Of a stretch of DNA of 64,000 nt, positions 1-64,000 are shown piece by piece (positions within the stretch are counted from its first letter, which is position 1; the number at the start of each line of letters is the position of its first letter). This stretch comes from Agitococcus lubricus (GTDB taxonomy: Bacteria; Pseudomonadota; Gammaproteobacteria; Pseudomonadales; Moraxellaceae), in assembly GCF_003051055.1 (NCBI RefSeq), contig NZ_QAON01000012.1, forward strand, positions 1-64,000, given 5' to 3'. The notes below the pieces were generated by a model. That model did not search any database. It was not told where the DNA came from and saw only the letters and a program-made list of their open reading frames with translations. The translations under genes and the position numbers were made by a program.

Positions 1-221
1 CCCCCAAGAAAGCCACCTAATAACGCTCCTGCAAAACCACCGACCACCGAACCGACAGGGCCAACCACTGCACCAATAGATGCTCCAACTCTTGCTCCGT
101 TAAATGAAGCAGATGCGCCACTAGCTGCTCCTGCAACCGTACCAACAGCACTGCCAGTCTTTTTAGCCTTATTTAAAGTATCGACCTGATACGACAAACA
201 ATATGGACAACGCATAGTCAT
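1..221 (-). CDS. Partial small protein with CxxC knuckle and glycine-zipper segment
   Basis: An open frame runs off the left edge of the window; only the first 73 codons are present. The start is ATG at 221 (or ATG at 215), preceded by an AGGA-type ribosome site. The N-terminus has a CPYC pair (a half zinc ribbon), then a Lys-rich stretch, then a long Gly/Ala/Val segment with G-x3-G spacing (glycine zipper), which suggests membrane insertion or oligomerisation. It lies beside the integrase and is probably cargo of the integrated element. I do not recognise a named family, and the C-terminus is unseen. Confidence 0.6.
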   Translation of the reverse strand, partial: MTMRCPYCLSYQVDTLNKAKKTGSAVGTVAGAASGASASFNGARVGASIGAVVGPVGSVVGGFAGALLGGFLG

Positions 222-361
222 GATGATGAATCCTATAAAAGCATAAAGCCCCATACCACCGACGTGATATGAGGCTGTATAAGGTTTGGAAGAAATGAGT
301 GTGATGTACTCAGGTGAGTAATATATATTTGAATTTTTTTGGGATAAGGGTTAAGACTTTG

Positions 362-1546
362 TTATACAGTTAACTCACAATAATCAGACCAAGCCTGCAT
401 TAACTTAGAACGTTTGACTAATAAATCACCGCGTTGATAAGCGGCTTCTGCTTTGTCTTTAAGCTGATGAGCTAAAGCATGTTCAATAACTTCTCTAGGA
501 AAGGAGGTTGTTTCAGCTGCCCAATCTTTAAAAGTTGATCTAAATCCATGAACGGTAATGTCTTTATGTTCCATCCGACGCAGCACGGCCAGCAAAGTAA
601 CATCTGATAATTTATCACCTTTGACGGAAGGAAAAATATAATTTGAGTTTTCAAATTTTGGAATTGAATTTAAAAGATCACAAACTTGGCTAGATAGCGG
701 AACACGATGTTCTTTACCAGCTTTCATTCTATTTGCAGGGATAGTCCAGATTTTAGATTCTAAATCTATTTCAGACCATTCAGCACCTCTTACTTCACCA
801 GAGCGCGCTGCTGTTAGAATAGTGAAGTGTAATGCTAAAGATGAAATACCTTTGCGTTGACGTAATGCAGCCATAAATTTTGCCATATCACGATAAGGTA
901 AGGCAGGGTGATGTTCTGTATTTTGTACTTTGTCAGGTGAGGGAAGTATTACATCTAAATGACCTTTCCAGCGTGCTGGATTGTTACCTTGTCTATAACC
1001 TCTAACAGTTGCCCAATCAAGTATTGCTTCTATACGTCCCCTTAGACGACTTGCCGTTTCATTTTTAGTGTTCCAGATTGGCTCTAAAACTCGTAATACT
1101 AAAGATAAATCAATATCAGAAACAGATAAATTACCAAAAACAGGCATGGCATATTTTTCAATAGTGTTTGTCCATTGGCTAGCATGCTTTGCATTTTTCC
1201 AGCCTGACCGTTGTGTTTCTATGTATTGCATAGCACAGTCTGTAAATGTAATAGATTTAGCAGCAAGTAACATATTTCGACGTACTTGTTCTTCCTTTTG
1301 CTCAATTGGATCAATTCCTTGCGCGATGATTTTACGATACTCATGCGCTTTCGCTCGTGCCTCTGCTAATGTACAGACATCAACGGAGCCTAGACCCATT
1401 GAGCGAGCTTTGCCATTAAGCATAAATCTAAATATCCAACTCTTACCACCGTTCTTGATTTGCAACCATAATCCCCCTCCGTCACCATACATTCCTACTT
1501 GGTTTAATTTAGCCACTGTTGTTGCTGTTAGTTTATTAAGTGCCAT
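362..1546 (-). CDS. Tyrosine recombinase, P4-type integrase (DUF4102 N-terminal domain)
   Basis: Site-specific recombinase of 394 residues, the usual length for P4/prophage integrases. Residues 1-95 match the DUF4102 arm-binding domain (GDGGGLWLQI near 21-30). The core-binding domain follows, then the catalytic domain with Arg248 in TAARSGE, Lys275 in the beta-hairpin, His333 and Arg336 in HGFR, His360 and nucleophile Tyr370. All catalytic residues are present, so the enzyme looks functional. It is transcribed into the element and its 5' side faces the proposed attachment site at 1707-1721, as expected for an element-end integrase. Which element it moves cannot be told because the other end is outside the window. 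Confidence 0.93.
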   Translation of the reverse strand: MALNKLTATTVAKLNQVGMYGDGGGLWLQIKNGGKSWIFRFMLNGKARSMGLGSVDVCTLAEARAKAHEYRKIIAQGIDPIEQKEEQVRRNMLLAAKSITFTDCAMQYIETQRSGWKNAKHASQWTNTIEKYAMPVFGNLSVSDIDLSLVLRVLEPIWNTKNETASRLRGRIEAILDWATVRGYRQGNNPARWKGHLDVILPSPDKVQNTEHHPALPYRDMAKFMAALRQRKGISSLALHFTILTAARSGEVRGAEWSEIDLESKIWTIPANRMKAGKEHRVPLSSQVCDLLNSIPKFENSNYIFPSVKGDKLSDVTLLAVLRRMEHKDITVHGFRSTFKDWAAETTSFPREVIEHALAHQLKDKAEAAYQRGDLLVKRSKLMQAWSDYCELTV

Positions 1547-1706
1547 TTCTTCTACCTACAAAGTTTCTACCTACAAATATACCCACAAATTATTCGTAGA
1601 TTTAAATAAATTGTAACAGACGTTAATGGATTTTTTATGTTTATAATATATTGTTTTTTATAAGATAATTTTTTATTTTGGATGTTTTTGGATGGATTTT
1701 AAGCGG

Positions 1707-1721
1707 ACTCTCTCTCCGCCA
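1707..1721 (+). other. Candidate attachment site: tRNA-Ser 3'-end fragment
   Basis: The 15 bases ACTCTCTCTCCGCCA match what I recall of the 3' acceptor end plus CCA of a gammaproteobacterial tRNA-Ser, but no T-arm or anticodon arm lies upstream, so it is not a tRNA gene. It sits about 160 bases from the integrase start and is followed by an intrinsic terminator, as the downstream copy of a tRNA-targeted integration would be. The intact tRNA would then be at the other end of the element, left of the window. Inference from position and memory of tRNA ends. Confidence 0.5.
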
Positions 1722-1733
1722 GATAAATAAAAA

Positions 1734-1759
1734 GCCCATGAAAAATCATGGGTTTTTTT
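1734..1759 (+). terminator. Intrinsic terminator after the tRNA-Ser fragment
   Basis: Seven-base stem CCCATGA/TCATGGG (1735-1741 and 1746-1752) with an AAAA loop, followed by seven T residues. It directly follows the tRNA-Ser 3'-end fragment, so it was probably the terminator of the original tRNA gene. Confidence 0.8.
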
Positions 1760-1760
1760 A

Positions 1761-2059
1761 TGCCTGATATTTTTATCTATAAGCCTTCGAATAAAAATGG
1801 ATTAAAGGTGTATGGCTTAGTCCTCATGCCGATTCTACTCTAAAACGCATGGCATGCTTTGCCCTTATAGAATTTACGGTTATACTTCTGTCCGCTTGAA
1901 ATGATGTGCAATTAATGAGATTCATTTCGTAAGTAAGTTCGTACAAATTAGGTTTGTATCAACTTACGTAAGATTTTTGACAACTTATTTAAAGTCTTAT
2001 TTCGACTACATGTGTTGATATTGTAGTCACCTAATGTCCTATGCTTTGTGAGGCGTTCT
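1761..2059. other. Gene-free stretch upstream of cytochrome c5
   Basis: About 300 bases between the element boundary and the cytochrome gene. I see no open frame with family similarity and no clear RNA structure. It must contain the promoter of the cytochrome gene, but I could not pick a convincing -35/-10 pair. Confidence 0.4.
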
Positions 2060-2473
2060 GTGAAAAAACTAACTCTGCTTGCTGCAATTATTGGTTTAGG
2101 CTTGTCGGCTAATTTGTCTGCCAAAGAAGACCAATCCTCTATCATTGAGCGTATTAAGCCCTATGGAAGCGTGTGTGTACAAGGTAAAGAATGTGCAGTC
2201 AAAGTGCCTGTGGCAGCAGGTGCGCCAGCACCTGGTGCAGCTCCCCGTTCTGGTGAGCAAATTTATACAGCAGTTTGTGCAGGCTGTCATGGTGCAGGCG
2301 TGATGGGTGCGCCTAAATACGGTACCGCAGACTGGGCACCGCGTAAAGCAAAAGGTAAGGCTACTTTATATGAGCATGCGATAAAAGGTTTTAATTCAAT
2401 GCCTGCTAAAGGGGGTTGTGCCGCTTGTTCAGACGAAGAGATTAAAAACGGTGTTGACTATATGGTTCAATAA
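2060..2473 (+). CDS. Periplasmic cytochrome c5 family protein
   Basis: Small monohaem c-type cytochrome of 137 residues. The GTG at 2060 is chosen because a GAGG ribosome site lies 7 bases before it; an upstream GTG at 2048 would overlap that site. Residues 1-22 form a signal peptide (two Lys, hydrophobic core, ANLSA cleavage region). The haem motif CAGCH covers residues 73-77, the axial Met is in SMPAKGG near 114, and the paired Cys after it (GGCAACS) is the disulfide typical of cytochrome c5. Residues 46-66 are an Ala/Pro-rich linker. It probably shuttles electrons to a terminal oxidase or peroxidase. Confidence 0.9.
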   Translation: MKKLTLLAAIIGLGLSANLSAKEDQSSIIERIKPYGSVCVQGKECAVKVPVAAGAPAPGAAPRSGEQIYTAVCAGCHGAGVMGAPKYGTADWAPRKAKGKATLYEHAIKGFNSMPAKGGCAACSDEEIKNGVDYMVQ

Positions 2474-2495
2474 ACATCGTATATGAATCGAATAT

Positions 2496-2515
2496 GGGAG
2501 AAGCTCGCTTCTCCC
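2496..2515. terminator. Bidirectional hairpin between convergent genes
   Basis: Perfect 8-base stem GGGAGAAG/CTTCTCCC around a CTCG loop, centred between the cytochrome c5 stop and the stop of the convergent ferritin-like gene. The T-tracts on both sides are short, so it may be a weak or Rho-assisted terminator. Confidence 0.6.
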
Positions 2516-2524
2516 AACCTTAGT

Positions 2525-3637
2525 TCATGCTGCCTTTTGTGGCTGTGGGTCGTTATATAATGGTTCACTTAAACTGACCCAATCAATCTCACCGTCACTG
2601 ACTAAATTTTCATATTCTAAAATACCGAGTGCTTCAAACTTAGGTCTGACGGTCTCAGTCAACAAACCAATACGCCCTAAATTAGGAATGATGCGGGTAA
2701 ACAAAAACTTATTAAAGTATTGCATCACACTAGAGTCTAGCATGTGCCGACGACCTGCCTCTACATCCCAACCAAATTCTGCAAATACTTCGCTGGCAAT
2801 TAGACGCTCACGCATGACTACACAGGCTTCATAAGCAAATTGAGCACGTTCTTCAATTTCTTCTTGAGAAAGATGTTTAACAATATACTCTAAGTAGTTG
2901 ACTCCAAAGGTCACATGCCGTGCCTCATCACGCGTCACTAGATAAATAATTTCTTTGAGTAACGGGTCAAGACAGGTCATACGCATGGTATTAAATGCGG
3001 CTAATGCTAATCCCTCAATGACAATTTGCATGCCGATAAATTTTAAGTCCCAGCGGGAGTCTGCTAAAATTTTGTCGAGTAACAGTTTAAGATGCGGTGT
3101 GATGCTATACATCATCTGTAGTTTTTCTTGTAAATAACGGTTAAACGTCTCTACATGTCGTGCTTCATCAAAGGTTTGTGAAGATGCATAGAGTTTGGCA
3201 TCAAAGGTTGGTGCACAGGAAACGAGTTGTGAGGCAACTAATAACGCCCCTTGTTCTCCATGCAAAAACTGCGATAAGGTCCATGCTTGATAGTGCCACG
3301 CAAAACGTAGTTTTTCGGCGTCAGACATGGCTTCAAATGGGGCATAACCGGCAAAAGGATTAAAAGAGGGGTCGGAAGGGTATTGTTCTTGAGAATAGTT
3401 TTGTGACCAATCAAGGTCAAACTCCTGATTCCAGTTTAACTCTTTACCGAGTCGATAAAGTTTGCGAATACGACCATCTACCGAGCTGTAATCCCAGTTA
3501 TAGCTGCCTGTAATAGGGCTATGAAAAATTTCTACAATATCTTGGATGTTATCTTCATTGAGTTTGCTGGCAATGTCATCGGCATCTGGAAAATAACGAA
3601 TGCTGTCTGGCGTTTTGGCGGTGACGATAATGGACAT
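2525..3637 (-). CDS. Ferritin-like di-iron carboxylate protein
   Basis: A 370-residue protein with the ligand pattern of the ferritin-like/ribonucleotide reductase R2 superfamily: Glu128 in HGEQG, Glu158 and His161 in the first DEARH, Glu208 in VIEGLA, Glu238 and His241 in the second DEARH. All six metal ligands are present in the right order and spacing for a four-helix bundle di-iron site, so it should bind two irons and may act as an oxidase or oxygenase. Substrate unknown; related families include R2-like ligand-binding oxidases and AurF-type N-oxygenases, and I cannot choose. It has no signal peptide and is probably cytoplasmic. It is monocistronic and convergent with cytochrome c5. Confidence 0.85.
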   Translation of the reverse strand: MSIIVTAKTPDSIRYFPDADDIASKLNEDNIQDIVEIFHSPITGSYNWDYSSVDGRIRKLYRLGKELNWNQEFDLDWSQNYSQEQYPSDPSFNPFAGYAPFEAMSDAEKLRFAWHYQAWTLSQFLHGEQGALLVASQLVSCAPTFDAKLYASSQTFDEARHVETFNRYLQEKLQMMYSITPHLKLLLDKILADSRWDLKFIGMQIVIEGLALAAFNTMRMTCLDPLLKEIIYLVTRDEARHVTFGVNYLEYIVKHLSQEEIEERAQFAYEACVVMRERLIASEVFAEFGWDVEAGRRHMLDSSVMQYFNKFLFTRIIPNLGRIGLLTETVRPKFEALGILEYENLVSDGEIDWVSLSEPLYNDPQPQKAA

Positions 3638-3798
3638 AAAAATTCGCTCCTCAACGTAAAGTGCTTAGCACACCAAATAGAATATATTGTGTTCTTAAGC
3701 GTTATTATTATTTGGTACTATAGTGCCATATTGAATGGTATAGACTATGTTTAGACAAAGTGCAAATTTATTTTGTGTTAAACTGAAAAAAACATGAT

Positions 3799-4125
3799 AT
3801 GAGTGAGCGACAGATGCAACGACAACAATTGATTAGCCAACGCTTAACGCAGGCTTTTGCCATTAGTCATTTAGACGTGATTAATGAATCCCATAATCAT
3901 CGCAGTGCCCCCAATGCAGAGACTCATTTTAAGTGTGTGATTGTCAGTACAGATTTTGTTGGCAAACGCGCAGTACAAAGGCATCAGGCGGTTTATGCCT
4001 TATTACAAGATGAGATGGCTAAAGGCTTGCATGCGCTTGCCTTACATACCTATACCCCCGAAGAATGGGCAGCTATTGAGCAAGCACCTGCAAGCCCAGC
4101 GTGCCAGCATAAAAAGGGAGGTTAG
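3799..4125 (+). CDS. BolA family protein
   Basis: 108 residues with the BolA fold: a conserved segment around DVINESHNHR (His-containing loop), THFKCVIVS, and a helical part (RHQAVYALLQDEM). BolA proteins pair with monothiol glutaredoxins and take part in iron-sulfur cluster handling or in stress-linked regulation. The start at 3799 has only a weak ribosome site; ATG at 3814 would remove five residues and is equally possible. The last 20 residues (AIEQAP onward, Cys and Lys rich) extend past the usual domain. It is followed after 2 bases by a sirB2-like gene and is probably cotranscribed with it. Confidence 0.88.
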   Translation: MSERQMQRQQLISQRLTQAFAISHLDVINESHNHRSAPNAETHFKCVIVSTDFVGKRAVQRHQAVYALLQDEMAKGLHALALHTYTPEEWAAIEQAPASPACQHKKGG

Positions 4126-4127
4126 AC

Positions 4128-4505
4128 ATGAATACTTACATGTTAGTAAAACATTTGCATTTGCTGGCGGTTGTCTTGAGTGGTTTATTTTTTATGGTAC
4201 GTAGTGTGTGGGCATTACAACAATCCCCTCAGTTACAAGCCAAATGGGTGCGTATTAGCCCACATATCATTGATACGGTACTGTTATTTTCAGCGATGAC
4301 GCTCTTAGTGTTGTCTAATCAATTTCCAGTGTGGGTACATGTAAAACTGACACTCTTGGTTGTTTATATTGGTTTGGGACTAGTTGCGCTGAAAAAAGCG
4401 AAAACACAAGGCCAGCGTTTAGTCTTTATCGTACTAGCAATGGCGGTATATGGGTTTATTATCAGTGTTGCAGTGACTAAATCCCCCTTAGGTCTGTTGA
4501 GCTAG
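4128..4505 (+). CDS. SirB2 family integral membrane protein
   Basis: 125 residues with four predicted transmembrane helices. The N-terminus (YMLVKHLHLLAVVLSGLFF), the RSVWAL segment and the central PHIIDTVLL match the SirB2 family (first named as an invasion gene regulator in Salmonella; molecular role unclear). His-rich helix 1 and His in PHIID are family features that recall haem-linked membrane proteins such as HemJ/CopD, but this is not established. It starts 2 bases after the BolA stop. Confidence 0.87.
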   Translation: MNTYMLVKHLHLLAVVLSGLFFMVRSVWALQQSPQLQAKWVRISPHIIDTVLLFSAMTLLVLSNQFPVWVHVKLTLLVVYIGLGLVALKKAKTQGQRLVFIVLAMAVYGFIISVAVTKSPLGLLS

Positions 4506-4513
4506 GCTTGTAA

Positions 4514-4542
4514 ACTCCTCCTGTGACACAGGAGGAGTCTTA
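4514..4542. terminator. Strong hairpin between convergent sirB2-like and acyl-CoA reductase genes
   Basis: An 11-base perfect stem (4514-4524 with 4528-4538) and a 3-base loop, 9 bases after the SirB2 stop. The downstream T-tract is short on the plus strand; on the minus strand it is followed by TTTACAAG. Probably a shared terminator. Confidence 0.75.
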
Positions 4543-4546
4543 ATAA

Positions 4547-6523
4547 TTACCAATGTTGTCCTTGTAAGACATTGGCTAAGACAATCGCGGCGGCTGACGG
4601 TTTTTCTTCACGTACCCCTCGTGCTGCCGCAGAGGAAGGGAAGAGCTTAAAGCCTAAACTCAAAATGGCATCGTTAATCTTTGGCCAAATGGCATAAGAT
4701 AGCTCTGCGGTTTGCCCAAGTGGTGTTTTAATCCGTTTAGGTTTGCTGACGATGGCCTTAATAATTAAATTAGCGGCTTGGTCTGGCGTGTAAGTCGGTA
4801 CATAGTCATACATTTTGGTCGGTGCAATCATTGGCGTGCGTACCAAGGGCATATAAATAGCGGTTGTTTCGATATTGTATTGACGCACTTCTGCCGACAA
4901 ACAACGGGTAAATGCATCTAAAGCGGCTTTACTGGCTACATAGGCCGAGAAACGTGGTGCATTGGCCAAACAACCAATTGATGAAATATTGATAATTTGC
5001 CCTTTGCGTGCGGCTTGCATAGAGGGCAATAACCGCATAATTAAACGAATAGCACCAAAGTAATTTAGTTGCATCGTGCGTTCAAAATCGTGAAAACGGT
5101 CAAAAGATTCGACTACGGCACGACGAATGGAGCGGCCTGCATTATTGATTAAGATATCAATATGACCATGTTCTGCGAGCACTTGCTCGGCAAGCTGGTC
5201 AATCGCTTCCATATTTGTAAGGTCACATGGGTAAACAAAGGCGGTACCCCCGATTTTACGAATCATGTCTGCGGTTTGTTCGAGTTTTTCAATACCGCGA
5301 GCGACTAAAAGAACATGTGCGCCAGATTTTGCCAACTTTTTGGCGACAGTCAAACCGATACCACTGGATGCACCTGTAATTAACACGGTTTTCCCTTTGA
5401 CGACTTTGAGTGCTTTAGAGGCCATAAACGCACTACTATCTAAATACCACTCCCAATAGTCCCATAATTTGTCGGCATAGCTTTCTAAGCGAGGGCATTC
5501 AATATCACTGCCTTTGAGTGCATGACGTGCTTGTTTATCGTCAAATTCAAACTTGTTAAAAGCATAGGTTAATGTAGAAACAGGCGCGCCAATCGCCTTA
5601 GAAATAGTATGGGCTAAGTCGCTAACGGCAAATTTATCAAACAGTGCTTTGGCTTTATGAGGAACTTTAATATCAGGTAAGTCAAAACTTTTAGCAAACT
5701 CAGGACCATGAGCCGCTTGTAACATAATTTGCATGAACTCACCCACGGTAGGAGCAGGGTGCTGTACTAAACAAAAAGCACGGCCATCTAGGCCTGTTTT
5801 ATGGGCAATATAGTCAGTCGCATCAGCCACATAATTGACGGGGCATAAAGGCATTTGTCCGCCTGTGATGCCTAACAAAGGTAACCATTTAGGCACATGG
5901 TCACGTAAACGTTGTAACATTTTGAAGAAATAGTATGGGCCATCAATTTTATCCATCACGCCTGTGTTGGAATCACCAACAACCATCCCCGGTCTATAAA
6001 TTCGATAAGGCACTGTAGACTCTTCGCGGACAATTTTTTCGGATATAAATTTACTCCGATAATAAGGATGGCTAAAACGCTGGCCTTCATCAAACATGGA
6101 CTCATTGAAGACGCCTTCCCACTCTGTGCCTGCAACGGCAATTGAGCTCATGTGATGTAAACGCACATCACCGCCCAGTTGATTACAAAAGTTGACAACA
6201 TGACGCGTGCCTTCATTATTGATGGCTTCACCTTCGGCTTCGGACATGTTCATGTCATAAATTGCGGCTAAATGAAACACATGGTCAATGGTGCCTTTAA
6301 GTTTGGCTAAATCGCTATCGCTGACTAACAGAGGTTGAGAAATATCGCCATAAATTGGAATCAGTTGTTGCTCTGTTGCCCCTAACTCATCCATTAAGTC
6401 GAAAAATTTGCCTTGAGAAGACTTTCGGCAGAGTAAATAGATAACGGCGTTGTCACGTTTGAGTAAACGTTCAACCAAAAAACGACCAATAAAACCTGTC
6501 CCACCCGTGACGAAATAGTTCAT
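4547..6523 (-). CDS. Two-domain fatty acyl-CoA reductase (alcohol-forming type)
   Basis: 658 residues, the length and layout of Marinobacter-type fatty acyl-CoA reductases that reduce acyl-CoA through the aldehyde to the fatty alcohol with NADPH. Residues 1-360 are an extended SDR: nucleotide motif TGGTGFIG at 6-13 and active-site Y154-x3-K158. Residues 375-620 are a classical SDR similar to Acr1: TGASSGIG at 383-390, NNAG at 460-463, Ser514/515 and Y528-x3-K532. Both catalytic sets are intact. The product, fatty alcohol, is the substrate for wax ester synthesis, although no WS/DGAT gene lies in the window. Monocistronic, with operator-like palindromes upstream. The alternative is a reductase of other long acyl or aldehyde substrates. 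Confidence 0.9.
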   Translation of the reverse strand: MNYFVTGGTGFIGRFLVERLLKRDNAVIYLLCRKSSQGKFFDLMDELGATEQQLIPIYGDISQPLLVSDSDLAKLKGTIDHVFHLAAIYDMNMSEAEGEAINNEGTRHVVNFCNQLGGDVRLHHMSSIAVAGTEWEGVFNESMFDEGQRFSHPYYRSKFISEKIVREESTVPYRIYRPGMVVGDSNTGVMDKIDGPYYFFKMLQRLRDHVPKWLPLLGITGGQMPLCPVNYVADATDYIAHKTGLDGRAFCLVQHPAPTVGEFMQIMLQAAHGPEFAKSFDLPDIKVPHKAKALFDKFAVSDLAHTISKAIGAPVSTLTYAFNKFEFDDKQARHALKGSDIECPRLESYADKLWDYWEWYLDSSAFMASKALKVVKGKTVLITGASSGIGLTVAKKLAKSGAHVLLVARGIEKLEQTADMIRKIGGTAFVYPCDLTNMEAIDQLAEQVLAEHGHIDILINNAGRSIRRAVVESFDRFHDFERTMQLNYFGAIRLIMRLLPSMQAARKGQIINISSIGCLANAPRFSAYVASKAALDAFTRCLSAEVRQYNIETTAIYMPLVRTPMIAPTKMYDYVPTYTPDQAANLIIKAIVSKPKRIKTPLGQTAELSYAIWPKINDAILSLGFKLFPSSAAARGVREEKPSAAAIVLANVLQGQHW

Positions 6524-6555
6524 TGTCTTAACCCTCAGCTGGTGTGCAAATTAGC

Positions 6556-6576
6556 CTAATGTGATGGCGACATTAG
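6556..6576. promoter_or_regulatory. Inverted repeat in the 5' leader of the acyl-CoA reductase
   Basis: CTAATGT and ACATTAG separated by 7 bases, a perfect interrupted palindrome lying 33-53 bases upstream of the reductase start codon. The size and symmetry fit a dimeric repressor operator or an mRNA hairpin. The regulator is unknown. Confidence 0.4.
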
Positions 6577-6623
6577 ACTGTTTTATAACCACAATTTTTG
6601 TGTGTGATTTGTGTGTTGCAGCG

Positions 6624-6658
6624 ATTATAGAGGACAATGTTGTAGAATAAGTATTCTA
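6624..6658 (-). promoter_or_regulatory. Candidate promoter with overlapping 16-bp palindrome
   Basis: On the minus strand a perfect TATAAT -10 box (6624-6629) faces the acyl-CoA reductase gene. The place where its -35 box should lie is taken up by the palindrome TAGAATA-N2-TATTCTA (6643-6658). An operator over the -35 region fits repression, for instance by a fatty-acid-responsive TetR-type regulator, but no such gene is nearby. Confidence 0.45.
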
Positions 6659-7133
6659 ATCTTTGGTCTTTCCGACGAATAAATGTAAAAAGACGTAACT
6701 ATTTTTAGAGTAAAAAATCTAATTTTTTCTGAGGTTTAGGTGATGAAACAGAAAAATTAAACGTTATCTGCATGTTCATGTAGGATGAGCACAGTTGTGC
6801 TCGTTCAGTGCAACCCAAACTTACCATGTGTAAATATGTTGATTTGGGGCACAGAGTCAAAGCGCATAGGTTAGCGCGTCTTTTCATCCAGTAAATTCAG
6901 CGCTTAGCAAACGCTATATCTAGGGAATGACTGATATCCATTTCAGAAAAAAGGTGAAGTCTAGTGAGGGTATCGTTACAATCGATAGGCGGAGTGATTG
7001 ATGCTTGAGCTGTGTGTACGGATATGTCGCCAATACCGTGATGATAAGCAGGCATCCGTATGAAGTAGATAAAAATTTCATCTGCCAACGAAAATGTAAA
7101 ATTTGTAATTAGCTTAAAATGAGGGGAATTAAC
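6659..7133. other. Gene-free stretch upstream of parA-like gene
   Basis: About 475 bases with no supported gene; short open frames here have no family features. One perfect palindrome, GAGCACA-N2-TGTGCTC, lies at 6787-6802. No tRNA, 6S, tmRNA or RNase P signature was recognised. Confidence 0.4.
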
Positions 7134-7922
7134 GTGCGTCGTGTGGTTTTTAATCAAAAGGGTGGTGTGGGTAAATCCAGTATTACAGTGAATTTAGCCG
7201 CAGTGAGTGCGAGTAAAGGCTTAAAAACCTTAGTGCTAGATTTAGACCCGCAATGTAATGCCAGCCAATATTTATTGGGCGAGGTTGCAGAGTATGCGCC
7301 AGATAAAGCCGAATTGCAGCCAAATATTGGCCAGTTTTTTGCTCAAACCCTCTCCTTAAAAGGGCGAGAAAAACCACTCTCTGAGTACGTGCATCCTACG
7401 GCATTCGAGAATTTACATGTCATTCCATCTAATCCTGAATTAGGTGAAATTGAACATTTATTACAAAGTAAACATAAAATCTATAAATTGTCTGCCGCCT
7501 TAAAAGAAATTAGCCGTCAATATGACAATATTTTTATTGATACGCCGCCTGCATTTAATTTTTATACTTTATCGGCCTTAATTGCGTCTGAGCGTTGTTT
7601 AATTCCGTTTGATTGTGATGCCTTTTCTCGACGTGCCTTATACACCTTGTTGGAAAACGTGGGTGAAACGCGTGCCGACCATAATGCCGATTTAGAAGTA
7701 GAAGGCGTGATTGTAAACCAGTTTCAACCGCGCGCCTCTTTGCCTACGCAGTTGGTATCAGAGTTAAAAGAAGAAGGCTTGCCCATTATGTCCACTTATT
7801 TACCTTCATCGGTGATTATGAAGGAGTCACATCAAAAAAGTTTGCCCTTAGTGTATTTAGCGCCACAACATAAATTGACAGAACAATTTATCGCCTTATT
7901 TGCGGAGTTAAAAGACGACTAA
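7134..7922 (+). CDS. ParA/MinD-family ATPase, solitary
   Basis: 262 residues. GTG at 7134 is preferred because a GAGGGG ribosome site lies 7 bases before it; an ATG at 7119 would place that site inside the gene. The deviant Walker A KGGVGKSS follows RRVVFNQ, switch I is DLDPQCNASQ, and Walker B is NIFIDTPPA. This is the ParA class that positions plasmids, chromosomes or protein cargo on the nucleoid. No parB or parS is in the window, so its cargo is unknown; orphan members of this type occur on Acinetobacter chromosomes. It is convergent with the transglycosylase gene and their stops overlap by 4 bases. Confidence 0.9.
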   Translation: MRRVVFNQKGGVGKSSITVNLAAVSASKGLKTLVLDLDPQCNASQYLLGEVAEYAPDKAELQPNIGQFFAQTLSLKGREKPLSEYVHPTAFENLHVIPSNPELGEIEHLLQSKHKIYKLSAALKEISRQYDNIFIDTPPAFNFYTLSALIASERCLIPFDCDAFSRRALYTLLENVGETRADHNADLEVEGVIVNQFQPRASLPTQLVSELKEEGLPIMSTYLPSSVIMKESHQKSLPLVYLAPQHKLTEQFIALFAELKDD

Positions 7923-8596
7923 TTCAAACTTAAACGCTCGCCATTGCCACCATATAATTTATTGTAACGACTTATCACACGGCGTACATAATCTTGGGTT
8001 TCGGCAAAAGGCGGTATGCCTTTATATTTATCGACGTTGCCTTCGCCTGCGTTGTAAGCGGCGAGGGCAAGTTCTAAATTATTTTGAAAACGATTCAGTA
8101 AAAAGCTCAAATATTTAGTGCCACCGTGAATATTTTGTTTAGGGTCATAAACATCCGCGACATCAAAACGTCTGGCGGTGGCGGGCATCAGTTGCATCAA
8201 ACCTCTTGCGCCAGGTCCAGAGCGTGCGGTTGGGTTAAAACCAGACTCGGTATGGATGACGGCTTTGACTAGACCTTTATCGACGCCATACGTATTGGCT
8301 GCATCAGCGATAATACTGTCAAACGCATCGCGGTTTTTGCTAAAGCTAGGGCGAACTGCGCGTTCGTCACTGCCCCAATTCGTATATTTATGAACATTCG
8401 TATCTGCAAACCAAGTGACTTTTTCTAGTTTGGTATAACGGTTAAAGTCTTCACCCCGCGGACGCTTGTGACTATCGACCACATTCGTAAATAAGATGTT
8501 ACCGTCAGCATCACGAAATTTATAAATATTACCTGCCTCCACATGGGTGCAGGCGAGTAATAGTAGGCTGAACAGTGGTAATCCTTTGGTCATCAT
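7919..8596 (-). CDS. Lytic transglycosylase with N-terminal DUF4124-like segment
   Basis: 225 residues. The N-terminus is a signal sequence; LLLAC could be a weak lipobox at Cys16, otherwise cleavage after VEA is likely. Residues 23-40 (IYKFRDADGNILFTN) resemble DUF4124. Residues 95-205 form an SLT domain with catalytic Glu117 in HTESGFNP, then GLMQLMPATA and AYNAGEGNV, all conserved. It should cleave peptidoglycan glycan strands with 1,6-anhydro product formation in the periplasm. The convergent overlap with the parA-like gene is 4 bases. Confidence 0.92.
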   Translation of the reverse strand: MMTKGLPLFSLLLLACTHVEAGNIYKFRDADGNILFTNVVDSHKRPRGEDFNRYTKLEKVTWFADTNVHKYTNWGSDERAVRPSFSKNRDAFDSIIADAANTYGVDKGLVKAVIHTESGFNPTARSGPGARGLMQLMPATARRFDVADVYDPKQNIHGGTKYLSFLLNRFQNNLELALAAYNAGEGNVDKYKGIPPFAETQDYVRRVISRYNKLYGGNGERLSLN

Positions 8597-9197
8597 CGTT
8601 TAGGTCTTTATGATTTATTTTCGCCTATTTTCGCCTAAGTTCTTTAATATAGACAAGTTTTTTTATGTCAATATTTTTTAAAATTTAGACATAATTTTTG
8701 ATGCTATTTGATTAAAAAATATACATATTAAAAAGGCTGTTTAAGCATTACGCAAGTCAAGCGTTTTTTTATAAAAAAATTGATTGTGACAGTATTGTAA
8801 AAATTAAGTTATTGATTTTAATAAATATTTTTTTATTGAGTAAAAAATATACAATTTGAGCGCAGCCCTTGATACTTATAGCTTTGCCTGTGTGCCTACC
8901 TGAGTTATCCACAGACTTATCCACAGATTTTGTGGAAAACTTTTTGAAAAAGGAAGTACGAATAAATTGTTGAATTAGTCAGCAATTAAGTGTGTGAACT
9001 CTGTTTTTTGCTGAATTAAACGTCTTTATGGCGTTGACAAAATTATTTATCTTGTAATTGTAATGTCATCTGTCTGACAAGAGGTTGTGAGTCGCATTTT
9101 ATCTTAGCAACTTGGCCTAAAGTTTAAGTTGCCTGCGTGCATGGACACGATACACTTGTCGTCTTTCGCAGAAGCTAATTCTTAGGCGGCATTTATT
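8597..9197. other. AT-rich intergenic region with DnaA-box cluster
   Basis: Some 600 bases without a gene. Bases 8640-8870 are extremely AT-rich with T- and A-tracts; 8905-8939 carry DnaA-box matches. The stretch 9034-9062 has TTGACA followed 17 bases later by ATTGTA, a possible promoter for the downstream transporter gene. A leader hairpin (GCAACTT/AAGTTGC) lies at 9107-9132. Confidence 0.5.
8905..8939. promoter_or_regulatory. Cluster of two perfect DnaA boxes and one near-box
   Basis: TTATCCACA occurs at 8905-8913 and 8917-8925, exactly 12 bases apart, and an inverted TTTTCCACA (read on the minus strand) lies at 8931-8939. TTATCCACA is the consensus high-affinity DnaA box. An AT-rich tract directly to the left could serve as an unwinding element. 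This may be an origin, a DnaA-titrating locus or DnaA-controlled promoter. Confidence 0.6.
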
Positions 9198-10424
9198 ATG
9201 TTGAATCGTGTATGGCCAGCACTTTTTTTACTGGCTTTTTTTAGTTGTATTTATCAGGCCATCAATGGTCATCCCGAAGTCTTAGCTGCCACCGTAGAAG
9301 CCTGTTTTAAGACAGCCAAGAGTGCTGTTGAGATTTCTTTAGGCTTAGTGGGGGTTTTATGTTTTTGGTTGGGGCTTTTTCAGATTGCTGAAAAAAGTGG
9401 TTTGACCGATAGGTTGGCTTGGGTATTAACCCCGCTATTTCAACGTTTGATGCCAGAAGTTCCCAAAGGGCATCCTGCCATTGGTTCGGTGACCTTAAAT
9501 ATGGCGGCTAATATGTTAGGGTTAGATAACGCAGCTACACCGATGGGACTCAAAGCGATGCGTGATTTACAGACGCTAAACCCTAACCCCGAAGTAGCCA
9601 CCAATGCACAAATCTTATTTTTGGTCATCAATACTTCTTCAATTACCTTAATTCCTGTCAGTGTGTTTGTGTACCGTGCGCAAATGGGCGCTGCTGAGCC
9701 TGCCAGTGTATTTTTACCTATTTTGCTCACCACGGCGGCCTCGACCTTAGTCGGTTTATTGACTGTTGCATGGATTCAAAAGTTAAAACTTTTTGACCGC
9801 GTTGTTTTGGCTTATGCCGCCGCTTTTGCCTTATTTATGGCTGTGCTCATTAGTTTGGTTGTCGGTTTGCCACCTACGGCCTTAAGTGAACGCTCGGCTT
9901 TAATTGGCAATTTAGCTATTTTTGCGGTGATAGTGCTGTTTTTATTAGCAGGTTGGCGTAAGCAAGTACCGCTCTATGATGCCTTTATTACAGGGGCAAA
10001 ACAGGGCTTTGAGTTGGCAGTCAATTTGATACCTTTTTTGGTGGCGATGTTAGTCGCCATAGCAATGCTACGAGCCAGTGGGGTATTAGATGCGTTTTTA
10101 TCGGTTTTAGCGATGGGTTTTTCGTGGTTAGGACTGAATACCGACTTTGTACCTGCCTTAACTACTGCCATTATGAAGTCCTTTTCGGGTAGCGGCGCAC
10201 GTGCCATGATGCTAGAAACCATGCAAACTTATGGTGTGGATTCGTTCCCCGCTTTGATTGCCGCGATTATACAAGGGTCTAGTGAAACGACCTTTTATGT
10301 TTTGGCGGTTTACTTTGGCGCGGTCGGTATTCGTTATGAGCGTTATGCCTTGGCCTGTGGTTTATTAGCCGATTTTGCCAGTGTCGTGGTGGCGATTTTG
10401 ATTGCCTATTGGTTTTATCATTAG
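9198..10424 (+). CDS. SpmA/SpmB-like fused membrane protein (nucleoside recognition 'Gate' domains)
   Basis: 408 residues with about nine to ten transmembrane helices. It contains two copies of the Gate/nucleoside-recognition domain: the first (residues ~45-150) with NMAANMLGLDNAATPMGLKAM, cut here as an SpmA hallmark around GLDNAATP, the second (residues ~270-390) with SGSGARAM and QGSSETTFYVLAVYFG, the SpmB hallmark. In Bacillus the two halves are separate spore-maturation proteins; in gram-negative bacteria the fused form is common and its substrate is not known. It is followed after 20 bases by a sensor kinase gene, suggesting an operon. Confidence 0.85.
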   Translation: MLNRVWPALFLLAFFSCIYQAINGHPEVLAATVEACFKTAKSAVEISLGLVGVLCFWLGLFQIAEKSGLTDRLAWVLTPLFQRLMPEVPKGHPAIGSVTLNMAANMLGLDNAATPMGLKAMRDLQTLNPNPEVATNAQILFLVINTSSITLIPVSVFVYRAQMGAAEPASVFLPILLTTAASTLVGLLTVAWIQKLKLFDRVVLAYAAAFALFMAVLISLVVGLPPTALSERSALIGNLAIFAVIVLFLLAGWRKQVPLYDAFITGAKQGFELAVNLIPFLVAMLVAIAMLRASGVLDAFLSVLAMGFSWLGLNTDFVPALTTAIMKSFSGSGARAMMLETMQTYGVDSFPALIAAIIQGSSETTFYVLAVYFGAVGIRYERYALACGLLADFASVVVAILIAYWFYH

Positions 10425-10444
10425 ATAAGTCAGAGGGCTTGTTT

Positions 10445-12202
10445 GTGAAACTGAAGCTATTTAATCATCACAGTTATCAACTCTCTTTTTGTCGAGAGAT
10501 GTTGACGATAGGCATCGAACAAACACGCCCTTATTTATCCTTAGTACTGGCTGTATTGGCAATTGCTTTTGGACAATACCCTCTACTCAATCAACAAACG
10601 ATGACGCTATGGGTGATAGCTGCCATCCTTGTCATGCTCTTAGGTTTAGGTTTTAAGACTTATTTTAGTGCTCAGCGTATTCAACAGTTGGATTTAGTAG
10701 GCTTAAGACGGGCAGAGTATGGTGGTTTTGCCTACAGTGCCGTGGTTGGTTTGTTGTGGGGAAATAGCAGCGTATTGCTCTTGCCACAACAGCTCGACCA
10801 CAACCTGATTATTACGATGATTTACTTGGGGGTTTGTGCGGGTGCAAGTTCAATCGCAATTTTTGGTTTAGCACATTTGTTAGTGGGGTCAATCTTTGCA
10901 TTGACATTTTTTGTTGCACGGTTTCCTGTTGTGTACCCCGATTTTTATGGCCAACTGATATTTCTTTTTCTGATTTTTCATGCCGTTATTTTACGTATGG
11001 CATGGGAACGTAATAAAATTATTGTCGCCAATTTGCTTCTTAATATAGAAAAAGAACAATTACTAGCACAACAAGCCTTAGAAGTTGCTAACGCCAAACA
11101 AGCGAATTTAGAAAAATCGGCCTTTTTAGCGGCGGCCAGCCATGATTTGCGTCAACCTGTGCATGCGTTAATGTTGTTAGGTCATGCGCTCAAATTACGC
11201 TTACCGACGGGCGAAAATGCAGAATTGATTCAACGCATGTTGGAGGCAGGACAGGCCTTGGCAGACCAGTTTAATAATTTAATGGATTTGTCGCGTTTAG
11301 AAGGCGGGGTTTATCAATTAAATAGCTCAACTGTACCACTTGCTGAGTTTGTCTATCGTTTATTAAGCGCGCAACAGCAAAGTGCACAACAGCAAGGCAT
11401 TCAGCTTAAAATACATATATCTAAGTTGTTGTTAAATAAAGCCGTGATGATAGACAGTGGTTTGCTAACCCGTATTTTAGATAATTTATTGGGAAATGCG
11501 ATTAAGTTTTCCAGTGCTCGACATAAAGTATTAGTTACCTTCAAGTATCAACACGGCCAACTGAATATTCGTGTCTATGACCAAGCGATGGGTATTCCCA
11601 TCGAACAACAACAACACATATTTAAGCCGTATATTCAATTACATAATCCGACCCGTGACCGCGCCAAAGGCATTGGTTTAGGGTTAAGTATTGTGCAAGA
11701 GGCGGTGCAGCTCTTAGGTGGACGGGTGATATTAACTTCAACGTTGGATAAAGGCAGTTGTTTTAGTGTCAGTTTACCAGTCAGCTTGGTTGAGATACCG
11801 CCTAAAATAGTCAGCCATAAAATGGATTTGAGAGTGATAGGTAAAAGTCTAGAAGGTAAAGTCTTATTATTGGTTGAAGATGACCCGATGTCGGCACAAG
11901 CCTTGATGACATGGGCTAAAGATTGGGGGCTGAATGTCTACCATTATACTGACCCGCGTCAGGTGAAGCCTGAGTTAAGACCAGATTTAATTCTATCGGA
12001 TATACGATTGCCCAGTGAGTGGGATGGCATTCAATGGTTAAGTGAATGGTTAGATTGGTGGCCCAATAGCCGAGGCGTATTGGTATCGGGTGAATTATTA
12101 GCAGAAACACATCAGCGTGCCGAGCAAGAGGGTTTATTGTTATTGTCTAAGCCCGTTGCGCCTGATTTGTTAGTACAAACTTTGGCAGGCTTGGTACGCT
12201 AA
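10445..12202 (+). CDS. Hybrid sensor histidine kinase with C-terminal receiver domain
   Basis: 585 residues when started at GTG 10445, which has AGAGGG 7 bases upstream; a TTG at 10409 inside the preceding gene is less likely. Residues 30-190 hold about six transmembrane helices, so the sensor is membrane-embedded with no large periplasmic domain. The phospho-acceptor His233 is in AASHDLRQP, the ATPase N-box has Asn351, the G-boxes are in GIPIEQ and GIGLGLS, and the receiver Asp519 is in ILSDIRLP. The DHp sequence resembles the NahK/ErcS group of hybrid kinases. Its partner is probably the LuxR-type regulator 170 bases downstream. Confidence 0.92.
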   Translation: MKLKLFNHHSYQLSFCREMLTIGIEQTRPYLSLVLAVLAIAFGQYPLLNQQTMTLWVIAAILVMLLGLGFKTYFSAQRIQQLDLVGLRRAEYGGFAYSAVVGLLWGNSSVLLLPQQLDHNLIITMIYLGVCAGASSIAIFGLAHLLVGSIFALTFFVARFPVVYPDFYGQLIFLFLIFHAVILRMAWERNKIIVANLLLNIEKEQLLAQQALEVANAKQANLEKSAFLAAASHDLRQPVHALMLLGHALKLRLPTGENAELIQRMLEAGQALADQFNNLMDLSRLEGGVYQLNSSTVPLAEFVYRLLSAQQQSAQQQGIQLKIHISKLLLNKAVMIDSGLLTRILDNLLGNAIKFSSARHKVLVTFKYQHGQLNIRVYDQAMGIPIEQQQHIFKPYIQLHNPTRDRAKGIGLGLSIVQEAVQLLGGRVILTSTLDKGSCFSVSLPVSLVEIPPKIVSHKMDLRVIGKSLEGKVLLLVEDDPMSAQALMTWAKDWGLNVYHYTDPRQVKPELRPDLILSDIRLPSEWDGIQWLSEWLDWWPNSRGVLVSGELLAETHQRAEQEGLLLLSKPVAPDLLVQTLAGLVR

Positions 12203-12371
12203 TTATCCCCCCGTTAGAGGGGAGTCATTTAGTAATTCTCTTTTTTATACTAGATAGGGTAGATACGGTGTGAGTGTATTGACTAAGCACAACGACCAGT
12301 CTCTTAGACAAGCCACATCACACTATCCACAGACATTATTTAGAACAATGCCTGAATAAGCGAATAAGACC

Positions 12372-12950
12372 ATGCGACTTTTGATTATTGATGACCATCC
12401 GATGACTTGTGCAGGCTTAAAAAGTCTCTTACAAGCCTATTATAGCCCTGTAGATATTGAGGCGCGTCACTCGGCGGTAGATGTTTTAGCGTTGGCAGCA
12501 GGTGCGGATTATATTTTTTTAGATATGCACCTACCAGATATGGGCTTTTTAGCGATGTTAGAGCTCTTGGCACCGTATATGTCACGGGTCATTTTGATTT
12601 CGGCAGCACCTGAGTTAGGGGCAGTTCAGCAAGCTAAAAATCGTGGTGCACGCGGGTTATTATTAAAAAATGCCGACGTGAATCATATCTTAGAGGGTTT
12701 TAAGCGTATTCAAGCGGGAGAAAAGGTCTTTGACGACATTGAAGCAGAAAGTACAGCCTATGTGGACATGCTCACAGAGCGTCAACGCAGTGTTTTTGAT
12801 GCATTGCTGGCAGGACTATCCAATAAACAAATTGCCCGTGTATTAGCCATTAGTGAGCATACCGTTAAAGAGCATGTAACCGCGATTTTATCTATTTTTG
12901 GTGTACGAAATCGTCTCGAACTGGTATTGAGTCAGCAACATAAAGTATAA
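12372..12950 (+). CDS. NarL/FixJ-type response regulator
   Basis: 192 residues. The receiver domain (1-115) has the acidic pair Asp7/Asp8, phospho-acceptor Asp51 in FLDMHLPD and Lys in LLLKNA. The LuxR-type DNA-binding helix-turn-helix (130-190) carries LTERQRSVFDALLAGLSNKQ and SEHTVKEHV. It follows the hybrid kinase gene by 170 bases on the same strand and is probably its output. No long linker. Targets unknown; the upstream membrane transporter-like gene is a candidate. Confidence 0.92.
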   Translation: MRLLIIDDHPMTCAGLKSLLQAYYSPVDIEARHSAVDVLALAAGADYIFLDMHLPDMGFLAMLELLAPYMSRVILISAAPELGAVQQAKNRGARGLLLKNADVNHILEGFKRIQAGEKVFDDIEAESTAYVDMLTERQRSVFDALLAGLSNKQIARVLAISEHTVKEHVTAILSIFGVRNRLELVLSQQHKV

Positions 12951-13034
12951 ACCCTACTCAGGTAGGGAGGTTCTGCAGTCTAAGTTTGCGTATAAATATA
13001 AGATTCCAAGAAGCATGTCAAAGGAGCGCGTCTC

Positions 13035-15371
13035 ATGTTGCAACCCAAGTTATTAGCCGTTGCCATTTTAGCCTCGTCGTTAGGTCTGGTTGCCTGTAAT
13101 GATAATAATGATGCAGGTGCAAGTCCTAAAACAACATCTACGGTCACGACCACGACGATTACCGTGACGCCTTCATTGGGCAAAATTGTCAATGCACGAG
13201 TTATTTTACGTAATGTGAATGGTCAAGACCTTGCCCCCGCTAAAACACTCACGCCTGCCGATAATGGGGTTGCAAAATTTACGGTACCCATCAGTGCCTT
13301 GGCGCAACCCGTAGTCGCGGCTGTTTTACCCACATTAGCAGGTAAAGTGGATTATATTGATGAAGCACTCAATAATCAGATTTCTACCATTACCGTACCC
13401 GTGGCGGATGCCAACAAACCCATTTTGCGCTCTGCAGCCGTCGTCACCCAAAACGCGAATCTAGCCGTTACCGCATTAACAGAAGCCGCTGTCAAACAAG
13501 CCGAACAAGCGACAGGTGGTTTAATTAGTCAAAATATCAACGCGGCTAATAATGCGGTTAAAGACCAACTCAAACTCAATTTTAATATTAGCGAAGCACC
13601 AGAAGTGATTGGTCAAAATGAGCTGGCAAAACTGATTAATAGTGCCTTAGACCAACAACGTCGTGCTTATGCGGCGTATTTGGCAACGCTGGCGCAGCAA
13701 GCAAAACGCATGAATAGCACCAGTACCACACCTGCTTTCGATATGGCTAAAGCGCTCGCCCAAGACTTTAGCGATGGCACGTTTGATGCCAAAGTGAATC
13801 AAGTGGCTTTGGATTTTTATAGCACTAATTTTCTAACGGCATGGGTTAATTGGGTAACAACGGTTTACAGCCAGCTACTCAACTTTGCAACAGCCGCACA
13901 ATTTAACTATTGGTTTGACCGTGTGAACGTCGAGCAGCCAACCGATAACACACCAGCTGTACCTATTCGTGTCGAGGATGGTGTAGAAGAATATGCCTGT
14001 AACGAGGCGGCTAAACTAAAATCTGGCACCAATAATAATCAGTTGAATATCAGTTTTGTCAATCAAACGGGTAGTCCGATGAATGTGGATTGGATTAACT
14101 TTACGGGGGCCTTACAAAACTATAGCCGCAACTTGGCCAATGGACAAACCTATACCATTCAACCCACGTTCTTGACGCACCCTTGGAAAGTCACCAACAA
14201 TCAAGGTCAATGTTTAGGCGTGTTTGTGGCCAAAACGGCGACAGCAAAAACATTAACCTTTAAGGCAAATGAGGTCATTATTGGTACACCTGTGGTTGCA
14301 CCCAATTGCTCAAATAAAGGCTTACCCTTTGCTGCCTTTAGTGTACTCAAGGAGTTTGCAGGCAGTTATGCGGTGGATTTGAATGGTTCAGCAAAAACCT
14401 TAAGCCTCAGTGCCAATGATACTTCAGCACAAATCACCTTAAATGGACAAAGCAAAAATCTGACCGAAATTTGTGGTAGTGCACAACCCTTAACCAATGG
14501 CACATCTTATTTAGGCTTGTTTAATGGCGGTGAGATTAATTTCTTCAAAACGAATACTAACCCAGTCGAGTATAGTACTGAGGGTTTAGATTTTACAGGT
14601 TCATCGGGTGTGTATTTTGGTAAAAAACAATCCACGACAACGCTGTGTAATTCTGAGGGGACAGACGATAAATTAGGTTTTATCAATGCGCCAGCAGATT
14701 TCTGTAGTTTTACGAGACAAAGTTCTATTGCTATCACGAGTCCTGACATCTACACCTTTGTCAATGCCGATGCCAATATCAAAATTACCCTGACAAATAA
14801 TGCAATCACCTCTGTAGAGTTAGAAAATAATAAATACTCCTTTGCCTGTGGTATTGGTAATGGTACAGGCAATTGTGGTGGTTCAACCGCGATTAGTAGC
14901 GCTAATTTTAAGCAATTTACCTTTACTAATGTGGTTCTGACTGCTCAAAATGGTACAACTCAAAACTTGACTATTCGTAATGGTGCATTGATTCATCCCG
15001 TGACTACCGCGCCTACAAGTCCCATCCAATTAAGTGCCTGTACTGTGGCGACTAATTCAGTCGGTACAAACTGTGGTGCAGGTGTATTAGCCGACTTTAG
15101 TTATAGCTGGCGTAATGCGGCCAATAATAAAGCCTGTGCTATTACTAAAAATGGTGCAACCGTACGTGCAGAGAGTGACGGTAAAATAGCGATTGCAGAG
15201 TTTGATAACGGGGCGGGGGACACCGCGCAAGTGTCTAGCAATGCAGCACAAGCATTTGCTCAAAATGCTGATGCTTCACACGGCATACAAATTATTTTTA
15301 ATGCCACAGGACAGGCGGTGATGATTACTTCTGTCGTAAACAAAGTCAGTTTTATCTGCGTGCCTATCTAA
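13035..15371 (+). CDS. Large surface lipoprotein with VHL-beta-like domain
   Basis: 778 residues. A signal peptide ends in the lipobox LVAC with lipidated Cys21 followed by Asn, which favours outer-membrane sorting. Residues 30-46 are a Thr-rich linker; 47-120 look beta-rich, 130-300 helical. Residues 336-400 (SFVNQTGSPMNVDWINFTG, LTHPWKVTN, CLGVF) resemble the bacterial von Hippel-Lindau beta domain by pattern. The rest (425-778) is Asn/Thr/Gly-rich beta sequence with paired Cys residues. An ACAT-type AAGGAG site precedes the ATG. Function unknown; probably exposed and adhesive or ligand-binding. It is monocistronic and followed by a terminator. Confidence 0.75.
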   Translation: MLQPKLLAVAILASSLGLVACNDNNDAGASPKTTSTVTTTTITVTPSLGKIVNARVILRNVNGQDLAPAKTLTPADNGVAKFTVPISALAQPVVAAVLPTLAGKVDYIDEALNNQISTITVPVADANKPILRSAAVVTQNANLAVTALTEAAVKQAEQATGGLISQNINAANNAVKDQLKLNFNISEAPEVIGQNELAKLINSALDQQRRAYAAYLATLAQQAKRMNSTSTTPAFDMAKALAQDFSDGTFDAKVNQVALDFYSTNFLTAWVNWVTTVYSQLLNFATAAQFNYWFDRVNVEQPTDNTPAVPIRVEDGVEEYACNEAAKLKSGTNNNQLNISFVNQTGSPMNVDWINFTGALQNYSRNLANGQTYTIQPTFLTHPWKVTNNQGQCLGVFVAKTATAKTLTFKANEVIIGTPVVAPNCSNKGLPFAAFSVLKEFAGSYAVDLNGSAKTLSLSANDTSAQITLNGQSKNLTEICGSAQPLTNGTSYLGLFNGGEINFFKTNTNPVEYSTEGLDFTGSSGVYFGKKQSTTTLCNSEGTDDKLGFINAPADFCSFTRQSSIAITSPDIYTFVNADANIKITLTNNAITSVELENNKYSFACGIGNGTGNCGGSTAISSANFKQFTFTNVVLTAQNGTTQNLTIRNGALIHPVTTAPTSPIQLSACTVATNSVGTNCGAGVLADFSYSWRNAANNKACAITKNGATVRAESDGKIAIAEFDNGAGDTAQVSSNAAQAFAQNADASHGIQIIFNATGQAVMITSVVNKVSFICVPI

Positions 15372-15387
15372 ATGAATTGACCTAGTG

Positions 15388-15412
15388 AAGGCGGACTGAG
15401 TCCGCCTTTTTT
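15388..15412 (+). terminator. Intrinsic terminator after the large lipoprotein gene
   Basis: Nine-base stem AAGGCGGAC/GTCCGCCTT (15388-15396, 15400-15408) with a TGA loop and a following T-run. It lies 17 bases after the stop codon. Confidence 0.9.
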
Positions 15413-15487
15413 ATATGGTCGCATACAAAATAAGTAGGAGTCGCCTTTAGGCTCAAATGTTCAATAGCGGCTAATTCAGGTAAAATA

Positions 15488-16444
15488 ATGTTTTATTTTT
15501 CCTTTGATTTTGTTGCCATGACTGTTGAAATTTTTGCTCCTGATGCCTTGCCACATGCCAAGCCTGCTCCTGTAGACGAGTCTTTAGTGGCAGACCCTAA
15601 AAGCCGAACAGAGTTTAATAAACTACAAAAACGCTTACGCCGTTTAACAGGGCAGGCGATTGCCGATTACAACATGATTGAAGACGGCGATAAAATCATG
15701 GTCTGTTTGTCGGGCGGTAAAGACAGTTATACCATGCTCGATATTCTGCTCAGTTTACAGATGAGTGCTCCTATTAAATTTGATATTGTGGCCGTCAATT
15801 TAGACCAAAAGCAGCCTAACTTTCCCGAAGATGTGCTCCCTAATTATTTGACAGCACGCGGTATTCCCCATTTTATTCTCGAAAAAGATACGTATAGTAT
15901 TGTTAAAGAATTAACGCCTGAAGGGAAAACCTATTGTGCGGTTTGTTCGCGCTTGCGTCGTGGAAGTTTATACGGTTTTGCTAAAGAAATTGGGGCAACA
16001 AAAGTCGCTTTAGGTCATCATCGTGATGATATCATGGCAACCTTGTTTTTGAATTTATTTCACGGTGGCAAATTAAAAGCGATGCCGCCTAAACTGTTGT
16101 CAGATGACGGTGAAAATATCCTGATTCGTCCTTTAGCGTATTGTGAAGAAAAAGACATTATCGAATATGCACGTTATAAAGCCTTTCCCATTATTCCGTG
16201 TAATTTGTGTGGGTCACAAGAAAATCTACAACGTGCCATGATTAATGACATGCTGCGCGACTGGGGTAAAAAATATCCTGGTCGTTTAGAAAGTATTTTT
16301 ACGGCCATTCAAAATGTTGCGCCATCCCAATTAGCCGATAGAGAACTGTTTGATTTTGTCAGTTTAAAAACCAACGCAAAGACGGAGTCAACCGCCAATC
16401 AGACTGACAATAAACGTTTAGAGATGGTGAATTTATTGCTATAG
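15488..16444 (+). CDS. ttcA: tRNA 2-thiocytidine(32) synthetase TtcA
   Basis: 318 residues. An adenylating PP-loop SGGKDS sits at 75-80, and the iron-sulfur cysteines are Cys150 and Cys153 (YCAVC) plus Cys238/Cys241 (PCNLC), the TtcA pattern. GHHRDD near 176-181 is also family-typical. The enzyme activates C32 of certain tRNAs with ATP and inserts sulfur, using a 4Fe-4S cluster. ATG 15488 has an AGG 7 bases upstream; ATG at 15518 would remove ten unconserved residues. The 30-residue tail after DFVSLK is variable in the family. Monocistronic. Confidence 0.95.
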
Positions 16445-16604
16445 GGCGATAGCACTCTCAAATTTTATGTCATTGGGCGGCTTATCGTTTTTGATGAGTC
16501 GCCTTGTGTTGTAAATACCTAGATTAAATTAAGGGTTGTTACTGACAGTATCGTATTGATTTGCTATGTTAAATGATCGAATAGCCATGAAACATGAGGT
16601 TGAT

Positions 16605-17534
16605 ATGAGCGAACAACCAAAAAAAATCAGAAAAAAATTACTAAACAAAACCTTAAGTGCGGCTAACAAAGCCTTAGAAGTGGCTGAAGACTTGGTTGAC
16701 ATGGCGCAGGATACCGCCAAATCGGTTGTCGATGCGGCCAGCGATACGGCACGTAATACCTTACAGTTTACCGCAGACAGTGCTCAAACCTTGGTTCAAT
16801 TAGCAGGTGGTGGCGCTAAAATGACAGCGCAACTGGCCAGTGATACTGCCAAAGCGGCAAGTCAGTTGGCACAAGAAGCAGCCTTACAAATGGCGCAAAA
16901 CTATTTCAGTAAAACAACCTTAACGATTGCCGTCAGTGAATCTCAGCTCAATAAACAGTTGAGAAAGATGATAGAAAGCCATGATTATATTGACTTTATT
17001 AAAGTCGATTGTGAACGAGACCGTTTGATTGTCAGCTTGGATGGCCACTATCAGCGTTTGATTTGTACCTTGAGTTTATACTTTGATGTATTGGAGTGTA
17101 AGGTTTCGCATCAAGAGCAATTTTTAATGTTGCGGCACGTTAATACCAACATAGATACCCAGCTCCGCCAAGCCCGAAGTTTAACTAATTTTGCCTTACG
17201 CCGTGCAGCACGCACGACATCATTCGTATTGAAACGTTTACCTGAAAAAGTTGACCCTGTGAGTTTCTTTCTCAGCCGTGTTGATGGTTTTAGTCAAGAA
17301 GGCCCCTATTTGTGGCGTGTGGCATTACATAAAAACTTATTGATTGAGCTGTTGCAAAATCGTTCTTGGATTGTCGAAAAATTACTAAGTCTTACAGACC
17401 TCTCTGTTATACCAGGTCTCTCTCTCCTGTTAGACAGTGAAGATATGTTATTAAAATTGGCGAATCAATTTGAGATTCGTTCTCTACGTGTCATGCCTAA
17501 TCGTTTAGATTTATTGGTCGGTATTAATACCTAA
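16605..17534 (+). CDS. Protein with seven 11-residue amphipathic repeats; possible lipid-surface protein
   Basis: 309 residues from ATG 16605, chosen because GAGG lies 5 bases before it. After a basic N-terminus (KKIRKK), residues 21-97 fall into seven gap-free 11-residue units with Ala (or Thr) at position 3 and Ala at position 7, for example DAASDTARNTL (43-53) and QLASDTAKAAS (76-86). Such 11/3 helices in synucleins, perilipins, apolipoproteins and LEA proteins lie flat on lipid surfaces. Residues 105-309 form a separate alpha/beta region with two similar-looking halves (SESQLNKQL... and LHKNLLIELL...), faintly like DUF2993/TULIP lipid-binding proteins. No signal peptide. I do not recognise a named family. 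Lipid inclusion coat protein is a hypothesis. Confidence 0.7.
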   Translation: MSEQPKKIRKKLLNKTLSAANKALEVAEDLVDMAQDTAKSVVDAASDTARNTLQFTADSAQTLVQLAGGGAKMTAQLASDTAKAASQLAQEAALQMAQNYFSKTTLTIAVSESQLNKQLRKMIESHDYIDFIKVDCERDRLIVSLDGHYQRLICTLSLYFDVLECKVSHQEQFLMLRHVNTNIDTQLRQARSLTNFALRRAARTTSFVLKRLPEKVDPVSFFLSRVDGFSQEGPYLWRVALHKNLLIELLQNRSWIVEKLLSLTDLSVIPGLSLLLDSEDMLLKLANQFEIRSLRVMPNRLDLLVGINT

Positions 17535-17676
17535 GGTGTACGTATAACAGGTCATTTGAGGCCATGCTGACCTGAGACAGTCCCCTAATGATATGGGTTT
17601 TTAAGTCTATTTGCGTTAGTTTCTCTCACAAGTATGGTATCTCTTCGTGAGTACGTTGATTGATTAGGAAAATATA

Positions 17677-18525
17677 ATGACCGATATTGATAGCTCAAGT
17701 ATTAGTTTTACTGCTTACTATACAGGTGAAGTATGGCGGCAACATGGTTTGTCTTCGGATATTTTTAAGACGAATACAGGAAAAACCTTGTTTTATTTGG
17801 GGCAACCTATCGAAAAGATCGCTAAAACCGTGATGGGTTTTTCGACACAAACAACCTTATTACAACGCCATCATATGATTGATTATGTGGTTAAAAAAGC
17901 GATAGAAGAACAAGGCGTGAGTCAAATTGTGGAAATAGCCTGTGGTATGTCACCACGGGGTGTGCGTTTCCGTCAGCAATACCCAGATTTGCATTATATA
18001 GAAGCGGACTTACCTGCCATGTTGGCGCATAAGCAACGCTTACTCACTGAACATGGTTTATTAAATGAACATCATCGTGTGGCATCAATCAATATTTTAG
18101 CCGAGGATAGTGCTGATGCCTTGGCGGTTGTTTTCGCTAAACAATTAGACCCTCAGCGCAAGACCTTAGTCATCACCGAAGGCTTAATTAACTATTTTGA
18201 TTTAGCCACCATTAGTATTTTTTGGCAAAACCTAGCGCAAGCCTTAAAAAAATTTCCACAAGCAGGGTATGTGACTGATTTATATCCTAATTTCCCGTGG
18301 CATCCGATGACAAAGCTCATCAATGGTTTTGTCTATGGCTTGTCAAAGGCCACTAAAAGCCATGTCAGTCTACACTTTAAGAATGAACAAGCGATTATTG
18401 AAGGCTTTAAAGAGCTCGGTTTTGCTAAGACAAATGTCCATATTCCAGAAAGTTATTATGGCGTCTTGCCCATTCCCACACAACGTGTAGCCAGCTTGGT
18501 GAGAGTGGTTGAAAATTGGGTTTAA
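17677..18525 (+). CDS. SAM-dependent methyltransferase, leucine carboxyl methyltransferase (PPM1/Tcmp) family
   Basis: 282 residues. The N-terminal segment around SFTAYYTGEVWRQHGLS and RHHMIDYVV, the SAM-binding EIACGMSPRG (near 88-97), EADLPAM, and VITEGLINYF match the LCMT/PPM1 family, where methyl groups are put on small-molecule or peptide carboxylates or O-atoms. The physiological substrate is unknown. Its stop TAA overlaps the ATG of the DUF2256 gene (TAATG), so the two are translationally coupled. Confidence 0.85.
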   Translation: MTDIDSSSISFTAYYTGEVWRQHGLSSDIFKTNTGKTLFYLGQPIEKIAKTVMGFSTQTTLLQRHHMIDYVVKKAIEEQGVSQIVEIACGMSPRGVRFRQQYPDLHYIEADLPAMLAHKQRLLTEHGLLNEHHRVASINILAEDSADALAVVFAKQLDPQRKTLVITEGLINYFDLATISIFWQNLAQALKKFPQAGYVTDLYPNFPWHPMTKLINGFVYGLSKATKSHVSLHFKNEQAIIEGFKELGFAKTNVHIPESYYGVLPIPTQRVASLVRVVENWV

Positions 18526-18680
18526 TGATTGACAAAACAGACTTGCCTTCTAAACAATGTCCAGTGTGTTTGCATGCTTTTACATGACGTAAAAAATGGG
18601 TGGATAAATGGGATGAGGTTAAGTATTGCTCAGAACGCTGTCGTCGTAACAAATCGCAGACCCGCGTTGATATCACATGA
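18525..18680 (+). pseudogene. DUF2256 zinc-knuckle gene interrupted by an in-frame UGA
   Basis: A 51-codon frame starting at ATG 18525 encodes a DUF2256 protein: DLPSKQCPVC, then FT, then RKKWVDKWDEVKYCSERCRR. Four zinc-ligand cysteines (two in CPVC, two in YCSERC) are kept. Codon 21 (18585-18587) is TGA where family members, as I recall, have Trp (FTWRKKW), so a single TGG to TGA change explains it. The frame after it is fully conserved with no indel, and it overlaps both neighbours (TAATG before, ATGA after). It could be a fresh nonsense mutation, an assembly error, or a UGA that is read through (the next base is C, a leaky context). Confidence 0.8.
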
Positions 18681-19582
18681 TTGACGTCCACCAATATCGC
18701 ATTATTGCGACTTTATTAAGCTCTGGCCTGAGTCCACTCCAAACACTTGAACAATTAATTCAGCAAAACAGGACAGATAATCGGCTAAGCAAACGCTTAG
18801 TGTACTGTCAGTCTTTGCTGCAACAAGGCGCAAGTTTTGTACAAGCATGCCAACAAAGTCATCTCTTTAATCCTTACCAAGGCCAACAGCTCTTGCTAGC
18901 AGAGTTAGCAGGTAAATTGCCACAATCGTTAATAACGTTGGCAAATGAGCAAGAACAAGCACAGCAACGAACACAACGACTCAAAGCACAACTCGTATTA
19001 TCACAAACCGTCATGCTCATTGCCTTAGCGGTGAGTGTAGTGCTGGCTTTATTTTATGGTCAATCCTTAGTTATGCAGTTGTTGGTGGCGGTTTGTGTGG
19101 TTATGGCAACACGGCTATTATTTCGCGTATTAAGCACAGACCACTTAGCGGTGATGGCATGGTTATGGCGTAGTAGGCTACTGTATCTGAGTAAAACCTT
19201 AGCCCGTTATTATGAATATTATTTTTGTAGTTTGTTGATTCAGCAATTAAGTGCGGGTATAGATGCCCAACAAGCGATTAAACAATTACAGGGTGTAATC
19301 GAGTCACCAACTTATAGAATACATGTTAGAAAAGCACTTAGCTTGTTGGAGGAAGGGAAAAGCCTGACGCTAGCACTGACTAAGTCGGAACTAATTCTTC
19401 ATCCTGCACTAAAACAAATTTGGTCGATTGGTGAATATAGTGGTCGTTTAGAAAGTCATGTCCAACACTATTTAGCGACAGAGGCTCAGTATTTACGTTT
19501 GCTAACCGACAGTTTTTATACATGGCTACCGCGTTTATACTATGCCTTAACCTTAATTGTGATTGCCAAGTATTTGCTTTGA
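18677..19582 (+). CDS. GspF/PilC-like inner-membrane protein, orphan
   Basis: 301 residues. Two T2SSF-type helical domains (residues ~1-95 and ~175-275) are separated by two central transmembrane helices (about 105-150), with a last helix at the C-terminus (LYYALTLIVIAKYLL). GQQLLLAELAGKLPQSL and IGEYSGRLESHV are the repeated GE..G/L..L motifs of the family. GspF/PilC proteins are the platform of type II secretion and type IV pili. It is shorter than the usual ~400 residues, and no gspE, pilB or pilin gene is nearby, so its machine is unknown. ATG overlaps the DUF2256 stop (ATGA). Confidence 0.8.
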   Translation: MIDVHQYRIIATLLSSGLSPLQTLEQLIQQNRTDNRLSKRLVYCQSLLQQGASFVQACQQSHLFNPYQGQQLLLAELAGKLPQSLITLANEQEQAQQRTQRLKAQLVLSQTVMLIALAVSVVLALFYGQSLVMQLLVAVCVVMATRLLFRVLSTDHLAVMAWLWRSRLLYLSKTLARYYEYYFCSLLIQQLSAGIDAQQAIKQLQGVIESPTYRIHVRKALSLLEEGKSLTLALTKSELILHPALKQIWSIGEYSGRLESHVQHYLATEAQYLRLLTDSFYTWLPRLYYALTLIVIAKYLL

Positions 19583-19587
19583 AACGA

Positions 19588-20040
19588 TTATTTGGGTAAA
19601 TGTTTGGTTAAAAAGCGGTCGAGCTGATTGGCAAATGCGGTTTTATCTTTGGCACTATAGGCAGCGGTAAAACTCTGTACTTGGCCACTGTCGCGTAGTT
19701 CGGTCATCAAGTTCCGCATAGTCAGACGATTGCCAATGGTTTCGGGGGTATAAAACTCACCGCGTGGATTTAAGGCATAAACCCCATTATTGACGACTGC
19801 TGCGGCAAGGGGAATATCGGCAGTAATCACTAAGTCACCGCGTTGTGCTTGTTGAACAATCCAGTTATCGGCGACATCAAAGCCCGCAGGCACTTGTATC
19901 GAGCGAATATAAGGCGAGGCAGGAACACGAATATGTTGATTCGCCACTAACGTCAATGGCACTTTCAAGCGGTCAACGGCACGGAATAAGATATCTTTGA
20001 CGACGATGGGGCAGGCATCGGCATCTACCCAAATGTGCAT
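19588..20040 (-). CDS. yaiI: YaiI/YqxD family protein (UPF0178, DUF188)
   Basis: 150 residues, the usual length. [11 protein letters not shown], the N-terminal acidic pair, [12 protein letters not shown], and NPRGEFYT are family signatures of a PIN-like fold with conserved Asp residues; nuclease activity is suspected, not proven. Its ATG touches the stop of the HAD phosphatase gene (shared base 20040), so it is the last gene of the lptM-lysA-dapF-xerC operon. Confidence 0.93.
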
Positions 20041-20747
20041 TAGTGATGTTCCTTATGTTTATCTAACAGAGCAATCGCTTGGGGTAATTCTTCAAAATTG
20101 GTCACAATCGCATCGGGCTGTATTTTTAACGGCCATACTTGGTTTAACCAGTTGACCCAAATAGTTTTCATCCCAATATCCTGTGCAGCTTGAATATCTT
20201 GAACAGGATGGTCGCCAATATGAATAGCTTGGTGTGCGTCGGCTTGGGCATGACTGAGCGCTTGCTGAAACATGGCAGGATGAGGTTTGGCAAAGCCCAC
20301 GCTGGCAGCAGATAAATGATGTTCAAATAAATGACCAATGCCCACTTTATGAACATCGGCATTGCCATTGCTGAGTGCATACATTTTATATTTAGGGGCT
20401 AATTCTTCGAGTGTTTCCAACACATAAGGAAAATATTGCACAATATTGCGTTGTTGCTGAAAAACTTCATAGGCTTTTTTGACAATCTCATTCACATCCC
20501 CTTGAACATGACCATCTAACACCTGTTTCAGTGTTTTGAGGCGTAGTTGTGTGAGGTCGTGGCGAATATCAGGGTTTTCGGAAGAAATTTTTTGTTTGTA
20601 TTGTTCAAATTGAACGATGCTGACTTTGAAACGTAACGCAGGTTGATTTTGATAAATCCATTCCATCATGGCGTTTTCGGCACGCGCAATAATAGGGTCA
20701 ACTGACCATAAGGTATTGTCTAAGTCAAAGGTCAATAGTTTAATCAT
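20040..20747 (-). CDS. HAD-IA family phosphatase, YigB-like
   Basis: 235 residues. HAD motif I is FDLDNTLW (Asp8, Asp10), motif II Ser in ALSNGN, motif III Lys in [10 protein letters not shown] and motif [13 protein letters not shown]. The cap between motifs I and II is helical (subclass IA). E. coli YigB is an FMN/sugar-phosphate phosphatase in the same dapF-xerC neighbourhood, and this is the likely orthologue. Overlaps xerC by 4 bases. Confidence 0.9.
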
Positions 20748-21679
20748 TTTTTCGCTCTGGGGTGTGCTTTGTCATACACTTGCGCCAGATGCTGATAATC
20801 CAAATGCGTATAAATCTGAGTCGTGCTTATGTTGGCATGACCCAACAACTCCTGCACAGCTCGCAAGTCTTGGCTAGATTCTAACAGATGTGAGGCAAAA
20901 CAGTGACGGAATAAATGCGGATGTAAGTGTTGAGGCAAGCCTAAACGCTGGCTATGGTACGTTAAGGCTTGTTGTATGCCCCGCTCGGTAAAACGTCCAC
21001 CCCGTTCATTGAGAAATAAATAGTTGCCACTGTCAGCTTTAAGAAAGTCTGGGCGTAGGCTCAACCATTGTTTAATTGCGGCAATTGCCTTGCGGCCAAC
21101 AGGAATGACACGTGTTTTGTTGCCTTTGCCGATGACGGTAATCAGGCCTGCACGTATGTCGATGTCATTTAAGCCACAATGACTCAATTCGGAGACCCGT
21201 AAGCCACTGGAATACAGTAGCTCCATAATCGCTTTATCGCGTTGCCATAATGTTGCCGCATGGGCAGATTCGGGTGCAGGCGAGTGGTCGAGTAATTGGT
21301 GAATAAGGTCTACGTCCATGACGGTGGGTAGGTCACGGTGTGGACGTTTGATACGAAAGGCTTTGGCAGGGTTGTAACTGACTTTACCTTGTTGCCCCAA
21401 CCAGTCATAAAAACCACGCATCGCCGAGAGTAGACGTTGTACACTGGTTTTTGCTAACGAGTTAGTCGATAACAGAGGGCCAATAAATTGGGTGAGTCGG
21501 TCTTGGTCTAGTTCTGCCCAGTCTTCACAACCTTGCTGGCACAAAAATTGTGCCAGTTTGTGCATATCACGCTGATAGGCGAGTAAGGTATGTTCGGAGA
21601 CATAACGCTGACTTGCTAGTAGGTCGAGCCATGTGTCAAGGTCGTGTTCAAAATGCACAAGTGCCTTATTGCCATTCAT
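20744..21679 (-). CDS. xerC: Tyrosine recombinase XerC
   Basis: 311 residues. ATG 21679 is preferred over a TTG at 21700. The N-terminal SAM-like core-binding domain (10-100) is followed by the catalytic domain with Arg161 (SSGLRVSE), Lys185, His255 and Arg258 (HLFRH), His281 (LLGHANIS) and nucleophile Tyr290 (QIYTHL). With XerD it resolves chromosome dimers at dif during division. Gene order dapF-xerC-yigB is the same as in E. coli, which separates it from XerD and phage integrases. Overlaps dapF by 14 bases. Confidence 0.96.
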
Positions 21680-22508
21680 ACAAGCGCAATACTCCGTCAA
21701 ATACGCGTGCGGTAGGCCCTGTCATCCACACAGGATGACCTTCGCCTTGCCAGCGAATATCCAGCTCGCCACCACGTAATTGTACACGCACACGTTCATC
21801 CAATAAGCCTTGTTGAATACCCGCGACGACGGCAGCACATGTGCCTGTGCCACAGGCTAACGTTTCGCCTGAACCACGTTCAAAGACACGCAATTTTGCA
21901 CGTTGACGGTCGATAATCTCTAAAAAGCCGACATTGACACGCTCAGGAAAACGCGGATGATTTTCAATGATACGTCCCCATTCTCTGACAGGGGCGGTAT
22001 TGACATTATCGACTAAAATCACGGCATGCGGATTTCCCATGCTGACCGCGCTAATCTCAATAATATGGTCGCTCACGTCTAAAGGATAGGTAAGCGCGCG
22101 TGCGGAAGCAATAAACGGAATGTCGTTAGGTTCAAGACGAGGGACTCCCATGTTGACTCTGACCCAACCGTTGGGCGCGATATTTAGCTCAATTATACCG
22201 CTGGCTGTTTCGACAATCAGTTTTGTTTTGCGACTTAATTTACGGTCACGGACAAAACGGGCAAAACAGCGAGCGCCGTTACCACATTGCTGAACTTCAG
22301 AACCATCGGCATTAAAAATACGATAGCGGAAGTCGACATCGGGACGTGTGGGAGCTTCAACCAACAGTAATTGGTCAAAGCCGACACCAAAATGGCGGTC
22401 AGCAATTTGTTTGATTTGATGAGTGTCTAAACGAGCACGTTGGCTAATACAGTCAATCACCACAAAATCATTGCCAAGGCCATGCATCTTGGTAAATTCC
22501 AGACGCAT
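21666..22508 (-). CDS. dapF: Diaminopimelate epimerase DapF
   Basis: 280 residues. ATG 22508 has AGAGA 7 bases upstream, better placed than for ATG 22514. [13 protein letters not shown] opens the protein; the two catalytic cysteines are Cys75 (QQCGNGARC) and Cys219 (ACGTGTCA). It converts LL- to meso-diaminopimelate in lysine and peptidoglycan synthesis. Directly downstream of lysA in the same operon. Confidence 0.97.
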
Positions 22509-22559
22509 AATCATTCTCTCTTATAATTCGTTTGGCGCGCGTTGTTAAGGACTGTGATG

Positions 22560-22605
22560 CATAGAGTCAGTATGGCGTGATGGCCATCAATGCAATGACT
22601 CTATG
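22560..22605 (-). repeat. Nested palindrome between lysA and dapF
   Basis: Arms CATAGAGTCA (22560-22569) and TGACTCTATG (22596-22605) enclose the perfect 12-base palindrome TGATGGCCATCA (22578-22589). It fills the only sizeable gap (about 150 bases) in this otherwise compact operon. In mRNA it would form a stable hairpin; a processing site, attenuator or small dispersed repeat are all possible. Confidence 0.55.
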
Positions 22606-22657
22606 ACAGTGTTTAATCATACGCTTAGAAACAATCACTTGTACTCTATAGTTGACG

Positions 22658-23905
22658 TTAAGGCAACACAGATTCAAGGGCTAATAAGTCAGCAATCGTT
22701 TCGCGTCGGCGAATCACATAAGATTTATCGCCATCTACCATAATTTCTGCTGCTCGACCGCGTGTGTTGTAATTGGAGCTCATGACAAAGCCATAGGCGC
22801 CTGCGCCACAAACAGCCAATAAGTCGCCTGCGCGAAGGGCTAAATCGCGGTCTTTTCCTAAAAAGTCGCCCGTTTCACAGACAGCACCTACCACATCATA
22901 GCGTTGTTTATCGATATCTGTATGGGGTTGTACGGGAATAATGTCCATCCATGCCCCATATAACGAAGGGCGAATTAAATCGTTCATGGCGGCATCAATA
23001 ATCGCGAAGTTTTTATAGTTCGTTGGTTTCAAAAACTCTACTTTGGTCAATAAAATCCCCGCATTCGCTGCAATGGCGCGGCCAGGCTCTAAATAAACGG
23101 TCAGTGTACGACCTTGTAATTTACCCAAGAGTGCTTGGGCATATTCGGCAGGTGTAGGCGGTGTTTCATCACGATAACGTACACCTAAGCCACCCCCAAT
23201 ATCTAAATGCTCAATAACAATACCGTGTTGTGCTAAGGTATCAATCATGGCCAAGACGCGGTCGAGTGCATCGGCAAAGGGAGTAGTGCTCGTCAGTTGA
23301 GAGCCGATATGACAGTCAATGCCAATCACGTTGAGACCACTTAAGCTGGCAGCATGTTGATAAACTGCGAGGGCTTCATCAATGGCAATACCAAATTTGT
23401 TTTCTTTGAGTCCTGTCGAAATATAAGGATGCGTTTGCGCATCAACATCAGGATTGACCCGTAAAGAAACGGGCGCTTGTTTGCCCAGACTGACGGCAAC
23501 GCGATGGATACGCTCTAATTCAGCCGCAGATTCGACGTTAAAACAGGCGATACCTGCCTCAAGGGCGGTGGCAATTTCAGCATCTTGTTTGCCTAAACCC
23601 GAAAATACCACCTTGCTTGCATCACCGCCAGCCGCGAGCACCCGCGCTAACTCCCCACCTGAAACAATGTCAAAACCTGCACCCAAACGCGCTAAAACAT
23701 TTAATACAGCGAGATTAGAGTTAGCTTTGACCGCATAACACACTTGATGCGCCACACCCGAAAACGCCTCATCAAAGGCACGGTAATGTGCTTCTAAGGC
23801 AGCACGCGAATAGACATATAAAGGCGTACCATATTGATGGGCAAGTTGGCTTAAATCGGAGTTTTCGGCACATAAACGGCCGTGTTGATAGCTAAAAAAC
23901 GTCAT
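22658..23905 (-). CDS. lysA: Diaminopimelate decarboxylase LysA
   Basis: 415 residues, a fold type III PLP enzyme. The PLP lysine is Lys60 in CYAVKANSN; the PLP-phosphate glycine loop is in DIGGGLGVRY, the HIGSQ motif is at about 195, and the catalytic GAVCETGDFLG Cys is near residue 345. It makes L-lysine from meso-diaminopimelate. Placed between lptM (15 bases upstream) and dapF, the common gammaproteobacterial arrangement. Confidence 0.97.
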   Translation of the reverse strand: MTFFSYQHGRLCAENSDLSQLAHQYGTPLYVYSRAALEAHYRAFDEAFSGVAHQVCYAVKANSNLAVLNVLARLGAGFDIVSGGELARVLAAGGDASKVVFSGLGKQDAEIATALEAGIACFNVESAAELERIHRVAVSLGKQAPVSLRVNPDVDAQTHPYISTGLKENKFGIAIDEALAVYQHAASLSGLNVIGIDCHIGSQLTSTTPFADALDRVLAMIDTLAQHGIVIEHLDIGGGLGVRYRDETPPTPAEYAQALLGKLQGRTLTVYLEPGRAIAANAGILLTKVEFLKPTNYKNFAIIDAAMNDLIRPSLYGAWMDIIPVQPHTDIDKQRYDVVGAVCETGDFLGKDRDLALRAGDLLAVCGAGAYGFVMSSNYNTRGRAAEIMVDGDKSYVIRRRETIADLLALESVLP

Positions 23906-23920
23906 GTTCGAGGCTCAATA

Positions 23921-24046
23921 TTAGGGCTGTGAATGAGGAGCAATGGGTGTGGCGGGTGGATTTTTAGCAGGCAAATACAGACCGCCTTTTTGGCCACAAG
24001 CACTTAATAAACAAATGAAGAAAAGTAGTGTGAAAGAACGCATCAT
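23921..24046 (-). CDS. lptM: LPS-assembly lipoprotein LptM (YifL family)
   Basis: A 41-codon gene starting at ATG 24046 or 24043. A short signal peptide (RSFTLLFFICLLSAC) ends in lipobox LSAC with the lipid Cys near 17, followed by the family signature CGQKGGLYLP (CGLKGPLYFP in E. coli) and a Pro-rich tail. LptM assists maturation of the LptD-LptE translocon at the outer membrane. The position directly before lysA-dapF is conserved in many gammaproteobacteria. Confidence 0.9.
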   Translation of the reverse strand: MMRSFTLLFFICLLSACGQKGGLYLPAKNPPATPIAPHSQP

Positions 24047-24070
24047 CACAGTCAAAAACCAAGGGTAAAT

Positions 24071-24091
24071 ATTCCGCTATGCTAGCGGAAT
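24071..24091. promoter_or_regulatory. Perfect 9-bp-arm palindrome upstream of lptM
   Basis: ATTCCGCTA and TAGCGGAAT around TGC, 25-45 bases upstream of the lptM start on the minus strand. No T-run follows on either strand, so it is more likely an operator or leader hairpin than a terminator. Confidence 0.35.
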
Positions 24092-24310
24092 TGTGGACAT
24101 AATACAAAAATCTTCTTATAAATCCGCCTGTCTTATGGTGCTTTTGCTTGAAGTCTGTACGCAGCTAGAAATTTGTCTTGCGTGCTCTCAACGAAGACTT
24201 TGTCGTATGGCAGACAGATTGGTCTATCGTTGTAAATTATGATTGACAGAGTCGTTTACGCCGACTATACCCTTTGACCACGCTATGTATCTTTATAAGG
24301 AAAGCTAATT

Positions 24311-24682
24311 ATGACAGCACAAACCATTATTCCCCTACATGAAAATGCCGTACCAAGCCCCACCAACGATGAGCAAACACCGCTCAGTTTTGCCAGTTTT
24401 GAAGAGTTTTATCCTTTTTATCTTAGTCAGCACGAAAATCAAACCTGTCGCCGTTTACATTTTGTGGGTAGTAGCTTCGGTCTATTAGGTTTAGGGGCAA
24501 CCTTAGTGACAGGAAAAAAACGCTATTTAGCCGCAGGGGTAGTGGCGGGTTATGGTTGTGCATGGGTGGGGCATTTTTTCTTTGAACACAATAAACCTGC
24601 CACCTTTAGTCATCCCTTGTATAGCTTTATGGGAGATTGGGTAATGTATAAAGACATGCTGACAGGAAAAATACCCTTATAA
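24311..24682 (+). CDS. Mpo1-like (DUF962) integral membrane protein
   Basis: 123 residues. FEEFYPFYLSQHENQTCRRLHFVG contributes the first conserved His set, GHFFFEHNKPATFSHPLYSF the second, with two transmembrane helices between; these are the DUF962 signatures. Yeast Mpo1 is an iron-dependent dioxygenase of fatty-acid alpha-oxidation, and the metal-binding His residues are kept here, so a role in 2-hydroxy fatty acid breakdown is plausible but inferred. AAGGA lies upstream of the ATG. Its stop codon lies inside the target duplication of the adjoining repeat. Confidence 0.85.
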   Translation: MTAQTIIPLHENAVPSPTNDEQTPLSFASFEEFYPFYLSQHENQTCRRLHFVGSSFGLLGLGATLVTGKKRYLAAGVVAGYGCAWVGHFFFEHNKPATFSHPLYSFMGDWVMYKDMLTGKIPL

Positions 24683-24683
24683 C

Positions 24684-24820
24684 GGTAATGCCAGTCAGTT
24701 AAGGGAAAAATACCCCCGCGACTTCGCTCAGGGGGCATTTTTCGTTGGTTGAGCGGTGGTCACTGAGCGCAGCCGAAGTGAGTCGAAACCAATAAAAAAT
24801 TTTTAACTGACTGGCATTAC
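24684..24820. mobile_element. MITE-like element, copy 1
   Basis: A 137-base non-coding element with perfect 18-base terminal inverted repeats (GTAATGCCAGTCAGTTAA at 24685-24702 and its complement at 24803-24820), flanked by a 7-base direct repeat TTATAAC (24677-24683 and 24821-24827). It has internal hairpins, one with a G/C stem and flanking A/T tracts like a terminator (about 24705-24742). A diverged copy is at 41861-41982. Confidence 0.8.
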
Positions 24821-24966
24821 TTATAACAAGGTATTTGGTGCTGAGGTGTTGGGTTGACGTCATTAAATAATCGCTAAAGTTCAGGTGCTGTCAATAGCGC
24901 CTAAATCATGACGTTGTTCAGTGAGTTTAAGGCTGTCTGCTATATAAAAAACGCAAGGAGTAGCGT
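24821..24966. other. Short gap after the MITE-like element
   Basis: About 145 bases leading to the secreted-protein gene. An AAGGAG ribosome site ends it. No clear promoter. Confidence 0.3.
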
Positions 24967-25644
24967 ATGCGCGCTGTCTATTTGAGTGTGTCTTTATGGG
25001 TATCGGCTATAGTCCATGCTGACAGTTTAGTCGGTTATTGGACGACACAATGGCAGGGTGAAACACTGACACTACAACTAGATGCCGATGGTACGGGGCT
25101 GCTTAATCAGCAACAGATTCGTTATGCGACGCAAGCTAATGTCTTATGGGTAGAAACGTCGGCAGGGCTGAGTAGCTACTATTATCAATTACAGCAGGGT
25201 AAATTAAGCCTACAAGGTGGAGATTTGACTGTACCGATGGTCTTGGTACGCAGCAAAAAGACGCAAGCTATTCAGAAAAACACGACTGGCACAAAGCAAA
25301 CGCATTTAGTAGGTAAATGGTGCTGGCTGAGTGCTTTCTCGGCAAATACAGGCGGCGGCAGTACAAGTAGTCGTTGTTTTGTATTAGAGGCGAATGGTCG
25401 TTATAGCTATCAAGATGAAAGTAGCACAGAGGCTTATGGGGGTGGCATGTGGGGCGGTACCCATACGCAGCATCAAGATAGCGGCCAGTGGTCACTCAAT
25501 AATCATACAATGACTGCACGTTCTGATACAGGTCAAGTCACGGAGTACCGTGTTGAACTCAAAAATCACCCCAAAAATCGAGACCCGATGATTTGTTTAG
25601 ATGGCGAGTGTTATGTGAGTTTTTATCAAAAAGCCCCGTGGTAA
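24967..25644 (+). CDS. Secreted protein of unknown function, two lipocalin-like halves
   Basis: 225 residues with a signal peptide (cleavage probably after VHA, residue 18). The two halves each start alike (SLVGYWTTQW at 20 and HLVGKWCWLS at 113) and go on as predicted beta-strands, suggesting a duplicated lipocalin/META-like barrel. The second half has four Cys. AAGGAG precedes the ATG. The next gene starts 3 bases after its stop by the longest frame, but its real start is likely 45 bases downstream. I do not recognise a family. Confidence 0.65.
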   Translation: MRAVYLSVSLWVSAIVHADSLVGYWTTQWQGETLTLQLDADGTGLLNQQQIRYATQANVLWVETSAGLSSYYYQLQQGKLSLQGGDLTVPMVLVRSKKTQAIQKNTTGTKQTHLVGKWCWLSAFSANTGGGSTSSRCFVLEANGRYSYQDESSTEAYGGGMWGGTHTQHQDSGQWSLNNHTMTARSDTGQVTEYRVELKNHPKNRDPMICLDGECYVSFYQKAPW

Positions 25645-25689
25645 TCTATGGGCGAGACGACCGTGTTTTTTCCTCAGGAGCTTGCTATT

Positions 25690-26700
25690 GTGTTTGACTT
25701 TCTTGTTTTTATTGGCCGTTTTCAGCCTTTTCATATCGGTCATGCACAGGTATTGGCGCAGGCGCTGGCACAAAGCCAACAGGTGATTATGCTGATTGGG
25801 TCTGCCCGTCAACCGCGTAATACGCGTAATCCGTTTACTGTGTCTGAGCGTAGTGAGATGATTTTATCTTCATTAGCCGCAGAACAGGCAGCGCGTGTGC
25901 ATTGTTATCCTTTAGATGATTGTTTATATAATGATGCTTTATGGGTAAAAACAGTACAAGAAGCGGTACAAACGGTTGTGAGTCGTCAATCTGACGGGGG
26001 GCAACTGAAAATAGGTTTGATTGGTCACCAAAAAGACCACAGCTCTTATTATTTACGCTTATTTCCACAATGGCACAGTGTGGATGTGGAAAACTTTCAG
26101 TCTTTGTCGGCAACCCCCTTACGAGATGCCTATTTATTAGGCAAGACACTCGACAATACCTTATTACCTTTGGCCACACAGCAGGTTTTGCAACGTTTTA
26201 AGCAACAGCCTGTTTATCAAGACCTAGCAGCAGAAGCCGCCTTTATTGAACAATATAAACAAGCGTGGTCAGTTGCACCGTATGCCCCGACCTTTGTCAC
26301 TGTTGATGCCGTCGTATTACAAGCAGGACACATTTTGCTAGTTGAACGTAAGACCAGACCAGGCAAAGGTTTATTTGCTTTACCAGGGGGCTTTGTCGAT
26401 GCACAAGAAACGCTCATTGCGGCCTGTGTACGTGAGCTACAAGAAGAAACACAATTAGGCGTCCCTGAAACGGTATTATATGGCGCACTTAAAGCGCAAC
26501 GGGTATTTGATGAGCCAAACCGTTCTGCTCGTGGCCGTACGATTACCCATGCCTTTATGTTTGAGTTCGCTCCCGATGTGGCTTTGCCATATGTCAAAGG
26601 GGGGGACGATGCGAAATCTGCCTTTTGGTTGCCTCTATCCGAACTAACCCCAGAGTATTTATTTGAAGACCATTTTCATATCATTAATGCCATGCTTTAG
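25690..26700 (+). CDS. nadM: Bifunctional NMN adenylyltransferase / Nudix hydrolase
   Basis: 336 residues when started at GTG 25690, which has AGGAG 9 bases upstream and puts the first motif at the usual place; ATG 25648 would add 14 unconserved residues. Residues 1-170 are a NadM-type adenylyltransferase with GRFQPFHIGH (9-18) and SATPLRD. Residues 195-330 are a Nudix domain with GGFVDAQET and RELQEE. Together they make NAD from NMN and ATP and hydrolyse ADP-ribose-type nucleotides, in NAD recycling. The gene symbol is by homology to Francisella/Synechocystis NadM. Confidence 0.92.
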   Translation: MFDFLVFIGRFQPFHIGHAQVLAQALAQSQQVIMLIGSARQPRNTRNPFTVSERSEMILSSLAAEQAARVHCYPLDDCLYNDALWVKTVQEAVQTVVSRQSDGGQLKIGLIGHQKDHSSYYLRLFPQWHSVDVENFQSLSATPLRDAYLLGKTLDNTLLPLATQQVLQRFKQQPVYQDLAAEAAFIEQYKQAWSVAPYAPTFVTVDAVVLQAGHILLVERKTRPGKGLFALPGGFVDAQETLIAACVRELQEETQLGVPETVLYGALKAQRVFDEPNRSARGRTITHAFMFEFAPDVALPYVKGGDDAKSAFWLPLSELTPEYLFEDHFHIINAML

Positions 26701-26739
26701 CCCAATGGTATATCTTCACCAAGAAAAAAAGGAAATCTT

Positions 26740-27267
26740 ATGAAAGTCCTATCGTTACTCGCTGTATTGTGTTGTGCAACACACAGTTATGCCGACATTA
26801 TTATTCCCATGAATATGGTGGATGAGAAAGGCGTGGGTGTAAGTATTGGCCAAATCAATGCTGCAGATTCAGCCTATGGCTTGGTACTAACGCCGAATTT
26901 AACGGGCTTGCCCGCAGGTTTACATGGTTTTCATATTCATGAAAACCCCAGTTGTGATGCTAAAGAAAAAGACGGAAAAATGACTCCCGCACTGGCTGCG
27001 GGCGGTCATTTAGACCCCAAAGGTACTAAAAAGCATGATACACCGTGGGGAGAGGGGCACTTAGGAGATTTACCCGCATTGTTTGTGGATGCGAATGGCA
27101 AAGCGACGCAACCCGTACTAGCGCCACGACTTAAATTGGCTGATGTCGTTGGACGTTCAATCATGATTCATGCGGGGGGTGATAATCATGCCGACCATCC
27201 AATGCCTTTAGGGGGTGGTGCAGCGCGGATGGCCTGTGGTGTCATTAAAAAATTAGGTGGAGGCTAA
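26740..27267 (+). CDS. sodC: Periplasmic Cu/Zn superoxide dismutase
   Basis: 175 residues with a signal peptide ending at SYA-D. Copper and zinc ligands are seen in [11 protein letters not shown] (His65, His67, bridging His90 in GGHLDP), HLGDLP, and the late HAGGDNHAD. The Cys in NPSCD and in MACGVI form the fold disulfide. It removes superoxide in the periplasm. An AAGGAA site precedes the ATG; it is followed by a terminator. Confidence 0.95.
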
Positions 27268-27272
27268 AAAAG

Positions 27273-27296
27273 ACGGCGTAAAATACGCCGTTCTTA
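27273..27296 (+). terminator. Intrinsic terminator after sodC
   Basis: Stem ACGGCGTA/TACGCCGT (27273-27280, 27284-27291) with AAA loop, A-rich before and TCTTA after, 5 bases after the stop codon. Confidence 0.75.
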
Positions 27297-27463
27297 TCGT
27301 GGCTAACGCTAATTGAGTCCCTTAGCGTTTGTATGTTGTATTGAGTCCAACTGTATTATAGAAAAAAGTATTCCGTTGTGAAGCTCTAATACAGATTGCG
27401 ATGAAGAGGCTAATAGACTCAAAGCAAATACGACAGACAAAGCAAAGATATAACAGATGCGTC

Positions 27464-29440
27464 TCATTCTATTAGAACTTGCCCATCTTGTACTAACGTA
27501 CCTGTTGCCACCCAGACTTCTGTAATGGTAAAGTCAGATTGCGCGGTGATGCGGTGCTCCATTTTCATTGCCTCCATAACCACTAAGGTATCACCTTGTT
27601 TGACGGCTTGGCCTGCGGTCACTAAGACGGCAGTAATACGGCCTGTCATGGGCGCACGATAGCCTTGATGGGCATCTTGCTTATTTGCACGATGCAAATA
27701 GGGTTCTTGAAATTGGCATTGCCAAACCATACGCTCATGGCGTAGTTGTAGGCCATGTGCATCGAAACAAACCTTAAAACTTAAACGCTGCTCTTTATCT
27801 TGGTATATCCAGTTTTGATTTTCTGTAAAACAGATAAAATCAATATCTTGGTCGTTAAGTCTCGCTTGATAATGATGCCTTGCAGTAGCAGTGAGGCTAA
27901 GGCTGTGGGATTCCTCATTGATTATTAGTGTCAACTGGCTATCACGACGGCCAAAACTACGCCATCCTTCGAGTTGCTGCCACGGCGAAAATTGGTCGTT
28001 CGTGTTTGAGCTTTGTTGTTGCTGGCGTTGACGTTGATAATAAAAAGCAGCCGCAACCAATAAGGCCTGTTGTTGATGACGTGAATCTTGACTAATTAAT
28101 TCGGTATGTCTGCCTATTAAAAAGTCTGTTCCCAAATCACAGGCTGCAAAATCAGGATGAGCAATTACTTTTTGTAAATAACCTAAATTATGCCGTAAAC
28201 CTGTCACGCGCATGTCGTTTAGAGTTTGTAATAAACGTGCGATAGCTGTGGTACGATTTTCACCCCACGCAATGACCTTGGCGAGCATGGGATCATAATA
28301 GGGGGAAATGTCATCACCCGCTTGAAAACCTGTGTCAATACGTTGCCATGTGTGTTGTTGTGGAAAGTCAAATTCTGTCAGTCGACCAATCACAGGGAGA
28401 AAATCATGCGTAGGGTCTTCGGCATATAAGCGTACTTCAATGGCATGTCCCTGTGCCTGTAATTGTGTTTGCTCCAAGGTTAAGGTTTCACCGTTAGCAA
28501 TCTTGAGTTGCCACTCTACCAAATCTAAGCCACTAATAAATTCGGTAACGGGATGTTCGACCTGTAGGCGGGTGTTCATCTCCATAAAATAGAATTGTTC
28601 ATTCGCCACTAAAAACTCAATCGTTCCTGCATTACTATAAGCAATGGCTTTTGCGGCTTGTACGGCTGCTTCACCCATCGCTTGCCGTAGCGATGCGGGT
28701 AAGTTGGGGGCAGGGGCTTCTTCAACCACTTTCTGATGGCGGCGTTGTAATGAACAATCACGGTCGAACAAATAAATGCAATGCCCATATTTGTCTGCCA
28801 AGATTTGTACTTCGACATGACGCGGTTTGACTAAGAGTTTTTCGATGAGTAGGCGACTATCACCAAAACTGTTTAAGCCCTCACGTTGAGCGGCAGCAAT
28901 CGCCTCCTCTAGCTCATGGGCTTGATGTACAGCGCGCATCCCTTTGCCACCACCACCAGCAGAGGCTTTGAGTAAGACCGGTAAACCAATTGCCAAGGCT
29001 TGTGTTTTTAAGGTGTCTAAGGCTTGGTCTTCACCATGATAACCAGGTATCAGTGGGACACCAGCTTGTTGCATCAGGGCTTTAGCCTGAGATTTGCCAC
29101 CCATCGCCGCAATTGACTCTGCAGAAGGGCCGACAAAAATTAAGCCTGCGGCACTGACTGCGGCGGAAAAATCGGCATTTTCAGATAAAAATCCATAGCC
29201 TGGATGAATCGCTTGTGCGCCACTACGCAGTGCTGTGGCAATCATTTTATCGGCACATAGATAAGATTCACGGCTAGGCGGATTACCAATACAATAGGCT
29301 TCATCGGCTAATTGTACATGCAGAGCGTTGGCGTCTGCGGTAGAGTAAACGGCCACGGTTTTTATGCCTAAACGACGTGCTGTTTTGATAATGCGGCAGG
29401 CAATTTCGCCGCGATTTGCGATGAGTAGCTTAGTAATCAT
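27464..29440 (-). CDS. liuD: Methylcrotonyl-CoA carboxylase biotin-containing alpha subunit
   Basis: 658 residues. Biotin carboxylase domain (1-450) opens with LLIANRGEIACRI, has the Gly-rich ATP loop KASAGGGGKGM and the conserved EMNTRLQVEHPVTE; a BT-type linker follows; the C-terminal biotinyl domain has biotin Lys626 in EAMKM. It carboxylates biotin with bicarbonate and ATP and works with the beta subunit LiuB on 3-methylcrotonyl-CoA in leucine breakdown. The liuA/B/C neighbours decide for methylcrotonyl- over propionyl-, acetyl- or geranyl-CoA. Its ATG overlaps the liuC stop by 4 bases. Confidence 0.93.
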   Translation of the reverse strand: MITKLLIANRGEIACRIIKTARRLGIKTVAVYSTADANALHVQLADEAYCIGNPPSRESYLCADKMIATALRSGAQAIHPGYGFLSENADFSAAVSAAGLIFVGPSAESIAAMGGKSQAKALMQQAGVPLIPGYHGEDQALDTLKTQALAIGLPVLLKASAGGGGKGMRAVHQAHELEEAIAAAQREGLNSFGDSRLLIEKLLVKPRHVEVQILADKYGHCIYLFDRDCSLQRRHQKVVEEAPAPNLPASLRQAMGEAAVQAAKAIAYSNAGTIEFLVANEQFYFMEMNTRLQVEHPVTEFISGLDLVEWQLKIANGETLTLEQTQLQAQGHAIEVRLYAEDPTHDFLPVIGRLTEFDFPQQHTWQRIDTGFQAGDDISPYYDPMLAKVIAWGENRTTAIARLLQTLNDMRVTGLRHNLGYLQKVIAHPDFAACDLGTDFLIGRHTELISQDSRHQQQALLVAAAFYYQRQRQQQQSSNTNDQFSPWQQLEGWRSFGRRDSQLTLIINEESHSLSLTATARHHYQARLNDQDIDFICFTENQNWIYQDKEQRLSFKVCFDAHGLQLRHERMVWQCQFQEPYLHRANKQDAHQGYRAPMTGRITAVLVTAGQAVKQGDTLVVMEAMKMEHRITAQSDFTITEVWVATGTLVQDGQVLIE

Positions 29441-30210
29441 TTAATCCATCCCGCAGGGCGTTTTGCCAAAAATGCACTGAGGCCTTCTTTACCTTCGGTG
29501 CTGGCACGCAAGTCTGCAATCAATGTCGTGGTATAGTCGCGTAAGTCTGCATCTAGAGTTGGGTGTACCCGTTGTATTAAACGCTTACAGGCTGACAACG
29601 CCTGTGGTGAATTGAGCAGTAAATGTTGAATAATTTGTTCACTTTCGGCGTCGAGTGCGTCAGACGTGCACATATACTGGACTAAACCCAAACGATAGGC
29701 AGTCTCTGTGTTAAAACGTTCGCCTGTTAAAAAATAACGCTGTGCTTGTCGATGACCAATAGCGGCCATGACATAAGGACTAATCACCGCAGGGACTAGG
29801 CCTAATTTGACCTCTGACAGTGCAAAACTGGCTTTATCGCTGGCGATAGCTAAGTCACAACAACTGACTAGCCCGACACCGCCTCCTAACGCAGCACCTT
29901 GCACAATGGCTAAGGTAGGGCAGGGAAAGTGATATAAACTCGACATCAATTCTGCCAACTGCTCGGCGTCGTGTTTATTTTCTTCGGGACTGTATGTGGC
30001 AACACGTTTCATCCAATTCAAGTCTGCGCCTGCGGAAAAACTTTTACCTGTTGCTTTAAGCACGAGTAGCCGTACGTCGGTTTGGATAGCATAATGACGA
30101 ATGATGGTATTTAATTGGGCAATTAAGTTGTCATCAAACGCATTATGTAATTCAGGACGATTAAGGCATAGGGTCACTACACCTCGATTATCACAGTGAT
30201 GAGTGAGCAT
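29437..30210 (-). CDS. liuC: 3-methylglutaconyl-CoA hydratase (enoyl-CoA hydratase family)
   Basis: 257 residues, crotonase fold. SFSAGADLNWMK forms the first oxyanion-hole strand, and GAALGGGVGLVSCCD the second; the late ERFNTETAYRLGLVQ is also typical. It hydrates 3-methylglutaconyl-CoA to HMG-CoA. It sits between liuB (3-base gap) and liuD (4-base overlap), which supports this substrate over general beta-oxidation. Confidence 0.9.
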   Translation of the reverse strand: MLTHHCDNRGVVTLCLNRPELHNAFDDNLIAQLNTIIRHYAIQTDVRLLVLKATGKSFSAGADLNWMKRVATYSPEENKHDAEQLAELMSSLYHFPCPTLAIVQGAALGGGVGLVSCCDLAIASDKASFALSEVKLGLVPAVISPYVMAAIGHRQAQRYFLTGERFNTETAYRLGLVQYMCTSDALDAESEQIIQHLLLNSPQALSACKRLIQRVHPTLDADLRDYTTTLIADLRASTEGKEGLSAFLAKRPAGWIK

Positions 30211-30213
30211 AAG

Positions 30214-31824
30214 TTACATCCTGAAAACGCCAAATTGTGTCTGTTCGCTTGGTGCGTTTAAGCTGGCCGAAATACATAAGCCTAACACATCACGTGTGTG
30301 TGCGGGGTCAATAATGCCATCGTCCCAGAGTCGTGCGCTGGCATAAAAAGGATGTGATTCGCGTTGATATTTTTCTAGGTAAGGTTGCTTAAACGCAGCT
30401 TCTTCTTCGGCTGACCAATGAATACCTCGTTTGGCATTGGCTGCTTTTTGGACGTCCGTTAATACGCTGGCGGCTTGTTCTCCCCCCATGACGGCAATAC
30501 GTGAATTTGGCCAGCTAAATAAAAAGCGTGGGCTATAGGCGCGGCCACACATGCCATAATTCCCTGCGCCGTAAGAGCCACCAATAATGACCGTAAATTT
30601 AGGCACTTTGGCGCACGCAACAGCAGTCACCATTTTGGCACCGTGTTTGGCAATGCCGCCTTCTTCGTATTTTTTGCCCACCATAAATCCCGTGATATTT
30701 TGTAAAAATACCAATGGGATATTACGTTGACAGCATAACTCAATAAAATGCGCACCTTTTTGTGCAGACTCACCAAATAAAATACCATTATTCGCAACAA
30801 TCCCTACAGGATACCCCCACCAATGCGCAAAGCCGCAAACTAAGGTATTGCCATACAAGGGTTTGAATTCATCAAATGCTGAGTCGTCGACTAAACGGGC
30901 AATAATTTCACGGACATCAAAGGGTTGACGTGTATCTTTGGGAATAATGCCGTAAATTTCTTCGGCAGCATAACGCGGTGGCCGTGGTGTTTGCACGGCA
31001 AGTTGAATCTGTTTACGTCGATTTAATCGACTAATCGCTGCCCGAGCGAGGGCGAGGGCATGGGTATCATTGTCGGCTAATTGGTCAGTCACGCCCGAGG
31101 TACGACAATGTAGGTCGGCACCACCTAAGTCTTCGGCACTCACAATTTCACCTGTAGCAGCTTTGACTAAGGGAGGGCCAGCTAAAAAAATGGTGCCTTG
31201 ATTTTTAACAATAATCGCTTCATCTGCCATGGATGGCACATAAGCACCGCCCGCTGTACAAGAGCCCATCACCACCGCAATTTGAGGAATATTGCGTGCT
31301 GACATATTCGCTTGATTGAAAAAAATCCGTCCAAAATGGCGTTCGTCGGGAAATACTTCATCTTGTCTAGGCAGATTAGCACCGCCTGAGTCGACTAAAT
31401 AAATACAGGGTAAATGATTCTCTTGGGCAATTGTTTGTGCACGTAGATGTTTTTTGACGGTTAAAGGGTAATAAGAACCACCTTTGACGGTAGCATCATT
31501 AGCGGCAATCACACATTCAATCCCACCTACACGGCCAATACCTGCCACCAACCCTGCGGCTGGGACATCTTCTTTGCCATAAACTTGATAAGCGGCGAGT
31601 GGCGATAATTCTAAAAAAGGAGAGCCTGTATCTAATAAACTCAAAATACGTTCACGTGCAGTGAGTTTGCCTCGACTTTTATGGCGAGCGACCGCCGCTT
31701 CACCGCCGCCTTGTTCTATGGTTAATAATACGTGATTTAATTCAGCTAATTGCTGACGTAAGGCAAGGGTGTTTTCTAAAAAACTCGCACTATGCGTATT
31801 CACTTGGCTATGCAAAATGGGCAT
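30214..31824 (-). CDS. liuB: Methylcrotonyl-CoA carboxylase carboxyltransferase beta subunit
   Basis: 536 residues from ATG 31824, which has GAGG 8 bases upstream; a GTG at 31848 is less likely. The N- and C-terminal carboxyltransferase halves are clear ([63 protein letters not shown]). It moves the carboxyl group from biotin on LiuD to 3-methylcrotonyl-CoA. A TATAAT-like box immediately upstream (minus strand, 31838-31843) and a 200-base gap from liuA suggest it may also have its own promoter. Confidence 0.93.
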
Positions 31825-32036
31825 AAAATCGCCTCGTATATTATACACTCCCTAAAAATAGAGAGTTTACTAAAAAACCTAAAAAATACTCAGGTATATA
31901 TGAAGAAATGTGTATCATTCTGCTTAGAACTTAGGCGGTCTAAAAGCCTAAGCCCTATGCGTTCACTCCCTCACGCTTGGTCAAGAAGGGGATGATTAGA
32001 TATCCTAACCCTTAGCGCATCGTTGCCTTGATATGT

Positions 32037-33203
32037 TTAGCGTGTTTCGTTAAATAATTCACGGCCAATTAACATACGGCGAATTTCCGACGTCCCTGCA
32101 CCAATCTCATATAATTTTGCGTCTCGTAATAAACGACCTGTGGCATAGTCGTTGATATAACCATTGCCGCCCAAAATTTGTATCGCGTCTAAAGCCGTTT
32201 GTGTGGCATTTTCAGCGCAATATAAAATGGTAGCGGCTGCATCTTTACGTGCAGTCTCACCACGGTCACAGGCTTGGGCAACAGCATATAAATAAGCACG
32301 GGAGGCATTGAGCTTGGTATACATATCTGCCACTTTGCCTTGAATTAACTGAAATTCACCAATTGATTGGCCAAATTGTTTACGCTCGTGGATATAAGGA
32401 ATCGTGATGTCTAAACAGGCCTGCATAACACCAACTGGGCCTGCCGCTAAGACAATACGCTCATAGTCTAAACCGCTCATTAAAACTTTAGCACCGCCAC
32501 CAACAACTCCTAAAATATTGCTATCGGGTACAAAACAGTCAGTAAATACTAACTCGCAGGTGTTAGAACCACGCATGCCTAATTTATCGAGTTTGGGCGA
32601 ACGGCTAAAACCTTGCCAGTCTCGCTCAACAATGAATGCGGTCATCCCTTTAGAGGGAGTACCCATTAAATCTGTTTTGGCATAAATGACATAAGTATGT
32701 GCATCAGGCCCATTGGTAATCCACATTTTATGGCCATTGAGCAAAAAGCCACCGTCTACTTTGTCGGCACGTAATTTCATACTGACGACATCCGAACCCG
32801 CCGTCGTTTCGCTCATGGCTAAGGCGCCAATATGTTCGCCGCTAATCAGTTTGGGTAAGTATTTGGCACGTTGCTCGGCATTCCCATTACGATAAATTTG
32901 ATTGACACATAAGTTAGAATGCGCACCATAAGATAGACCAACAGAGGCAGAAGCGCGGGAGATTTCTTCGATGGCTAAGACATGCGCTAAATAGCCCATA
33001 TTCACACCACCATATTCTTCGCTCACCGTCATACCTAACAAGCCTAAATCACCAAATTTACGCCACAAGTCCATGGGAAACTCATTAGATTTATCAATAT
33101 CGGCGGCACGTGGTGCAATTTCTTCTTGAGCAAATTTATAAACCATATCGCGTAATTGGATATAGGTGGGGTCTAAGCCAAAATTCATGCCTGTATAGCT
33201 CAT
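32037..33203 (-). CDS. liuA: Isovaleryl-CoA dehydrogenase
   Basis: 388 residues from ATG 33203 (AGG 7 bases before; a GTG at 33257 would add 18 residues not found in the family). Acyl-CoA dehydrogenase fold: [16 protein letters not shown] and WITNGPDAH bind FAD, and the catalytic Glu in [13 protein letters not shown] is on helix G, the position specific to isovaleryl-CoA dehydrogenases. It oxidises isovaleryl-CoA to 3-methylcrotonyl-CoA, the first committed leucine step here. Heads the liu cluster. Confidence 0.93.
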
Positions 33204-33579
33204 GGTAACACCTGTATAAGTGGTAATACGCTGCTCTGCTTGATTGACAGATATCACACAGCGTTATTTCTGATTTGATGATGGACGATAAATCTGAATG
33301 TAGGGATATCCCATGCTGACATTCATCTGCTTTTCTAAAGGTGGCAGGATAATACCAAGCAAATGCTTGCTTGGATAGTGGGTTTAACGGCTTCTTGTTT
33401 ACATACGCTTATCATAAAATTCTGCAAAAGCCTGCATTTTGCTGCTATCAACCGTTTGCTAATTTTGCTTGAGTAGGCATAATTCGACGGTGGAGGCCGC
33501 TGTCTTTGTATTGAGCTGCATTAGTCAATCAAAGCGGTGTGAGTTAAGCAGTAGCGATTGCAACAAACTGGGGCGAGTT
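33204..33579. other. Divergent intergenic region between liuA and an SDR gene
   Basis: About 375 bases. It holds the palindrome CCAAGCA-N6-TGCTTGG at 33355-33374 and GGGATATCCC at 33303-33312, both upstream of liuA. The longest upstream extension of the next gene (from 33469) has no family similarity and is taken as untranslated. Candidate operators only; no liuR-type regulator gene is nearby. Confidence 0.4.
33355..33374. promoter_or_regulatory. Palindrome upstream of liuA
   Basis: Seven-base perfect arms CCAAGCA/TGCTTGG with a 6-base spacer, about 150 bases before the liuA start. Possible operator for the liu cluster or the divergent gene. Confidence 0.3.
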
Positions 33580-34242
33580 ATGAGCGGAAAAACCGCAATT
33601 ATTATTGGTGCCACAGGGATGGTAGGCAAACAAGTATTAGCATTACTTTTAGAGTCAACGGCTTATCAGCACGTCATTGCGCTGAGTCGTCGCTCAATGT
33701 CTATCAGTCATCCTAAACTAAAAAATATGGTTATTGATTTTGACCATTTGGCTGAAGAGCTCAAGCATATTCATGCAGATGATGCCTTTTGTTGTTTGGG
33801 TACGACCATTAAACAAGCAGGCACTAAAGCCGCATTTCATAAAGTGGACTACACCTATAATTTTGAGTTTGCACACACTCTGAAGCAAAATGGCTGTCAG
33901 CATTTTTTACTGATTTCAGCCTTAGGGGCCTTTCCTAAATCCTTAGTATTTTATAGTCGTGTTAAAGGCTTATTGGAAAAAGATATTAGTGCCTTAAAGT
34001 TTACCCGTTTAAGTATTTTTAGGCCGTCGTTGTTATTAGGTGAGCGCGCAGAAAATCGCTTAGGGGAAAATTTGGCAGCTAATCTGTTTCCATTAATCAG
34101 CCCTTTTTTACGTGGTGGATTGCGAGCAATTCAACCTATTCAGGGCGCAGTTGTGGCCAATGCGATGGTATCAATCGCACAGCAACCCCCTACCAGCGAT
34201 AATCCCCATTTTTATTATTATGATGAGATGATGTCGGCATAG
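33580..34242 (+). CDS. NAD(P)-binding SDR-like protein (HTATIP2/atypical SDR type)
   Basis: 220 residues from ATG 33580, which puts the Rossmann motif [12 protein letters not shown] at residues 6-17. [31 protein letters not shown], and [10 protein letters not shown] (Tyr-x3-Lys) match the small atypical SDR group related to HTATIP2/TIP30. Substrate unknown. It may be cotranscribed with rraA 17 bases downstream. The long frame from 33469 is rejected because it adds 37 unconserved residues. Confidence 0.85.
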
Positions 34243-34259
34243 TTAAGAGGACGTTAAAC

Positions 34260-34748
34260 GTGAGCCATTATGTAACCCCCGATTTATGTGATGCGTATCC
34301 TACGGTACGTGTTATCACGCCAATGTTTAAGAATTTTGGTGGCCGTCAGTCCTTTGGTGGACAAGTAGTGACGGTTAAGTGCTTTGAAGATAATTCGCGC
34401 GTAAAAGAGCTACTGGCTACCGACGGTAAAGGTAAAGTGTTAGTCGTAGACGGTGGCGGCTCTCTACGTTGTGCCTTGCTGGGTGATTTAATTGGCGACA
34501 GCGCCGTCAAATATGGCTGGGAAGGCGTGGTGATTTACGGTTGTGTACGCGATGTTGACGCGTTAGCACAGTTAGATTTAGGCGTGCAGGCCTTAGCGGC
34601 TATGCCCTTAAAAAGTGTGCGTAAAGGCGTTGGCGAGGTGGGTATTAGTCTTTCTTTTGGCGGGGTCACTATTCAAGATGGTGAATATATCTATGCCGAC
34701 AATAACGGTGTGATTGTTGCTGACCAAGCCTTATCGATGCCGGTATAA
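34260..34748 (+). CDS. rraA: RraA family protein
   Basis: 162 residues from GTG 34260, with AAGAGG 9 bases before. [23 protein letters not shown], the phosphate-like loop [17 protein letters not shown] region, and [11 protein letters not shown] match RraA, which inhibits RNase E; homologues in other phyla are 4-hydroxy-4-methyl-2-oxoglutarate aldolases. The length and N-terminus fit the regulator type. The exact activity here is not provable by sequence. Confidence 0.92.
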
Positions 34749-34818
34749 GCGCCTTGAAAACCTATAATCCTCTCCAACCGTGGGAGGGTTATCAACGCCT
34801 CTAAGAGGTATGCAGCCG

Positions 34819-35430
34819 CTAATGTCTTTGCGCTAAATCCTGCAATGGTTTAGACAGTCTTTCGGGATGGTGTGGTTTAACACCGACATAGTATTGCTGA
34901 ATCTGGCTGATATCATATTCCATATCGGCAGTTGGCTGATAAACCCCTAACATTTGTACTTCTTTTTTGTCGAAATCAATGCCCCATAAAATAATGGGGA
35001 CATTGGCTTCATAGGCAATGCGGTGAAAACCTGTTTTCCATGCTTGCGCGCTTGTCCGTGTGCCATCTGGCGCTAAACACAATAACATACGTTCTGATTG
35101 TTGAAGTTTTTGGATACTGATTTGTGTCACTTGATGTGCTTGTTGACGGTCAATGGGAATCGCACCTAACCACCGCATAAAGTAACCAAACCCCCATTTG
35201 AATAAAGAATGTTTGGCCATGACGGTGACTTTAATGTCTAAGGCAAAAATAGTGGCAAACGCAAAAAAACCATCAAGATTAGAGGTATGGGGGGCGCCAA
35301 TCATCACCGCTTTGGGGATATCTGGCATATCGCCGACAATTTTCCAACCCGTTATTTTTAACATCCATTGACCCAAAGCACTCATGAAGCTATTCCCACG
35401 CTCAGGCAAATGCTGATAACGGTGCGACAT
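34819..35430 (-). CDS. 1-acyl-glycerol-3-phosphate acyltransferase family protein
   Basis: 203 residues. The PlsC-type motif HTSNLD (H-x4-D) is near 48-53, the Arg motif in GAIPIDRQQ near 90-98 and LAPDGTR near 118-124 replaces the usual EGTR. There is one weak hydrophobic stretch near the start. It transfers acyl chains, probably to lysophosphatidate or another lysolipid. It lies directly downstream of an esterase-like gene, 4 bases apart. Confidence 0.88.
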   Translation of the reverse strand: MSHRYQHLPERGNSFMSALGQWMLKITGWKIVGDMPDIPKAVMIGAPHTSNLDGFFAFATIFALDIKVTVMAKHSLFKWGFGYFMRWLGAIPIDRQQAHQVTQISIQKLQQSERMLLCLAPDGTRTSAQAWKTGFHRIAYEANVPIILWGIDFDKKEVQMLGVYQPTADMEYDISQIQQYYVGVKPHHPERLSKPLQDLAQRH

Positions 35431-35434
35431 AATT

Positions 35435-36631
35435 TTATCCTGCGGCTTTAATCACAGCTGTATTTATACGCCATAATCTAAAATCCGCAAAGGGGGAGCC
35501 ACTGCCTGTGTTAACAATGTAACCCACGCCTAACTCACGAGAAGGGTCGGCCCACGCGCCAGAGCCGCCATAACCAAAGTGACCAAAAGCGTGCGGGGTT
35601 TGTGGCCATGTCGTAAATACACGGTGATAACCTAAACGCCAGTGCATGGGCATAGGAAATACATCTCCACGTTGACGATTATAAACACGACTGATTTCTT
35701 TGACGCGTGCAGGAGATAACAGGCGTACACCGTCGATTTCCCCATCATTTGCGAGTGCCGCATAGACTTTAGCTAAAGAGCGTGCGGTAAAAACCCCGTT
35801 TGCCCCAGGAATACAGGCTTGTAAGCTGCGGGCTTCGTCTAAATAAAACTTGTTCATGCCACGTGGCAGTAAGGCTTCGGTGGTGGTGTCAGGATTAAAA
35901 CCAGACCAACGTAAACTTTTATCAATCAGTTGTTGTGGCAACGGTGTACGAGGTTTGCTGGTGTTTGTGCGTGGTTTATAACGGGCCGCCCCAATGATGT
36001 CAGTACAACGGGCAAGCTCACTATCAGGCACGCCAATAAAACAACCATCGAGTTTTAAGGGCTGAGTAATCAGTTGTGCTAGTGTTTCTGAGAGTGGTGC
36101 ATGTGTCGCTTTTTCAATCAATCCGCCAACCAGCCAACCAAAGGTCAGCGCATGATACCCATTACGTGCACCCGCGGCATGTAAGGGACGTGCCTGCGCC
36201 ATCACCTCTAACATGTGTGGCCAATCTAACATCTCATGGGCGTCTTGAATCATACTGCGAATATGATACAAGCCAGCCTCATGGGTTAACACATGACGTA
36301 AACTAATACTGTGTTTACCTTGTTGGGCAAATTCAGGCCAATAGTGTGCAATGGGTAAGTCATATTGTAGTATGCCTCGGTCAACCAACATATGTGCTAA
36401 GGTACTTAAAATACCCTTAGTCGTTGAATAGCTAATACTCATACTATCCGCTTGCCATGCGTTGCCTTCTTTATTGGCAACACCCGCCCAAATATCTAAC
36501 ACTTTTTGCTGACGGTGATAAACTGTCAATGCTGCACCACCCATTCGCGGTGCGGCAGGTAATTGTTCTGCAAAGACATCAACAACAGCGCGGAATTTGG
36601 GGTCTATATGGCCATGAATAGTATAAGTCAT
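35435..36631 (-). CDS. Class C beta-lactamase-fold serine hydrolase (EstB-like esterase)
   Basis: 398 residues from ATG 36631; two earlier in-frame starts exist (36673, 36643). The active-site S69-x2-K72 (STTK) and a later Tyr-containing motif (GYHALTFGWL), with HFGYGGSGAWADP replacing the KTG box, define the esterase EstB/serine hydrolase group rather than a true beta-lactamase. No signal peptide, so a cytoplasmic ester hydrolase is likely. Substrate unknown, lipid esters plausible from context. Confidence 0.88.
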   Translation of the reverse strand: MTYTIHGHIDPKFRAVVDVFAEQLPAAPRMGGAALTVYHRQQKVLDIWAGVANKEGNAWQADSMSISYSTTKGILSTLAHMLVDRGILQYDLPIAHYWPEFAQQGKHSISLRHVLTHEAGLYHIRSMIQDAHEMLDWPHMLEVMAQARPLHAAGARNGYHALTFGWLVGGLIEKATHAPLSETLAQLITQPLKLDGCFIGVPDSELARCTDIIGAARYKPRTNTSKPRTPLPQQLIDKSLRWSGFNPDTTTEALLPRGMNKFYLDEARSLQACIPGANGVFTARSLAKVYAALANDGEIDGVRLLSPARVKEISRVYNRQRGDVFPMPMHWRLGYHRVFTTWPQTPHAFGHFGYGGSGAWADPSRELGVGYIVNTGSGSPFADFRLWRINTAVIKAAG

Positions 36632-36705
36632 TGTTATTCTCATAATACTGGCAGGTCTGAGCATAGCCCTCATGCAACAGACCTGTGAGGGGATGATTCA
36701 GCGTC

Positions 36706-37575
36706 TTAAATGGCTTTGATAATACCCGCTAAGTGTGGTTTCGCCGATTTGGCATCAAAGACTTGAAAATGGCGTTCCACTTTACTGTTGATTTCGGACT
36801 GGAAAGCCACTTTGGCAGGCAATAACACGGGTAACTTAAACTGGACATCTACACTGAACGCATCGGGTAGACGGCCTTCGTAAGCAGCTAAACAGCGTGC
36901 TTTTGTCCACATACCATGTGCAATTGCCCGCGGAAAACCAAATAATTTTGCAGTAAAATCATAGAGATGAATGGGGTTGCTATCACCAGAAACGGCAGCA
37001 TAACGACGGCCAATATCGCTTGGAATACTCCAAATCGCATTAAAGCCTGTGACAGGTTTTTTATCTTCACTCTGTTTAGCTTTGTCGTCGTTTGTTTTGC
37101 TGCTACTGGTTGCTTGGCGGAATAAATAGACACTCTCGCCAGTCCATACCAATTCGTTACCGACATACACTTCGCCTAATAAGGCAAATTGCTGACCTTT
37201 ATCGTGTGGTTTTAACTCGCCAAATCGACAAGTCACATTCACTTTTTCGTTGGCATTAACAGGGCGATATTGCGTGATTTTATTAGCAATATGCACTAAA
37301 CCTAATAACGGAAATGGAAAACCATCTTCTATCATTAACGCCATTTGTAGTGGCATGACCAACATATGTAAGTAGGTGGGTGGTAACACATCGCTTTGAG
37401 CAAAACCACAGACCGTGTTGTAATCGGCTAAATGTTGGCGGTCAATAGCAATCGCATTCAACGTTAAACTGAGTTCGGGTAAGGTGTTGGAGGATTTCTT
37501 TTTGAGACTATTAACCAATGCCTTTGGATACATTGCAAAACTAGAGGGCAGGCGAGTCAGGGTACGATTGGCCAT
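36706..37575 (-). CDS. MaoC-like dehydratase
   Basis: 289 residues with a double hotdog layout. The C-terminal half has the catalytic hydratase-2 motif: SGDSNPIHLYDFTAKLFGF (Asp and His) and IAHGMW. The N-terminal half (PPTYLHMLVMPLQMALM) is a non-catalytic hotdog. Pro/Lys/Ser-rich linker at 155-170. It would dehydrate 3-hydroxyacyl-CoA or -ACP, and lies downstream of a FabG-like reductase on the same strand, so the pair can carry out successive steps in chain elongation or reduction. Confidence 0.88.
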   Translation of the reverse strand: MANRTLTRLPSSFAMYPKALVNSLKKKSSNTLPELSLTLNAIAIDRQHLADYNTVCGFAQSDVLPPTYLHMLVMPLQMALMIEDGFPFPLLGLVHIANKITQYRPVNANEKVNVTCRFGELKPHDKGQQFALLGEVYVGNELVWTGESVYLFRQATSSSKTNDDKAKQSEDKKPVTGFNAIWSIPSDIGRRYAAVSGDSNPIHLYDFTAKLFGFPRAIAHGMWTKARCLAAYEGRLPDAFSVDVQFKLPVLLPAKVAFQSEINSKVERHFQVFDAKSAKPHLAGIIKAI

Positions 37576-37703
37576 GATGTTATCTCGATAATATGTAAAG
37601 AGGCGTGCTAACGGGACAAAACGCGATAGCTACCCCTTAAGATAAACAAGGACAGTATCAATCAATTAAACATCCATACTTATCCTTATCAAACCGTGTC
37701 AGA

Positions 37704-37724
37704 GGAGGGAAGTTGCTTCCCTCC
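37704..37724 (-). terminator. Hairpin after the long FabG gene
   Basis: Perfect 9-base stem GGAGGGAAG/CTTCCCTCC with TTG loop, 8 bases after the FabG-like stop on the minus strand. No clear T-run follows, so it may instead lead into partial read-through to maoC. Confidence 0.45.
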
Positions 37725-37731
37725 CCGCGTA

Positions 37732-39129
37732 TTAAGCACCAATTAAACTTTGGCCACACACACGCACAATATTACCCATTACGCCAGCAGAAGCAGGGTT
37801 GGCGTACCAAGCAATTGCCTCGGCCACGTCAACAGGTTGGCCACCTTGAGACATCGAATTCATACGACGACCTGCCTCACGGATAGCAAACGGAATGGCG
37901 GCCGTCATTTGGGTTTCAATAAAACCTGGTGCAACCGCGTTAATGGTGATGTTTTGAGCTTTTAATAACGGCGTCATGGCTTGTACCATGCCAATCACAC
38001 CCGCTTTAGACATGCCATAGTTGGCCTGGCCTAAGTTACCTGCGATACCACTAATAGAGGATACACAAATAATACGACCATTACTGTTAATGACATTATT
38101 GGCTAACAACGCATCGTTGATACGCTCTTCACTGGACAAGTTAATGTTCATGACCAAATTCCACTGCTGAGGTGTCATATTGGCTAAGGTTTTATCGCGG
38201 GTAACGCCTGCATTATGCACAATAATGTCTAAGCCTTTTACCTTACAGAAGTCGGCAATTTTTTGTGGTGCATCGGCCGCTGTGATATCTAAGCCTAAGA
38301 CCGAACCACCAATACGACCCGCAACGCGATTTAGGTCAGCTTCTTGCGCAGGAATATCTAAGCAAATGACATGTGCGCCATCGCGCGCTAACACATCGGC
38401 AATAGCTTCACCAATACCACGGCTTGCGCCTGTGACCAGTGCTGTTTTGCCTGCTAAGGGTTTATTCCAGTCCAAGTTAACTTGTGTGTCGTTAGGACTA
38501 ATACGAACGACTTGTGCCGAAACATAAGCAGATTTGGCAGACAAGAAGAAACGTAAGCTGGATTCAACTTGGTTTTCGGCATTGGGGGCAACGTAAATTA
38601 ATTGTGCAGTACTGGCTTTTTTGAACTCTTTAGCCACGGCACGCACAAAACCTTCTAAGGCACGTTGAGCGGTCGCTTGTTTGGGGTCGGTGCAGCTTTC
38701 GGGGGTACGACCTAACACCACAACACGACCACAGTTAACGAGTTGGCGCGCGATGGGGTGGAAGAAGTTATATACTTCGACTAATTCTTCGCTGTTTTTA
38801 ATGCCAGACGCATCAAACACAAAGGCTTTGAATTTGGATTCTTTATCGTCCACATTGTGTTTGCGTAACGATAAACCCGCATCAGAAGCCGCCGTTTGAT
38901 GAATAAAATCTTGGTTGCCAGCATAGGCTTCGGCATGAATATTTTTTAATACGCGAGCAATCGGAGCAATCAATTCGGCATTAGGAGCCGCACCGAGCAA
39001 AACAGCGCCATTGACTAAGGGCTTATTGGCGTCAAAACGCTCTAATACTAAGGGAGCAGGTAAACCTAAATTGCGGGTTAATAAGCGGCCAACAGGAGAG
39101 TTTGCAAATAATTGATAACGGTCACTCAT
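37732..39129 (-). CDS. High-molecular-weight 3-ketoacyl reductase (FabG4-like)
   Basis: 465 residues. An N-terminal Rossmann-like domain without catalytic residues (1-215) is followed by a full classical SDR: TGASRGIG at 233-240, NAG at 306-308, Ser358 and Tyr371-x3-Lys375. This is the layout of mycobacterial FabG4 (HMwFabG), which prefers long-chain and CoA-linked substrates with NADH. With MaoC downstream it gives two consecutive steps of a CoA-linked fatty acid cycle. A general fabG gene should exist elsewhere. Confidence 0.9.
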   Translation of the reverse strand: MSDRYQLFANSPVGRLLTRNLGLPAPLVLERFDANKPLVNGAVLLGAAPNAELIAPIARVLKNIHAEAYAGNQDFIHQTAASDAGLSLRKHNVDDKESKFKAFVFDASGIKNSEELVEVYNFFHPIARQLVNCGRVVVLGRTPESCTDPKQATAQRALEGFVRAVAKEFKKASTAQLIYVAPNAENQVESSLRFFLSAKSAYVSAQVVRISPNDTQVNLDWNKPLAGKTALVTGASRGIGEAIADVLARDGAHVICLDIPAQEADLNRVAGRIGGSVLGLDITAADAPQKIADFCKVKGLDIIVHNAGVTRDKTLANMTPQQWNLVMNINLSSEERINDALLANNVINSNGRIICVSSISGIAGNLGQANYGMSKAGVIGMVQAMTPLLKAQNITINAVAPGFIETQMTAAIPFAIREAGRRMNSMSQGGQPVDVAEAIAWYANPASAGVMGNIVRVCGQSLIGA

Positions 39130-39908
39130 TGTATATTCCTTCGGTGGTACAGGTGGAACAAAAAATTAGTTACTACGAATAGTCAGGGCTATTGAGCTTT
39201 TGCGTGTCAGCCTACAACATCAGACTGTTACAAACGCATGTTAATGGTCAACAGACCTGATTATGTCAGCTATCAATAAATAGATGACAACTAATCGTTG
39301 AGGCGCGAGCCTAGTGTAAAAGCATAAAAATGGCGAGAGGCTTTGTTGTACAAAACATAAAAAATATGTCGATTACACACAGTTACTCACTTGAGCTTTA
39401 CCAAACACGAGGCGAGCGGACAAAATTTTTAACGACAACAGACTAACAAAACTTAGCAGCAGTAGCATTCGCTTTCTGGCATAACGGGGCATGCGCAATG
39501 GCCAATATGATAGCTATAAAATTGTCAGAAACAGGCTAGGTATTTGGCTAGGCCATAACAATCGATATTTATGGAGATTCAGAGAACAGTAGTGCGGCTA
39601 AAAAAATAGCTCTTTCCCTTTGGACTGCGTTAAAAATCGCTTCATAACTGTATGACAAAACCTGCCAATAGCATCACTATTTGCTGCGTTTTTTGCCTTG
39701 TCTGAGGCAGTTTTTATCAGCAACGTGGCTCACACGTAAAACATCAACAGCCCCTAGAAGTTTTCTCGTATGAGTGTTTCTTGTTCAGGTGACAAGCGTT
39801 GTATTACATGATTGAGTAATGTCTGGGTATTTGCTTTTAACCACAACAAGCCTTCATGCTTCGTGTATAATATTTTTTAGTTGTCATGTATAGCAGCTAT
39901 GAGTCTTT
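39130..39908. other. Long gene-free region with a diverged repeat
   Basis: About 780 bases, the longest gap in the window, between divergent fabG-like and dusA genes. 39589-39756 is a relative of the element at 58602-58872. The rest has no frame with family features; it may be decayed mobile DNA plus two promoters. Confidence 0.5.
39589..39756. repeat. Diverged and truncated copy of the TA-flanked repeat
   Basis: Shares with 58687-58872, in order, AAAAAATAGCTCTTTCCCT, the TGCGTTAAAAAT region, CCAATAGNA, CTGCGTTTT.TGCCTTG, TTTTTATCAGCAACG and the right end (ACATCAACAGCCCCTA against ACGTCAACAGACCCTA). The left part is missing or decayed. A clear case of two related non-coding elements. Confidence 0.75.
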
Positions 39909-40949
39909 ATGCTAACTCCTTTAGAAAGTATGCTTCATCACATTAATTCGAATCATAAAATTTTGTCCGTTGCTCCGATGATGGATTGGACAGATAGACA
40001 TTGCCGTTATTTTTTACGTTTATTTAATCCCCATGTTCGTTTATATACCGAAATGGTGACAACAGGCGCATTGATTCATGGTGGCCGTCATCGCTTTTTA
40101 TGTTTTGATGCCATTGAACATCCCGTTGCATTACAAGTGGGTGGCTCAGATAGTCAAGAGCTTGCACAATGTGCCCAATTTGCAGAACAATACGGTTACG
40201 ATGAAGTGAACTTAAATGTAGGTTGTCCGTCGGACCGTGTGCAAAAAAATAAAATTGGCGCATGTTTAATGGCCGAGCCTGAATTAGTAGCGGACTGTAT
40301 CAGTGCGATGCAAGCGGCTGTACGTATTCCTGTGACAATTAAACATCGTATTGGTATCGACGACTTACAGGACTACGAGAACCTATATCGGTTTGTAGAA
40401 ACCGTGGCACAAACAGGCTGTCAAGAATTTATTGTACATGCGCGTATTGCCTTATTGCAGGGCTTATCTCCCAAAGAAAATCGTGAAATTCCTCCGTTGC
40501 GTTATGCCGATGTTTATCAACTCAAACAAGATTTTCCTCAGCTAACCATTCATATCAATGGTGGCATTAAAACCTTGAATGAAATCGTTGAACATTGGGA
40601 GCAGGTAGATGGTGTGATGATTGGTCGTGAGGCGTACCACAACCCCTATATTTTAGCGCAAGCCCTTGCGTTGTGGGGCGAAGATATCCCATCACCGCAT
40701 CAAATACTGCAAAGATTCCTGCCATTTATCGAGCAAGAACTGACAGCTGGTGTGCCATTGATGCAAATGAGCCGACACATCTTAGGTTTATTTCAAGGTA
40801 TGGCTGGCGCACGCAAGTGGCGACAACATCTCAGTAGTTATGCGTATCAAAAACACAGAGGCATCGAATTAATCGAGGAAGCCGCCAGTTTTGTTGAAGA
40901 CCGACAAAGGACACCTTATGAATCAACTACAACAGCTACAACAATTTAG
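39909..40949 (+). CDS. dusA: tRNA-dihydrouridine(20/20a) synthase DusA
   Basis: 346 residues. FMN-binding and catalytic hallmarks: [18 protein letters not shown] at 20-37 (the DusA version of the Dus N-terminus), [12 protein letters not shown] with catalytic Cys106, KHRIG (Lys for RNA/FMN), and NGGIKTL. The HxR-type ARKWRQHLS near the C-terminus is DusA-specific. It reduces U20/U20a in tRNA D-loops. Its 3' end overlaps the transaldolase start by 32 bases. Confidence 0.95.
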
Positions 40950-41895
40950 TACGATTGTCGCCGATACAGGCGATATAGCGAGTATTCAGCGCCTACAACC
41001 ACAAGACGCCACCACCAATCCGTCGCTCATTTTGAAGGCTGCCACACAAGATGAATACGCCCATATTATTGCCAAAGGCCTAGAAGATAGCAAACACTTG
41101 CCCACGCAGGCGCAACGCTTACAAGGTGCTATTGAAGCCGTTAGCGTGGGCTTTGGATTGGAAATATTAAAAGTTGTTCCTGGCTTAGTCTCTACCGAAG
41201 TAGACGCACGAGCATCTTTTGATATGCGTGCGACCTTAGAACAAGCACGTCGTTTGATTAAGCGTTATCAAGAGGCAGGGATAGACCGCGAGCGTGTCCT
41301 AGTTAAAATTGCCAGTACATGGGAAGGTATTCAAGCCGCTCGTCTCTTGGAGCAAGAAGGTATTCATTGTAATTTGACGTTATTATTCAATTTCGCACAA
41401 GCACAAGCCTGTGCCGAAGGAGGCGTTACCTTGATTTCTCCTTTTGTAGGCCGCATTTTAGATTGGTACAAAAAGAGTACAGGCCAAGACTATAGCGCTG
41501 AGACCGACCCTGGTGTACTGTCAGTTAAACGTATTTATGATTACTACAAAGCCTGTGACTATCAGACCGTTGTCATGGCTGCAAGTTTTAGAAATATTGG
41601 CGAAATTAATGCACTTGCGGGCTGTGATAAACTCACGATTAGCCCTGCTTTATTAGATGCACTGGCCTCTAATCAGGAACAATTGACACGTCAACTCAGT
41701 CCTACAGAGGGGCAATTGAGCATGCGCTTATCGCCATTGAGTGAAAAAGAGTTTCGTTGGCAATTAAATGAGGATGCGATGGCAACTGAAAAATTAGCCG
41801 AAGGTATTCGTGCTTTTGCAGCCGATTTGAGGACACTCGAGCAAAAAATAGAGACCTTATGTAATACTGGTCAGTTAAGAAAAATGGGCACTTAA
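40918..41895 (+). CDS. tal: Transaldolase with repeat-derived C-terminus
   Basis: 325 residues from ATG 40918 (AAAGGA site before). Schiff-base Lys130 in VKIASTWEG, Asp17 in ADTGD, and TTNPSL are all present, so it is a class 1 TalB-type enzyme of the pentose phosphate pathway, transferring dihydroxyacetone units between sugar phosphates. Compared with E. coli TalB (317) the enzyme should end just after IETL; the last ten residues ([10 protein letters not shown]) and the stop codon come from the inverted-repeat end of a MITE-like element. Starts inside dusA. Confidence 0.93.
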
Positions 41896-41982
41896 AAACA
41901 GCCCTTTGACTCCGCTCAGGGCGCATTTTGGCGTTGACTGAGCGGAGTCGAAGTCAGTAAAAATTGCTTAACTGACAGGCAT
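41861..41982. mobile_element. MITE-like element, copy 2, fused to tal
   Basis: About 122 bases. Right end CTTAACTGACAGGCATTA (41967-41984) pairs with left end TAATACTGGTCAGTTAAG (41862-41879), imperfectly. The interior shares CCGCTCAGGG and GGCGTTGACTGAGCG/GTCGAAGTC with copy 1 at 24684-24820. No clear target duplication remains, so it is older. The left end is translated as the tail of transaldolase. Confidence 0.75.
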
Positions 41983-42015
41983 TAGGGGCATTATTGGTTT
42001 AGCGAAAATAATATT

Positions 42016-43311
42016 TTAAGGCGCATCTTCGCCTACCCCCACCTCTGACTTAAAGGATGGGGGTGGCTCTTCGGCATGTTCCAATAATTCTTTAGGAATA
42101 GCGTCTGGTTCTTTACTTTCAGGCTCAGGTTTGAGATTTTTACCAATCACGGTTTGTCCCTCAAATGCCAACGACTTTAAGCTGTATTCCATGACTTCAC
42201 CTTTGCTCGTTGGTCCTCTAAACTTAACAGGAAAATTACGATAATCAGGGGCTAACCAAACATCATAACCTTGTTGAGCGATACCTGTAGCCAAATTAAT
42301 ACGTTGTCCTTGTAGATGTAATGTACGCATTTCACCCGCAGGTAGTTTGAGGCGTTCTTCGCTAATCAATTTCAGTTCGATATTATAAACGGCACTGCCA
42401 GTCGTAATTTGTAGCTGACGGCTTTCGGTGCCTACAAAACTTACCGCAACCTGAAACGGTAGACTGGCAGCATCTTGGATTTCACCTTGTAGCGCTGCGT
42501 ATTTTACGTCTGATTTTTTACCAAAACGAATCGTATTGTTGCTGCGGTCAATATCGGCAAATCGATTGAGTTTATTATTGATATAAACGCGATATTGTTC
42601 TGGGCTTATACCATTGACTGAGACGCCGCCTTCACTGACCATTTTGGCCTTAAAGCCAAATTTAGACGCCTCATTTTCAATGATGTAGCGTTCGCCTTCC
42701 ATACGCCACATCTGTTTGATTTCAACACTAAACCCCATAAAGCTAGCTTTATAACGGGCAGCAATTTCCACAGGAAAGGGGGGTGGCTCTTCATGTATTG
42801 CGATAGGTGGTGTTTTTGCTAACTCCTCAGGCGGTGGCGGTAAGCTATCGCCTAGCGGAATGGCATCTTCACTGACTTGTTCGGTGGAGGCGTTGTCTGA
42901 TTTGGGGTTGTCGGCAATTTGTGGACTGGGCGGAGCAAAATCATCACCACTGATAGGTTCTACAAGGGGTTTTTCGGGTTTGATTTTTTCTTTAGTGAGT
43001 TGTTTCTTATTGTTATTATTTTTGCTTGGCGCAATTTTCTCTGCCGCAGGTGGTGCTTCTTCAATTAAGGTGACAATGGCTGCACCTACTTGTGGTTTAG
43101 GGCGAGCAGGTGGCTTAATGGATAGTTTTACGCGCGGAATAGCGTCGGCTTTCTTTTTAGAAAGCACTTCGTCGGGCGAGTCGGGACTAAAATCAGGTAG
43201 TTCAAATTCGCCATCCCATAATAAACATAAATGAACAAGCACTGAAGCCGCTAGTGCAGTAGCTAGCGGTTTACGTTGTAAACGTATCCTCAGTGTTTGG
43301 ACAAATGGCAA
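42016..43311 (-). CDS. DUF3108 protein with N-terminal membrane anchor and Pro-rich linker
   Basis: 431 residues. A single transmembrane helix near 16-32 (LATALAASVLVHLCLLW) anchors it; residues 45-180 are a Pro/Lys/Glu-rich stalk that resembles a TonB linker (KPEKP, PPPPEE). Residues 185-395 match DUF3108: RYKASFMGFSVEI, FADIDRSNNTIRF, EIQDAASLPF, and a C-terminal DYRNFPVKFR. DUF3108 proteins are envelope proteins of unknown role, usually about 240 residues, so the stalk is an extension. It would span the periplasm. Downstream of hemL it is on the same strand, 14 bases away. Confidence 0.8.
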   Translation of the reverse strand: MPFVQTLRIRLQRKPLATALAASVLVHLCLLWDGEFELPDFSPDSPDEVLSKKKADAIPRVKLSIKPPARPKPQVGAAIVTLIEEAPPAAEKIAPSKNNNNKKQLTKEKIKPEKPLVEPISGDDFAPPSPQIADNPKSDNASTEQVSEDAIPLGDSLPPPPEELAKTPPIAIHEEPPPFPVEIAARYKASFMGFSVEIKQMWRMEGERYIIENEASKFGFKAKMVSEGGVSVNGISPEQYRVYINNKLNRFADIDRSNNTIRFGKKSDVKYAALQGEIQDAASLPFQVAVSFVGTESRQLQITTGSAVYNIELKLISEERLKLPAGEMRTLHLQGQRINLATGIAQQGYDVWLAPDYRNFPVKFRGPTSKGEVMEYSLKSLAFEGQTVIGKNLKPEPESKEPDAIPKELLEHAEEPPPSFKSEVGVGEDAP

Positions 43312-43324
43312 GCTGTTAACCTAA

Positions 43325-44608
43325 TTAAGCAAGTTGAGCAAAAGCGCGTTCAGCCGCGAGTAAAGTCACTTGTATTTCTGTGTGACCGTGTGCACTAGAA
43401 ATAAATCCTGCTTCAAAAGCAGAAGGGGCTAAGTATACACCTTCTGCTAACATCAAATGAAAGAATGATTTGAAGCGTGCTACATCACAGGCCATCACAT
43501 CATCATAACTCTCGATTTGGCTTTTTGTGCTAAAAAACAAGCCAAACATACCACCGACCTGTGTCGTAGTAAAAGGTATACCCACCGCATCGGCGCGTTG
43601 TTGTAAACCTGTTAGTAGTGTATTGAGCTGAGCCGCTAACTGTTCATAAAAACCTGCTTTACTGACTAATGCCAACATCGCCAATCCTGCACGCATAGCG
43701 AGTGGATTACCAGATAAAGTGCCAGCCTGATACACCCCACCCAATGGTGCAATGCATTCCATGATTTCACGCTTACCGCCAAACGCACCCACAGGTAAAC
43801 CAGCACCAATTACTTTGCCTAACGTGGTGAGGTCGGGTTTGATATTATACAGTGCCTGAGCGCCGCCCAACGCTACTCTAAATCCCGTCATCACTTCATC
43901 AAAAATTAATACAGCGCCATACTCGGTACATAAGCGGCGTAAACTTTGTAGAAACGCTAAAGACGGTGGAACGCAGTTCATATTGCCAGCAACAGGTTCA
44001 ATAATCACGCACGCAATCTCTTCACCCATTTGGCCAAAGAGTTGCTCTAATGCAGCAATATCGTTATAAGGCAGTGTGAGTGTGTGTTTTGCTAAATCAG
44101 CAGGTACGCCCAGTGAGGTAGGTACGCCTAAGGTGAGGAGTCCTGAGCCTGCTTTGACTAACAACGAGTCGGCATGGCCATGATAACAACCTTCAAATTT
44201 CAGTAGTTTATCGCGTTGGGTATACCCACGTGCCAAACGAATAGCGCTCATCGTGGCTTCGGTGCCTGAGCTCACCATACGTACCATTTCCATCGAGGGC
44301 ATTAATTCGCAGACTTTATCGGCCATTTGAATTTCAGCTTCTGTGGGTGCACCAAAACTTAAACCGTTGACGGCTGCTTCTTGTACGGCACGGACAATAT
44401 CAGGATGCGCATGGCCTAAAATCATCGGCCCCCATGAGCCGATATAGTCAATGTAGGCTTTACCATCGGCATCCCATAAATAAGCGCCTTGACCTTTGCT
44501 AAAAAAAATCGGTGTACCACCAACCCCTTTGAACGCTCTAACGGGAGAGTTGACTCCCCCTGGAATATGACGGCATGCGGCAGTAAAAAGTTCTTGATTA
44601 CGACTCAT
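43325..44608 (-). CDS. hemL: Glutamate-1-semialdehyde 2,1-aminomutase
   Basis: 427 residues, class III PLP aminotransferase fold. [25 protein letters not shown] and PLP-Lys265 in [14 protein letters not shown] are conserved. It converts glutamate-1-semialdehyde to 5-aminolevulinate for haem synthesis. The thiE and thiD genes lie upstream on the same strand, an arrangement seen in many gammaproteobacteria. Confidence 0.97.
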
Positions 44609-44648
44609 AGTAGTGACTCATATAGCAAATCTAGACAGTCATTGGTGT

Positions 44649-45257
44649 CTAAAATAAATGGCGAAATGCGGCGGTGTGTGGAGCAATCTCGGTATTAGGT
44701 TTAGCAAAAATTTCACTAATCATTGCCAGATAGTTTGCTCCCGCTGTGATTAGGGGTGGCGCATTGTCTAGGGTTATGCCACCAATAGCAACTAGTGGTA
44801 AATTGAACACTTGTGCTTGTCTTAGAATGTTGATGTCAGCTAATGACGCTAAAGGTTTACTGGGTGAGGGGTAAAATGCGCCAAAAGCCAAATAGCTTGC
44901 GCCTGCATCCACCGCTTGCGCCGCAAACTCTAAGGAGTTATGACACGTTGCCCCGATAATTGCTTTGTCACCTAGACGTTGTCTGGCAAGTTCAATCGCA
45001 CCATCCCCCCGACCTAAATGTACCCCTACTTTTAAGCGGGCTGCCAAGTCGAGGTCATCATTGATAATCAATGGGACTTCATAAGCTACACATAAAGATT
45101 TGAGGGCAAAAGCCTCTTGGTAACGGGTGCTGGCTGTCGCTTGTTTGGCGCGGTATTGTACTAAGTTAGCACCGCCTATGAGCGCTTGCTCTACCGCTTC
45201 GAGTAACCGTCCATGCAGCAACAAACTGTCAGTGATGACGTAAACGCCGTGTTTCAT
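44649..45257 (-). CDS. thiE: Thiamine-phosphate synthase ThiE
   Basis: 202 residues, TIM barrel. NLVQYRAKQAT, PLIINDDLDLAARL, GVHLGRGDGAI, and YLAFGAFYPSPSK followed by LVAIGGITLDN match ThiE. It joins HMP-diphosphate and thiazole phosphate to thiamine phosphate. The ATG overlaps the thiD stop by 4 bases, so the two are coupled. Confidence 0.95.
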   Translation of the reverse strand: MKHGVYVITDSLLLHGRLLEAVEQALIGGANLVQYRAKQATASTRYQEAFALKSLCVAYEVPLIINDDLDLAARLKVGVHLGRGDGAIELARQRLGDKAIIGATCHNSLEFAAQAVDAGASYLAFGAFYPSPSKPLASLADINILRQAQVFNLPLVAIGGITLDNAPPLITAGANYLAMISEIFAKPNTEIAPHTAAFRHLF

Positions 45258-46039
45258 GCACCAAAACTCTTAAAGCGTTTGGGAATGGCTTGGCCATCTG
45301 CATGCGGACGGTCAGCACGCAACAAACAATTATTGAGCCAAACCTCGGCACGGCTGATAGCAATACTCGGACTATGGCCTTGTGCGATACCCGCAGCAAT
45401 GCCCGCGGCTAAACTGCAACCTGAACCATGAAATTCACCCGCTAAACGCGGCCAATGGCTAGTTTGAATCAAGGTGTTGTCTTGATAGAAACGATTACGT
45501 AACATCTCTCCTTGCTCATGGCCGCCTTTGAGCAACACCTGTTTAGCCCCCATCTCACTTAAACGTTGAATAACGCCTGATTCCGTCTCTGCGACTGATA
45601 GCCCTGTTAAACTTTCTGCTTCTATACTATTGGGGGTTAGCACGTGTGTACGTGGAAATAAAACTGTTAAGTGTTCAATAAAGCCATCAACGGTTAACGA
45701 GCCACCGCTGTTCGCTACTAATACAGGGTCTAAAATCAGGGGAATATCGGGGTATTGCTGACAAATGTTATCGACGACAGCAATGATATCAGGCGTGCCC
45801 AGCATGCCACATTTAATTGCTTTGACAGGTAAATCCGCAAGCACTTTAAGGGCTTGTTGCTGTATTAACTCAGCATCAACCGATTGAAAACCATAGACGC
45901 GTTGGCTGTCTTGTACTGTTAAGGCAGTACACACGACGGCGGCATGACTACCCAATGCCCCAATCGCTTCAATATCGGCTTGTAAGCCAGCCCCCCCCGA
46001 AGGGTCTAAACCACTAAAACATAAAACAACAGACCGCAT
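45254..46039 (-). CDS. thiD: Hydroxymethylpyrimidine (phosphate) kinase ThiD
   Basis: 261 residues, ribokinase fold. FSGLDPSGGAGLQADIEAI, PLILDPVLVANSG, and the anion hole DEFHGSGCSLAAGIA-type segment (seen as GEFHGSGCSLAAG) are diagnostic. It makes HMP-diphosphate for ThiE. No TPP riboswitch is seen in the short gap before it. Confidence 0.95.
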   Translation of the reverse strand: MRSVVLCFSGLDPSGGAGLQADIEAIGALGSHAAVVCTALTVQDSQRVYGFQSVDAELIQQQALKVLADLPVKAIKCGMLGTPDIIAVVDNICQQYPDIPLILDPVLVANSGGSLTVDGFIEHLTVLFPRTHVLTPNSIEAESLTGLSVAETESGVIQRLSEMGAKQVLLKGGHEQGEMLRNRFYQDNTLIQTSHWPRLAGEFHGSGCSLAAGIAAGIAQGHSPSIAISRAEVWLNNCLLRADRPHADGQAIPKRFKSFGA

Positions 46040-46091
46040 AACGTTTACTTTGCCAGTATTAAATTAGCCCAAGATGGGGCATACGAAGAGG

Positions 46092-46514
46092 TTAAAATGG
46101 TTTAACCACCACCAAAATGACAATCACAATTAACAATACAACGGGTAACTCATTAAAAACACGATAAAAAGTATGTGTTTTGTTATTTTGATTGTCGGCA
46201 AATCGTTGACGATAGTAGCCACAATAGAAATGATAAACAATTAACAAACCGACCAAGGTTAATTTGGCATGTAACCAGCCTTGTTGCAAATAATAAGCAG
46301 GGGCTAGATATATCATGGCCGCACCCAAGACAATCGTCAAAACCATCGAAGGCCACATAATGCCTCGGTACAGTTTACGCTCCATGATTTTGAAGCGTTC
46401 AATACTGATAGTGTCTTCACTTTGAGCGTGATAGACAAACAAACGCGGCAAATAAAATAAGCCTGCAAACCAACAAATAACGGCAACAATATGAAAGGCT
46501 TTTAGCCAAAGCAT
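46092..46514 (-). CDS. hemJ: Protoporphyrinogen oxidase HemJ
   Basis: 140 residues from ATG 46514, which has GAGG 6 bases before it; ATG 46541 would add nine residues. WLKAFHIVAVICWFAGLFYLPRLFVYH contains the haem-binding His and Phe-Tyr-Leu-Pro signature; four helices in all, with WLHAKL and HFYCGYYRQRF later. HemJ oxidises protoporphyrinogen IX at the inner membrane. The haem gene hemL is 1.5 kb downstream. Confidence 0.93.
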   Translation of the reverse strand: MLWLKAFHIVAVICWFAGLFYLPRLFVYHAQSEDTISIERFKIMERKLYRGIMWPSMVLTIVLGAAMIYLAPAYYLQQGWLHAKLTLVGLLIVYHFYCGYYRQRFADNQNNKTHTFYRVFNELPVVLLIVIVILVVVKPF

Positions 46515-46653
46515 CATAAACCTCAATAAATAATGGAGCATCGATGTAACAAAACTGACGCTATCGCTGAAGTCAGAGCTTGATATAATATCAACACTAA
46601 GGCATTAAGCCGATTAAACAAGTGAAATAGATTGATTTTTTGGGAGAAAATGT

Positions 46654-47685
46654 GTGATTAAGGTCGGTATTGTGGGTGGAACAGGCTATACAGGTGTCGA
46701 ATTGTTGCGTTTGTTAGCGCAACATCCACAAGTCGCTTTACAGGCAATTACCTCGCGTAGTGAAGCAGGTATGCCCGTTGCGCAGATGTTCCCCAATTTA
46801 CGCGGTCGCGTTAATTTAACATTTACAGAACCGTCGGTTGATAATTTAAGCCAATGTGATGTGGTCTTTTTTGCCACACCTAATGGCGTCGCCATGAAGC
46901 AAGTGCCTGAACTATTGGCTAAAGGCGTTAAAGTTATTGATTTGGCTGCCGACTTTCGCTTAAAAAATCCTGTAGATTGGCAACAGTGGTATGGTATGCC
47001 ACATGCCTGTGAAGATATTTTGGCAGAGGCTGTGTACGGTTTACCCGAGGTGAATCGTGAGGCGATTAAAAAAGCCCGTTTAGTGGCCAATCCAGGCTGT
47101 TATCCTACAGCGGTGCAATTAGGCTTTTTACCCTTATTAAAAGCAGGGTTGGTGGATGCAAATAGCCTGATTGCCGATGCAAAATCAGGCGTGTCAGGCG
47201 CAGGTCGTAAAGCCGAAGTACATACCTTGTTATGTGAGGCAGGGGATAGTTTCAAAGCCTATGGTGTGGCGGGTCACCGTCATTTACCCGAAATAAAACA
47301 AGGGCTACAACATATCGGTGGTCAAGCAGTGGGCTTGACCTTTGTACCACATTTATTGCCCATGATTCGCGGTATACATGCCACCTTATATGCCCGTTTA
47401 ACGCAAGACGTCAGCGATTTACAAGCCTTATATGAACAGACTTATGCAAATGAGTCGTTTGTTGACGTGTTGCCTGCAGGCAGTCATCCAGAAACACGTT
47501 CGGTACGTGGTGCTAATGTGTGTCGTATCGCAGTGCATCGCCCGCAAGGTGGAGATACTGTTGTCATCTTGTCGGTGATTGACAATTTGGTGAAAGGTGC
47601 GGCAGGGCAGGCAGTGCAAAACATGAATATTATGTTCGGTTTAGCCGAAGATACAGGTTTAATGCATATTGCCTTATTGCCTTAA
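46654..47685 (+). CDS. argC: N-acetyl-gamma-glutamyl-phosphate reductase
   Basis: 343 residues from GTG 46654 with GGGAG 7 bases upstream. [15 protein letters not shown] binds NADPH; the catalytic Cys149 is in NPGCYPTA; His in KIKQ-region HRHLPEI and PHLLPM are conserved. Third step of arginine biosynthesis. Followed after 10 bases by a DUF6776-like gene on the same strand, as in Pseudomonas. Confidence 0.97.
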
Positions 47686-47695
47686 GGAGTGATTC

Positions 47696-48397
47696 ATGTG
47701 GCGTAGCGGTCGTCGGCAAAAAATAAAAAGCTACATTGCTGCGCCTATCACGGCTCATTGGGTAGCATGGACACTATTGGTGGTTTTGTTGTTAGGCTTG
47801 ACAGGGGCAGGTTGTTATTACTGGGGCTATGATGCAGGACTGAGAAGTGTGGGAGCAAGTGCTACCGAAGTGAAAGACTTGCGTACTCGTGACCAACAGC
47901 AAGCTGCCGACATTAAACGTCTCAATATGGGACTGTTAACCTTACAACAAGACCGTGATATTGCTATCGAAACTGCCAAAAAACTGCAAGAGGATACTAA
48001 AAACCAGTTAGCTACCGTAGCCGATTTACAAGAGCAAATAGCGGTCTATCAGCGTTTGTTAGGAGCAAAACCCAGTAGCCAAGCCGTGAATGTTGATAGT
48101 ATCACCGTCAAACATCTCTCTGCTAATCGTTATCAATACCGTATGTTGATTACACAGCTCAGTAATAATCAAACTTCTGTTGCAGGACAAGTGTATGTCA
48201 AGGTCTATGCAAGCAATAAAAAACAAAGTGTGAGTGCGACTCCCGTTGAGATAAAACTACAATATTTTCAGAATGTGATGGGTGAGTTTGTCTTACCTGT
48301 AGGGTTTCAGCCCGAAAGTATTCAGTTGCTCATCCAAACGACAGGCAAAAAAGCGAGTAAAATTCAAAAAACCTTTAAGTGGGAAGTCGCACCATAA
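47696..48397 (+). CDS. DUF6776-like membrane-anchored coiled-coil protein
   Basis: 233 residues. One transmembrane helix at about 25-46, then a coiled coil (55-125, EVKDLRTRDQQQAADIKRL and on), then a beta-rich periplasmic domain (135-233). Position after argC and the domain layout match the DUF6776 family of gammaproteobacteria, role unknown. Start 10 bases after the argC stop with GGAG in between. Confidence 0.8.
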   Translation: MWRSGRRQKIKSYIAAPITAHWVAWTLLVVLLLGLTGAGCYYWGYDAGLRSVGASATEVKDLRTRDQQQAADIKRLNMGLLTLQQDRDIAIETAKKLQEDTKNQLATVADLQEQIAVYQRLLGAKPSSQAVNVDSITVKHLSANRYQYRMLITQLSNNQTSVAGQVYVKVYASNKKQSVSATPVEIKLQYFQNVMGEFVLPVGFQPESIQLLIQTTGKKASKIQKTFKWEVAP

Positions 48398-48891
48398 CGT
48401 CACAGTTTGACGTATTGTCGACAAATAGCCTGTTCGCTCTCACGACCTTATGTTAAAAATTCTGCTAATACAACTGCCGCTAATCATGAAGGATTTTTAA
48501 GGACTGTAGGTCTGAGCCGATTCATCACTAAAAGTTAAACCAATAGTGTTTGCTAGGCACTACGAGACACTAGGCTTGATGAGACTTACCTGTGATAGAG
48601 GTCATGGTTTCCAAAACGTAAACAACGTATTTGCACTTCTGAGTATAGCAATCTCATTAAAACCTCGTTAGTATCAGCCATTTTGAACGATTCAGTACAC
48701 TTTTAAGAAAGTCTTTTTTAGCCTATGAGAACACGTGTTTGTGGATGTGTTTTTTAATCAATACGTCAACAGACACTAGAATGGTATCATGCTAAATGAA
48801 CGGGCAAGTGCCCAGACCTGCAGCGCATAAGTCAATTCTATTCCACCAACGACCACCACACTCGATTGTCATTAGCTGACAAGGAGCTTAC
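48398..48891. other. Gene-free region upstream of the RND operon
   Basis: About 490 bases. It has a short palindrome GGGCA-N2-TGCCC (48802-48813), and ACGTCAACAGACACTA (48763-48778) like the outer end of the TA-flanked repeat family. No regulator gene such as a TetR repressor is divergent here, unlike many RND operons. Confidence 0.4.
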
Positions 48892-50106
48892 ATGAACTTG
48901 CCACGCTTAACGTATCCACTCTATTTATTGGCACTCAGCTCAATCATATTAACAGCCTGTAATCAACCTCCAGCAGGCGGAGCGGCCAATGCAGGGGGGA
49001 TGCCTGCCATGCCACCTCCCGAAGTGGCTGTTGTCACAGTGCAGGCACAAACAGTGCCTGTGCGTTTTGAGTATGCGGCACAAGTCGCAGGTTCACGTGA
49101 GGCTGAAATTCGGGCGCGTGTGACAGGTATTTTGTTAAAAAGACACTACAATGATGGCCAAACAGTGCAGGCAGGACAGACCTTATTTAGCCTAGATAAT
49201 GCCCCCTACGAAGTCGCCTTAGCCGCCGCAGAAGCACAACTGGCGAATGCGCAAGCACGTCTGAGCCAAGCCGAACGTAATTTGGCGCGTATTAAACCCT
49301 TGTGGGAACAAAAAGTGGTTGCTCAGCGTGAGTACGACGACGCGGTATCGGCACAGCAAATAGCTCAAGCTGACATCAAAACTGCACAAGCTCAAATTAA
49401 ACAAGCCAAGTTAAATCTAAGTTATACCCGTGTCGATGCGCCAATTAGCGGTATTGTCGGACGGGCACAAAAAACCGAAGGCACCTTAGTATCGGGTACG
49501 GATATTTTATTAGCCACCATCACTCAAATTAACCCTGCACATGTTTACTTTGGTCTGCCAGATGCCGAACAACAAAAAAATCGTCATTTAGCGGCTACAG
49601 GACGTTTTAAGTTACCGCCACAAGGTCAATATGTGGCCAATATCAAACTGTCGGATGGCTCACTGTATCCACATGCAGGACGTTTGGATTTTACCGATAT
49701 GGCAGTTAATCCGAATACAGGAACAATCGAAGCGCGTGCGGCTTTACCAAATCCTGAAAGTCAATTAAAGCCAGGTCAATTTGTTCGTGTAGTGCTGAAT
49801 GGTGCGCAACGTGTAGATGCTTTAGTTGTTCCTCAACGCGCGGTAATTGAAGGTCCTGCAGGCAAAATGGTGATGTTAGTGACGAAAGACAACAAAATAG
49901 AGCCACGGCCTGTCAAGGTCGGCGAATGGGCGACCATTAACGGCACCGAGGCTTGGGTGATAGACAGTGGTTTGCAGGCGGGTGAGCGTGTCTTAGTGGA
50001 TGGTTTATTTAAGGCCATGCCTGGTACAGTGGTTAAGCCTGTTGACGCCGCCAGCGTTGCCAAAGCAACGACGCCGCCAAATGCTGCTGCACCTAGCACC
50101 CATTAA
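48892..50106 (+). CDS. RND efflux periplasmic adaptor (AcrA/MexA family)
   Basis: 404 residues. A lipoprotein signal ends at LTAC (Cys about 23). The lipoyl halves, alpha-hairpin (AEAQLANAQARLSQAERNL) and beta-barrel domains follow in order, with LSYTRVDAPISGIVGRA and KPGQFVRVVLNG as MFP signatures. It joins the inner-membrane pump to an outer-membrane channel. AAGGAG precedes the ATG. The pump gene follows after 11 bases. Confidence 0.93.
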   Translation: MNLPRLTYPLYLLALSSIILTACNQPPAGGAANAGGMPAMPPPEVAVVTVQAQTVPVRFEYAAQVAGSREAEIRARVTGILLKRHYNDGQTVQAGQTLFSLDNAPYEVALAAAEAQLANAQARLSQAERNLARIKPLWEQKVVAQREYDDAVSAQQIAQADIKTAQAQIKQAKLNLSYTRVDAPISGIVGRAQKTEGTLVSGTDILLATITQINPAHVYFGLPDAEQQKNRHLAATGRFKLPPQGQYVANIKLSDGSLYPHAGRLDFTDMAVNPNTGTIEARAALPNPESQLKPGQFVRVVLNGAQRVDALVVPQRAVIEGPAGKMVMLVTKDNKIEPRPVKVGEWATINGTEAWVIDSGLQAGERVLVDGLFKAMPGTVVKPVDAASVAKATTPPNAAAPSTH

Positions 50107-50117
50107 GGAGATGAACC

Positions 50118-53100
50118 GTGTTAGCACGTTTTTTTATCAATAGGCCTGTTTTTGCCGCTGTTTTGTCAATTTTTATTATGTTGGCAGGTTTAGCGGCAAT
50201 GCGCAATTTACCGATTGCGCAATATCCAGAAATTGCGCCACCCGTGATTCAAGTGACGGCTGTGTATCCTGGTGCATCGGCAGAAGTACTAGAGCAAACC
50301 GTTGCTGCGCCATTAGAAAATCAAATTAACGGTGTGGATGGCATGCTGTATATGGGGTCTACCTCAACCTCGCAAGGGGTGGTGACCATCAGTGTGACTT
50401 TCCAAATTGGTACGAATGCTGACCAAGCGGCACAAAATGTCAATAATTTAGTGAAACAAGCGGAAGCGCGTTTACCGCAAGAGGTTCGTCGGCAAGGGGT
50501 AACGGTGACTAAAGGCTCTTCGAGCTTTTTACAGGTGATAGCCTTTTATTCACCTGATGGCCGTTATGATGATGTATATACCAGTAATTATGTCACGCTC
50601 AATGTCTTAGATGCGGTTAAACGGGTACCTGGCACGACCAATGTTCAAATTTTTGGTGCAAAAGACTATGCGATGCGTATTTGGTTAAAGCCAGATAGAT
50701 TGTCGCAATTAAAACTCAGCACCCAAGAAATAGTCGCCGCCATTAATGAGCAGAATGGCCAATTTGCCGCAGGTAAAATTGGTCAACAGCCGACGGGTGC
50801 TAGTCAGGAGTTGGTGTATACCATCACGACAAAAGGTCGCCTATCGGAAGCCAGCGAGTTTGAAAATATCATTATTCGTTCGCAGCCCGATGGCTCTACC
50901 TTACGCTTAAAAGATGTTGCCCGTGTAGAGTTAGGGGCAAAAGACTATGATTTTGTGGGACGCATTAACGGTCGGCCTGCGACCTTAGTTGGCGTGTTTT
51001 TACAACCGAGCGCGAATGCTTTGGAAGTGGGCGATAATGTTAAGAAGACTTTAGCACAAGTCGCACAGCGTTTTCCTGAGGGTTTAAGTTATTCAATTCC
51101 TTACGATACCACACGGTTTGTCGAAGTCTCTATTCGTGAAGTACTAAAAACCTTAGCCGAAGCCATGGTGTTGGTCTTTTTAGTTGTCTTCTTATTTTTA
51201 CAAAACTGGCGTGCGACCTTAATTCCCACCATTGCCGTCCCTGTATCTTTAATTGGGACATTTGCAGGTTTGTATTTGTTAGGCTATTCCATCAATACCT
51301 TGACTTTATTTGGCATGGTACTCGCGATTGGTATTGTCGTTGATGATGCGATTGTGGTGCTAGAAAATGTTGAACGTATTATGCAAGAGCAACATTTAAG
51401 CGCTTACGATGCCGCTGTCAAAGCCATGCATGAGGTTACTAGCCCCATCATTGCGATTGTGATGGTGTTATGTGCAGTCTTTGTGCCGATTGGCTTTTTG
51501 GGTGGTTTAACGGGGGAATTGTATCGTCAATTTGCGGTCACGATTGCGATTGCGGTCATTATTTCGGGTATTGTGGCACTGACATTGACACCTTCTTTAT
51601 GCGTCTTGATTCTCAAACGTGAACATAAAGCCTTAGGTGGTTTTTTTGTTGCCTTTAATCACTGGTTTCATCGTGTTACAGGCCATTATGTGAATGGCGT
51701 AACATGGATGATTCGGCGGGGTGCAGTGGCTGCATTCTTATTTATTGCGATGGTGGCGGTGACCATCGGACTATGGAAAATAACGCCCAATAGTTTAGTG
51801 CCCGATGAAGACCAAGGCTATTATATTGCCGCAGTGATTTTACCCGATGGCGCAACCTTACAACGTACCGATAAAGTGGTTCAAGAAGTCTTGGCAATTA
51901 TGAAAAGTAATCCAGCCAATGAAGATGTGGTTGCGTTTACAGGTTTTGACTTTTTGGGCGGCGGTTTTAGAAATAATGCAGCCACTATTTTTGTTACGCA
52001 AAAACATTGGGATGAGCGTCAAGTGAGCAGCCAACAGTTAGTCGGTGAGCTGTACATGAAAACGGGTCATATTAAAGAGGCCTTAGTCTTAGCCTTTAAT
52101 CCCCCACCCATTATGGGTTTAGGACAAGCGGGCGGTTTTGAGTTTTATATCCAAAATCGCGGTGAAGGCGGAGCAGCTAAACTGGCAGAAGTCATGGGAC
52201 AGTTTATGGCAGCGGCTAATGAAAACAAAATGTTAGGCGGTGTACAAACCTTATGGCGAGCAAATAGCCCCCAGTTACGTGTTGATGTTGACCGCGAAAA
52301 AGCGCATGCAATGGGGGTCAATCTAAACACAATTTACGATACCTTGGCCGCGACCTTAGGTGCTTATTATGTCAATGACTTTAATAAATACGGTCGTACA
52401 TGGCAAGTACTCATGAGTGCCGAGCCACAATACCGTGCTAAACCAGAGGATATTGGCAGTATTTGGGTGCGCTCAGATAAAGGGGACATGTTACCCCTAT
52501 CCTCGTTGGTCACCATGAGTTACAGTGCTGGCCCCGATAGTTTAGACCGTTTTAATAATTTGCCCGCAGTGAAATTATTTGGTCAAGGTGCAGCAGGCGT
52601 GAGTTCGGGGCAAGCGATTGCTGAAGTCGAAAAAGTCGCCCAACGCGTGTTGCCCAGTGACTTTAGTTATGATTGGGGCGGCGCGTCCTACCAAGAAAAA
52701 CAAGTGACAGGCTCATCAAGCATTGCCTTAGGTTTAGGGGCAGTGATGGTATTTTTGATTTTGGCTGCCTTATATGGGCAATGGTCTTTGCCTATTTCGG
52801 TGTTATTAGCCTTACCTTTTGGTATCTTTGGTGCGTTAGCAGCCGTATGGGGGCGAGGCTTTACCAATGATGTCTATTTTCAGATTGGTTTAGTCACCTT
52901 GTTAGGTTTGGCTGCTAAAAATGCCATTCTGATTGTTGAATATGCGATTCTGAAAAAAGAAGAAGGACTATCAACGGCTGCCTCTGCGGTTGAAGCGGCA
53001 CGCTTACGTTTTAGGCCTATTCTGATGACCTCATTAGCCTTTATCTTAGGGGTATTGCCATTGGCGATTAGTCAAGGTGCAGGTGCAGGTGCACGCCAGT

Positions 53101-53297
53101 CGGTAGGTACGGGGGTGATGGGGGGTATGATGGCAGCGACATTTTTGGCTATCTTTTTTGTGCCGACCTTTTTTAAGTGGATTGTCGATAGACGTTTGTC
53201 CGAAAAGCGCACGGCGGCACAAATACATGAAGAAGCTGAACGCCATCAACAAGCCATCGACCAAAAGCCTGTGTCAATGGATGGTGCAGAGCGTTAA
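50118..53297 (+). CDS. RND multidrug efflux permease (AcrB/MexB/AdeJ type)
   Basis: 1059 residues from GTG 50118 with AAGGAG before it. Twelve transmembrane helices in two repeats, and the proton-relay pair Asp-Asp in GIVVDDAIVVLENVERIM near 406-408 mark the HAE1 family. FFINRPVFA, GASAEVLEQTVAAPLENQING and AKNAILIVEYA are typical. It exports hydrophobic drugs, detergents or lipids by proton exchange as a trimer. No outer-membrane factor follows, so it must use one encoded elsewhere. Confidence 0.95.
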   Translation: MLARFFINRPVFAAVLSIFIMLAGLAAMRNLPIAQYPEIAPPVIQVTAVYPGASAEVLEQTVAAPLENQINGVDGMLYMGSTSTSQGVVTISVTFQIGTNADQAAQNVNNLVKQAEARLPQEVRRQGVTVTKGSSSFLQVIAFYSPDGRYDDVYTSNYVTLNVLDAVKRVPGTTNVQIFGAKDYAMRIWLKPDRLSQLKLSTQEIVAAINEQNGQFAAGKIGQQPTGASQELVYTITTKGRLSEASEFENIIIRSQPDGSTLRLKDVARVELGAKDYDFVGRINGRPATLVGVFLQPSANALEVGDNVKKTLAQVAQRFPEGLSYSIPYDTTRFVEVSIREVLKTLAEAMVLVFLVVFLFLQNWRATLIPTIAVPVSLIGTFAGLYLLGYSINTLTLFGMVLAIGIVVDDAIVVLENVERIMQEQHLSAYDAAVKAMHEVTSPIIAIVMVLCAVFVPIGFLGGLTGELYRQFAVTIAIAVIISGIVALTLTPSLCVLILKREHKALGGFFVAFNHWFHRVTGHYVNGVTWMIRRGAVAAFLFIAMVAVTIGLWKITPNSLVPDEDQGYYIAAVILPDGATLQRTDKVVQEVLAIMKSNPANEDVVAFTGFDFLGGGFRNNAATIFVTQKHWDERQVSSQQLVGELYMKTGHIKEALVLAFNPPPIMGLGQAGGFEFYIQNRGEGGAAKLAEVMGQFMAAANENKMLGGVQTLWRANSPQLRVDVDREKAHAMGVNLNTIYDTLAATLGAYYVNDFNKYGRTWQVLMSAEPQYRAKPEDIGSIWVRSDKGDMLPLSSLVTMSYSAGPDSLDRFNNLPAVKLFGQGAAGVSSGQAIAEVEKVAQRVLPSDFSYDWGGASYQEKQVTGSSSIALGLGAVMVFLILAALYGQWSLPISVLLALPFGIFGALAAVWGRGFTNDVYFQIGLVTLLGLAAKNAILIVEYAILKKEEGLSTAASAVEAARLRFRPILMTSLAFILGVLPLAISQGAGAGARQSVGTGVMGGMMAATFLAIFFVPTFFKWIVDRRLSEKRTAAQIHEEAERHQQAIDQKPVSMDGAER

Positions 53298-53310
53298 GTC
53301 TGTAGGCATA

Positions 53311-53337
53311 AAAAAGCGGGTATTGCCCGCTTTTTTA
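53311..53337 (+). terminator. Intrinsic terminator after the RND operon
   Basis: Eleven-base stem AAAAAAGCGGG/CCCGCTTTTTT with a 5-base loop, ending in a T-run, 13 bases after the permease stop. Confidence 0.93.
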
Positions 53338-53418
53338 TGTGATGAGATAGGCCGCGTTAGCCTGTTGAGTATGAATTCCATTCATCAGGTTAATCGTCTA
53401 TTAAATACGTCACATCTC

Positions 53419-54597
53419 TCAGTGTATGGTTTCTAACAATATACCTATACCTAACCAATCGGCTAATTCTTGATAGACACGAGGGTCATTTAACATCGCT
53501 AAATGATTCATCTCGTCAAAGTACACACGGCGAATTTTAGGCGAATCTAACACATAACCTTGTTCATCTTGTGCCAACGCACTGTCGACAGGTACCAAAC
53601 CATCACCAATCCAATTTTGACTATGTGATTCACTGATAGCTCCCGCTAATAATAAATGGGATATGCCTTCGTATAAATGAGGTAACACATTGTCATGCGT
53701 CAAACGTGCATAACGTAAGTCTTTGATACCGCGACTACGAATATTACCTAACCGCATAAAAGGACGCGTATAGGGGGTGATATTCAGTAAGTTATTAGCT
53801 TGATTGCCTAAACGCTCCAAAGGGGCACCTAGATGTGGTGAACCTAAATAAGCGGCATGCGTTAAACGCTTAAGCCAACTGTGATTTTCTTGCTCGGCAT
53901 AATGACAAGCACTCCGAATCAATAATCCACCCATACTATGGCCAATCAATAAGAGGGGTGTACCTTTGGCAGCAAAATGGCTATTTAACAAGGCGGCTAG
54001 CTCTGCACCATTATCATGAATGGCGCGCCCTGTATTGTAGCGTAACCAAGCTACTTGGTAGCCTAATTGCGCTAATTGACAATAAAACTGATAATGATTC
54101 TCTGCGGCTTGCCATTCGACATCACTGTGGCATAGACCGTGAATAAATAAAACATGTGCTTTGGCAGGTTCATTCGCCCACGCGTTTATATCTTCAATTA
54201 ATAGGCCTTGTTCTGACCGTAGGCTAAGATGCGTCGCGAGTGGGCTTTCCCAATCGACTAATTTGTCACCACATACCCCATTGAGAGCAGCTTGACTACG
54301 AATGGCGAGAGGATGGGCAAATTCTTTGTGTTCGCCTGCAAATAAGCGACTCAATTTGGCAAACAGCGCAAAGCTGTGACTGATGATACGATAGGGGAAA
54401 GGCGCATAACGGGCATCAGGTTGATGCTGTTTGTTAAACGGCATAGGTAATTGATTGATTGTCCCGTGTACTTCAGCAACTAAATGAGTTAACTCTTGTG
54501 CACCGCGTAAGGCGAGATGACAAATAGAACCAACGGTAGTAATAGCTTGAATAGCAGCTGAAGGTTTGTTGATATTAGCATCTATATGTTCGCTCAT
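53419..54597 (-). CDS. Alpha/beta hydrolase, PGAP1/lipase-like
   Basis: 392 residues from ATG 54597; the longer frame from 54657 is rejected because it runs through a palindromic operator-like site. HVLFIHGLCHSDVEW gives the oxyanion hole, GHSMGG the nucleophile Ser, and GDGLVPVDSA plus NHLAML the acid and His, so the triad is complete. YLGSPHLGAPLERLG is typical of the PGAP1/lipase group. It is probably cytoplasmic (no signal). Substrate unknown, an acyl ester or lipid. Confidence 0.88.
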   Translation of the reverse strand: MSEHIDANINKPSAAIQAITTVGSICHLALRGAQELTHLVAEVHGTINQLPMPFNKQHQPDARYAPFPYRIISHSFALFAKLSRLFAGEHKEFAHPLAIRSQAALNGVCGDKLVDWESPLATHLSLRSEQGLLIEDINAWANEPAKAHVLFIHGLCHSDVEWQAAENHYQFYCQLAQLGYQVAWLRYNTGRAIHDNGAELAALLNSHFAAKGTPLLLIGHSMGGLLIRSACHYAEQENHSWLKRLTHAAYLGSPHLGAPLERLGNQANNLLNITPYTRPFMRLGNIRSRGIKDLRYARLTHDNVLPHLYEGISHLLLAGAISESHSQNWIGDGLVPVDSALAQDEQGYVLDSPKIRRVYFDEMNHLAMLNDPRVYQELADWLGIGILLETIH

Positions 54598-54611
54598 GGC
54601 CAAATCTCTTG

Positions 54612-54627
54612 GTGTACATTTGTACAC
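54612..54627. promoter_or_regulatory. Perfect palindrome in front of the lipase-like gene
   Basis: GTGTACA-N2-TGTACAC, 14 bases upstream of the hydrolase ATG. Palindromes of this size and symmetry suit TetR- or GntR-type repressors. The regulator is not in the window. Confidence 0.45.
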
Positions 54628-54928
54628 TAATTTAGATGGCGATGGGTGAGTTGTCAAGGGATATAGAAGAACAATTCGCGTTTGTTATTAAAACAACGCT
54701 AAATTTTAGTGATGGATTTCACATTATTACTTTGTGTAGAGATGAAAAAAACGTATAAACAACAATTTGCAATAAGCGTCTTAACAGCTAACTGTTATTA
54801 TCGCCAAGTCTTTTATGTTGATAACACCATGGCAAGTAAATTGCACACACGATAAAAGGATACGCATATCGGCAGCTATTGACCATAAGGATATGAGAAC
54901 AATAAATCATTGAAACTGGAGGGTCACT
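54628..54928. other. Divergent intergenic region
   Basis: About 300 bases between the lipase-like and binding-protein genes, AT-rich. GGAGGG precedes the start at 54929. No other structure recognised. Confidence 0.35.
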
Positions 54929-55735
54929 ATGCGCTTTGCGCGATATCTTTTAGCAGTAACGAGCATCGTATCGAGTCAACTATTATGGGCTGCGCCTTTA
55001 CAACTTTGTGTAGACAAAATACCCACCCCACCTTTTGTTTACTCCGAAAAGATTAACGGGGCAGGTAAACTACGGGGTTATTCTTTAGACTTAGCGAAGC
55101 AACTACTGAGTCAAGCAGGTGTAGCTTATGAGGTAAAATCGTTTGCTAAAACGGAGCTAGAAAAACGTCTATATAGTCCGTCCGCCAGTGCAGGCTGTGA
55201 CATTGTCTTAGATGTTCGTAAGGGCAGTGAGCAAGAAAAATACGTGCATTTATCAAGCCCTTGGTATCAGTTAAATATTGACGCTGTCTATTCATGGGAG
55301 CGTTATATGACGGGTTTAGGGGTAAAAACGGTCAATGACTTTAGCCAATATCAGGTCTGTGGTTTAGAAGGTTATGACTATGGCAACTTAAATAAACATA
55401 TTAAAATTAAATACTTACCACGTATGAAAGATATTGTATTTGACCTAAAACAAAAAACTTGCGATGTATTTTTGGCAGAAGCTGCGGTAATGAAATATGG
55501 TCAACGTGCTAATTTATTTCAAATGCCACCTGTGGGATGTGTACGTTTAGATGGCACAGTACGAACTTATCATTTAGGTGTGGCTAAGCATGTGGTAGGC
55601 GGCGATGCGATATTAGTTAAATTACAGCAGCAATTTAGCAAACTCACAGGCACAGATAGCGTCATGACTAAACTAGCCGAAGAATATGATATTGGTGCAA
55701 TGAGTTGTCAGACTAGATTACATGTGGGGTCATAA
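54929..55735 (+). CDS. Periplasmic solute-binding protein, SBP family 3
   Basis: 268 residues with a signal peptide (cleavage near AA-PLQLC, residue 22). PPFVYSEKINGAGKLRGYSLDLAKQLL and the later CDIVLDVRKGSEQEKYVHLSSPWYQ are the bi-lobal binding fold of amino-acid ABC receptors. Six Cys residues are unusual. No permease or ATPase gene is nearby, so it may be a receptor for a remote transporter or a sensor-associated protein. GGAGGG precedes the ATG. Confidence 0.87.
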   Translation: MRFARYLLAVTSIVSSQLLWAAPLQLCVDKIPTPPFVYSEKINGAGKLRGYSLDLAKQLLSQAGVAYEVKSFAKTELEKRLYSPSASAGCDIVLDVRKGSEQEKYVHLSSPWYQLNIDAVYSWERYMTGLGVKTVNDFSQYQVCGLEGYDYGNLNKHIKIKYLPRMKDIVFDLKQKTCDVFLAEAAVMKYGQRANLFQMPPVGCVRLDGTVRTYHLGVAKHVVGGDAILVKLQQQFSKLTGTDSVMTKLAEEYDIGAMSCQTRLHVGS

Positions 55736-55790
55736 GACAAGGGTAGTTGATGCTATGCCTATACAATGTATACGGGCATAGCAGACAGGC

Positions 55791-57395
55791 TTAACTGACC
55801 TTGCCGCCCAGTTTTTTGGCGAGAAGGGTCGCATTTTGTGCAACCAAGCCATAAATTGATAACTGTGGATTAGCACCAATACTGGTTGGAAACACCGAAC
55901 CATCAAAAATCGATAAATTCTTGAGTTGATGATGTAAGCCTTCGCTATTCACGACACTGGTTTTCTCGTCTTCACCCATCGCGCAACCGCCCATTAAATG
56001 CGCACTAAATAATGCGGTACGGAATTTTTTATAGGGTAGGGCTTCGATTTGTGTCTTGGCTTCTGCCCAACTGCTGGCCCATTGGCCATCTAAATGTGCA
56101 GGTCTGACTTTATTTGCCCCTGCGGCAAATTGCGCTTCGGCCATACTCAAATAAGCACGTTTTGCACCGTCCCAAATATAATCACTGATGTCATAATTGA
56201 GAACAGGTGCACCCGCGTCATCAATCACAACTTCACCGCCTTGGCTGTCGTCAACAAAGCCATCGCGCATTAAGGCTAACATGGCATTAGTATGCGGTAA
56301 CATGGCCATCTCTTCTTGTAATGGTTTGCCGTAAGTTCCAAAAACACCACTGGCAATGGCAGGAAACATAGGGGGCACTTCTAATTTATAGCCCATTTTA
56401 CCTGTTGCCCCATCACGCCACTGAAAATAGTCAGAAGCAATAGATTGCGGTGCGCCATAAAAAGGATTTACTTCTTGTGGCATTTGCGCCATCGTCAGGA
56501 CAACAGGGTGAATACACGTGCGTTTACCGACCCGTTGATGTGGGTCAGGGGCATTGGAGCGCAATAATAAGGCAGGATTATTGAGTGCACCGCCCGCTAA
56601 AATATAATGTTTGGCTTTGAGTGTGACTTCAATACCCGTTTTTTGTTTGGCTTTATTATCTAAGGCTAACGCCAACAGACCTGTGACTTGGTCTTGATTA
56701 AATTGAATTTTTTCCACGCGTAAACGATGAATCAGTTGTGCTCCACCCGCTAAGGCACTGGGAATGGTAGACACTAGCATGGATTGTTTGGCATTAACAG
56801 GGCAACCAAAGCCACAATAGCCACTGTTCCAGCAGCCTGCAACATTGCGTGGAATGACATGCCATTCCCAATCTAGTTTGGCGCAGGCATCTTGTAAGAC
56901 TTTATTATTGGCATTAGGTGCCATTGCCCACGGACTGATATTGAGACGCTGTTCCATTTTGGCAAACCAAGGTGCCATTTCTTCGGGGCTATGACCTTTT
57001 ACACCGTGCGCAGATGCCCAGTGTTTCAGTGTTTCGGCGGGTGTTCTAAAACTGGCTGTCCAGTTGACCACGGTGGTGCCGCCAACACTTCGCCCTTGTA
57101 AAATAGCGATAGCACCATCGCTACTCGCACGGCCTGCCGCTTCTTGATATAGCTCGCGGTAAGCACGTGCCTCGTCCATATCTTTGAAATCAGCAGAGGT
57201 TTTTAGGGGGCCTTCTTCGACCATCAGCACCTTAAAGCCTGCATGTGTGAGGATTTCGGCAGCCGTTGCGCCACCTGCGCCTGTACCAATAATGACAATA
57301 TCAGCGTCAAAGCTCATATTTTGCGTAAAGGTAGACGCGTCTTTGACTTGCCAACCACTGGCAATACCTGCGGTATAAATATCATCAATCGCCAT
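55791..57395 (-). CDS. GMC family flavoprotein oxidoreductase
   Basis: 534 residues. FAD-binding GTGAGG at 37-42, the GMC signature region SVGGTTVVNW near 100, and the catalytic His in SAHLMGG near 468 with Asn in ANPQLSIYG are kept. It lacks its own signal peptide. GMC members oxidise alcohols, sterols or sugars, and the fatty-alcohol and cholesterol oxidase subgroups are close; the substrate here is unknown. The small Tat-exported partner gene lies 63 bases upstream on the same strand. Confidence 0.92.
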   Translation of the reverse strand: MAIDDIYTAGIASGWQVKDASTFTQNMSFDADIVIIGTGAGGATAAEILTHAGFKVLMVEEGPLKTSADFKDMDEARAYRELYQEAAGRASSDGAIAILQGRSVGGTTVVNWTASFRTPAETLKHWASAHGVKGHSPEEMAPWFAKMEQRLNISPWAMAPNANNKVLQDACAKLDWEWHVIPRNVAGCWNSGYCGFGCPVNAKQSMLVSTIPSALAGGAQLIHRLRVEKIQFNQDQVTGLLALALDNKAKQKTGIEVTLKAKHYILAGGALNNPALLLRSNAPDPHQRVGKRTCIHPVVLTMAQMPQEVNPFYGAPQSIASDYFQWRDGATGKMGYKLEVPPMFPAIASGVFGTYGKPLQEEMAMLPHTNAMLALMRDGFVDDSQGGEVVIDDAGAPVLNYDISDYIWDGAKRAYLSMAEAQFAAGANKVRPAHLDGQWASSWAEAKTQIEALPYKKFRTALFSAHLMGGCAMGEDEKTSVVNSEGLHHQLKNLSIFDGSVFPTSIGANPQLSIYGLVAQNATLLAKKLGGKVS

Positions 57396-57458
57396 AAGAT
57401 ATTCCTTCTTGGGAAAGGCTGATTTAAGTGCTCATTATCAGAGTCGAAAAAGGGGGGT

Positions 57459-58031
57459 TTAGCTATTCACCGCTTGATACATCATGGCTAACGGACTGTA
57501 GCCTGCGTGTTGTCTAGATTCAGGTAAGCCAAAATAAGAGACGCTGACTAATTTACTGAGTACACGATAGCCCGCATTAAAGGGGGCTATAGAGCTACCA
57601 TGCCAACGTGCTAAGAAGTTGTTCATATCATCTGGGCTGGCTTTAATCCAATCACCGTAAATGCCTGTGGTGAGCCAACGGGTGATACGACCTGCTAATA
57701 AGTCAAGCAATTTGTAAATTTCACCTTGTGCTTTGACACCTAAATTGGCACAAGCACCGTCAACCCCTTTGAGAATATTGACAACTAAAGCCTGATAATT
57801 ATGGCTATCTGTTTGCACTAAATTACCCAACACCACAGGAATGAGGGCTGTAAAAAGGGCTAAATCTTCGGTGCGTAAAAAGGAAAAACCTTTCGCTAGT
57901 GTCGTGGGTTGTTGGCTACAACCTGAAAGACTGGCGACTGTACCCACGCTAGCTACAGTGGCCGCTCCCACGACGCCTAAGCGCAAAAAGGAACGTCGAG
58001 AAATCGCAAGGTGTTGATAGTTTATGCTCAT
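57459..58031 (-). CDS. Tat-exported small protein next to the GMC oxidoreductase
   Basis: 190 residues. The twin-arginine motif SRRSFLRLG (11-19) is followed by a hydrophobic stretch and a lipobox-like LSGC near 38, so it is probably exported by Tat and possibly lipid-anchored. The rest is helical, with no haem or FeS motif. It resembles the gluconate 2-dehydrogenase subunit 3 type partner found beside GMC dehydrogenases, which helps carry the flavoprotein across the membrane; this is by context. Read through to the GMC gene downstream. Confidence 0.8.
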   Translation of the reverse strand: MSINYQHLAISRRSFLRLGVVGAATVASVGTVASLSGCSQQPTTLAKGFSFLRTEDLALFTALIPVVLGNLVQTDSHNYQALVVNILKGVDGACANLGVKAQGEIYKLLDLLAGRITRWLTTGIYGDWIKASPDDMNNFLARWHGSSIAPFNAGYRVLSKLVSVSYFGLPESRQHAGYSPLAMMYQAVNS

Positions 58032-58197
58032 TAATGTGTACTCTTATCGTTATCATCGGGCGGGACATAACGTCACCGCCTAAATTAGCAGTCCTGAATG
58101 TCACACAAGAAAATGGCACGATTGTAGAGTATTTACTCTAACTATCAAAGTGAAACTCGATAAGATTCATAAGGCACTCATAGAAAAAAGCGATGAT

Positions 58198-58236
58198 TAC
58201 GTGGTATCAATCACGTTTTTGATATCTCACCACGTA
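58198..58236. repeat. Hairpin between the DUF4404 and Tat-protein genes
   Basis: TACGTGGT and ACCACGTA enclosing a shorter ATCA/TGAT pair. Thirty-five bases after the DUF4404 stop on the minus strand. No T-run, so it is a weak terminator candidate at best. Confidence 0.35.
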
Positions 58237-58271
58237 GGGTTGACGGTATCTGTTTGGGCAAGACCCTATAT

Positions 58272-58532
58272 TCAAATACCAATATCCATCAGCGTTTTGA
58301 CAATACTGCCAATCACCCGCGCGACAATAGGATGGTCAACCTCCAATTCGGCCTCAGCAGCACGTAATAGATTCGCCAAACGCTCATAGTCAGCTTGTTC
58401 GTGTGATTGTAAATGCAATTCTAAGTCACATAACTGTGCTTGTAAGTTTTCGATATGGGGTGGTGGCAGGGGATGTAACGCTAAGATGGAACGTGCTTCG
58501 GCGATTTTTTCACCTAATAATTGTTTAGGCAT
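58272..58532 (-). CDS. DUF4404 family protein
   Basis: 86 residues. The pattern of an N-terminal helix pair (LLGEKIAEARSIL), a central helix (ERLANLLRAAEAELEVDHP) and PIVARVIGSIVKTLMDIGI is DUF4404. These short proteins are all-helical and uncharacterised. The ribosome site is a GAGAAG-type just upstream. Monocistronic between a hairpin and a repeat element. Confidence 0.85.
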   Translation of the reverse strand: MPKQLLGEKIAEARSILALHPLPPPHIENLQAQLCDLELHLQSHEQADYERLANLLRAAEAELEVDHPIVARVIGSIVKTLMDIGI

Positions 58533-58949
58533 CGCTCTTCTCCTTAAAAATAGGGGTTAATAACATGCTTTATATATAAAAAGATAATCCCACATAACCT
58601 ATAGGGTCTGTTGACGTTTTGATTGTGGTTGCGAAAGAGACTATTTTTTAGAGGATACGAGGCGTGAATCGCGTAGTTTGGTTATTCCAAATAAGCGACG
58701 AACAACAAAGTAGCCTCAAAAAATAGCTCTTTCCCTGTGGGTTGCGTTAAAAATTGACTCATTCTGCGTTACAAAACTGGCCAATAGAACGACTATTAAC
58801 TGCGTTTTGTGCCTTGCCTGAGGCAATTTTTATCAGCAACGCGGCTCACACGCAAAACGTCAACAGACCCTAAGGTTGCTGATGTTTTTTTGTATTAATA
58901 CATCTTAGGCTAAAAATACGGTTTTTTGCAAACCGTCACGACGATATCA
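58533..58949. other. Gene-free region holding the TA-flanked repeat
   Basis: About 415 bases, most of it the inverted-repeat element at 58602-58872. Its left flank mirrors the right flank for a few more bases (AACCT / AGGTT). The gap must also include the cdf gene's downstream end. Confidence 0.5.
58602..58872. mobile_element. TA-flanked MITE-like element, about 267 bp
   Basis: Terminal inverted repeats of 18 bases (GGGTCTGTTGACGTTTTG at 58604-58621 and complement at 58853-58870), each flanked by TA (58602-58603, 58871-58872), the target duplication expected of Tc1/mariner-IS630 elements. Non-coding. A partial relative is at 39589-39756. Confidence 0.8.
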
Positions 58950-59858
58950 TCAGCACTCAGCCTTACAAGCAGCGAAGGCTTGGCGACTCATTTGAATCGT
59001 AATATGTGTTATGGCAAAGTCGGTTTGTAGTTGGTGATGAATCGTACGTAAAAAGTCATCTGGATTCTCCAATTTATGGACGACGAGATGGGCGGTTAAG
59101 GCGATTTCTGAACTGCTGATAGCCCAAATATGTAAATCGGTGACGGCTTCTACATTCGCTAAAGTCAATAAGTAGTGACGTATATCATCGAAGTCAATTT
59201 GACTAGGTACGCCATCAAGAGCGAGATGTAAGGATTCACGCCATAATGGCCAAGTGCCAATCACAATCACCAGTGCAATTAACAAGCTCAGCGCGGCGTC
59301 TATCCATGTCCACGCGCAAACTAAATACGCCAAACCCGCGACAACAACCGCCAAAGAAATCAGGGCATCACTGAGCAAATGCCAAAATGCAGCTTTTATA
59401 TTGATATCATGTTGACTATCACCTAAAAACAGTAAGGCACTCAGGCCATTAATCAATACGCCTATACTAGCCACAATCATCATCGTCAGGCCAGCAACAG
59501 GTGTCGGGTGTTGTAAACGTTGAATCGCCTCAATTGCCATCATCGCCATTGCCATTATCAGTAATGAGGCGTTTAACAGTGCAACTAAAATAGATGACTT
59601 ACGCCAACCATAACTGCGCTGATGTGTGTTAGCGAATTGACTTAACCATAAGGCAAACCACGCTAATAATAAACTGAAGACATCACTAAAGTTATGCCCA
59701 GCATCGGCTAACAAAGACAAGGAATTCGCTTGCCAACCATAAAAAACCTCAATAAAAACAAAGCTCATATTCAGGCTTATTCCCGTCAAAAAAGCTCGAT
59801 TGAGGTGTTGAGTGTCATTTAATTTATGGTCATGGTCATGTGGGTGATGTAAGGCCAT
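58950..59858 (-). CDS. Cation diffusion facilitator (Zn/Co/Cd exporter)
   Basis: 302 residues from ATG 59858 (AGG 6 bases before; the longer frame begins with TTG). A His/Asp-rich N-terminus (HHPHDHDHK), six transmembrane helices, metal sites HNFSD in helix 2 and HLLSD in helix 5, and a C-terminal ferredoxin-like domain (FDDIRHYLLTLANVEAVTDLHIWAIS) are all CDF features of CzcD type. It exports zinc or similar metals for protons. Cys near the end (AACKAEC) could add metal binding. Confidence 0.93.
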   Translation of the reverse strand: MALHHPHDHDHKLNDTQHLNRAFLTGISLNMSFVFIEVFYGWQANSLSLLADAGHNFSDVFSLLLAWFALWLSQFANTHQRSYGWRKSSILVALLNASLLIMAMAMMAIEAIQRLQHPTPVAGLTMMIVASIGVLINGLSALLFLGDSQHDINIKAAFWHLLSDALISLAVVVAGLAYLVCAWTWIDAALSLLIALVIVIGTWPLWRESLHLALDGVPSQIDFDDIRHYLLTLANVEAVTDLHIWAISSSEIALTAHLVVHKLENPDDFLRTIHHQLQTDFAITHITIQMSRQAFAACKAEC

Positions 59859-59948
59859 AATCAACCTATCAAAAATCGGATTCTGCTTAAGCAGTATAGC
59901 GAGCTTTTGTCAGCACGGTGTATGATGAGCGATTGGAGAACTATACTT

Positions 59949-60329
59949 ATGTTGAATTCTATCCTCGCTATTAGTTTGGGAGCAGCCCTAGGTGCCGTGT
60001 TACGTTGGTTGTTGGGTCTGGCATTCAATCATATCGTTGTTTATATCCCTTTAGGTACCTTGCTGGCGAATCTACTGGGCGGATATTTAATCGGGGTATT
60101 TTTTGCATTATTTAGCCAGTTGCCTCAGTTGAGTCCAGAGTGGCGTTTATTTGTGATGACAGGTTTTTTAGGAGGCTTAACCACATTTTCAACGTTCTCA
60201 TTAGAGCTAACAACCTTAGTACAGCAACAGCGTTGGGGCTGGATGTGTCTATTAATGTTCAGTCATGTGGGCGGTTCTTTGTTAATGACAGTGTTAGGAA
60301 TCTATAGCGTGAGCTATTGGCAACGTTGA
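59949..60329 (+). CDS. crcB: Fluoride channel CrcB/Fluc
   Basis: 126 residues from ATG 59949, with GGAG 10 bases upstream; the frame from 59907 adds 14 unconserved residues. GAALGAVLRW, PLGTLLANLLGGYLIG and GFLGGLTTFSTFS are the Fluc signatures, with the pore Asn and the Phe-box. It forms a dual-topology dimer that exports fluoride. No crcB-type riboswitch was recognised upstream. Confidence 0.95.
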   Translation: MLNSILAISLGAALGAVLRWLLGLAFNHIVVYIPLGTLLANLLGGYLIGVFFALFSQLPQLSPEWRLFVMTGFLGGLTTFSTFSLELTTLVQQQRWGWMCLLMFSHVGGSLLMTVLGIYSVSYWQR

Positions 60330-60707
60330 GGCGAGTCGGCTATGTAGACAGTAGGACTCCCCAACGACGCATAAGGAGAAAAAACACCGCCGCTCATATT
60401 CCTCTGATGAGTGTTGTATTGTGAGCTGCCATCCCACCATCTAGCCACGATTTATCGTAGCTGATTTTAATCAAAATTAACGCCTGTTTTCTAAAACGTC
60501 TAACATTTGATTATGCTAAAAAATCTACCTTAAGACCGAGGATATGGAGTTTTTATCAGCAAATGGCGTTTTTGAGGCGCGTATGTGGCGAGAGCTTACA
60601 CGAAGCCTCAAGCCTTATATGACATTAAGATGACATTATTATGACAATAATATGACAGCTAATGTTAAACTTAGCGCCCTCATTGTCAACTGTGTAGGTC
60701 AATCCTG
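60330..60707. other. Regulatory region upstream of the phosphate uptake operon
   Basis: About 380 bases between crcB and the DUF47 gene. It contains a phased PhoB-like array at 60619-60657 and, 3 bases after it, TAATGTTAAACT as a -10 candidate. The upstream part has no gene. Confidence 0.5.
60619..60657. promoter_or_regulatory. Tandem PhoB-like box array, four units at 11-bp spacing
   Basis: ATGACA occurs at 60619, 60630, 60641 and 60652, exactly 11 bases apart, i.e. TGTCAT on the minus strand. This is the half-site and spacing of PhoB binding (TGTCAT every 11 bp). Four in phase equals two Pho boxes. The orientation is opposite to that of most pho promoters relative to the gene. It precedes the Pit operon by about 50 bases. 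Confidence 0.75.
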
Positions 60708-61346
60708 ATGTTTGCTCGATTTATGCCTAAAGAAGTCAAGTTTTTTGATTTGTTTAATGCACAAGCACACGAAATTAAACTGGGTGCAGAGGCATTAGTG
60801 GCTATGCTGTCTGCATTAAATCACTCAGAAGCACAAGCTGATATTTTTGCCAAAGAAATAGATACCATTGAAGACCGTGCCGATAAAATCAATTATCAAA
60901 CGGTCGCTTTGCTGCATTCTACGTTTATTACCCCTTTAGACCGTGACGAAATCCATCAGTTGACCACTCAACTCGATAATGTCTTAGACATGATTCAAAA
61001 CGCAGCGCGAACCATGCGTGTTTATAATGTACGTACGGCAACCCCAGAAGCGATTGAGTTTGGTCGAATTATTCAGTTAGCGGCGGCGAAAGTAGCAGAA
61101 GGCGTTGCGTTATTAAGCAATATGGATAATGCCACCGCAATATTAGCCGTTTGTCGAGACATAGACCGTCTAGAAAATGAAGCTGATGAGGTCTTGCGTA
61201 CCGCCATGTCCAAATTATTTCGTGAAGAAGACAATGTCAAAGAGCTCATTAAACTGAAAGGCATTTATGAGCGTTTAGAGAGTGTGACCGATTATTGCGA
61301 TAATGTAGGTAATTTATTGCAAGCCATCGTCTTAGAAAATTCCTAA
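60708..61346 (+). CDS. DUF47/PhoU-like protein, Pit accessory
   Basis: 212 residues, all-helical PhoU-like fold (TIGR00153). FFDLFNAQAHEIKLGAEAL, ITPLDRDEIHQLTTQLDNVLDMIQ (metal-binding Asp/Glu) and LESVTDYCDNVGNLLQ are conserved. The DUF47 family always pairs with low-affinity Pit transporters and probably controls them. The pit gene begins 12 bases after the stop. Regulated by the upstream PhoB-like array in prediction. Confidence 0.92.
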   Translation: MFARFMPKEVKFFDLFNAQAHEIKLGAEALVAMLSALNHSEAQADIFAKEIDTIEDRADKINYQTVALLHSTFITPLDRDEIHQLTTQLDNVLDMIQNAARTMRVYNVRTATPEAIEFGRIIQLAAAKVAEGVALLSNMDNATAILAVCRDIDRLENEADEVLRTAMSKLFREEDNVKELIKLKGIYERLESVTDYCDNVGNLLQAIVLENS

Positions 61347-61358
61347 GAGGATGCACTG

Positions 61359-62366
61359 ATGGAACATGTACAGATGACACTGGGTGTCGTAATTTTTCTT
61401 GTCATCCTTGCGTTAGCATTTGATTTTATGAACGGCTTTCATGATGCTGCAAATGCCATTGCGACGGTTGTTTCGACACGTGTATTAACGCCATATCAAG
61501 CGGTGATGTTAGCCACGGTCTGTAATTTTGGTGCGATTTTTATTTTTGAGCTGAAAGTCGCGGCAACGATTGGTAAAGGTACGATTGAACCTTCGGTGAT
61601 TGACCATTATGTGATTTTTGGCGCGTTGGTAGGTGCAATTGTCTGGAATATTATTACATGGTATTTCGGTATTCCCTCTTCATCGTCACATGCTTTAATT
61701 GGCGGCTTAGTCGGTGCAGCCGTGGCTAAATCGGGTTTTTCTTCGCTAATTTCTAGCGGTTTAGTGAAAACGGTTTCCTTTATTTTATTATCCCCCTTAT
61801 TGGGCATGTTATTGGGTTCCTTGATGTTATTGTTAATGTCTTGGTTATTCAGAGAGAGTACCCCACGTAAAGTTGACCGTTGGTCGCGGCGTTTACAGTT
61901 AATATCCGCCTCTGCTTATGCTGTTGGTCATGGTGGTAATGATGCGCAAAAAACCATTGGTATTATTTGGATGTTATTGATTGCGGCAGGTATTACAGGG
62001 CAAGATGAACATGTGCCTTATTGGGTCGTGGTTGCGTGTTATGCCGCTATCGGCTTGGGAACTGCCTTTGGTGGTTGGCGCATTATTAAAATGATGGGGC
62101 AAAAAATTACCAAGCTACGTCCCGTGGGCGGCTTTTGTGCGCAAACAGGTGGCGCAGTGACGTTGTTTACCGCAACTGCGTTAGGTGTGCCTGTATCAAC
62201 CACGCATACCATTACAGGGGCAATTGTGGGCGTAGGGGCGACACGTCGCTTTTCGGCAGTACGTTGGGGGATTGCAGGCTCTATTGTGTGGGCTTGGATA
62301 TTAACGATTCCTTGTAGTGCCTTAATTTCGGCTGTGTTTTGGCAAATAGGAAAATTCATTCTGTAA
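61359..62366 (+). CDS. Inorganic phosphate transporter, PiT family
   Basis: 335 residues with about ten transmembrane helices. The duplicated PiT signature occurs as FMNGFHDAANAIATVV (near 24-40) and VGHGGNDAQKTIGI (near 188-201), and the repeated SSSHALIGG and VSTTHTITGAI pair. It is the short form (335 versus 499 in E. coli PitA). It takes up phosphate, often as a metal-phosphate complex, with protons. GAGG precedes the ATG, and a terminator follows. Confidence 0.95.
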   Translation: MEHVQMTLGVVIFLVILALAFDFMNGFHDAANAIATVVSTRVLTPYQAVMLATVCNFGAIFIFELKVAATIGKGTIEPSVIDHYVIFGALVGAIVWNIITWYFGIPSSSSHALIGGLVGAAVAKSGFSSLISSGLVKTVSFILLSPLLGMLLGSLMLLLMSWLFRESTPRKVDRWSRRLQLISASAYAVGHGGNDAQKTIGIIWMLLIAAGITGQDEHVPYWVVVACYAAIGLGTAFGGWRIIKMMGQKITKLRPVGGFCAQTGGAVTLFTATALGVPVSTTHTITGAIVGVGATRRFSAVRWGIAGSIVWAWILTIPCSALISAVFWQIGKFIL

Positions 62367-62388
62367 TGCCAAGTTGCATGATAAAAAG

Positions 62389-62412
62389 GCCACGTTAACC
62401 GTGGCTTTTTTT
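62389..62412 (+). terminator. Intrinsic terminator after the pit gene
   Basis: Stem GCCACG/CGTGGC (62389-62394, 62400-62405) with a TTAAC loop, preceded by five A and followed by seven T, 22 bases after the stop codon. Confidence 0.9.
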
Positions 62413-62472
62413 ATGGAACATACTCTAACCTGATTTTATCCCGAACTCAGATTGGCTTAGATAGATGCGGCG

Positions 62473-62820
62473 TTAAAACGTCAAATGAGTGACCGACTTT
62501 CCTTGTGCTTGAATAGCACAATGATGGTCAAATACTAATCCATTAGCAACCAACTCACATTCAGCCGTCATAGGATATTGCCGATACGCGCCTTGAAAGG
62601 TGGCTTTGGGTTTTTGTGGACTCAGTAAACCTGTGATAGCGAGTTCTTGATTGACATAAATCATAATTTTGTCTTGGCCTGCTTCTAACTTGGCTTTTGC
62701 ACTCAGTTGCCAAATAGTATTTTTTTCAAAGACATAATAGGTACTTTGAGGTACAGAAGTACAAGCACTGACGAGTAGAAGACTTGTCGATAACCACAAA
62801 GCGTGTAGTCGTTTAGCCAT
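62473..62820 (-). CDS. Small lipoprotein of unknown function
   Basis: 115 residues. The signal peptide ends in lipobox VSAC with lipid Cys20 followed by Thr, so outer-membrane sorting is likely. The mature part is beta-rich with two further cysteines (AECEL and HHCAI) that could form a disulfide. No family recognised. Monocistronic. Confidence 0.75.
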   Translation of the reverse strand: MAKRLHALWLSTSLLLVSACTSVPQSTYYVFEKNTIWQLSAKAKLEAGQDKIMIYVNQELAITGLLSPQKPKATFQGAYRQYPMTAECELVANGLVFDHHCAIQAQGKSVTHLTF

Positions 62821-62960
62821 GATGAGTCCCTAAATCGGTATAGAATAGAACAAATTATAAGAATGAATGTCTACCAACGATAGTATAGGGCTAGCATATC
62901 AACAAATATGCAACACGAAAAATAATGGGAAGTGATGCGAAGTGGAAGGGGAAATCAAGA

Positions 62961-62990
62961 AGCCTCTCCGTGAGATACCGAAGAGGCTTT
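62961..62990 (-). terminator. Terminator-like hairpin after the monooxygenase gene
   Basis: Stem AGCCTCT/AGAGGCT (62961-62967, 62982-62988) with a 14-base loop region, 16 bases after the monooxygenase stop on the minus strand and followed by TTCTTGATTT. Confidence 0.6.
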
Positions 62991-63004
62991 AGCTTTAAGA
63001 GAAA

Positions 63005-64000
63005 CTAAGCGGCAACAGTTTTTGTTTTGCTTTTGGCTTTGGTTGGTGCGTTAGCTGTATTGCCATACACGACATCGTACTCTGGCAATTTTAAGCTGCT
63101 TAAACGTTGTTTAAGCGTGGCTAATGACCACGGCCATGCCGCGAAGTTACGGCCATTGGCATCTAAGTAATAACTCTTACAACCACCACTATTAAATACG
63201 GTAGTTTGCAAGTGTTTCTGCACTTCTTCATTATGACGACGTAACACTGTGGGTTTAATGGTAAATTTACTAATACCTTTGGCTTTGACTTGTTGTAAGC
63301 CATCGACAATATAGTCGAGTTGGGCTTCGGCTAAACCAATAAATGAATCATAGACCAACACATTTGGGCCAAGCATTAAAAAGGCATTGGGGACATTTTC
63401 TAAACTTGTCCCTAAATAGGCTTCGGGTGAACTGTTTTTCCATAAATCAGACAGGCGTTGGCCATCGGCATTGTGAATTTTTTTACCAATGGGTGGGTGA
63501 GATACTTCAAAACCTGTACCCCAAATAATCACATCGACTTCATGGCGTTCGCCGTTAGCGGCAACGACAGTATTGCCTTCAATTTTGACTAAACCGTGAG
63601 GAATCAAACGGGTATTCGCCGCTTGCAAAGCAGGGTAGTAATTGTTGGCAAATAAAAGACGTTTACAGCCGACAGTAAAGTTAGGTGTGACATTTTTACG
63701 TAATACAGGGTCTTTGATTTGTAGCTTGAGTAATTGTCTACCTAAAGCATTGACGGGTTTAAGCGCAATTGGGTTGCGTAAACCAAAGTTAATCGCATTT
63801 AATGACTTAGCAACACTGTTACGCCATGTTTGTTGAATTGCAGGATATTTGGCAATAATCGACTTGCCCCAATCGTTCAAATTCATATCTGGTTTGGGTA
63901 ATACCCACGGTGCGGTACGTTGAAAAACATACAGTTCTTTGGCTTTAGGTTGAATTTGTGGCACAAACTGAATGGCGGATGCCCCTGTACCAATCACGGC
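63005..64000 (-). CDS. Flavin-dependent monooxygenase, C-terminal part (Baeyer-Villiger type)
   Basis: The gene enters from the right edge, so the N-terminal FAD domain is missing. The visible 332 residues begin with the second Rossmann motif IGTGASA, the NADPH-binding GxGxSA of flavin monooxygenases. FQRTAPWVLPKPD and IIWGTGFEV are hallmarks of the Baeyer-Villiger/flavin-binding monooxygenase group. The first codons before it continue the same frame. A short Lys-rich tail (TKAKSKTKTVAA) ends it. It would oxidise a ketone or hydrocarbon-derived substrate with NADPH. Confidence 0.9.
   Translation of the reverse strand, partial: AVIGTGASAIQFVPQIQPKAKELYVFQRTAPWVLPKPDMNLNDWGKSIIAKYPAIQQTWRNSVAKSLNAINFGLRNPIALKPVNALGRQLLKLQIKDPVLRKNVTPNFTVGCKRLLFANNYYPALQAANTRLIPHGLVKIEGNTVVAANGERHEVDVIIWGTGFEVSHPPIGKKIHNADGQRLSDLWKNSSPEAYLGTSLENVPNAFLMLGPNVLVYDSFIGLAEAQLDYIVDGLQQVKAKGISKFTIKPTVLRRHNEEVQKHLQTTVFNSGGCKSYYLDANGRNFAAWPWSLATLKQRLSSLKLPEYDVVYGNTANAPTKAKSKTKTVAA

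Follow-up and report, generated by a model that had tools for sequence, protein, structure and literature searches.

Introduction

Helices that settle on lipid surfaces have been described numerically for alpha-synuclein (89 aa; moment 0.30, hydrophobic fraction 0.47, aromatic fraction 0.02, charged fraction 0.24), Plin3 (90 aa; 0.35, 0.37, 0.01, and 0.23, respectively), and Plin4 (0.257, 0.35, 0.002, and 0.15) (PMC5889406 Table 1). Among bacterial TULIP proteins, YceB, DUF4403, and DUF2993 are placed outside the cytosol, either exported or membrane-anchored (Levine, PMC6791001).

In this study, we analyzed a gene in a 64,000-nucleotide stretch of Agitococcus lubricus DNA (contig NZ_QAON01000012.1, positions 1 to 64,000; hereafter the window). 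Its product is a two-part protein, in which a helix of the kind that coats animal fat droplets precedes a strongly conserved domain without a family assignment; this domain may itself bind lipids. To our knowledge, the building and coating of wax-ester/TAG inclusions in Gram-negative bacteria are poorly known, and no structural inclusion protein for Acinetobacter was found described in the literature searched. A droplet-type helix combined with a possible lipid-carrying domain in tractable Acinetobacter species thus offers a concrete gene for study. Moreover, if the C-terminal domain is a TULIP domain, the superfamily would be extended to the cytosol of Gram-negative bacteria.

Gene and protein

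The open reading frame (16605..17534, + strand; 309 aa) is real, in frame, and conserved. Its ATG at 16605 is preceded by a GAGG motif; a second in-frame ATG lies at 16566, and close homologues begin at or near 16605. The protein, whose N-terminus is MSEQPKKIRKKLLNKTLSAA, shows no evident signal peptide or transmembrane segment, the highest 19-residue Kyte–Doolittle mean being 1.38. Because a signal peptide is absent, the protein is probably cytosolic. Residues 1–20 (16605..16664, + strand) form a basic segment with six K/R at the predicted start of the helix, and Acinetobacter homologues likewise begin basic (SRRL-[IL]-[NH]-KTL). This segment is a candidate anchor onto anionic phospholipid.

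Searches of the protein against Pfam, NCBIfam, PADLOC, and PDB sequences gave only sub-threshold matches. One of these, to ZorA (13.7 bits), lies mainly over the repeats and was read as composition.

The 11-mer repeats

Residues 21–97 (16665..16895, + strand) divide without gaps into seven 11-mers, NKALEVAEDLV, DMAQDTAKSVV, DAASDTARNTL, QFTADSAQTLV, QLAGGGAKMTA, QLASDTAKAAS, and QLAQEAALQMA. Unit position 3 reads AAATAAA and position 7 AAAAAAA. The self-identity at lag 11 is 0.32 (0.29 at lag 22) against 0.11 ± 0.036 for shuffled sequences (p ~1e-4), and a best-of-lags test over lags 3–15 gives p ~3e-4. Among all window frames of at least 150 codons (4872 sub-windows), this repeat region is the best lag-11 segment, scoring 0.33, and the next reaches 0.20. 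The sequence-only reading, which had described seven contiguous 11-mers with Ala/Thr at position 3 and Ala at position 7, is confirmed by this division and by the lag-11 statistics. The 33-nt units are just 43% identical at the DNA level; therefore, no recent DNA duplication is indicated, and the pattern is kept at the protein level.

The same residues carry a clear amphipathic moment, as the earlier reading had expected. The hydrophobic moment at the 3/11 turn is 0.285, compared with 0.080 ± 0.041 for shuffles (p ~1e-4), and its maximum falls at 99 degrees per residue, which fits an 11/3 helix. The wide apolar face is made up of positions 2, 6, 10, 3, 7, and 11 and spans ~160 degrees, with small Ala near the center and bulky residues at the edges. 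The basic residues at unit position 8 lie near the polar center, away from the interface, whereas class A helices have theirs at the interface; here, basic charge is concentrated in residues 1–20. In the full-length AlphaFold2 model, residues 1–77 are mostly helical, yet their pLDDT is below 50.

The 88 residues before the C-terminal domain have a moment of 0.31, a hydrophobic fraction of 0.48, an aromatic fraction of 0.01, a charged fraction of 0.19, and a net charge of −3. These figures are close to the published ones for alpha-synuclein and Plin3; since moments were averaged over overlapping 33-residue windows on the Fauchere–Pliska scale, their comparison with published values is approximate. 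Gap-free 11-mers, a moment near 98–100 degrees, weak hydrophobicity, and few aromatics are all present, as in helices of the perilipin/synuclein physical type. In a published comparison, 66-aa Plin4 fragments did not reach droplets, whereas an 85-aa synuclein construct did (PMC5889406), and the helix here would therefore be near the useful minimum length. A PDB sequence search with the full-length profile returned mostly alpha-synuclein chains, aligned on the repeats and at E values of 1–10 only. No Pfam perilipin match, PAT domain, or 4-helix bundle was found, which speaks against membership in the perilipin family proper. Similarly, the match to Phasin_2 is faint: 3 of 15 homologues reach E ≤ 1 (best 0.014), and the Agitococcus protein scores 11.2 bits against a Pfam cut-off of 24.9. 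Collectively, the periodicity, moment, and composition point to a segment that would behave as a lipid-surface helix, which is the strongest inference of this analysis.

The conserved C-terminal domain

Residues 98–309 (16896..17531, + strand) form the conserved C-terminal domain, which carries most of the conservation of the protein; its two main parts have mean majority fractions of 0.69 and 0.74, and the repeats one of 0.56. No family in Pfam, NCBIfam, or PDB sequences matched it, which bears out the earlier impression that this domain is unlike any known family. Across 24 C-terminal domains (16884–17531 here), C136, C165, and the motifs G-H-x-x-R and N-R-x-W are invariant or nearly so.

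AlphaFold2 with 24 sequences (mean pLDDT 78) predicts, in order, alpha, beta, alpha, four beta, alpha, alpha, two short beta, helices, and two beta. Within it, the order beta–alpha–four beta–alpha–short beta–alpha–two beta resembles that read from DUF1439/YceB sequences. Against a DUF1439 (YceB) alignment built from genomes of the class, hhalign gave two collinear end matches scoring 25.6 and 18.9; none of 13 unrelated control families scored above 19.1. The profile match has P 0.005, and 8 of 50 block-shuffled profiles scored at least as well. DUF4403, another TULIP family, gave no profile match to the domain. With Foldseek, no PDB entry matched at E ≤ 0.001; the lowest E value was 0.014, and TM-scores did not exceed about 0.3. 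The weak matches include the TULIP entries 8bgm, 6ekt, 3e8w, 4keg, 6baq, and 5i7l, with structures of the OrfX complex, P47, Takeout, and SPLUNC1/BPIFA1 among them, and CapZ and PYL/START-like folds score similarly weakly.

The proposal that the domain is lipid-binding, with a TULIP fold, thus finds a weak collinear match to DUF1439 in its favor, while DUF4403 and the Foldseek search give none at a significant level. Taken with the predicted model, these comparisons suggest a TULIP-like lipid-binding fold, a reading that is plausible but weak and falls short of proof. An argument against it is the number of polar positions in the domain that are invariant (H, R, N-R-x-W, and the two Cys), which a plain lipid tube would not be expected to need. 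Elsewhere, the same genome encodes a DUF4403 protein with a lipoprotein-like signal (L122, G000:C2:57198-58466).

Homologues and genomic context

The C-terminal domain profile is present in 40 of 199 Moraxellaceae genomes and in 5 of 16 genera; outside the family, sampled genomes gave no match, and wider searches of the class and order gave no full homologue. Carriers include Agitococcus, Fluviicoccus, Perlucidibaca, Paraperlucidibaca, and many Acinetobacter, among them the hospital pathogen A. baumannii, in which the only annotated copy bears the label hypothetical protein. A strong repeat, varying in number, is seen in Agitococcus, Fluviicoccus, and Perlucidibaca/Paraperlucidibaca, where the helices are ~77–110 aa long. 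In Acinetobacter copies, 11-residue identity is near chance (0.09–0.13), yet the amphipathic moment is retained (p ~0.001 or less); it is significant in all 15 homologues examined. Amphipathicity, a physical property, is maintained while the 11-mer repeat drifts in Acinetobacter.

Three Perlucidibaca-like genomes (G017, G029, and G040) have a second copy with an N-terminal region of only ~50–80 aa, and only the form with the short N-terminus was found in G060. A Paraperlucidibaca homologue (L010:1186-2376) has a long K/P/A-rich extension before the repeats, recalling the DNA-binding tails of PhaF-type phasins. The gene is also carried by two 240-kb contigs labeled "Acinetobacter phage MD-2021a" (CAKLQH020000003.1 and CAKLQF020000004.1), which look like misfiled host chromosome.

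The gene is flanked by a ttcA-like gene and a leucine-carboxyl-methyltransferase (LCM)-like gene, 160 and 142 bp away. This order was seen only within the genus; neighborhoods differ among genera, with no conserved operon and no partner kept beyond the genus. A terminator-like hairpin lies between the ttcA-like gene and the 11-mer gene (16475..16504, + strand), weakly suggesting separate transcription, as three terminator-like sites were found versus 1.3 expected by shuffling. At 13035–15371, a large lipoprotein-like open reading frame of 778 aa has no Pfam match; in congeners, similar large frames directly precede the ttcA-like gene. The sequence-only reading had pointed to a wax-ester-type acyl-CoA reductase in the window. 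At the domain level, this enzyme is present (4547–6523, − strand; NAD_binding_4 and adh_short), but at a distance of 10 kb and on the opposite strand, and no genomic linkage of the 11-mer gene to storage-lipid genes was found.

The Agitococcus genome has three WS/DGAT matches and no full-length PHA synthase (PhaC) match of the kind expected in a host of PHA phasins. Inclusions here, if any, would therefore be of wax ester/TAG. The sole PhaC match is partial (36 model positions) and falls in an alpha/beta hydrolase with the Ser nucleophile motif GWSMGG, a lipase box (L111:4388-5524, that is, G000:C8:37387-38523). Within Acinetobacter, a closer paralogue group of this hydrolase (PhaC_N, E ~1e-6 to 1e-8) accompanies the 11-mer protein in 24 of its 25 carrier genomes and is absent from all 41 genomes that lack the protein. 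We did not take this as evidence, since it probably reflects one clade and genera g13 and g14 have the hydrolase without the 11-mer protein. Co-occurrence with WS/DGAT is likewise uninformative, the enzyme being near universal in the family (197 of 199 genomes).

Discussion

We tentatively favor, at a little short of an even chance, a protein that resides in the cytosol and binds lipid peripherally, its helix serving to dock the conserved domain on inclusions or on the inner membrane. Together with the basic N-terminus, the 11/3 helix, which is long and weakly hydrophobic, would fold on a phospholipid-covered surface; this may be the monolayer around wax-ester/TAG inclusions, the inner leaflet of the inner membrane, or both. 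There, the helix would hold the C-terminal domain at the lipid surface, and this domain would probably use a TULIP-like cavity to bind a lipid or acyl chain or to pass it on. A more specific version is improbable at present: a TULIP-like lipid-transfer protein of the cytosol, tethered by its perilipin-like 11-mer helix to wax-ester/TAG inclusions and serving in Moraxellaceae as a filling factor or lipid shuttle between inner membrane and inclusion. Such a tethered cytosolic TULIP would be a new arrangement, because the widespread bacterial TULIPs surveyed are exported or membrane-anchored (PMC6791001).

The sequence-only reading had gone further and proposed a lipid-inclusion coat protein. Its helix of lipid-surface type stands, and a dedicated phasin- or perilipin-like coat, in which the helix covers and stabilizes wax-ester/TAG droplets and the C-terminal domain is accessory, would agree with the perilipin-like helix numbers and with a genome that has three WS/DGAT matches and no full-length PHA synthase match. 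The specific coat role is nevertheless unsupported because only 40 of the family genomes have the protein, so that most genomes able to make such lipids do without it, because storage genes are not linked to it, because the C-terminal domain is more conserved than the repeats, and because the paralogues have a short N-terminal region; we consider this role unlikely. A somewhat better, though still rather doubtful, case can be made for oligomerization of the protein through the 11-mers, as a hendecad coiled coil or a helix bundle; the C-terminal domain would then have no connection with lipids and would act as an enzyme or in some specific binding. Positions 3, 7, and 10 fit a 4-3-4 spacing, the core is Ala-rich, and the invariant N, D, H, R, W, and two Cys of the domain would suit such a function. 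In contrast, the breadth of the apolar face, with its small center and bulky edges, speaks against a hendecad, as does the low confidence of the AlphaFold2 helix, although the alignments are shallow and the model is monomeric.

Finally, the repeats might belong to an LEA-type desiccation protectant, an 11-mer helix lying along membranes during drying. Group 3 LEA 11-mers have the same apolar spacing, and A. baumannii is one of the desiccation-tolerant Acinetobacter that carry the protein. However, the charged fraction is only 0.16–0.28, where charge-rich 11-mers would be expected, Pfam gave no Group 3 LEA (PF02987) match, and we know of no LEA protein with such a conserved folded domain; this explanation is very improbable. 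DtpC of A. baumannii was considered as a counterpart and set aside, as it belongs to a different family (PMC13232832).

The docked protein that we favor can be set against four described systems. With Group 3 LEA proteins it has 11-mer helical repeats in common, but it is far less charged (0.19) and contains, in addition, a conserved folded domain. Phasin_2 (PF09361) and other phasins share its Ala-rich amphipathic helical N-terminal part but not its large extra conserved domain. The bacterial TULIP families YceB/DUF1439, DUF4403, DUF2140, and DUF2993/LmeA have a similar predicted order of strands and helices; unlike these exported or membrane-anchored proteins, to which any homology is putative, it lacks a signal and has a long amphipathic helix. 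From perilipins (Plin3/Plin4) and alpha-synuclein it differs in lacking significant homology, in its negative net charge, and in its basic residues near the polar center, whereas it shares with them the 11/3 periodicity, a length of ~80–90 aa, a low moment, few aromatics, and low charge.
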